Below are positions 1 through 35,550 of a DNA stretch of 35,550 nt, one piece after another; within the stretch, counting starts at the first letter, position 1; each line of letters opens with the position of its first letter. The position numbers and the translations under genes were made by a program. This stretch comes from Hormoscilla sp. SP12CHS1 (GTDB lineage Bacteria; Cyanobacteriota; Cyanobacteriia; Cyanobacteriales; Desertifilaceae), in the NCBI GenBank assembly GCA_014324065.1, contig JACOMV010000027.1, positions 1-35,550 of the forward strand, given 5' to 3'. Under the pieces are notes generated by a model. It was given only the letters and a program-made list of their open reading frames with translations, ran no database searches and was not told where the DNA came from.

Positions 1-77
1 TAGCCGGATGCGGTGAAAGTCGCAAGTCCGGTTCCGAATGGGAGGGTTGGGAAGTGATTCCCAGCTCGACCCCTAAC
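1..77 (+). ncRNA. 3' end of a group II intron: domain V (1-34) and probable domain VI (about 41-77)
   Basis: Positions 1-34 fold as a domain V hairpin: AGCCGGAU/GCGGU-GAAA-GUCGC/A-AG-UCCGGUU, with an AGC triad, GAAA tetraloop and 2-nt AG bulge. Positions 41-77 form a second stem (UGGGAA-GUGA-UUCCCA, AGGGU/ACCCCU) ending in AC, with a candidate branch A at 69, 8 nt from the proposed 3' end. The rest of the intron lies left of the window. Confidence 0.8.
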
Positions 78-521
78 ACGACCAGTCGTAGAGTCATTGA
101 CTGGTGTGTTAACCACAACATCAAGACTCTGATTATTGGGAAGAACGATGGTTGGAAGAATGGTATCCAGATAGGACGCCAGAACAATCAGCAGTTCGTT
201 AACATTCCACACGCCAAGTTAGTCTCCCAACTTGCCTACAAGGGGATACTGGTTGGTATTGAGGTCATCACGACTGAAGAGAGCTATACCAGTAAGGCAT
301 CATTCTTGCATCTAGATGAATCACCATTACATGGCGATGGACAGAAGCCAAAGTTTAGCGGTCGCTGAGTCAAGCGTGGTTTGTATAAGTCGGCGGGAGG
401 GCTACTGAACGCTGACGTTAATGGCTCCTACAACATCATCCGAAAAGTAAAGTCAAATGCCTTCGATGGCTATGACTTAAAGGCAAGGCAGTTTTATGCC
501 TTCAGTGCTTGACCCACTGAG
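78..521 (+). pseudogene. tnpB: IS200/IS605-family TnpB C-terminal exon, interrupted by an in-frame TGA (366-368)
   Basis: SRRVIDWCVNHNIKTLIIGKNDGWK...NNQQFVNIPHAKLVSQLAYKGILVGIEVITTEESYTSKASFLHLDE...KFSGR*VKRGLYKSAGGLLNADVNGSYNIIRK is typical TnpB RuvC sequence. The frame continues with TnpB homology after the TGA. Exact 3' end uncertain. Confidence 0.85.
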
Positions 522-622
522 AACACACGATTTTATACAGGTTGTGTGAACGGTAAGAGATGCAACTATTTTACATTTCTTAACATAGGCTGGTTTATTT
601 GTGCCTATGCCTACCTGCTTAT

Positions 623-2125
623 TCATCGGGGAAAAGTTGGCAAGTCAATTGCGGCCAGGGACTTAATCTTCTTGTGGGGACGCAGGGGATAAACTAGAGG
701 AGAGGGGGATTTTGTAGAGGAAAGCAGGGACAATGTCTCGGTCGTGTCCAGAGATACCACCCCATCGCGCTTTCCGCGCGATGGGGGTGTCCCTCTCGAA
801 TGACACGAGGCATCCACCGTGCCGGAAAAATCGGAACCCTCCTCTGAGGCTTGCTCTTCGCTTTGGTGGCTTTCTTGCTGCTCAAAGGTAGATGGGATGT
901 CTCCGGAGACATCCCAAACGTCGGAAAGTGAGTCCTCTGGAGTTTGCTCATTCCCTATGCTTGAAGAGTCATCTACTGCTGCTGCTACTGTCTCGTCAGT
1001 CAAGTCCTCACCAACTACCGTTCCGGAAAAATCAGTATACTCATCCTCTAATTGTTCCGAGACCGGAGCCATTACCGATAACTCATTCTCAGGGGAAGCG
1101 AGTTCTTCTGAGGCTGCGGACTCTGATACTCCAAGGGTTTCTCTGGGTTGTTCCTGCTGTGGGACGGGGGCGCGAACCAGGCTGCAAACCAGCCTGCGCG
1201 AAAAATCGACAGTAGAAGTATCGCCCGATATCGGGCAGTAGTCAGGCTCACCCCAAGCCTGCCCAGGTACTGCATCCGACTCTTCTGGAACACGCTCCGG
1301 GTCCCCTCCGCTGCGCGAAAAATCGGGATCTAATTCAAGTTCTGCATATTCAGATGCTGCTGACCAGGGTTGAATTGCTGGCGCTTTCGGGACAACTCCC
1401 TGTACGATTTTTCGCGCAGCGTTCGCTCTGGCATATGTTTCCTGTTGAGTGCTCCGACCCACCGTTCCGGAAAAATCAGCCGATTGTTCCGGACCCGTCA
1501 TCTCCAGGCATTTGTCCAGAGCATTTTTGAATTGCAGGGTATAGCGTTGCTGCCGGTACAGACGCGATCGCAAATCCCGGCAAATCGTTTCCGCTTGGGA
1601 AAGCTTAGTTGTCTGTTCCTCGTAGCGTTGCTGAGTGAGAGCACAATCTCGTTCCAACTGGGCCACTTGTTGTTGGTTAGTTTCCAACTGCCCGCGGAGG
1701 GTTTCTATGAGAATTTGTTGGCGAACCGTTCCGGAAGAATCGGAAGTTTGCTTGCCAAGTTTCTTTTCCTGCTGCACCTGAGAGTGATTTTTTTTCAAGC
1801 TATGCAGTTCTGCGGACTGCACCGTTCCGGAAAAATCGGAGAGTTTGGCCTCTTGAGCTTGACAATGCTCCTGATATAGCTGCAATTGCCTTTGAGCAAC
1901 TGCCAGTTCTGATTCTAACTGCATTACCCGATCGATCAAATCCGTGTTTGACTCTACCCGTACTTCTGCTGATATCTGGTCCGGGTCTGGAGCAAGCATG
2001 TCTTGTACTGTCGCCTCTACGGTTGACTCTAAGCTATTGGTGGCTCCGGGAATGTCATCTAATGGTCTATTTTCACCTAGTTCTTCTGTTGGCAGGTTAT
2101 TTGGAGTGTCAGCTGTGGTACTCAT
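623..2125 (-). CDS. Conserved cyanobacterial coiled-coil hypothetical protein with multiple short repeat insertions (DFSGTV motifs)
   Basis: 500-aa ORF. The coiled-coil segments and the C-terminal KKIKSLAAIDLPTFPR look like conserved sequence. DFSGTV or a one-residue variant occurs five times, DFSR twice, plus palindrome-encoded stretches. Confidence 0.75.
   Translation of the reverse strand: MSTTADTPNNLPTEELGENRPLDDIPGATNSLESTVEATVQDMLAPDPDQISAEVRVESNTDLIDRVMQLESELAVAQRQLQLYQEHCQAQEAKLSDFSGTVQSAELHSLKKNHSQVQQEKKLGKQTSDSSGTVRQQILIETLRGQLETNQQQVAQLERDCALTQQRYEEQTTKLSQAETICRDLRSRLYRQQRYTLQFKNALDKCLEMTGPEQSADFSGTVGRSTQQETYARANAARKIVQGVVPKAPAIQPWSAASEYAELELDPDFSRSGGDPERVPEESDAVPGQAWGEPDYCPISGDTSTVDFSRRLVCSLVRAPVPQQEQPRETLGVSESAASEELASPENELSVMAPVSEQLEDEYTDFSGTVVGEDLTDETVAAAVDDSSSIGNEQTPEDSLSDVWDVSGDIPSTFEQQESHQSEEQASEEGSDFSGTVDASCHSRGTPPSRGKRDGVVSLDTTETLSLLSSTKSPSPLVYPLRPHKKIKSLAAIDLPTFPR
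754..808. repeat. Palindromic element with TCGTGTC..GAGA outer arms inside a CDS
   Basis: TCGTGTCCAGAGATACCACCCCATCGCGC-TTTCC-GCGCGATGGGGGTGTCCCTCTCGAATGACACGA; outer arms resemble the intein palindrome. Confidence 0.75.
816..832. repeat. 17-bp short dispersed repeat ACCGTTCCGGAAAAATC (this copy ACCGTGCC...)
   Basis: Other copies: 1017-1033, 1461-1477, 1725-1741 (AAGAATC), 1821-1837, 4958-4971 (partial, in dnaE), 27979-27995 (reverse complement), 28147-28161 (reverse complement, partial). Confidence 0.92.
1291..1325. repeat. Dispersed element CACGCTCCGGGtCCCCTCCGCTGCGCGAAAAATC inside a CDS
   Basis: Related copies at 13638-13661, 14161-14194 (opposite flank arrangement), 28107-28131 and 29675-29700. 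Confidence 0.8.
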
Positions 2126-2207
2126 AATTTTTCGGACTGTTAAAGGATCTCAAGAATGGATTGCGGGGCTGCTGCCGACACCCCACATTAATACCAATAG
2201 TACGATT

Positions 2208-3275
2208 TTAATCTCTACTCTGCCCATCTGGGGCTAAAACTTGATGCAATAAATCTCGATGACGACTGGCCCGGTCTACAAGGGACTGAATTTGATTGGC
2301 ATCTAGGGGATCTCTCTGGCGGAAATGTGCTAACCAGGTTTTGCTAAGAAGATGAGGATCCTCTGGCATTTGGGCTAACTGCCATCCAGGTAGAGCCAGT
2401 TCTGCCATCAGTTGGTCTACCTTCGGATCGTAACTGAGCGCAAAGCATTGACATGGGGCTGCTGCTGCCATAATCATAGCATGCAGGCGCATGCCGATCG
2501 CCATCTGTACCCCCTGAAATACCCCTTTGAGAACTCTGGGATCTTCGAGCATGATAATTTGACTGACTCCCGATAGCTGGGGTCCGATGGCCTGGGCGAT
2601 CGGCATCTCGATGTCCGGTTGAAAGGGGAGGAGTAAGATGCTTGCATCAGTAGCTTGCTGAAATAGTACCAGAGCCCGGGTGAGATTGTCCAGTCGCTGT
2701 GGTGTCAGTTGGGGGTGTGGGCGCAATGTGACGGCGACTCTCGGTTCTGGTAAGTCCCGCAGTGCAGGGACTGGTTTTGAGTCTAAGGCCCAAACGGGGT
2801 CTGGTGCTAAATTATAGGGTATTTGCCATGCTTGCAGGACGGCGGCTGAGGCCCGATCGCGGACCGAGACTGCCGTACAACCAGCAAAGGTCCGCCGCGC
2901 GATCGCCCGAGTCAGGGGACGTTGTAGGGGGCCAATTCCCTGGGCCCAAGCAATTGTTTTCAAGCCCATCTGTTGTGCTAATCCCATCAAACCACTATAG
3001 TATAGAGGACTAAGGGCGCTAGTGGCATCTTGGATTAAACTACCGCCGCCCCAGATGAAAATCTCGCTCGCACGTAATGCTGACAGGACTTGGAACGCGG
3101 ATAGGCGATCGCGCGTTTCCACCCCGTAGCGAGTCTGGGTTTGGTGAGGATTTCCTGACAATACCAAAGGCGTCACATTTTCTGGTAACATTTGCAATAG
3201 AGTTGCCAGCAATGCCTCATCGCCGCCATTACCTTTACCATAGTAGCCGCACAATACCGCCCTAATTTTCTCCAT
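2208..3275 (-). CDS. csaB: Polysaccharide pyruvyl transferase, CsaB family
   Basis: 355 aa: VLCGYYGKGNGGDEALL...IFIWGGGSLIQDATS...AWAQGIGPL...GMRLHAMIMAA. Confidence 0.85.
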   Translation of the reverse strand: MEKIRAVLCGYYGKGNGGDEALLATLLQMLPENVTPLVLSGNPHQTQTRYGVETRDRLSAFQVLSALRASEIFIWGGGSLIQDATSALSPLYYSGLMGLAQQMGLKTIAWAQGIGPLQRPLTRAIARRTFAGCTAVSVRDRASAAVLQAWQIPYNLAPDPVWALDSKPVPALRDLPEPRVAVTLRPHPQLTPQRLDNLTRALVLFQQATDASILLLPFQPDIEMPIAQAIGPQLSGVSQIIMLEDPRVLKGVFQGVQMAIGMRLHAMIMAAAAPCQCFALSYDPKVDQLMAELALPGWQLAQMPEDPHLLSKTWLAHFRQRDPLDANQIQSLVDRASRHRDLLHQVLAPDGQSRD

Positions 3276-3316
3276 TTTATCTTAGCTTTCCATTCTCAAT
3301 TCACCAATAGTAATTT

Positions 3317-3619
3317 ATGCATACTCTATCAATTCCAACTTGGATCGTTCACATATCTAGCGTCATTGAGTGGATCGCCGCCATCTGGTATATCTGGACC
3401 TATGGCGAACTGACGCGCGATCGCACTTGGTACGGGTTATCATTAGCGATGCTACCAGCACTGATCGGCGCCATGTGTGCTTGCACCTGGCATTTTTTTG
3501 ATAACCCTGCATCTTTAGAATGGCTCGTTACTCTACAAGCAGCGATGACAGTTTTAGGTAACTGCACGGTCTGTGCTGCTGGTTGGTGGATCTGGCGATC
3601 TAGTCTCAGCGAACAGTGA
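3317..3619 (+). CDS. DUF2499 membrane protein
   Basis: 100 aa, MHTLSIPTWIVHISSVIEWIAAIWYIWTYGE...; typical of DUF2499 and adjacent to a DUF3593 gene. Confidence 0.8.
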   Translation: MHTLSIPTWIVHISSVIEWIAAIWYIWTYGELTRDRTWYGLSLAMLPALIGAMCACTWHFFDNPASLEWLVTLQAAMTVLGNCTVCAAGWWIWRSSLSEQ

Positions 3620-3673
3620 GCATTACCAGTGCCGGAGTTCATCAGCAATCAACAATTAACAATCAACAAATAG

Positions 3674-3964
3674 ATGATTTCTAAAGACACGCTGTTTGCG
3701 TTATCCCTGTTTCCCTACCTAGGATTTCTGTGGTTTATTACCCGATCGGGGAAAATGCCGCGTTTATCCCTGATAGGATTTTATATGACTCTAGTGTTTG
3801 TTGGGGTCACCATTCCAGCGGGGATTTACTCCCGGGTAGCCTATGGTGAATCTTTAGCAAATATAGATTGGCTGCATGGTGGCGCGGAGTTTTTTTTAAC
3901 CCTGTCAAATATTTTGATTGTCCTGGGTTTCTATCAAGCGGTGAGGGAGAAAAAGCAGGAATAA
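3674..3964 (+). CDS. DUF3593 membrane protein
   Basis: 96 aa, hydrophobic, LFALSLFPYLGFLWFITRSGKMPRLSLIGFYMTLVFVGVTIPAGIYS. Confidence 0.8.
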   Translation: MISKDTLFALSLFPYLGFLWFITRSGKMPRLSLIGFYMTLVFVGVTIPAGIYSRVAYGESLANIDWLHGGAEFFLTLSNILIVLGFYQAVREKKQE

Positions 3965-4095
3965 ACAGGACCAATCTTTATGGATGGCTAATTGTGAATT
4001 TTCGCTCGTTTATTAATATCCATAGCGCAGTTCAGATCGCGCTGCGCGCGCGTCGGGCCGCAATTATAAATTCGCAATTTTCCAGACAATTATTG

Positions 4096-7000
4096 TTATT
4101 GAGATAATGATTGCAGCCAAACCTGATTATTGCGCAACTCTCGTAGACTTGCTATAATTTTCACAGCATTTTCTGGATCTTGCACCCAGAATTCATGTCC
4201 AAAACGAATCACACGACGAATGTGAAAGTCTTTACCCTCGACGATCGCGAGCACGGGAACTTTGGGTTTATTGGTCTCTCCTGAGAGGTCTTTCAACCTT
4301 GATGATAGTTGATTTTGAAATGTCTTACTACTAGCCATCTTATCGTTCAGTTTCATCACCACCAGGTAATTTGGTTCAATGGGGACAGCATCTGACACCA
4401 TCAGCCACCACCTTTCAGCATCCTGTTGTTGCGCTTTCCCCCAAAGCATGACAAAGCTGTCCTCGCTCAAAGATGAGCCAATTTTCTGATACAGCTCTGG
4501 TTTAACAATGGCCACACCCGATCCAGTCAAGTCCTCAAGCAGCAGGCGTGAGCCCTTTGGTTCATGTTCAGTATGATAGACTTCTTCGATCCTAGCAACC
4601 ACCCGGACAGCTACTTGCGGGTGCTGTTGTGACAGTTGGCTGAGATTAATCGGATCGAGACCTAGTTTTTTGGCTGTGAGTTGTACGGACTTCAGGTGCC
4701 GGAGTTTTAGCTGATCAATTTCACCTTTTGTTTGGGTTGGCGATCTGAAGCGATCGCTATCTGGAAAAACGTAAGACTGCACGCGCACCAACCGCTGCTC
4801 TGATTTGACGATCGACTCATTTTCTTCTGGTTCTGACTGAGGTTCCATCTCGATCTCCTGTTTTGGTGGCTGGTCGAATGAGGCGATCGAGGATCTCCCC
4901 CGATCCTCCTTCCCATACATCTCGAACCGATCTATTTCCGGTTCCGACTGGGGTTTTGTTCCGGAAAAATCGTCCGACATCAACTGCTCCTCTGATGGCT
5001 GGAAGTCATCTATTTCTGGTTCCCACTGGGGTGCGGATAACATCCTCTGCTGCTCTGGTTTTTCAGCATTATCCACGATCAACTGCACTTTTTGTTCGTC
5101 CTGGCGATCGGGTTTCCCTATGAGGATCCGTGGACGATCGGGGACGAGCAACTCTTCAATATCTTCATAACTTTTGGGAAAGACGATCGCTTCTGCTTTC
5201 CCTGTCAGGTCTTCTATTTGCAAAAATGCCATGTGATCGCCCTTTTTCGTGATATGCTGTTTCACCTCTGTAAGCATCACTAGGACTTTAATCTGTGTTC
5301 TGCCTTTTTGCTCCTCTAGCTTTTTCAAATCTATGGCATCATCTGGTCGCTGCACCGATGTCAGGGGATGGGCCGAAACGTAATATCCCAAGTATTCCTT
5401 TTCAAACTGCAACTTCTCCTGCACGGTAAAATCTTTAACAACCGGTAGCTCCGGAGCTGGCGTCTTAAAGTTTTCCATGTCAAAAAGGGTCATCTGCAAG
5501 CCTGAATTGAGGCTATTTTTATTTTTCTGTGCCCACTCTGTCACCTTGGGGATATATTCTGCTAATTGATGACGATTGTAATTGATCCGATCGCATGCTC
5601 CACATTTGATTAAAGCTTCCAAAGCGCGTTTGTTTACCGCCTGCAAATCTAGGCGATCGCACATCGAGGCCAGATCCTGAAACTCACCACCCTCTTTCCG
5701 GGCCTTAATAATAGATTCTATTGCATTTGTGCCCAGATTTTTCACCGCTGACAGTCCAAATAAAATCTTTTTTCTCTCTGGCCTAAATTTCACTCCAGAG
5801 CGATTAATATCTGGTCCTTCTACCTCAATGCCCATTTTCTTACAATTAGCGATATATTTTTGCACCTTATCCTGGTCGTCACTGTTTTCACTCAGCAGCA
5901 CCGCCATGTATTCTTCCGGATAGTTCGCCTTTAAGTAAGCCGTTTGATAGGTCACATAGGCATAGGCTGTAGAATGAGATTTGTTAAAGCAATATTCGGC
6001 AAATTTCACCATCTGGTCGAACAAAGATTCTGCTATTCTTTTCTTAACTCCATTTTTCATGGAACCGTCTATAAACCTCTCTCGATGCTTTTGCATCTCA
6101 TCTACTTTTTTCTTCCCGATGCAATTGTGAGCAATGAAGTCATTGGCAATTAAGTTGTGCGTCGATCTAATTGTCAAGTCAAATACTTCTTCATCACCGA
6201 TATATTCAATAGAAACTATCCGATCCCAAAAAATCTCTGATTCCGCGATATTCATTAATTCTGGATTCTGGAATGCAGTAGCAAAATTTTGCACTCGATG
6301 TCGTGACAAACTCCTAGTTGAACTTTTCTGGAAATTCAAGCCTGAAGACATCGTTTTTTGCTTTGCTCCCACAGACCGATCGATTTCTGCCCAAGTCATA
6401 CCACTATCTTTTTTCGCCTTAGCAATTAGCCCGATTACTTCCGCAGGAATCGTATGCTTAGAATAGTTAAGCTGTTTATCTTTAATAACTAAATAACATC
6501 TTTGTGCCTGTTCCCACTTATCGCTACTTAGGTAAGGCTGAACCAGTTCGCAGAACTTGAGCATATCCTCACGTCCGGTGATTTGCGCTCGATAAGAGAT
6601 ATGAGGATTACCTTTATACTTAATTTTCTTGACATTGAAGAGGGCCACAATTCCCAGGCGCAAGAGTAGATGCTGAACTTGTATGATTAATACTGATGAG
6701 GTTGAGGTATAATCTGCATGTCCGAGTCTCGTGTCAAAGCTGCCATCTGTTGACCATAAGGTTCCCAAGAAAAGTTGTAACTGGCTCTTCGATAGTAAAT
6801 ACACCCAGCTGGGAATTTCTTTGTCTCTGGAATGAGCGCGTTTTACATGGCTATCTACCCAGGAGTTAAAAGCTGAGACAAAACCAATTCTAGCATAGAA
6901 CACTGATTTACGACCGGCATGTAACTGATAATCCACTGGTGCAGTTGAGCCAAATAGTTTATAGGCACAATCATTGAAATCAGCAATTATATCCATATCG

Positions 7001-9711
7001 CTATTGCAGAAATAACTAGAAGCAGGACTCTTAGTGGAAAGATGACCATCTCCCAGCAAATAAGCCACTAGCTTGATTTGAGCGTCTGATATTTCACTGC
7101 TATGATCGAATCGTGTCCGAGAGCGCCCACCCTGGTGGGCGTCTCTGGACACGATCGGGATGTTTTTGGCCAGGCCAATGCGATCGCCCACCTGAAAATC
7201 TCCCAGAGGCTTCCATCCTAACAGGGTGTAGAAAAGATGATCCGCCGTTGCCCTAATTTTGCGGTTAGTTTTAGTGGTAATCTCCCAAACAGAGCGCATC
7301 CCATTAGGATAAATTTCTTCTATTGGCTGCTGCGTAATCTTCTGGGTCTGCAAATCCAGGGAGAATACTTTTCTACCCAGCCAATACTCTGGGTTGGAGG
7401 CAACTTCACTCAGGATCACCTTACCACCGGTTGCTGCATCAATTATTTCGGTCGAGCCACTCAAGCAGCGACGCAATAAGTCCGCTTGACCCAAGGAATA
7501 TCCTCCTAATTCCTGAGCGATTCTCATGATTTGCTCTTGGTAGACCATCACCGCATAAGTTTCTTTGAGAATCGGCTCTAACATGGGATGTTCGTATTCA
7601 ATGGGTTCGTGACCGTGCTTGCGATCGATAAATTTATCAACCAGTCCCGCATCCAAAGGTCCAGGTCGGTACAGGGCTAGAATCGAAGATATATCTTCTA
7701 TATTATCAGGCTTCAATTTCTGCACTACCTTACGTATTCCCGAAGATTCCAATTGAAAGATGCCTTCTAAATCTCCTTTTCCTAGCATTTCGTAAGTCTT
7801 TTTAATATCTGGGGGGATTTTCTTTACCGTTCCTTTGGCAATAATGTCTCTCGCCTTTCTCTCCTGTAGAGGTAACTGGTCTGGATCTATATCTAATTTA
7901 TGATTTTCTTTAATCAGTTCTACGGTATTCTGGATAATAGTCAAGTTTTTCAATCCCAGAAAGTCCATTTTTAACAGACCCAGAGATTCCAGTTCTTCCA
8001 TAGAATACTGGGTGATCGCCGCCCCTTCATTATTCTTTTGCAGCGGCACAATTTCATCCAACGGTTCCGCTGAAATCACCACCCCCGCTGCATGCACGCC
8101 AGCGCTTTTGTTTGTCCCTTCCAACCGCATCGCCATATCTATCCACTGGCGGACCGGGATTTCGCCAGTGATTTCTCCGCGATCGTCTTTAACTTTAACT
8201 TTGCCATTTTCGTATGCTTCTTTGAACTTCGGTTCTGGCGACTCATCGGAAATCATCTTCTTCAGTTTTGCTGGTTTCCCCCGCGCTACCGGGATGTATT
8301 TCGCCATCCGATCTGCGTCTCCGTAGGAAACACCCAAAACTCTGGCCACATCTTTGAGAACGGCCTTGGAAGTCATCCGGTTAAAAGTAATAATTTGGGC
8401 TACATTTTCTCTACCATACTTCGCCGTCACATATTTAATCATGTCATCCCTTCTTTCAATGCAAAAATCAGAGTCAATATCCGGCATTGATTTCCGTTCG
8501 GGATTGAGAAATCGTTCAAATAGCAGTCCGTGATGTACGGGATCTATATTAGTAATTTTCAGGGCATAGGCCACCAGAGAACCCGCTGCACTTCCCCGTC
8601 CCGGCCCCACTGGAATATGATTTTCTCTGGCATAATCTATATAATCCCAAACTACTAAGAAGTAACTGGAAAATTTCTTTTCCTGCATTACTTTCAGCTC
8701 AATTTCCAACCGTTCTTTATATTCTGGATAGCGCGTTTCGATTTCCTTGCGTCCTTTGCAGTTTAGCCGTTCTTCCAGTCCTTTCCATGTTTTTTCCTCA
8801 AGAAAACTATCTGGTGTATGGCCTTCCTTCTGATAATTGGGGATGCGCGGTGCCCCCATTATGTCATATGCTTGCACCTTATCCGCCACTTCTACCGTGT
8901 TCGCGATCGCCTCTTCGATCGCCTTATCTGGCAAATGATCTCTAAACAGCTGCTTCATCTCCTCTGCTGACTTGAGATACTCCGTCCCGCTGTAGCGAAA
9001 AGTACGCTTTTCATCATTAAATAACTTATTCGTGTTAATACAAAGTAGGGCATCGTGAGCTTCTACATCATAGCAGTCAATATAATGGGAATCATTCGTC
9101 GCCACTACCTTAATTTCCAGTTCCTGGGCCATCTCCCATATTTCCACATTAACTATTCTATCTTCCTGGTAACCGTGGTCTTGGATCTCTAAATAGTAAT
9201 CATCTCCAAATATTTCTTTGTACCATTTTGCCACTTCCCAAGCTTCTCCTGCTCGATCGTTGAGAATTAGCTTTGGCACTTCTCCCGCCCGGCAACCACT
9301 GGTTACTATCAGACCTTCATGGTATTCTGCTAGCAATTCTTTTGTGATACAAGGACGGGCAAATATCCCGCTGCCTCGCTTTCCCTCTAGATGGGACTTT
9401 GTCGTCAGCTTGACTAGATTTTTATAGCCCTGTGTATTTTTCGCCAACACTGTTTGGTGATGGTGGCTGTACTTCCCTTTATTATTTTTAATTGTTTCAT
9501 TTATCACATACATTTCATTGCCGATAATTGGCCTAATATTTTTGCTCCTGCAAACCTTAATCAGCTCTATCGCCCCATACATTACCCCGTGGTCCGTCAG
9601 GGCGATCGCCTCCATACCCAACTCTTTAGCTCTATCTACCAATTCTGGCAGTTGAGAAGCACCATCCAGCAGACTATAATCACTGTGAATATGTAGACCT
9701 ACAAAATCCAT
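4096..9711 (-). CDS. dnaE: DNA polymerase III alpha subunit, contiguous, containing an intein
   Basis: PHP domain start MDFVGLHIHSDYSLLDG; GPGRGSAAGSLVAYALKITNIDP; MPDIDSDFCIERR; C-terminal OB-fold region. The ORF track extends upstream to 9756, but the homologous start is the ATG at 9711. Confidence 0.95.
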   Translation of the reverse strand: MDFVGLHIHSDYSLLDGASQLPELVDRAKELGMEAIALTDHGVMYGAIELIKVCRSKNIRPIIGNEMYVINETIKNNKGKYSHHHQTVLAKNTQGYKNLVKLTTKSHLEGKRGSGIFARPCITKELLAEYHEGLIVTSGCRAGEVPKLILNDRAGEAWEVAKWYKEIFGDDYYLEIQDHGYQEDRIVNVEIWEMAQELEIKVVATNDSHYIDCYDVEAHDALLCINTNKLFNDEKRTFRYSGTEYLKSAEEMKQLFRDHLPDKAIEEAIANTVEVADKVQAYDIMGAPRIPNYQKEGHTPDSFLEEKTWKGLEERLNCKGRKEIETRYPEYKERLEIELKVMQEKKFSSYFLVVWDYIDYARENHIPVGPGRGSAAGSLVAYALKITNIDPVHHGLLFERFLNPERKSMPDIDSDFCIERRDDMIKYVTAKYGRENVAQIITFNRMTSKAVLKDVARVLGVSYGDADRMAKYIPVARGKPAKLKKMISDESPEPKFKEAYENGKVKVKDDRGEITGEIPVRQWIDMAMRLEGTNKSAGVHAAGVVISAEPLDEIVPLQKNNEGAAITQYSMEELESLGLLKMDFLGLKNLTIIQNTVELIKENHKLDIDPDQLPLQERKARDIIAKGTVKKIPPDIKKTYEMLGKGDLEGIFQLESSGIRKVVQKLKPDNIEDISSILALYRPGPLDAGLVDKFIDRKHGHEPIEYEHPMLEPILKETYAVMVYQEQIMRIAQELGGYSLGQADLLRRCLSGSTEIIDAATGGKVILSEVASNPEYWLGRKVFSLDLQTQKITQQPIEEIYPNGMRSVWEITTKTNRKIRATADHLFYTLLGWKPLGDFQVGDRIGLAKNIPIVSRDAHQGGRSRTRFDHSSEISDAQIKLVAYLLGDGHLSTKSPASSYFCNSDMDIIADFNDCAYKLFGSTAPVDYQLHAGRKSVFYARIGFVSAFNSWVDSHVKRAHSRDKEIPSWVYLLSKSQLQLFLGTLWSTDGSFDTRLGHADYTSTSSVLIIQVQHLLLRLGIVALFNVKKIKYKGNPHISYRAQITGREDMLKFCELVQPYLSSDKWEQAQRCYLVIKDKQLNYSKHTIPAEVIGLIAKAKKDSGMTWAEIDRSVGAKQKTMSSGLNFQKSSTRSLSRHRVQNFATAFQNPELMNIAESEIFWDRIVSIEYIGDEEVFDLTIRSTHNLIANDFIAHNCIGKKKVDEMQKHRERFIDGSMKNGVKKRIAESLFDQMVKFAEYCFNKSHSTAYAYVTYQTAYLKANYPEEYMAVLLSENSDDQDKVQKYIANCKKMGIEVEGPDINRSGVKFRPERKKILFGLSAVKNLGTNAIESIIKARKEGGEFQDLASMCDRLDLQAVNKRALEALIKCGACDRINYNRHQLAEYIPKVTEWAQKNKNSLNSGLQMTLFDMENFKTPAPELPVVKDFTVQEKLQFEKEYLGYYVSAHPLTSVQRPDDAIDLKKLEEQKGRTQIKVLVMLTEVKQHITKKGDHMAFLQIEDLTGKAEAIVFPKSYEDIEELLVPDRPRILIGKPDRQDEQKVQLIVDNAEKPEQQRMLSAPQWEPEIDDFQPSEEQLMSDDFSGTKPQSEPEIDRFEMYGKEDRGRSSIASFDQPPKQEIEMEPQSEPEENESIVKSEQRLVRVQSYVFPDSDRFRSPTQTKGEIDQLKLRHLKSVQLTAKKLGLDPINLSQLSQQHPQVAVRVVARIEEVYHTEHEPKGSRLLLEDLTGSGVAIVKPELYQKIGSSLSEDSFVMLWGKAQQQDAERWWLMVSDAVPIEPNYLVVMKLNDKMASSKTFQNQLSSRLKDLSGETNKPKVPVLAIVEGKDFHIRRVIRFGHEFWVQDPENAVKIIASLRELRNNQVWLQSLSQ
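6124..7467 (-). other. 448-aa intein with LAGLIDADG (DOD) homing endonuclease domain inside DnaE
   Basis: Junctions LLRR|CLSGSTEIIDAATGGKV ... VFDLTIRSTHNLIANDFIAHN|CIGKKKVDEM. Block B TADH, DOD motifs LVAYLLGDGHLS and LFLGTLWSTDGSF, C-terminal HN followed by C+1. Confidence 0.93.
7111..7154. repeat. 44-bp imperfect palindrome inside the intein coding region
   Basis: TCGTGTCCGAGAGCGCCCACC-CT-GGTGGGCGTCTCTGGACACGA; 21-nt arms. Confidence 0.9.
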
Positions 9712-9780
9712 AATTGTTAATTGGTTAAATCTCGATCCCTGGTGGGCAGCGCCCACCTAACCCATCTCCATATTTTACAA

Positions 9781-11235
9781 CTAAATCGGGGGTTTTTTTA
9801 AATGCCAGCTCGTCGTTTGCTCGTAGGCATTCGCCACTTCCAACAGATGGTCTTCTCGCAGTACCTTGCCTATTAATTGTAGACCGATCGGTAGTCCTTT
9901 GTCATCAAACCCACAGGGCATACTTAAAGCTGGCAGTCCTGCCATATTAACTGGGATAGTCATCAAGTCCAATAAGTACATACTCAAGGGGTCTTCTGTT
10001 TTTTCCCCCGCCTTAAAAGCCGTCGTCGGAGTCGTGGGACAGGCCAATATATCTACCTTAGCAAAAGCCTGATCGAAGTCTTCCTTAATTAAAGTCCGGA
10101 CCTTTTGCGCCTTGAGATAGTAAGCATCATAATACCCCGCCGAGAGAGCATAAGTCCCAATCATAATCCGGCGTTTCACTTCGGCCCCAAAGCCTAAAGC
10201 CCGAGTAGAACCATACATAGATAGGAGATTATCCCCCTCCGCCCGCAAGCCATATTTTACCCCATCATAACGGGCCAGATTCGCTGACGCTTCCGAAGGA
10301 GCAATAATGTAGTAGGCTGGCAGACCGTAGCGGAAACGGGGACAGGAAACTATCTGAACCTCTGCTCCCAAGTCCTGTAGATGTTCGATCGCCTTTTTCA
10401 CCGTCTCTTCTACTACCGGTTCTAACCCCGAACCAAAGGTTTCTGTAATCACCCCGATTCTCAGGCGTCCTCTGACCTTAAAATTGGGTTTGAGCATCCC
10501 CACATAGTCGGGAACCTCAGCCTTCAGACTGGTAGCATCTTTGGGATCGTAACCCGCGATCGCCTGCAACACAATCGCCGCATCTTCTACTGTACGACCC
10601 AATGGTCCAATTTGATCCAGAGAGGAAGCAAAAGCCACCAACCCATAACGAGACACCCGACCGTAAGTAGGCTTGAGACCGAAGATGCCGCAGAACGATG
10701 CCGGTTGGCGAATCGAGCCTCCCGTATCCGAACCCACAGCCACCACTGATTGAGAGGATGCTACCGCAGCGGCTGAGCCACCGGAGGAACCTCCCGGCAC
10801 CCGGGATAGATCCCAAGGGTTAGCCGTCCCTTGAAAAGCAGAAGTCTCCGTCGAACCTCCCATCGCGAACTCGTCCAGATTAGTTTTCCCCACCATCACC
10901 GCACCCGCCGCTGCCAGTTTTTCTGTCACCGTTGAGGAGTAAGGTGGCACAAAACCTTCCAGAATGCGGGAACCACAAGTCGTGGGGAGCCCTCGAGTAC
11001 AGAGATTGTCCTTGATGGCGATCGGGATACCTGCCAGCAGTCCAATTTCTTCTCCTGCGGCGATTTTAGCATCCACTGCCTTTGCCTGTTCCAGAGCCCG
11101 ATCGGCTGTCACGCACAAGAAGCTGTGTAACTTTGGATCCAAGGTCTCTATGCGATCGAGGGCTGCTTGGGTTATTTCTGTAGCCGAACGTTCTTTATCG
11201 ATCAGTTGATTGTGCAACTCCCGAATGGATGCCAT
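9781..11235 (-). CDS. gatA: Asp-tRNA(Asn)/Glu-tRNA(Gln) amidotransferase subunit A
   Basis: 484 aa amidase signature: [14 protein letters not shown]...[13 protein letters not shown]...[12 protein letters not shown]. Confidence 0.97.
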
Positions 11236-11312
11236 GCTTGTACCTTCTCTAATCTTCCGTCCCTATTTTACTATAAGTCAAGCCCGTCTAATTTCTCTAT
11301 CCTACCACGATG

Positions 11313-11356
11313 TGCTTCCGATGTGCGAATAGCGCGCATCGCACATCGGAAGCACC
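11313..11356. repeat. Perfect 17-bp inverted repeat with 10-nt loop
   Basis: GTGCTTCCGATGTGCGA - atagcgcgca loop region - TCGCACATCGGAAGCAC, intergenic upstream of gatA. Confidence 0.9.
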
Positions 11357-11703
11357 TATCATCCCTCAATACCCACAGCTCTATTTTTTTACGAAACGTC
11401 ACTGCAACTTAGATCCGATTGCACGGCTGGCGCCGCGCTGCGCGATCCGATTTCCCCCTAGGCGATCGCTTCTTTATTCTCACTGCATTCTATCATTTCT
11501 TTAGCAGCACTTATCTACGCCTTCTGACTCATTTTTTGAGATGATTAAATATTCTACTGTTAACCCATACAGGAGCAATAGACAGGACAACGGAATAAGA
11601 CCAAATTACAGACAGCGAATCGTCAATCAACGAGCGAGATATGGATGGCCGACAGCGAATATACAGGCCATTATCCAGTGACTCGACGATGGTTAGTAAA
11701 TCT

Positions 11704-11991
11704 TTACATCTGGCCATTGAGGAATGGTGTCCTAGCTGCTGGCGCCGTCAACTCCCCCACCCACTCTTCAAAAATTGTCAGATTTATCGGTTTGCAGCGC
11801 TTAACCACAACTGTAATGCCGATCGCCCCTTCCTTTTCCAAGTCTTCTATGTATCCTGACTGGGCTACTTCCGCTTCATTCTTGTTCGTAAACGGTCCGA
11901 AATAGTAGGTACAACGGGGGGTATCGGTGACAATTTCCACCCACCATGCTAAACCCAGGGCGTTCAGAGCGCTAATCATCAATTCTTTCAT
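11704..11991 (-). CDS. DUF1816 protein
   Basis: 95 aa, WWVEIVTDTPRCTYYFGPFTNKNEAEVAQSGYIEDLEKEGA. Confidence 0.8.
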   Translation of the reverse strand: MKELMISALNALGLAWWVEIVTDTPRCTYYFGPFTNKNEAEVAQSGYIEDLEKEGAIGITVVVKRCKPINLTIFEEWVGELTAPAARTPFLNGQM

Positions 11992-12095
11992 TTCTTTTAC
12001 CTCTTTATCAATGTTTGAGCGATATTATCCGGTGGTCCACAGAGGTTGGGTGCGTTACATTTTGTTATGGCTCGTTACTTTTCTTGTTTCACTGC

Positions 12096-13013
12096 TTAAC
12101 TATTCTTTACATTATTACCCAAATTCAAGGTATTTTCCCAGCGCTGACGAAAAATTTCATAAAGACTCATGGCCGCTGCTACCGATGCATTCAAGGTTGG
12201 GGTATGTCCCAGCAGCGGGATGGAGATCAACAGGTCGCAGTAGCGTTGTGTCAACATACTCAGACCTTCGCCTTCCGACCCTACTACTAATACCACCGGT
12301 CCAGTAAACTTAACAGCCTGTATTGGCTGACTAGCGGATGCGGCAGTGCCATAGATCCAAAAACCAGCCTCTTTCAATTCTTCCAAGGCCCGACTGAGAT
12401 TGACAACCCGGGCAACTGGAAAATATTCTAAAGATCCTGCCGCCACCTTCATCACCGTCGAAGTGACACCGGAGGCCCGGCGTTGGGGAATCACCAGTCC
12501 CTGACTCCCCAAAGCCTCTGCTGTGCGGATAATGGCACCTAAGTTTTGAGGGTCAGTAATGCCATCGGCTACCACCAGTACCGGTTGTTCGGAAAGAGAT
12601 TTGGCTTTTGCGATCAGTTCGCCCAGGTTAATGTAGGCGTAGGGCGCTACTGTTGCTGCCACACCCTGGTGATTGGCGTGACTGGTAATCTGGTCCAGAC
12701 GCCGGTAGGAAACCTCATCGATGACTGTGCCAGTTGCCTTCGCTTGCAGCAGCTGGGAGTGAAAGCGAGGATCGTAGCGCATGCGTTCCGCGATCCAGAC
12801 TCGGTTTAAGCGGCGCTTACCTCTCAGGGCCGCTAGGACAGTATGAATGCCGTAGATTAAATCAGTCTCTCGGTCAGTTGCTTGTGGGTCGGGGGCGACT
12901 ATGGCTGCTGGCGGTCGCGAGTTCCCTATAGGTTTCAGGCGCGATGGCTCGATCTTGGGTTTGTCCGGTTTCCTCCGCTGAGACTGAAGTTTTCGATTTT
13001 TTGGGGCTGCCAT
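12096..13013 (-). CDS. rlmB: 23S rRNA (guanosine-2'-O-)-methyltransferase, SpoU/TrmH family RlmB-type
   Basis: 305 aa: [24 protein letters not shown]...[23 protein letters not shown]...[45 protein letters not shown]. Confidence 0.92.
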
Positions 13014-13153
13014 AGAGTTGTCGTTGCCTCCAGAGGGTAGTTTACTGTATCAATCTGACATTAATCTGTGATCGTTGACACAATTTAGACCCAAAGTTGT
13101 CAGTTGTCAGTTGTCAATCTTGAATTTTGAATGAGAGAATTTTGAACTTTCAG

Positions 13154-13582
13154 TCATCCTTCCAGAACCAGCTGTGCCAACAACTGGTTCAATCGCTGGC
13201 AGTCTGTAAGGTATAGGTATCCGATCAAAGTCTCTAAGCTAGTAGCTTGCTGGTATGTTTCTGGGTCTAAGCGTCGGGGACATCCTGTAGCGCCGTTCCG
13301 TCCGCGCTTCAAAATTTCCAGTTCTACTGGAGTGAGGTGAGGTTCTAAAGAGTGTAAATGTCGTGCCTGACTTTCTGCTCGTACCTGGGCCACCACCTGA
13401 TGATGATAATCCCGCGATCGCTTGGGGGGCATCAGGTAATGGGTGCGGATATGTAGTTCATAGACAGCATCTCCTAAATAAGCCAATGCCGAGGGCGAAA
13501 GTCGTTTGATATCTGCCGGTGACAATGACAAACCCGGCTGAGTATTAAAGACCACCTGTTCCAAGATAGCAAACCTCACCAA
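13154..13582 (-). CDS. mrnC: Mini-ribonuclease III
   Basis: 142 aa: [23 protein letters not shown]...[33 protein letters not shown]. Confidence 0.9.
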
Positions 13583-13678
13583 AACAAGCTATCCAGAAAA
13601 ACCTCTGGATAGCTTTCTGATAGTGCTGCGCTGGGGGCACGCTCCGGGACCCCTACGCTGCCAGATGCGGTTGGTGGC

Positions 13679-14071
13679 TCAAGACGTCTGGTTCTGGACA
13701 TGTTCGACCGCCTCATCTATCGAGTTCCGCAAGGACAAGAACTTCTCTAGTCGAACTAGCTTCACAGTTTGAGTCACGCGAGCATTTGAGATGATTTGCA
13801 AACTACCTTCGGAAGTTTGAGTCTTCTTGACCAGTTGCACTAATGCTCCTAGGCCAGAACTGTCAACAAAGTCTATCGTCGAGAGGTCCAAAATAATATT
13901 GGTCGGACCCTCATCGATATACATGCCGATCTTCTTACGAAAAGCTGGCTCGGAAAAGGCGTCTAACAAACCAGCGAGGCGAAATATTTGATAATTTTCC
14001 CTGACATCACGAGTGCCTCTTAAACTAACGGTCAGGGTTAGTGGCTCAGGAATAAAACCCCCTCCTATCAA
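13679..14071 (-). CDS. STAS-domain anti-sigma factor antagonist-like protein
   Basis: 130 aa: IFRLAGLLDAFSEPAFRKKI...ILDLSTIDFVDSSGLGALVQL. Confidence 0.88.
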   Translation of the reverse strand: MIGGGFIPEPLTLTVSLRGTRDVRENYQIFRLAGLLDAFSEPAFRKKIGMYIDEGPTNIILDLSTIDFVDSSGLGALVQLVKKTQTSEGSLQIISNARVTQTVKLVRLEKFLSLRNSIDEAVEHVQNQTS

Positions 14072-14107
14072 TATTTTGTTTGGCTCTATCAGGATCGATG
14101 ATCTAGA

Positions 14108-15328
14108 CTAACATGGGCAATGGGGTTTGTGCAACCTACTCAGGGACGGAAGTACGAGCCGATTTTTCGCACGCTCCGGGCCCCCTCCGCTGCGAGTTCG
14201 CATGGCCTGGACAAACCGCTCGAACAGATAATCGGCGTCGTGGGGACCGGGACTCGCCTCTGGGTGATGCTGGACGGAAAATAGCGGCAGCGATCTGTGC
14301 CGCAACCCCGCGACCGTGCGGTCATTCAGGTTCCAGTGACTAATTTCCACATCGGCGTTGGCCAAGGATTCCGGATCGATGGCAAAACTGTGATTCTGGC
14401 TGGTTATCTCAACCTGTTGAGATAACCCAGCAGGCTGATTTAAGCCGCGATGACCGAATTTGAGCTTGTAGGTTTGGGCCCCCAAGGACAGCCCTAAAAT
14501 CTGGTGTCCCATACAGATGCCAAACATGGGTTTTTCCGCAGCCAACAAGGCTTTGGCGGTTTCGATCCCCTCGGTGACGGCGGCGGGATCTCCAGGACCG
14601 TTGGAGAGAAAGATGCCATCGGGGTTGTATTTGAGAATCTCTGCGGCCAGCGTGCTGGCCGGGACGACGATGACGCGGCAACCGTAACTGGCCAAGCGGC
14701 GGAGAATATTGCGTTTGATGCCAAAATCGATGGCGACTACGGTGAAGGTTTCTGTGGTGCTACCCACACCAGTGGGGTTGAACTCCCAAACCTCCTCGGT
14801 GGCCTCAGACCACTCGTAGACTTGGGATGTGGTCACTTCGCGAACGAGATTTAAGCCATTCATGCTGGGTGCAAGCTTTACTTGGGCGAGTAATTCGGCC
14901 TCGTCCAGGATTTCGGTGGAAATGCCGCCGTTCATGGCCCCGACAACGCGGATTCTGCGGGTGACGGCGCGGGTGTCGATGCCGTATATGGCGATAATGC
15001 CGTGTTGTTTCAGGTAGTCCGGTAGAGATTGGGTGGATCGCCAGTTGCTGGGGCGGGTGCAGATGTTGCGGGCGATCGCCCCCTTGACCTGGGGCCTACT
15101 GGATTCTTCATCTTCCGGGTTGACGCCGGTGTTTCCCAATTCCGGATAGGTGAAGGTGACGATCTGACCGCAGTAGCTGGGGTCGGTCAGGACTTCTTGA
15201 TAGCCAGTCATCCCGGTGTTAAACACGACCTCCCCTATGGTGGTTCCGGTGGCACCGAAAGACCAGCCGCGATAGCTGGAACCATCGGCGAGCACTAGCA
15301 AGGCGGACTTAGCATGAGAATTTGGCAT
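14108..15328 (-). CDS. carA: Carbamoyl-phosphate synthase small subunit, with repeat-derived C-terminal extension
   Basis: 406 aa; class I glutamine amidotransferase motifs [17 protein letters not shown] and [27 protein letters not shown]. The tail after VQAM is encoded by a dispersed repeat. Confidence 0.95.
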
Positions 15329-15503
15329 AGATATGTTCGTAAAGCTGACAACGATGGTTATTATGGCACGATCGCCCTGGGTTGGATGGGTATCTGGATG
15401 ACAAATTCCGCGGTGTGGTCTTGCGCCCGTTGGTAGGAGGGTGTGGTCAAAACCCGTTGGTACTCGGCCTCCCCGCCCGCCTAACCCTAAAGGGTCCGGC
15501 TAC

Positions 15504-15959
15504 ATGACGGGAGAGCCAAATCCCTTCATTAGCGTTATTCAGTCTCCCACAGATTCTAACGGGGATAGCTATTTAGAGACAGTCCTTAAACTCAACTTTG
15601 AGGATCTCGACAAGGCTCGATTTCTCGTGGAATACGACGCCGAACCTAGCGGGTGGACTGTAACCATTGGTGACTCGGTATCAAACAATGGTTGGGGAGG
15701 CGACGGCGGTCACACCAGCAATGCTGCCGAGATGCAAATCTTTGACACGAGGATAGACGTTTACAGCAATGTCTTACCTGGTTACCAGAATGTAACAACA
15801 GATGGTCATCTCTACCTGCTGAGGGTGCCTGACATTTTCAGTTCTGGCTCAACAGTTGTTTTAGAAGTCAGTGACGAACATTTAGCTTGGGACAACCAGA
15901 GTGGAGCTGCTGGAGAGTTAGACTCAGAGTACTTATATAACCTAAGTTGCTACCTATAA
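15504..15959 (+). CDS. Hypothetical protein
   Basis: 172-aa ORF from 15441. The first 21 codons are dispersed-repeat DNA, so the ATG at 15504 is the more likely start. No family recognised. Confidence 0.45.
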   Translation: MTGEPNPFISVIQSPTDSNGDSYLETVLKLNFEDLDKARFLVEYDAEPSGWTVTIGDSVSNNGWGGDGGHTSNAAEMQIFDTRIDVYSNVLPGYQNVTTDGHLYLLRVPDIFSSGSTVVLEVSDEHLAWDNQSGAAGELDSEYLYNLSCYL

Positions 15960-16235
15960 AACCTCAAAACCCAAATTAGCCCAAATTGGCCAAAATTGCC
16001 TTGTGATTTACCTTTACCAAAAATGGCTGTCTGGGACGTAGAAATTTTTATAGGTCGCAACTTGAGTTATATACATGTATCACCAGATGCTCTCCGCTGC
16101 GCTTCGGGCTATCAACTACTTATGACCACACCCTTGCAGATTTAACAATAACAATTCTGGCTGGAACGTTATGGGTACAGGGTTGCTACGATTTTATCTG
16201 ATAGGCAAATCCGCAGTTTAAATGCGCGACAGCTT

Positions 16236-16327
16236 ATATCATGTCCGGACGATTGGCCATAATTGCAATGCTGTAAAAACAAGGGTTTCAGGTGTTTTTA
16301 TTCAGGGTGTTTGACCGGACATAATAT
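16236..16327. mobile_element. Putative 92-bp MITE-like element with near-perfect terminal inverted repeats
   Basis: ATATCATGTCCGG ... CCGGACATAATAT: 12 of 13 positions match as TIRs. No ORF inside. Confidence 0.5.
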
Positions 16328-16594
16328 TACTAGCTTAACCTTATACACCAGCATAATCTCAAAAATATAAAAAAAGATAAAAAGTTGAGAAAGTGATAAT
16401 AAAATGCTCTAATTAGGGTATGCTATTTTTAGCGATAAAAATTTTACATGAACTCTGTTGATGAACAAACATTAATCTGTTAACTAGCTCAAAACCCGTT
16501 CAACCGGAAACGATATCATCCATCCGATCGCGCCCATGTGGCCCTTTCACAGGGGTGCGGTCAATCATTTGTTGCATTGGTAGGGTGGGCACCT

Positions 16595-16644
16595 TCGATA
16601 TATCCACGCCTGGCGCTAATCGCACAAAAGAGTGGATATATCGA
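16595..16644. mobile_element. 50-bp palindromic insertion with 13-bp perfect TIRs inside another dispersed repeat
   Basis: TCGATATATCCAC ... GTGGATATATCGA interrupts GTAGGGTGGGCACC|...CCATTCGCGGGT. An uninterrupted related copy lies at about 28203-28235. Confidence 0.65.
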
Positions 16645-16898
16645 CCTACCATTCGCGGGTTTGAGCAACAACAACCAACTGTTTGTGACCACACCCCTTT
16701 CACAGAGAAAATAAGCCATAGGATATCTTCGGTGACCAGTATTGTAGGTGTACGGCATCGGAAGCTAAGGGATATAAACCGAGAAATTATCTATTGCCGT
16801 GCCTCGGCAGTCGCAGATTATCAGCCGATCGTATCTTATCGCCCGGCCGGGGCACGGCTTTTTTAACATCATCATCTGAACCGATAATTTTCTTCCCT

Positions 16899-16955
16899 AG
16901 CCCGCGCAGGCGGGCTTTGTTCATGTAGCCCGACCCTTTAGGGTTGGGGCGGTGG
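16899..16955. repeat. Dispersed repeat TAGCCCGCGCAGGCGGGC...TTCATGTAGCCC(G)ACCCTTTAGGGTT
   Basis: The reverse complement of about 28040-28092 carries the same string; a partial copy is at about 15482-15512. Confidence 0.8.
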
Positions 16956-16994
16956 GGTTGCGGTGGGGTTGGGGTGGTGGCTGACAGGCAACAA

Positions 16995-19900
16995 TTAACC
17001 ACGAGCCTTTGGTCGGATGGGAATCTCGATGACAAATTCCGCCCCCTGTCCCGGTGCGGAAATACAGTTGAGCTTCCCTCCATGTTTATTTACCACGATC
17101 GAGGAACTGGTAGACAACCCCAAGCCCGTGCCAGCACCCACGGGCTTCGTGGTAAAGAATGGGTCAAAAATCTTCTTTTTGACTTCGGAGGGAATGCCAG
17201 TACCATTATCAGCAATGCGGATCTTCACCCAGTGGGAAGCTGTCACGGAGGTGCGAATGGTAATTTTCGGTAAATTTTTATCTCCCAGGCCCGATGCTTT
17301 CTGCTCCTCTGACAAAGCATCAATGGCATTATTTAGTATCTGCATAAACACCTGATTCAGCTCAGAAGCATAACAGGTCACCTTTGGCAGTTTACCATAC
17401 TGTTTAATCACCTGAATTTCCTCACGCTCCTTATTTCCTCTGAGTCCAGACTGCAATATTAGTAGAGTGCTGTCGATCCCCTCATGGATATCCACTGGCT
17501 TCATGTCGGCTTCATCCAGATGGGAGAAAGAACGCACCTCGTGGACAATATTGCGGATGCGATCAGCTCCCATTTTCATCGATAAGAGCAGTTGTTGCAA
17601 GTCTCGTACCAGGAATTCTAGGTCGATATCCTCTATGGTCTCGCTGATTTCGGACACCGGGTCCGGATAGTAATACTGGTATTTTTGCATCAGATCGAGA
17701 AAGTCTTTAAAATATTCCTCTGCATGAGAGAGATTGCCGTAGATGAAGCTGACTGGGTTGTTGATTTCATGGGCAACACCCGCTACTATCTGCCCCAAGC
17801 TGGACATTTTTTCCTTCTGAATCAGTTGGGCTTGGGTACGCTTTAGTTCGGACAGAGTTTGTTCTAGATGCAGGTTTTTTTCGTTTAATTCCTGCGTTCT
17901 ATCTCTGACTTTATGCTCCACTGAGGCATACAGCAAGGCATTGTCTAGGGCGATCGCGGCTTGGGCAGAAAGCAGCCTTAACACTTCCAGCCTCTCAGGG
18001 GTAAAGGCCCCGCTGGTAAGATTGTTTTCCAAGTACAGGATAGCAATTAGTTTGCCCCCTTTGACGATCGGGGTACATAAGAGAGATTTCAGTTGTACGC
18101 GGGCAATATAAGGATCGTTGGTAAAATTTACCTCAGATGCGGCATTGCTTAATACTACATCCGAGCCCGTTCGCTGGACATAATGGATTACAGTCACTGG
18201 CAAATCCCGAGCATCTTCTACTGGCTGTGATTGCTGTACAACTACCAGTTCTGGGTCTACTGCTGAAGAGGCTTCGATCAGCAGTTCTCCTTCTCTAGGC
18301 AATAGCAGACAACCTTGTCGCGCCCCGGCATTTTCCATGAGAATCTTCATCAAGCTTGACAGTAATTTATCCAGGAATATTTCACCGGAAATAGCTTGGG
18401 CTGCTTTCAGCACTGTGGCTAAATCTAGGGAAGCCAAACTCCGGCCAGTTATATAGGTTGTAGCGATCGCCTCGATTATCCGATTATAGGCTGAATTTTG
18501 GGCTAGCCACAGGGGATAGTTTTTCTGCAAATCTTCGACTTTGCGTAATGCGCCCCAAAGTCGGTAGCCATAGTATGCTTTCTGCATGTATAGTTGGGCA
18601 AATTCCTCTTTGTCTTTGCTTAACCAGAACTTGGCTGCTAGTTCATTTGCCAAGGCTTCATTCTGGAGGAACTCATTTTCTCGGGCCGAGGAGATGGCTC
18701 GATCGTACAAATCCATGATTGTTTCTAAATCTCCACCGGAGATCCTGGCCATTTCTGCTGCTACCAACAGATACTTGTGCAGGAAGTTTTCCGGGCAGAT
18801 GTCCGCCCAGATTTGCATCTGCTGTTGATTAGCTGTCAATTGTTGCCAATATTGTTGTTTTGTTTCAGCTGAAGCCTCCTGATAGAGAGCGGCCAGACTG
18901 AGGGAGTAGTAAAAATTATGTTCGGACATTTGGAACTGGCCGAGAATAAAGGATATCTGCTTTTCTGCTGCCAATGCACAGTTTAATGCTTCAGTAAAAT
19001 GACTATACAGATAGAGAACCTGAGACTTAAATACATGAAAAGTACATATCCAAGCAAAACTGTTATGAAATTGACAACGTTCCAGATATTGTACCTCGTT
19101 AATTTCGTCATTGTGAAACTCCAGCTTGCTGGCCGTCAGGCCGCTCAAATTCCAGAGCGTCAGTTGCAAAGCTAATAAGTCATCAATTGCCCATTGATTT
19201 TTTTTGTTAAACTGCAAGAACTTGGGCAGCGTTAAGTGAATCTGTTCCAGATTTTTACCTTGATAGAATAAGTAACGTAATTGGTGAGCGAGCGCGTATC
19301 CAGAGTGCCGGAACTCCCCAGATGACAAACCTGCTTGATACCCATCACTGAAAATATCTTCAGCCCATTTAATATGTTTTACCCAATGATTCAAATTACC
19401 AGCCATAACCAAACAAACACTTTTGAGCCGGATTATTGAATTTATCGCTCATCTGCACCGCCAGCTGGCCAAACTCATAGCCAGATCGATAGTCACCTAA
19501 AACAGACCCCAGGATCAGTCCGTAAGTAACGTAAGCCTTGGCTGATTCGGGAACGTGACCGTATTTGAGCGAGATTTGAGCCATTTTGACGACAATCACG
19601 GCGTAGAGAACTTGATTGCTAAAGTAGGCAGGCGGATCGATATTCGACAATAATTTTACTACTAATTTTTGCGCTGGTATGGTCATTTCCGGTGCATCCA
19701 GCAAGGAAGCAATTTCTCGCTTTCCCAAATTCTCCCTTGCTTGGGCTATTTCTTCATCCAGGGCCTTTTGCAAATCAGATTCCGGCAAGTCAATTCCTAA
19801 CAGCTTAAGAGCTTTCCGCCCTATTTGAATGGCTGCTTCGTATTCAGACATGAGAGTATACTGCACCAGGAGCATGTCGTACATTTCTGCCTTTTCTCGG

Positions 19901-22391
19901 GCCGTTTTCACTCGTAATTTCGTCAGGTTAATCAATTGTTGCGATCGCTCGAAGTTGCCGTTTAAGTACTCAACCTCTGCCCTTGACTTAGACAATGCCA
20001 AGGTCAAATCATACTGTTGTACCCAGCTATTTGGGGTTAAACATGCCATCCCTGCTGTCAAATACTCCCTGGCTGCGGCGTAAGCGGTTGCATCCTTGGC
20101 TTTTTGACCCGCTGATAGATTCAAACTTGCCAATTTCACCAGTTCAGAAGGATCTGCAATCAATTCTCGACCCTGATTTAGATGATCGACTAACTCAAAG
20201 ATTCTTTCTTCTCGTGCTTCTGAGGGGATATTCGCCAGCAATAGCCGCCCAATCCTGAGATGAACTGCTTTTTTCTGGTCTGCATCAATCAGGGCTTCAG
20301 CAGCCTGTTGCACCCGATCGTGCCGGAATTGATAATTTAAGATTAACAGAGGTGTATCAATTTCCATCATGTCAGTAGTTTCTAACTCTGATGTAGGCTG
20401 AATTAATCCTAACTTAATTGCTGGCAGCAGGGCCTCGTAAGTTTCGGCAGCAGATTTTTCCTGGACGATCGAGAGGGTGTCTAAGTCAAACTGGTTGCCC
20501 ACACAAGCTGCTAAGGGTAAAATCTGCTGAGTATGGTCGGGCAGTTTCTGCAATTTCGATATCATTAATTCTACCACATTGTCCGTGATGCCCTGGGCCT
20601 CAATTCTCTTAATATCCCATTGCCAGCCTCTTTGCTGAAAGTCAAATGTCAGCAGGTTTTCTTGATGCAGGGTTTTGAGAAATTCATTCACAAAGAAAGG
20701 ATCCCCTCAGTTTTCCCGACCACCAAAGGTCTGACCCGTTCGCGATCGCTATGCAAGGTATCGGCAATCAATTGGGTAATCTGCTCCAAGTTTAAGGGCC
20801 TTAAGTTAATCTGCTTGACGATCGCCCCTTGCTTTTCGTTCGCACAGCGTGCGCGCAGCGCATTCTCCTCAAGGGCAATCGTCAATGGATGAGTGGGGCT
20901 AACTTCATTATCTCGATAGGCGACAATCAAAAGCAGAGAGTGGGTGTCGGGATCAGTCATCATGAGATCAATCAACTTGAGCGTAGCCGAGTCTGCCCAT
21001 TGCAAATCGTCTAGAAAGATAACGAAGGGATGTTCCTGTTGACAAAATACCCGGATCAAGTTTTGAAAGACGAGATTAAAGCGGTTTTGAGTCTCAGTAT
21101 ATCCTAGTTCTTGCACCGCAGGCTGAGGTCCGATAATTAATTCCACTTCCGGAATGACATCAATAATCACCTGCCCATTCGGCCTCACTGCTGCTAATAT
21201 TTGAGAACGCCAGCGGTTAAGTTCTGCTTCACTTTCCGTTAACAGTTGCCGCACTAATTCACCAAAAGCACTAACGACGGCAGAGTAGGGTATATTCCGC
21301 TGAAACTGGTCAAATTTTCCGGAGATAAAATAGCCGCGTTTGCGGGTAATAGGTTGATAAAGTTCCTGCACTAGAGCTGATTTGCCGATGCCCGAATAAC
21401 CCGCCACTAACATCATCTCAGTTTTTCCCTGGCTGATGCGATCGAATGCCTTGAGTAAGGTCTCAACTTCTTGCTCTCGGCCATAGAGTTTTTGCGGAAT
21501 TTGGAATTTTTCGGAAATATCTTGACTTCCCAGGGCAAATTCTGATATATTTCCCTGAGTCTGGAGTTGAGTGAGACATAATTCTAAATCGGCTTTAATT
21601 CCACCGGCACTTTGATATCGTTCTTCTGCGGTTTTCGCTAACAATTTCATCACAATGGCTGATACTGCTTGCGGAATATCTCGATTAAGTTCATGAGGCG
21701 GCAATGGCTGTTTTGCGATGTGACAATGCACTAACTCCATGGCATCGGTGGTAGCAAAAGGCGGCTGATGGGTCAGCAGTTGGTAAAAGGTGGCACCGAG
21801 GCTGTAAAAGTCCGTGCGGTAATCGAGCGATCGGTTCATTCTGCCAGTCTGTTCCGGGGACATATAGGGTAAGGTTCCTTCTAAGACTGCCGTATTTTTG
21901 AGGCTGGTATTTGAACGTGATAAGATGGTGGCAATACCAAAGTCGATGATTTTCAGCTCTCCTGTGGTGGAATTGAAGACGATATTGGCAGGGTTAATGT
22001 CTTTGTGGACGATCTGGGCAGGCGCAGCCTTGTGGAGTTCACCCAGAATCTCGGTAATGCGAATGGCGAGATCCAGAAATTCCGACAGGGTAAACTGGCG
22101 TTCCCCGATCGCTGACAGTAAGGAGTCCCCACCGAAATCTTCCAATATCATTACCAGAGTATTCTTAACCAGCTGCAAGTCATAGGCTTCGATAACGCCA
22201 TGGATATTCAGTCCACGAAGCAGAGAATATTCCTGCTTATATCGGGTGAGTTCTCCCGGCGTGGGATAATCTTGCTTGAGTACCTTGAGGATAACAGGTT
22301 TATTATCTTGTTTGCGGATGCCTCGATACACATGGGACTTGGCACTTTCATAGATTTTGGGGATAATCTGGTAACCGGGAAGGGCGATCAT
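16995..22391 (-). pseudogene. Ser/Thr kinase - AAA ATPase - GAF - histidine kinase (multi-sensor signal transduction kinase), split into three reading frames
   Basis: Frame 1 (20688-22391): VHKDINPANIVF, IDFGIA, Walker A GYSGIGKSALVQ, Walker B FLDDLQWAD. Frame 2 (19396-20691): linker/TPR-like region. Frame 3 (16995-19412): GAF, HEINNPVSFIYGNL HisKA and HATPase GTGIP...GTGLGLSTS. The frames abut with 4- and 17-nt overlaps and homology continues across both breaks. Confidence 0.85.
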
Positions 22392-22493
22392 ACTCTCTGT
22401 TCTCCTATAGGTGTAAATTCACTTCTTAGAAAATAATGCGTTATCGTAGCAGCAGATATGGGTGATTTAAGTCAGACGCTTTCACTTACAGCT

Positions 22494-23312
22494 ATGTTAA
22501 AACATTATACCTCTGGTTCGGCATTAATTTTGGGCATTTTAGCAATCTTATTTGTCGCCTGTAGCCACAATGAAGTCACAGATGTCAGTAACAATGTCAG
22601 TTCAACACCAACAATGGATGGCGGTCCCGCACCCGTAGCCCCCCCCATACAGCCGCCAAGCACAAAAGCGCAGCCGGATTATTATCAGCGAGCCCGTCTC
22701 AAAGCTGACAGTGCTGTAAGTATTGGCCAATCTGCTCAATCTCCTGAGGATTGGCAGCTGGTGGCAAGTCGCTGGCAACAGGCGATCGCCCTCCTGCAAG
22801 CCATACCCCCAGATAGTCCCCAACGGACTCACGCCCTCACCAAAATAGCAGAATACCAGGGCCATCTTGCCCAGGCCCTGGAACAGGCCCAAAGCAACCG
22901 CCCCACCTCCTCGACATCAGTGGCCTTCGAGATAGTACCAGCACCTGCGGCAAGGACACCACGAGTTTTTCCCGCCAGAATCAAGCGTCGAATTGGTGGT
23001 ACGCCGGTAATAGATGTGCGTTTTAACGGCTCCCAGACCTTTGAGATGATTGTGGATACGGGAGCCAGTGGCGTTGCGCTCACTGAAGATATGGCCCGAG
23101 CGCTCGCTCTGGTGATTGTCGGGATAATTCAAGCTAATAAAGCTAGTGACAAGGAAGTCCAGTTTCCTGTCGGTTTTGTCCAGGAGATCGCCGTCGGCGG
23201 TGCTACTGTCCGGGATGTCCGAGTGGCGATCGCCCCCCAGCTGGACATCGGACTTCTCGGATATGACTTCTTCGGCAATTACGATATCATTATTCGCCGA
23301 GATGTGATATAA
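22494..23312 (+). CDS. Retropepsin-like aspartic protease family protein, probable lipoprotein
   Basis: ORF 22458-23312. C-terminal domain FEMIVDTGASGVALTEDMARAL...IGLLGYDFFGNYDIIIRRDVI; N-terminal hydrophobic segment ending in FVACS. Confidence 0.8.
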   Translation: MLKHYTSGSALILGILAILFVACSHNEVTDVSNNVSSTPTMDGGPAPVAPPIQPPSTKAQPDYYQRARLKADSAVSIGQSAQSPEDWQLVASRWQQAIALLQAIPPDSPQRTHALTKIAEYQGHLAQALEQAQSNRPTSSTSVAFEIVPAPAARTPRVFPARIKRRIGGTPVIDVRFNGSQTFEMIVDTGASGVALTEDMARALALVIVGIIQANKASDKEVQFPVGFVQEIAVGGATVRDVRVAIAPQLDIGLLGYDFFGNYDIIIRRDVI

Positions 23313-23588
23313 TTTCATCTCCGCTGAATCATATTTATGTAGAAAATTTAAGATTAAGTTAAGTTTTATTGCAATAAGTGAACAAAATCAAAGGGAGAGA
23401 GCTAAGATGTAAAAGGTTGAGGCTGCTAATTGCTAATAGTTAATAGTTAATAGCAATTCGTAGACGCGACGGTGCCTCCCGACTCCTAGGATCGGAAAAG
23501 GGAGACACCTTCGATGGACGGCCATTATCAGTTATGGGCATCTTTTACAAACTCAAAGGTTAATAAACAGAGAGAGGCAGAATTAGTT

Positions 23589-25574
23589 ATGACTAGGTAT
23601 TTGTGTCCTTGTTGTTCGCAACCTCTCATTTTTCACATCAGCCACAAAAAAAAATTCTGGTATTGTATCAGCTGTCATCAAGAAATGCCAGCAATAGAAA
23701 ACCATGAGACAGAATTAACACTTCCGATTGAGTCAAAGTGGGTATTGCCAGATAAGCAAGAGCTGTACGATCGGATTATTGAAACCACAAAAGAGGGGAG
23801 TTTGCTTCTGGATCCAGAATGGAATACGGCTTTTGTGAATGGCAGGATGACAGAAATACTGGGCTACAGTGAGTCGGCAATGCAACGGATGCCGCTGTTG
23901 ATGTTGATAGATGAGGAATATCAACAGCAGGCATCCGAAAATCTACATAAATGTCGTCAAGGGCTGGATCGGGAAATGGAGTTGAAATTCAGCCACAGAG
24001 ATGGTTCGGAAGTATGGGCGAACCTGTATACTAATTCCATCTTTGATGCAGCGGATATATACGTAGGAGTGCTAGTAATAGTTACCAACATTACCGAGCA
24101 GAAAAGGGCGGCAGAGAAATTGCAAAAGCAACGTCGGCAGCAGCAATCCCTGAATTTTATAACTCAAGCCATCCGCAGTTCGATCGATTTAGAGACGATG
24201 TTTTCGGCAGCTGTATCGGAAATGCTCCAACTCCTGCAAGCTGACTACGTTCACATCTTCCAATATATATATGAACGTCAGCTATGGTTGAATGTGGTTG
24301 AGTCTCGCAGCCATCCAGCATTGCCCGCGACTCTGGGACGGGAAATTCATGCAGGGGCCCTCCCTGCTAAAATCAACAGTTTAGAAATTGTGCGCAGTGA
24401 TGATAACGGCATTGATGCAGACAAGCGGGCTGAAACTTTTACCGGAACTTGGTTGCTAGTACCGTTGCACTTGGGGGTATCAGTCTGGGGTGGGATAATT
24501 ATAGTCATGCCAAGTGAATCCTACAAGTGGCAAGAATCAGAGATTGAGTGGCTGCGTACTGTTGCCAACCAACTAGACATGGGCATCAACCAAGCCGTAT
24601 TATATCAACAGTTGGCAGCAGCTCACCAAGAATTAAAGTATTTGGCAGCCTTAGATGATATTCCCAAAAATGTCACTCTCACCTTGCGTTCCCAGGCGGA
24701 TCCTGGGTTGACACGCACCTGGGAGGATGGGGATACAAAAAAAAAGCCTGCGGGGTTGGAGAACATTACGACAGAAGGGCGCTCGGGTTCTTTTCTCCCT
24801 GAGCAATCATTATTAATGAGCTATGTTGCCTATTATCTGAGTCGGGGTAAAACTGTGCTCAGTCCCATGAGTGATGTCCTATCATTTGACGGGAAACTGT
24901 ACAATTACCAAGGATATCACGAGTATTTCCAGGATTTTTGGCAGCAACTCCAGCAGCGTCGCGACTTCCGCGAGCTTTATCTGGAAGCAGATAGTTATTG
25001 CTTCGGTGACTTTTTAGCTGGAAGTTGCACTGTGAGCGAGTGCGCCCGTTGTCAGCTGCCAATATCCATGTCAGCAGGTCATGTTGACAAGGTTCCTGGT
25101 TGTAATGGATTCTGTGGGGGTTTATTATCTCAAAAAGAGAATCAGAACTTGGAAGAGCAACCTTGCTTAACCTCCGTGCTTGCCATTGGGGCGCTACCGA
25201 ATGGCTCTAAAAACTTAGAGGAATTGTTCGCTCGCAACGGATTTGCAGTCACCTTTGTCAGTCAACCAGAAGAAATTATCTGGCAATCTTTACCTGATAC
25301 TATAGATCTGGTACTGATTCACGCGGAAGTTTCCCTTGTCGAGGGCAAAGCTTGGACTCAGAAACTGCGTCGTCACCCACAGCTAAACTCTACTCCCATT
25401 ATTGCTCTGAGTGCTGAAGCTGGGCATCCTCTGAGCTGGGTTGAGCGAGATCTCGGAGTGGAAGATTACCTGCTGACTCCTCTAGGGGGCGAGAGGCTAG
25501 CTGCTCATTTGCGCGGCTGTTCTCAATCCCAACTCAGCTTTGCTGGCACTGAGTTGCATTGGTTTCCGCGTTAG
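23589..25574 (+). CDS. PAS-GAF sensory protein with N-terminal Cys-rich motif and C-terminal receiver-like domain
   Basis: ORF 23514-25574, likely start MTRYLCPCC at 23589. CPCC..YCISC motif, PAS (ITEQKRAAE end), GAF (DLETMFSAAVSEMLQLLQADYVHIFQ), CTVSECARCQLPIS motif, REC-like tail (DLVLIHAEVS...PIIALSAEAGHPLSWVERDLGVEDYLLTPL). No kinase domain seen. Confidence 0.75.
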   Translation: MTRYLCPCCSQPLIFHISHKKKFWYCISCHQEMPAIENHETELTLPIESKWVLPDKQELYDRIIETTKEGSLLLDPEWNTAFVNGRMTEILGYSESAMQRMPLLMLIDEEYQQQASENLHKCRQGLDREMELKFSHRDGSEVWANLYTNSIFDAADIYVGVLVIVTNITEQKRAAEKLQKQRRQQQSLNFITQAIRSSIDLETMFSAAVSEMLQLLQADYVHIFQYIYERQLWLNVVESRSHPALPATLGREIHAGALPAKINSLEIVRSDDNGIDADKRAETFTGTWLLVPLHLGVSVWGGIIIVMPSESYKWQESEIEWLRTVANQLDMGINQAVLYQQLAAAHQELKYLAALDDIPKNVTLTLRSQADPGLTRTWEDGDTKKKPAGLENITTEGRSGSFLPEQSLLMSYVAYYLSRGKTVLSPMSDVLSFDGKLYNYQGYHEYFQDFWQQLQQRRDFRELYLEADSYCFGDFLAGSCTVSECARCQLPISMSAGHVDKVPGCNGFCGGLLSQKENQNLEEQPCLTSVLAIGALPNGSKNLEELFARNGFAVTFVSQPEEIIWQSLPDTIDLVLIHAEVSLVEGKAWTQKLRRHPQLNSTPIIALSAEAGHPLSWVERDLGVEDYLLTPLGGERLAAHLRGCSQSQLSFAGTELHWFPR

Positions 25575-25694
25575 ATCGAAGGTTTGTAGTGAGGACTAAA
25601 GTCCTCACCGTGGGCGAGGTAAAAACTAAAGTCTGCTAGGCTCAGTTTGCCGCATCTCACTTTTGCTGCGACCAGATTTTGCCCAGAAACCAGG

Positions 25695-25829
25695 TTTTGA
25701 CAAAAAACCTGGTTTCTTACTACGAACGGCCTCCGAAGCACTAAAGTGCTTACTACGAACGGTTTTGACAAAAACCTGGTTTCTTACTACGAACGGCCTC
25801 CGAAGCACTAAAGTGCTTACTACGAACGG
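25695..25829. repeat. Two tandem 67-68 bp repeat units with internal hairpins
   Basis: TTTTGACAAAAA(A)CCTGGTTTCTTACTACGAACGGCCTCCGAAGCACTAAAGTGCTTACTACGAACGG at 25695-25762 and 25763-25829, differing by one A. Confidence 0.95.
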
Positions 25830-25852
25830 ACTTTTTTACATATTTGCTACAT

Positions 25853-26602
25853 ATGAGAAAAACTCAGTTTAGCAAACCCCACGGGACAATTGTACTTGCC
25901 ATGAGCGCTGATGGCAAGATATCCGATGTAGGGCGATCGCCTGCTCGTTTCGGTTCAGCAGCAGACAAAGCCCATCTGGAAAAACAAATTGCGATGGCAG
26001 ATGGAGTATTATTTGGAGCGGGCACTCTCCGCGCCTATGGGACAACGATGCCCATTTCTAACCCCAAGCTATTGCAGCAACGAGAATCAGATGGCAAACC
26101 ACCCCAACCAGTGCAAATACTGGTATCTAGATCGGCTAATATTGACTCTTCTTTACGTTTTTTCCAGCAACCCGTCCCCCGCTGGTTATTAACAACCGCT
26201 GCTGGAGCCAAACATTACCATAGTGACCGAGATCGGCCCGACGTCACCAATAGTACAGGCTCTGAGTTTGAAAAGATTATCATTGCTAAAATGGGGCATC
26301 AAGGGATTGATTGGGTTGACGCTTTCCGTCAGTTAGCGCAGCTGGAGTTAAAACGTTTAGCAATTCTGGGAGGCGGCCAATTGGTCGCCTCACTGCTAGC
26401 TGCTGATGTGATTGATGAATTATGGCTGACAGTTTGTCCCTTAATTTTGGGTGGCGCAGCTGCACCCACTCCTGTGGAGGGTGCAGGATTGTTATCAGCG
26501 AAACATTTGCAGTTGTTATCTGTTGATACTATAGAACAGGAGGTATTTCTGCATTATAGCATTGTCCGACGATCGGGAAATACCTTGAATAGTTTAAGCT
26601 GA
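25853..26602 (+). CDS. RibD C-terminal/dihydrofolate reductase-like family protein
   Basis: HGTIVLAMSADGKISDVGRSPARFGSAADKAHLEKQIAMADGVLFGAGTLRAYGTTMPI...LAILGGGQLVASLLAADVIDELWLTVCPLILGG. ORF track start 25844; ATG at 25853. Confidence 0.85.
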   Translation: MRKTQFSKPHGTIVLAMSADGKISDVGRSPARFGSAADKAHLEKQIAMADGVLFGAGTLRAYGTTMPISNPKLLQQRESDGKPPQPVQILVSRSANIDSSLRFFQQPVPRWLLTTAAGAKHYHSDRDRPDVTNSTGSEFEKIIIAKMGHQGIDWVDAFRQLAQLELKRLAILGGGQLVASLLAADVIDELWLTVCPLILGGAAAPTPVEGAGLLSAKHLQLLSVDTIEQEVFLHYSIVRRSGNTLNSLS

Positions 26603-26756
26603 AATTGGGAGCATGTCAATTTCTCAGTATTTTTGCTCTCAAACTGCATTACCTGCTCTTAGGTCAACTAACCACTGCTGACATGCTTTCCTGAAATTAG
26701 CTTGCCTTTTTCTCACGATCGATCGATTGTTCAAGTTTTTCTCCCAGAGAGTCCCT

Positions 26757-27935
26757 ATGGTCAAACAAATCTCGCCTCAAATTAGAGTTACTTGGATTGA
26801 CAAAATTGCCGAAATCCCCCAAGCTGAGTGGGATAGGCTAGCCCAACCCCTGAAGACGCCGTTTTTTGAATGGGATTGGTTGCACAATCTGGAAGCGTCT
26901 GGTTGTGCGGTGGCACGGGCGGGTTGGCAACCCTGCCATTTGACCCTGTGGCGGGATAAACAACTTATAGCAGCCGCGCCGCTTTATGTCAAGAGTCACA
27001 GCTATGGAGAATTTGTGTTTGACCACCAATGGGCAGATTTAGCCTATCGGTTGGGGATTGAATATTACCCGAAACTGCTAGGAATGAGTCCCTTTACCCC
27101 GGCGGTGGGCTATCGGTTTTTGATTGCCGATGGAGAAGATGAAGATGAACTTACGGAGTTGATGGTAGCAGCGATCGACCATTTTTGCGATAGCCACAAC
27201 ATTTCTGGCTGTAACTTTCTCTATGTCGATCCCGAATGGCGATCGCGCCTCGAAGGCCACGACTTTTCCAGCTGGCTGCACCACAACAGTATTTGGCAAA
27301 ATCAAGGCTTTCAGACCTTTGATGATTATTTAGGCATGTTCAATGCCAATCAGCGCCGGAATATCAAACGGGAACGGAAAGCCTTATCAAAATCAGGTTT
27401 AGAGATGAAAATGCACGCGGGCGATGATATTCCTCACTCCCTGCTTCTCTTAATGTACGATTTTTACAGCCACCATTGCGATCGGTTTGGCTGGTGGGGA
27501 AGCAAGTATTTAACTAAGGAATTCTTTGAGGCATTATATCACAATTATCGCCATCGAGTATTACTGGCCGCCGCCCACCGGGAAGGGGACGATCGCCATC
27601 CGATGGGGATGTCTTTTTGCATCACCAAGGGCGATCGTTTGTACGGGCGCTATTGGGGCAGTTTTTCCGAATACGACTGCCTGCATTTTAACGCTTGCTA
27701 TTACTCTCCCATTGATTGGGCGATCGCTCAGGGCATCCAAATGTTTGACCCCGGTGCGGGCGGGGGTCACAAAAAGCGTCGCGGCTTTCCCGCCACCCCC
27801 CATCATAGCTTGCACCGCTTTTATAATCAACGTCTGATGCAAATTCTGCGTACCCACATCGCCCAAATTAATGAAATGGAACGGGAACAAATTGAGGCTA
27901 TTAACCAAGAATTGCCCTTTAGTAAACGGGAGTGA
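26757..27935 (+). CDS. DUF482 / GNAT-like 'peptidogalycan biosynthesis' family protein
   Basis: QRRNIKRERKALSKSGL...GRYWGSFSEYDCLHFNACYYSPIDWAIAQGIQMFDPGAGGGHKKRRGFPATPHHSLHRF. ORF starts at 26727; ATG MVKQ at 26757. Confidence 0.88.
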   Translation: MVKQISPQIRVTWIDKIAEIPQAEWDRLAQPLKTPFFEWDWLHNLEASGCAVARAGWQPCHLTLWRDKQLIAAAPLYVKSHSYGEFVFDHQWADLAYRLGIEYYPKLLGMSPFTPAVGYRFLIADGEDEDELTELMVAAIDHFCDSHNISGCNFLYVDPEWRSRLEGHDFSSWLHHNSIWQNQGFQTFDDYLGMFNANQRRNIKRERKALSKSGLEMKMHAGDDIPHSLLLLMYDFYSHHCDRFGWWGSKYLTKEFFEALYHNYRHRVLLAAAHREGDDRHPMGMSFCITKGDRLYGRYWGSFSEYDCLHFNACYYSPIDWAIAQGIQMFDPGAGGGHKKRRGFPATPHHSLHRFYNQRLMQILRTHIAQINEMEREQIEAINQELPFSKRE

Positions 27936-28351
27936 ATGGGTGTGGTATTGGGCCCGTTGGTACTCGGTCTCGTAGCCCGATTTTTCCGGAACGGTACCCT
28001 AAAGGGCCCGGCTACTCGAACCAAGTGACCGCACCCGACCGAACCCTAAAGGGCCCGGCTACATGAACTTGCGCCCGCCTGCGCGGGCTATATTACATGC
28101 ATCTGGGCAGCGGAGGGTTCCCGGAGCGTGCAACCCAGCTATCAACTTTTTCCGGAACGGTGGAGGATAATTGATCAATTATGACATCACGAGAGTTAAG
28201 AGTAGGGTGGGCACCGCCCACCATTCGCGGGTCTGGGCAACAACCACTAACTGACGCATGACCACACCCGGAGTTTTAGCAGGATTTGCAGAGGACAGAG
28301 GATTATAGATAGTAAATAATTGGGATGTAAATTTTGTTTAAGCAGGAGGGG

Positions 28352-29668
28352 ATGATAATGAGTAAGCATAAATTAGCGATCGACAATATTCAAGTGCCAG
28401 AAGGTTATCAAAAAACTGAGGTTGGGGTGATTCCTGAAGATTGGGATGTGCAGGCTTTGTCAGAAATGTGCGTAAAAATTCAGGATGGAACACATTTTTC
28501 TCCATCATTAGGAGGTAATGATTATCTTTACATTACATCAAAGAATCTTGGACGCGAGGCATTAAAGATTTCTAATGCTGAAAGAATTGATGCAATTCAG
28601 CACAGGGCGATCTATAGTCGTTGTGACGTAAGGAAAGGCGATCTTCTCCTAACAAAGGATGGAGTAAATACCGGAGATGCTGCATTAAATCACTTAAATG
28701 AAGAATTTAGTCTATTATCGAGCGTAGCATTTCTAAGATTCAATACTAAGAAATATGATCCAAGTTACTTCCTGCAACAAATTTTGTCGTCAGATGGTCA
28801 GAATCGCATTAAAGAGCTAATGTCTGGCAATGCAATTACTCGTCTCACGCTTGAGAAAATTCGTAGGATTCAGTTTTCAGTTCCACCATTAAAAGAACAA
28901 CGCGCGATCGCCCAAACCCTATCGGACGTAGATGGCCTGATTGCAGCACTGGATAAGCTGATCGCCAAAAAGCGCAACATCAAAACCGCCACCATGCAAG
29001 AACTCCTCATCGGGAAGAAACGCCTGCCGGGGTTTCATGGTGAGTGGGAAATGAAGCTATTGGGAGAAATGGGAGTAACATACGGTGGACTTAATGGAAA
29101 AACAAAAGCAGACTTCGGTACTGGCTCCTCTCAGTATATTCCTTTCCTAAATATCATTAATAACGTTGTTGTAGATCCTGACGATATTAAAACAGTAAAA
29201 GTATCTATTTCCGAGAATCAAAACAAAGTAAAAATGGGCGATCTTTTTTTTAAAGGCTCGTCAGAGACTCCTGAAAAGGTTGGAATGTGTGCAGTGCTAC
29301 TGACAACAATTAATCATGTATATTTAAACAGTTTTTGCTTTGGATTTAGACTTCACGATGACCTTGAAGCTGATGGGCTGTTTTTAGCTTATTTTTTTAG
29401 GAGTAATGAAGGGCGTAAGCTTTTGTATACCTTGGCACAAGGTACAACTAGATACAACCTATCTAAAACAAATTTTATGAAACTAAAGTTGAAAATTCCG
29501 ACACCGCAAGAACAACGCGCGATCGCAACGATCCTGTCGGACATGGATGCGGAAATAGCGGCATTAGAAAAGCGCCGGGCCAAAACCAAAGCCATGAAAC
29601 AAGGTATGATGCAGGAACTCTTAACCGGAAAAACCCGACTCATCAATCCAAACAATCCTTGTAATTAA
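28352..29668 (+). CDS. hsdS: Type I restriction-modification specificity subunit (orphan in this window)
   Basis: Two TRDs, each followed by a conserved region: PPLKEQRAIAQTLSDVDGLIAALDKLIAKKRNIKTATMQELLIGKKRLPGF and PTPQEQRAIATILSDMDAEIAALEKRRAKTKAMKQGMMQELLTGKTRL. AGGAGG upstream. Confidence 0.95.
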   Translation: MIMSKHKLAIDNIQVPEGYQKTEVGVIPEDWDVQALSEMCVKIQDGTHFSPSLGGNDYLYITSKNLGREALKISNAERIDAIQHRAIYSRCDVRKGDLLLTKDGVNTGDAALNHLNEEFSLLSSVAFLRFNTKKYDPSYFLQQILSSDGQNRIKELMSGNAITRLTLEKIRRIQFSVPPLKEQRAIAQTLSDVDGLIAALDKLIAKKRNIKTATMQELLIGKKRLPGFHGEWEMKLLGEMGVTYGGLNGKTKADFGTGSSQYIPFLNIINNVVVDPDDIKTVKVSISENQNKVKMGDLFFKGSSETPEKVGMCAVLLTTINHVYLNSFCFGFRLHDDLEADGLFLAYFFRSNEGRKLLYTLAQGTTRYNLSKTNFMKLKLKIPTPQEQRAIATILSDMDAEIAALEKRRAKTKAMKQGMMQELLTGKTRLINPNNPCN

Positions 29669-29720
29669 GCCCCTGCGCAGCGGAAGGGGCCTGGAGCGTG
29701 GGCTTTGTTATGGTATATTT

Positions 29721-30406
29721 TTGCCAGATTCTGAAGAGGCTGACAAACTCATCTACTTTCTCGAAGTCCAATTTCAGCCCAATGAGGATTTCTACTGGCG
29801 TTTTTTTACGGAAATCTTCGCATACATTGGTCAATACAAACCGAAAAACGATTGGTTGGCAGTAGCAGTATTTGTCACCCGAAATTTAGATCCAGGACTG
29901 CCAACAGCTTATCGTTCCCGAACAGTCAGCAATTGAAGTGCGTGTATTTGTCGGAGTTGTCCAAACCATCAGATCCATCCCTGGGTTTGGGGATAATCCA
30001 GTTGGCCCTAGGGTCGGAGTCCGAGGCAGTTACACAAACTAATCGACTGATGCTTAAAGCACGGCAGTCAGTTGACGATGTAGCCTTCCAGCGGAAGGTT
30101 ATAGAATTGATAGAAAGCACACTGGTCTATAAGTTTACCAAGTTGAGTCGGGAGGAGATTGAAGCTATGTTCGCGTTGAGTGACTTAAAACAGACGAAGG
30201 TTTATCAAGAAGGCAAGGAAGAAGGCAAGAAAGAAGGCAAGCTAGAAGGCAAGCTAGAAGGCAAGCTGGAAGGAGTACCTGGGTTCTTAGCACTTGGGTT
30301 GACTGTAGAACAAATCGCCAGGACGTTAGGTTTGGATGTTGAGGTCGTTCAGCAGGCCGCTGTCCCTGCTGAAAAGCCCCCAAAACAGTCAGAAACTGAG
30401 AGTTAG
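29721..30406 (+). pseudogene. DUF2887 / Rpn-like (PD-(D/E)XK nuclease family) protein, 5'-truncated and frameshifted
   Basis: YFLEVQFQPNEDFYWRFFTEIFAYIGQYKPKNDWLAVAVFVTRNLDPG in one frame (29721-29936), continuing as LKCVYLSELSKPSDPSLGLGIIQLAL...VYKFTKLSREEIEAMFALSDLKQTKVYQE in another (29852-30406). Confidence 0.8.
30209..30272 (+). repeat. Tandem 12-bp repeat coding for (E)GKxEGKxEG
   Basis: GAAGGCAAG(GAA/AAA/CTA) repeated; protein EGKEEGKKEGKLEGKLEGKLEG. Confidence 0.9.
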
Positions 30407-30551
30407 AAATCGCTTTTAGCTCTGGTCAGGGTTGGGGGATTTTGTAGCCTGCGCGGGCGAAGTTAAGTCTAGCCCTACGCCGTGTCTCCTGGGAGATCGA
30501 TGTTTCCCGGGAAACATCCTAGTCACACTTCATAGCAGACACGGCCCCCTA

Positions 30552-30575
30552 GTTCCCACGGCTCTGCCTGGGAAC
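30552..30575. repeat. Dispersed hairpin GTTCCCACGGCTCTGCCTGGGAAC
   Basis: Near-identical string at about 34452-34475 (GTTCCCACGGCGAAGCCTGGGACG). Both copies are followed by GGGTGrCGGCG. Confidence 0.8.
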
Positions 30576-30711
30576 GGGTGACGGCGCGGTACTTCAGATC
30601 GATGCTAGACCCGAAAGAAAACAGGTTCTTGAGAGAAATGCGATCGCCCGCCCTGGCCTGGACTAGAATAAAATCACATCACAAGGTTAATCGCGAGCGA
30701 AATTATCTCTC

Positions 30712-31095
30712 ATGAATCAAATTGCCCAAGACATTGCCGCCATTGATGACAAACTCTCCAAGCGTGACCTCGCCCTCGATAATGGCGGATACTTCATTAT
30801 CTACCTGGATCGAGAGGCGAAGTTAATTTGTGCCAAACATTTCACTCATGCGATCGACTCTCGGGGTAGGGCTGTAGATCCAGAAACGGGCAAGGTTATC
30901 CCCGCACGGGGTAAGGTGGAACGCACCGCCGAAACCCTGTATACTGCCAGAACCGCCAAAGAATTATGTGTAAAAATTTTTGAAGAAGCCCAGCCTTGCC
31001 CCGTGACCCTATTAGATCACGCGGCGTATCTGGGACGAGAATTCATCAGGGCGGAACTAGCTCTGATCTCCGGACAAGAGTACGTTCAGGACTAG
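30712..31095 (+). CDS. DUF4346 protein
   Basis: 127 aa: KLSKRDLALDNGGYFIIYLDREAKLICAKHFTH...AVDPETGKVIPARGKVERTAETLYTARTAKEL. Confidence 0.75.
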   Translation: MNQIAQDIAAIDDKLSKRDLALDNGGYFIIYLDREAKLICAKHFTHAIDSRGRAVDPETGKVIPARGKVERTAETLYTARTAKELCVKIFEEAQPCPVTLLDHAAYLGREFIRAELALISGQEYVQD

Positions 31096-31125
31096 AATAG
31101 TTCATGGCAAGCAATGAACTAGCCA

Positions 31126-31836
31126 TCAATTTTGGTACAGCCAGAAGTAGGTAACCATCGGGATAATGGTCGCCAGAATTAGCAAGACAATCACCCAGGT
31201 GGTGGCGTTGCTGTTTTTGGTTTCTTCTGGGGTGGCAAAGGTGCCTTCCACTCGTACATTATCTTCGATCGCGGGGGGACCGGGATCCGGCTTGCCAGAT
31301 AATACGGCTGTTAGCCGATCGCCTGCCGCCAAGAAGGCACGGTTATATTGATTATCATTGCGGATGGGGACTTGCATGGTTTCGGAGACCACACTCTGGG
31401 CAATATCATCGGACATCAGCTGTTTCACAGCCGCCCCAGTGCGGATCCCAATGTTATTAGTGACGATATCCAGGACGACTAAGGTTTGATTAGCTTGCGC
31501 TTCTGGGGTGGGGAACCACTTAGCAAGCAGCTTCTCGGTAAAACTGTCGATCGTTTCCCCGTAGTCCAGGCGGCGGATGGTCACCATCCTGACTTCGTTG
31601 CCAGTTTCTTGGGCGAGTTTGGACAGCTGACTGCTGAGTTTGCCTTCATTCAGGCGGCTGATCGCTTCCCCCATATCCACTACCCAAGTATCGTCACCCG
31701 CTGTCAGGTTCGGCATTTGATAAACGCCAGTAGCTCCAGCTGGCAGGGCAAGCAGCTGGGTTGCCAGCAGCAGCGCCACTAGGGGCAAAATCAGGCGATC
31801 TAGTTGTAAGAGCAATTTTCTCATGACCTTAACCAA
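31126..31836 (-). CDS. psb32: TPM-domain protein, probable photosystem II repair protein Psb32
   Basis: 236 aa with signal peptide, TPM domain (GNEVRMVTIRRLDYGETIDSFTEKLLAKWFP...TLVVLDIVTNNIGIRTGAAVKQLMSD) and C-terminal TM helix. Confidence 0.85.
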   Translation of the reverse strand: MVKVMRKLLLQLDRLILPLVALLLATQLLALPAGATGVYQMPNLTAGDDTWVVDMGEAISRLNEGKLSSQLSKLAQETGNEVRMVTIRRLDYGETIDSFTEKLLAKWFPTPEAQANQTLVVLDIVTNNIGIRTGAAVKQLMSDDIAQSVVSETMQVPIRNDNQYNRAFLAAGDRLTAVLSGKPDPGPPAIEDNVRVEGTFATPEETKNSNATTWVIVLLILATIIPMVTYFWLYQN

Positions 31837-31918
31837 AAGTTTGCATATTGTAAAATTATCTCTTTTGGAGGTCGATCGTGTTAGGTTCTGAGTATTAGAT
31901 TTCCGATCATCTTGGACT

Positions 31919-32173
31919 ATGACTTCCCCAGAGCTTTACAAAGGTTGGCTGATTGAGGCAAGACAAGTGTTCTGCGTACAAGTGTGGAGTGCAGGTGGTG
32001 GTGATTGCGTCATCCCCGTTCACAACGCCCAAAATGAGTCAGAGGCTCTCGCCCTCGCGAAGCGCTGGATCGACATGCAAACGGAACCCGCAGAGTCCCA
32101 TCACCCATCGGACTCCTCGGAAGAGCACGATCCCTTTCCTCTGGACTGGGACGACGACGATATCCCATTTTAG
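31919..32173 (+). CDS. Conserved hypothetical protein
   Basis: 84 aa: MTSPELYKGWLIEARQVFCVQVWSAGG..., acidic C-terminus. Confidence 0.5.
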   Translation: MTSPELYKGWLIEARQVFCVQVWSAGGGDCVIPVHNAQNESEALALAKRWIDMQTEPAESHHPSDSSEEHDPFPLDWDDDDIPF

Positions 32174-32253
32174 CCTGAGTTTCTTCCCTCAGATCGCCCC
32201 TGTGTACTTTCTGTTAAGGGGGCGCGGAGGGCGAAAGCCCGTAGTCCAAGAGT

Positions 32254-32685
32254 TTAACGATAAAGATTATGGTCAGGGTCTAACCAGACGATGTAAAAAA
32301 CATTGTCTCTAAAAAATCCATGTACCCTGCCATGTTCGTTAGCGGATATTTGAAACTGATAGGCTGTGACCACCACCTGGTCTTCATTAGGAATGCCAAA
32401 GCCATTCGGTTCAGTAGTATCCTGCCAGTCTATTGGATGACATCGCAGACTTTTACTACGATTATTGACAATCTCTTGAACAGTCAACTTAGATAAGTCC
32501 CGCAGTCTTCTCAAGAGTACTTCTAGATATCTGACATCTCGCCCTCTAATTGAAAATTTTTCCTTATCATCCTGATAATACATGAAGGAAAAGCTTACTT
32601 TGGGTATTTCTACTCCTAAGCGCTTTATCTCAGATGAGGAACCTTGGCTGCGAACATTTATCTTTTTCGTTTTTTTAGGCGGCAC
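32254..32685 (-). CDS. Uncharacterised protein, candidate toxin of a Panacea-type toxin-antitoxin pair
   Basis: 143 aa; start overlaps the end of the upstream Panacea gene by 11 nt. C-terminus YQFQISANEHGRVHGFFRDNVFYIVWLDPDHNLY is compact and beta-rich. Toxin role inferred from context only. Confidence 0.6.
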   Translation of the reverse strand: MPPKKTKKINVRSQGSSSEIKRLGVEIPKVSFSFMYYQDDKEKFSIRGRDVRYLEVLLRRLRDLSKLTVQEIVNNRSKSLRCHPIDWQDTTEPNGFGIPNEDQVVVTAYQFQISANEHGRVHGFFRDNVFYIVWLDPDHNLYR

Positions 32686-33628
32686 GGTTTTTGTAGTATT
32701 CTCTCATTGATTCTTTAGAAATGATAGCATCAGAATGTTCGACGATTAGCAGCCCTCTCCTCGCCTTAAGCCAAGGGTCTTCCCGATGAACCATGATTTC
32801 CAGTTCAAAAGCATCACACGTGAAATACTCCTCTGTTATTTTAGCTAAAAAATCCTCTACTGCTTGCGGCAACTGTGGTTTTTTCATCTGCTTGAGAATG
32901 GGTTTCCATTGAAATTTTTTGTACTCCTCAAATAAGGTCGGAATAGTAGGGCCGGGTGCCCAAGCTTCAAAATCATCTTCAAACAGGGGAGTGTCGTGAA
33001 TAGCGAGATGCCAAGCTTGGGCATAATACACCAGCTTCTGTAGCTTGAGATTACTGATGAATGAACCAGTATCGTTGGCAACCCAAATGAAGTAATCAGC
33101 AATTTCGCTAGCAGTCGTTATCGTCGTTGCTTCGACGGCACGGCTCTTGTAAAACTCTCTCATTGATTCTTGAGAAATTATAGCATGAGAAGGTTCATCT
33201 CTAGGCAAACCTTTCCTGGCTTTAATCCAAGGATCTTCCCGACAAACCATGATTTCTATTTCAAAACCAGTGCCAAGGAAATATTCTCCTGTTATCTCCT
33301 CCAAAAAATCTTCTAATTTTGGAGAAAATTGTGGTTGTTTTACCTCCTTGATAATTGGTTTCCATTGAAATTTTTTGTACTCCTCAAATAAAGCCGGGAT
33401 AACAGGACCATGTACCCAAGCCTCGAAATCATCTTCAAACAGAGGACTGTCGTGAATCGCCAAATGCCAAGCTTGGGCATAATATACTAGCTTCTGTAGC
33501 TTGAGGTTACTGATGAATGAGCCAGTGTCGTTGGCTACCCAGATGAAGTAGTCGGCGATTTCGCCAGCAGTCGTTATTGTCTTCATCGAACAGGTGTCCG
33601 GCCTGTCTAAAGTTGCGTTGTCGCTCAT
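32675..33628 (-). CDS. Tandem-duplicated Panacea (DUF4065, GepA/SocA-like) domain protein, candidate antitoxin
   Basis: 317 aa. EIADYFIWVANDTGSFISNLKLQKLVYYAQAWHLAIHDxPLFEDDFEAW..GP.IP.LFEEYKKFQWKPI occurs twice; nucleotide offset between copies is 456 bp. Confidence 0.9.
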   Translation of the reverse strand: MSDNATLDRPDTCSMKTITTAGEIADYFIWVANDTGSFISNLKLQKLVYYAQAWHLAIHDSPLFEDDFEAWVHGPVIPALFEEYKKFQWKPIIKEVKQPQFSPKLEDFLEEITGEYFLGTGFEIEIMVCREDPWIKARKGLPRDEPSHAIISQESMREFYKSRAVEATTITTASEIADYFIWVANDTGSFISNLKLQKLVYYAQAWHLAIHDTPLFEDDFEAWAPGPTIPTLFEEYKKFQWKPILKQMKKPQLPQAVEDFLAKITEEYFTCDAFELEIMVHREDPWLKARRGLLIVEHSDAIISKESMREYYKNRAA

Positions 33629-33945
33629 AAAGGTAGAGTAAATAGTTGGGCATTTGGATTATAGCACGGGACAAGCAAAACCCGCAACATATCCTGCTGC
33701 GGGTGCGATCGCATCACTTATGGCCATCTGAACCAGTAGCCGAGAAACCGGGTTTCTTAATCTGTTGCATAATAGCGAAAAATCGGGAGCATCTCACTTT
33801 TGCATTTTGGCATTAAATTCTGCTAATTGCGAATGGAGAATTGCGAATGGAGAATGGAAAATAGCCCCGATCTCAATTCTCAATTCTCAATTCTCAATTC
33901 TAGATTCTCAAGAAGGAAAACTGGGATGCACCCGAAAAATCACTC

Positions 33946-34227
33946 TTAGTAGGAGTAAAATTTATCCTCAACCTGGGATAATTTATCCTCGATTTCAAAA
34001 TGGTTGGACTCGGACAACTTTTCAGCTATGGTCAGGAGTTCTCCAATCACCGCATAGACCTCTTGTGAATCAGAAAGAGTTGCCAGTTCCCAATCACCAT
34101 GATAAATCGCGGTTTCCTCAAGATATGCAAGTCTGTGGTCGAGTTTTATCCTAGCATCTAGGAGTATTTGACCCAGCCTTTTGGCATTGCGTTTTTGTGC
34201 TTTCGCTTGTTGACGTGTAAGTAACAT
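33946..34227 (-). CDS. Hypothetical protein
   Basis: 93-aa ORF MLLTRQQAKAQKRNAKRLGQILLDARIKLDHRLAYLEETA...; helical, no family recognised. Confidence 0.45.
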   Translation of the reverse strand: MLLTRQQAKAQKRNAKRLGQILLDARIKLDHRLAYLEETAIYHGDWELATLSDSQEVYAVIGELLTIAEKLSESNHFEIEDKLSQVEDKFYSY

Positions 34228-34670
34228 AGTTTTTACCTCAATGGTTTATATGTATACAATAAAAAGCGATCCTTGGCCTTCGTAACTGCAATGTGCTACT
34301 TTATGAAGTGGCTACTTACCCCAAACAGGCAACTTGTTGCTTAGGTTCGGGAACCCTCCTGTGATGATGCAAAAACCAGCGGTTATGTTTCCCCACGGAA
34401 CTCAACCTACAGTTGGCTAATAGTTGCATGCTTCACAAAGCCGCACCCCTCGTTCCCACGGCGAAGCCTGGGACGGGTGGCGGCGGCGAGGTATATTTGC
34501 CAAAGACCAGATGCATCCGGTGGGCGGTGCCCACTACTACTACAGTTGAGAAGCGCCTAATACAGAAATTTTTGAGAGTTTTGGCCACTTCTACCAATTT
34601 ACCCTTTCGACCCAAGGCAAGATCGGCCAATTCGACAAGGGTTGGGGTCTGCTTGGGGTCGAGAGGCCAT

Positions 34671-34770
34671 GGCGATCGCCCAGCCTGCCCCGGGGCACGG
34701 CGGTATTCACATTATCATCTTAACCGAAATATCTTTGATGCCGTGCCTCTACAGGAAATGGCGATCGCCT
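34671..34770. repeat. 100-bp direct repeat, copy 1, bounded by GGCGATCGCC
   Basis: GGCGATCGCCCAGCCTGCCCCGGGGCACGGCGGTATTCACATTATCATCTTAACCGAAATATCTTTGATGCCGTGCCTCTACAGGAAATGGCGATCGCC(T). Confidence 0.97.
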
Positions 34771-34941
34771 GACCGCATCACATTCGCGATCGCCGAAAGG
34801 TAGGGGCACGGCATCCATAACATCCGTATCTCAACCCAAATATATCTATTGCCGTGCCCCGGCGGTGCATTCGAGATCGCATCCCATCGTGACACCTAGT
34901 TCATTGCCGATCGCCCAAAGGTCGAGGCATACAGGATATTT

Positions 34942-35041
34942 GGCGATCGCCCAGCCTGCCCCGGGGCACGGCGGTATTCACATTATCATCTTAACCGAAA
35001 TATCTTTGATGCCGTGCCCCTACAGGAAATGGCGATCGCCT
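34942..35041. repeat. 100-bp direct repeat, copy 2 (one mismatch), 271 bp downstream
   Basis: Same string as 34671-34770 except GCCCCT for GCCTCT. Confidence 0.97.
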
Positions 35042-35075
35042 TTTGCTTGGACTTTAACAATTCCCTCAGCCTTGG

Positions 35076-35480
35076 TTATGATTCTAGCCAGTCTTCTATA
35101 GTAATCCCCGTCACTCTCTGCATATCCAGCTCGTGCGATACTAGAATTATACCTGGCGCGATCGCCGTCGCCGCTATCAAGATATCTGCATCTTCTAACA
35201 GCCTCCCTTGACGTTTTAACTCTGCATGGATTTCTGATGCTTTTTCCAACACCTCTATTTCGTTCAACACCGGTAAAACTCTATACCTTCTGCACAAACC
35301 ATCGAATTCTAATAGCTTTCTTGTAGCATTAGTAGCCAGCAATCCTCTTTTTATCTCGTAGTATGTAATGCCACTGATGAACACTTCTTCCCTATCGACC
35401 TGTACTTCCTTGAGCTTTTGTTCGACCCTTTGATTTCTCTTCAAGATTGCTGTTACTATATTCGTATCCAACGGGAGCAT
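35076..35480 (-). CDS. vapC: PIN-domain toxin, VapC family
   Basis: 134 aa: LPLDTNIVTAILKRN...ISGITYYEIKRGL...GRLLEDADILIAATAIAPGIILVSHELDMQRVTGITIEDW. Confidence 0.9.
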   Translation of the reverse strand: MLPLDTNIVTAILKRNQRVEQKLKEVQVDREEVFISGITYYEIKRGLLATNATRKLLEFDGLCRRYRVLPVLNEIEVLEKASEIHAELKRQGRLLEDADILIAATAIAPGIILVSHELDMQRVTGITIEDWLES

Positions 35481-35550
35481 GTCAGTTTTGTCAAATCAGT
35501 CTAAATTAAATCGTTGAGATACGCACAGCGATGGGATAAAACTTGTGGCA

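Follow-up and report, generated by a model that had tools for sequence, protein, structure and literature searches.

A tandem Panacea antitoxin candidate and its putative RelE/HigB-like toxin partner in the cyanobacterium Hormoscilla

Results

A double-Panacea gene overlaps a gene for a 143-aa protein

The locus comprises two overlapping genes of the marine cyanobacterium Hormoscilla sp. SP12CHS1. Both are encoded by the minus strand of a 35,550-nt stretch of DNA, referred to here as the window. Coordinates are collected in Table 1; a previous sequence-only reading had given positions without a strand. The upstream gene encodes a 317-aa protein. Pfam family PF13274 (SocA_Panacea) matched this protein in two stretches (4.2e-35, 121.5 bits, cut-off 25.7). 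Using a profile built in this analysis, two full-length Panacea domains, 152 codons apart, were delineated (aa 15–166 and 167–316). Hence, the earlier description of two successive Panacea domains is correct, as is that of the overlap with the downstream gene. We refer to the domains as copy 1 and copy 2. Copy 2 holds the usual antitoxin position, immediately in front of the toxin gene.

Two further ORFs of the window were noted. A 93-aa ORF upstream of the pair had no significant match in Pfam or NCBIfam. At the window edge there is a candidate PIN-domain (VapC-like) toxin; any upstream antitoxin partner of this gene falls outside the window.

Table 1. Coordinates of the gene pair and of other features mentioned in the text
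Feature	Record	Position	Strand	Remarks
Double-Panacea antitoxin candidate (PanA-PanA), 317 aa, ATG start	Window	32675-33628	-	Pfam PF13274 in two stretches; home-built profile
Panacea copy 1, ~aa 15-165	Window	33134..33586	-	Nearest relative: single PanA gene, contig C13 (86% aa identity)
Panacea copy 2, ~aa 167-317	Window	32678..33130	-	APGPTIP instead of VHGPVIP
Toxin candidate, 143 aa, GTG start	Window	32254..32685	-	RelE/HigB-like fold predicted; Panacea-linked relatives
11-nt overlap, antitoxin stop / toxin start	Window	32675..32685	-	Translational coupling expected
93-aa ORF	Window	33946-34227	-	Upstream of the pair
PIN-domain (VapC-like) toxin candidate	Window	35076-35480	-	At window edge
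Single Panacea gene and truncated toxin	Host genome, contig C13 (L014)	1524-2409
Panacea–toxin array	Host genome, contig C189 (L013)	1367-3970
Frameshift in copy 1	Hormoscilla sp. GM7CHS1pb (L018)	~3445-3510
319-aa Panacea ORF	G397 (L161)	1465-2424	-	Single Panacea domain
Phage Panacea locus	MH636380.1 (L134)	~88556-89200
Phage Panacea locus	OQ625504.1 (L135)	~88205-88700

Relatives of the 143-aa protein follow Panacea genes

We gathered relatives of the 143-aa protein from species genomes, viral contigs and one plasmid. Their neighbourhoods were scanned with Panacea and toxin profiles. In 57 of 57 distinct full-length relatives, a Panacea gene was found directly upstream on the same strand. 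No full-length toxin lacking a Panacea gene was found among these 57. Spacing between the two genes ranged from -107 to +3 nt. Most pairs overlap, by 4 to 107 nt, and a few have a gap of 0–3 nt. At the long end, the overlaps are probably inflated by our choice of the start codon giving the longest ORF. The relatives derive from cyanobacteria, Sulfobacillus, Cohnella (Bacillota), an acidobacterium (Acidobacteriota), a Parabacteroides plasmid and IMG/VR viral contigs. On the plasmid, the pair is annotated as a SocA-domain antitoxin and a hypothetical protein. Closer to home, Hormoscilla sp. GUM202 has a version of the 143-aa protein with 99% identity, and Hormoscilla sp. GM7CHS1pb has one with 96%. 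The host genome itself has eight Panacea domains at five loci, four of which have a toxin relative behind Panacea (contigs C27, C189, C13 and C85).

We conclude that Panacea is almost certainly the partner of the 143-aa protein. The sequence-only reading had proposed that its gene is a toxin candidate beside a Panacea antitoxin, a proposal to be given up if homologues were widespread without Panacea. Because each of the 57 full-length homologues immediately follows a Panacea gene, the proposal stands. Very probably, then, the 143-aa protein is the toxin in a Panacea toxin–antitoxin (TA) pair.

The toxin candidate is related to families of unassigned function

No Pfam family was convincingly matched by the 143-aa protein. 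The NCBIfam profile NF046006 (MAG6450 family protein) aligned over positions 1–101 of 103, with a score of 33.6 bits against a curated cut-off of 40. The protein is thus related to the MAG6450 family but is below strict membership. It also matched the profile of phrog_8366 over most of its length. All 18 relatives tested (18/18) matched both profiles. Neither family has an assigned function; hence, the toxin family is already loosely captured, without a function, as MAG6450 or phrog_8366. We take "prophage protein ps3" to be an old name for DUF4065 proteins. The neighbour of MAG6450, MAG6440, is annotated as "putative prophage protein ps3" (PMC3179502).

Other sequence searches with the 143-aa protein yielded little. 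There was no match to ParE, RelE, HigB or YafQ sequence profiles in Pfam or NCBIfam, and a sequence search of the PDB returned nothing meaningful. PDB matches to beta-secretase and superoxide dismutase were judged to be due to chance. The same applies to a Pfam match to Relaxase_M, which was under the cut-off (E = 0.034). PADLOC reported a C-terminal match to NsnC spanning 34 residues (E = 0.0015). In the literature, the name NsnC was found in unrelated uses only.

Structural models point to a RelE/HigB-like fold

Two AlphaFold2 models were prepared. Model 1 is the 143-aa protein itself (alignment of 23 members, pLDDT 79.5). Model 2 is a member from a viral contig, 42% identical to the 143-aa protein (25 rows, pLDDT 85.1). 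The two alignments share most rows, so the models are not fully independent. We compared both models with the PDB using Foldseek. For model 1, the matches were YafQ-type toxins of H. pylori and E. coli, RelE, HigB and YoeB (E = 0.07–0.6). For model 2, P. vulgaris HigB was the best match (E = 6.3e-3, probability 1.00), and HigB, RelE, YafQ or YoeB chains made up almost the whole top 30. Query-normalised TM-scores were mostly 0.30–0.43. Additional sequence, namely the N-terminal ~30 residues and the loops, partly accounts for these low values. A search of a viral-structure library gave weak matches only, one of which is annotated "cytotoxic translational repressor".

Neither model had a Foldseek match below E = 1e-3. 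For this reason, and because the alignments share most rows, we consider a RelE/HigB-like fold to be likely rather than proven. A new toxin fold, as suggested previously, is not the most probable reading; for both models, the best matches in the PDB are HigB, RelE, YafQ and YoeB.

We then turned to conserved positions in 47 non-redundant members. Asp136 is present in 46/47, His83 in 43/47, and His139 and Tyr142 in 41/47 each. Gln110 (40/47) and Arg120 (39/47) are also conserved. In the model, Asp136 is at the end of the last strand and His139 just after it, at the C-terminus of the protein. Briefly, HigB, YoeB and YafQ have a conserved histidine together with glutamate, histidine or tyrosine, and RelE uses basic residues instead (PMC7180214). 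In GraT/HigB, the active-site cleft surrounds the C-terminal residue His92 (PMC6393540); Asp136 and His139 are similarly placed at the C-terminus of the 143-aa protein. This set of conserved residues (H83, Q110, R120, D136, H139 and Y142) is suggestive of an mRNA interferase, and all but Q110 make up the candidate active site.

Decay of the gene pair usually begins with the toxin

Purifying selection acts on the intact toxin genes (dN/dS ~0.16–0.20). Damaged loci are largely one-sided. An intact PanA gene, beside a toxin that is truncated, split or lost, was found at C13, for the second toxin of C189, at L024, L104, L155 and L156, and in two cyanophages. On contig C13 of the host genome, the toxin behind a single Panacea gene is shortened to 88 aa. 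A comparable Panacea gene, with toxin fragments, occurs on contig C22 of the congener G392. Both genes are broken, or toxin fragments are alone, at a few loci (L057, L060, L061 and L149). Decay of the toxin first is the pattern predicted for a toxin with its antitoxin, and is indirect evidence for such a pair. Overall, the pair is deeply conserved, both genes are under purifying selection and the toxin is usually the first to decay.

Contig C189 of the host genome carries an array with three separate Panacea genes, in the order Panacea, toxin, Panacea, Panacea, broken toxin. The one intact and the one broken toxin belong to the same family as the 143-aa protein.

The two Panacea copies are diverged

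The antitoxin gene contains a direct repeat, offset by 456 nt, with 77% nucleotide identity over 300 nt. Copy 1 and copy 2 were also aligned in register; across these 151 codons they are 81% identical in nucleotide sequence and 75% identical in protein sequence. Third positions account for 45 of the 88 nucleotide differences and dN/dS is ~0.19. This agrees with the offset, and the many silent differences, reported by the sequence-only reading. The same reading took the duplication to be fairly recent. This was not upheld. Overall dS between the copies is ~0.72, and the nearest relative of copy 1 is the single Panacea gene of contig C13 (86% aa identity, compared with 75% for copy 2). In a tree, copy 1 groups with the C13 gene (100/99) and copy 2 stands apart, the deeper order being unresolved. 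The identity of copy 2 to an Oscillatoria SIO1A7 gene (L024) is 71%. It is therefore doubtful that the copies are very young.

The N-terminal halves of the copies are nearly identical (dS 0.68, dN 0.046) and the C-terminal halves less so (dS 0.80, dN 0.235). Since dS is ~0.7 in both halves, near-identity of the N-terminal half is attributable to protein constraint, and to neither youth nor gene conversion. The host genome makes arrays, as at C189; hence, fusion following toxin loss is plausible. The most likely origin is either fusion of two diverged PanA genes, after loss of the intervening toxin, or an older in-frame duplication. Both routes are equally allowed by the data.

A change from HGPVIP to PGPTIP in copy 2 had also been highlighted. 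The change is present but we attach no special meaning to it because the site is variable in the family. The corresponding motif is APGPVIP in L024 and GGPVQP, SGPVQP or RGPVQP in the C189 paralogues of the host genome. Across relatives, the residue preceding G-P is H, P, G, S or R.

The double antitoxin is confined to Hormoscilla in the sets searched

The double-Panacea ORF is intact in the host genome, in Hormoscilla sp. GUM202 and in the congener G392 (98% identical). Copy 1 of Hormoscilla sp. GM7CHS1pb is interrupted by a frameshift, with no damage to copy 2 or the toxin. The frameshift may be real or an assembly or sequencing error. Judging by the identities and the frameshift, the genomes of GUM202 and GM7CHS1pb seem to correspond to the congeners G392 and G393. 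No other double-Panacea protein was found in 248 cyanobacterial genomes, 10 genomes of the family and 83 distinct PanA ORFs. Likewise, none was found in the best 25 phage and best 25 plasmid records among the matches listed, where Panacea matches in two pieces both lie within one single-domain gene. The full-length 317-aa protein, searched against viral contigs, gave no match. Hence, within the sets searched, the double antitoxin is restricted to the genus Hormoscilla.

A 319-aa Panacea ORF in genome G397 (L161) was considered as a further double protein and rejected; it has a single Panacea domain behind an unrelated N-terminal region. This region, of ~150 aa, is TPR-like by eye, and a toxin of the present family does not adjoin the gene.

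The sequence-only reading had suggested that a double antitoxin could neutralise two toxins, which is a conjecture. Next to the gene that resembles copy 1, the toxin is cut to 88 aa at C13 and is fragmentary in a sister genome. This argues against two live toxin partners from that lineage.

Cyanophages carry Panacea genes with toxin remnants

The Cylindrospermopsis phages CrV-01T and Cr-LKS4 each encode an intact Panacea gene. These genes are ~63–66% identical to several cyanobacterial relatives, for example that of Dolichospermum (L022). Between the two phages, dN/dS is 0.27. Behind the phage Panacea gene is a remnant of a MAG6450-type toxin, of ~66 residues in one phage and ~20 in the other. 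The remnants adjoin 36-nt repeats that are annotated as CRISPR arrays. A lone phage antitoxin can block a host TA system. Phages of Vibrio cholerae are reported to encode an antitoxin mimic that counters DarTG (PMC11481870). The cyanophage Panacea gene lacking an intact toxin is a candidate anti-TA gene.

Discussion

Interpretation and alternatives

The interpretation that we favour, with a probability of roughly 0.68, is a type II TA operon of the PanAT kind. Here, a divergent mRNA endonuclease of the RelE/HigB superfold would be silenced by the Panacea protein. The arrangement, with the antitoxin gene first, the toxin gene second and an overlap between them, would be that of such an operon. 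The 143-aa toxin would cut mRNA, either as a ribosome-dependent or as a free endonuclease, and so halt translation. The Panacea protein would bind the toxin directly and silence it. Copy 2 would probably be the main partner, and copy 1 may supply half of a dimer within the same chain, or act as a sensor.

The main alternative to an mRNA interferase is a ParE-like activity. In this case the operon is still a PanAT, but the RelE-folded toxin poisons gyrase or another target, or has some other non-nuclease activity. The RelE/ParE superfold does serve both kinds of toxin (PMC10440598, PMC7180214), and ParDE chains are among the weaker Foldseek matches of model 2 (ranks 32 and 44). However, the top matches are the ribosome-dependent RNases HigB, YafQ, YoeB and RelE. 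Furthermore, the conserved His/Asp/His/Tyr set is expected of a nuclease, and the catalytic residues of RelE are absent from ParE toxins (PMC7180214). We consider a non-RNase toxin distinctly unlikely. That the conserved operon is no TA system at all is more improbable still; the 143-aa protein would then be a non-toxic Panacea partner, such as a regulator or a phage-sensing accessory. It is true that many conserved two-gene operons are not TAs and that predicted PanTs sometimes fail toxicity assays, eight candidates having been non-toxic in E. coli (Kurata et al. 2022, PMC8832971). Yet a non-toxic partner sits poorly with one-sided decay, in which the toxin breaks and the antitoxin stays, with the RelE/HigB-like predicted fold and with a mobile distribution that includes viral contigs and a plasmid.

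The doubling of Panacea is a separate matter. It could be a neutral fusion, limited to one genus, with one copy drifting to loss; this is compatible with the TA interpretation and is a serious possibility, falling a little short of even odds. Doubling is confined to Hormoscilla in the sets searched, copy 1 is frameshifted in GM7CHS1pb beside an intact copy 2 and toxin, and the toxin next to the copy-1-like gene is damaged. Against neutrality, copy 1 is intact in the host genome and in the congener G392, where the whole protein is 98% identical. The dN/dS between copies is low (0.19), though divergence may partly predate fusion, and the frameshift could be a sequencing error. A bolder proposal is that the Panacea halves have different jobs, that MAG6450 toxins are neutralised only by Panacea and that the cyanophage gene is an anti-defence antitoxin. 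One half would then hold the toxin and the other would dimerise, sense a trigger or block a second toxin. The MAG6450 family would be an undescribed, deep and widespread branch of the RelE superfold. Taken jointly, these proposals are unlikely to hold.

Returning to the favoured PanAT operon, the analysis suggests a likely function and fold for a widespread, unnamed family, MAG6450/phrog_8366, whose members pair one-to-one with Panacea antitoxins. The double Panacea chain is a natural experiment, asking whether Panacea neutralises, dimerises or senses. The phage copies without a toxin suggest an anti-defence role against a TA system of a bloom-forming cyanobacterium.

Comparison with known systems

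Panacea is a promiscuous type II antitoxin of many unrelated toxins and is usually encoded first (PMC8832971). For other Panacea pairs, complex formation and neutralisation have been demonstrated (PMC8832971, PMC10440598). A lone Panacea domain neutralises directly; where further domains are added, these neutralise and Panacea may sense (PMC10440598). The Hormoscilla pair resembles described PanAT systems (PMC8832971; Ernits et al. 2023, PMC10440598) in having a Panacea antitoxin, antitoxin-first order and overlap of two genes. A mobile, patchy spread, with the toxin sometimes encoded by phages, is also common to both. There are two differences. Compared by description, the 143-aa toxin family is outside the validated PanTs of Kurata Table 1, which are membrane, MazF-like, toxSAS, Fic/Doc and cyclase toxins (PMC8832971). 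MqsR-like and ParE domains are among the predicted Panacea partners (PMC8832971). The family may be one of Kurata's 88 unnamed clusters. The other difference is the presence of two Panacea domains in the Hormoscilla antitoxin; the main texts of PMC8832971 and PMC10440598 do not mention two, tandem or duplicated Panacea domains.

SocAB, a type VI TA system of Caulobacter, also has a Panacea domain, in SocA (NCBIfam NF047745). The 317-aa protein matches this profile but does not reach the SocA equivalog cut-off (128.9 versus 190 bits). SocB is not matched by the 143-aa protein, which instead matches the MAG6450 profile and gives a RelE-like model.

Like HigB, RelE, YafQ and YoeB, the toxin models have a strand–helix–helix arrangement followed by a C-terminal beta-sheet. 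The conserved His/Asp/His/Tyr set, whose Asp and second His are close to the C-terminal end, may be a further likeness. In contrast, the 143-aa protein has no detectable sequence-profile similarity to these toxins, ~30 extra residues at the N-terminus and longer loops. Its partner is Panacea, whereas those of HigB, RelE, YafQ and YoeB are HigA, RelB, DinJ and YefM. In summary, the Hormoscilla pair probably unites a known antitoxin domain, here doubled, with a partner from an uncharacterised family that is modelled as part of the RelE superfold.
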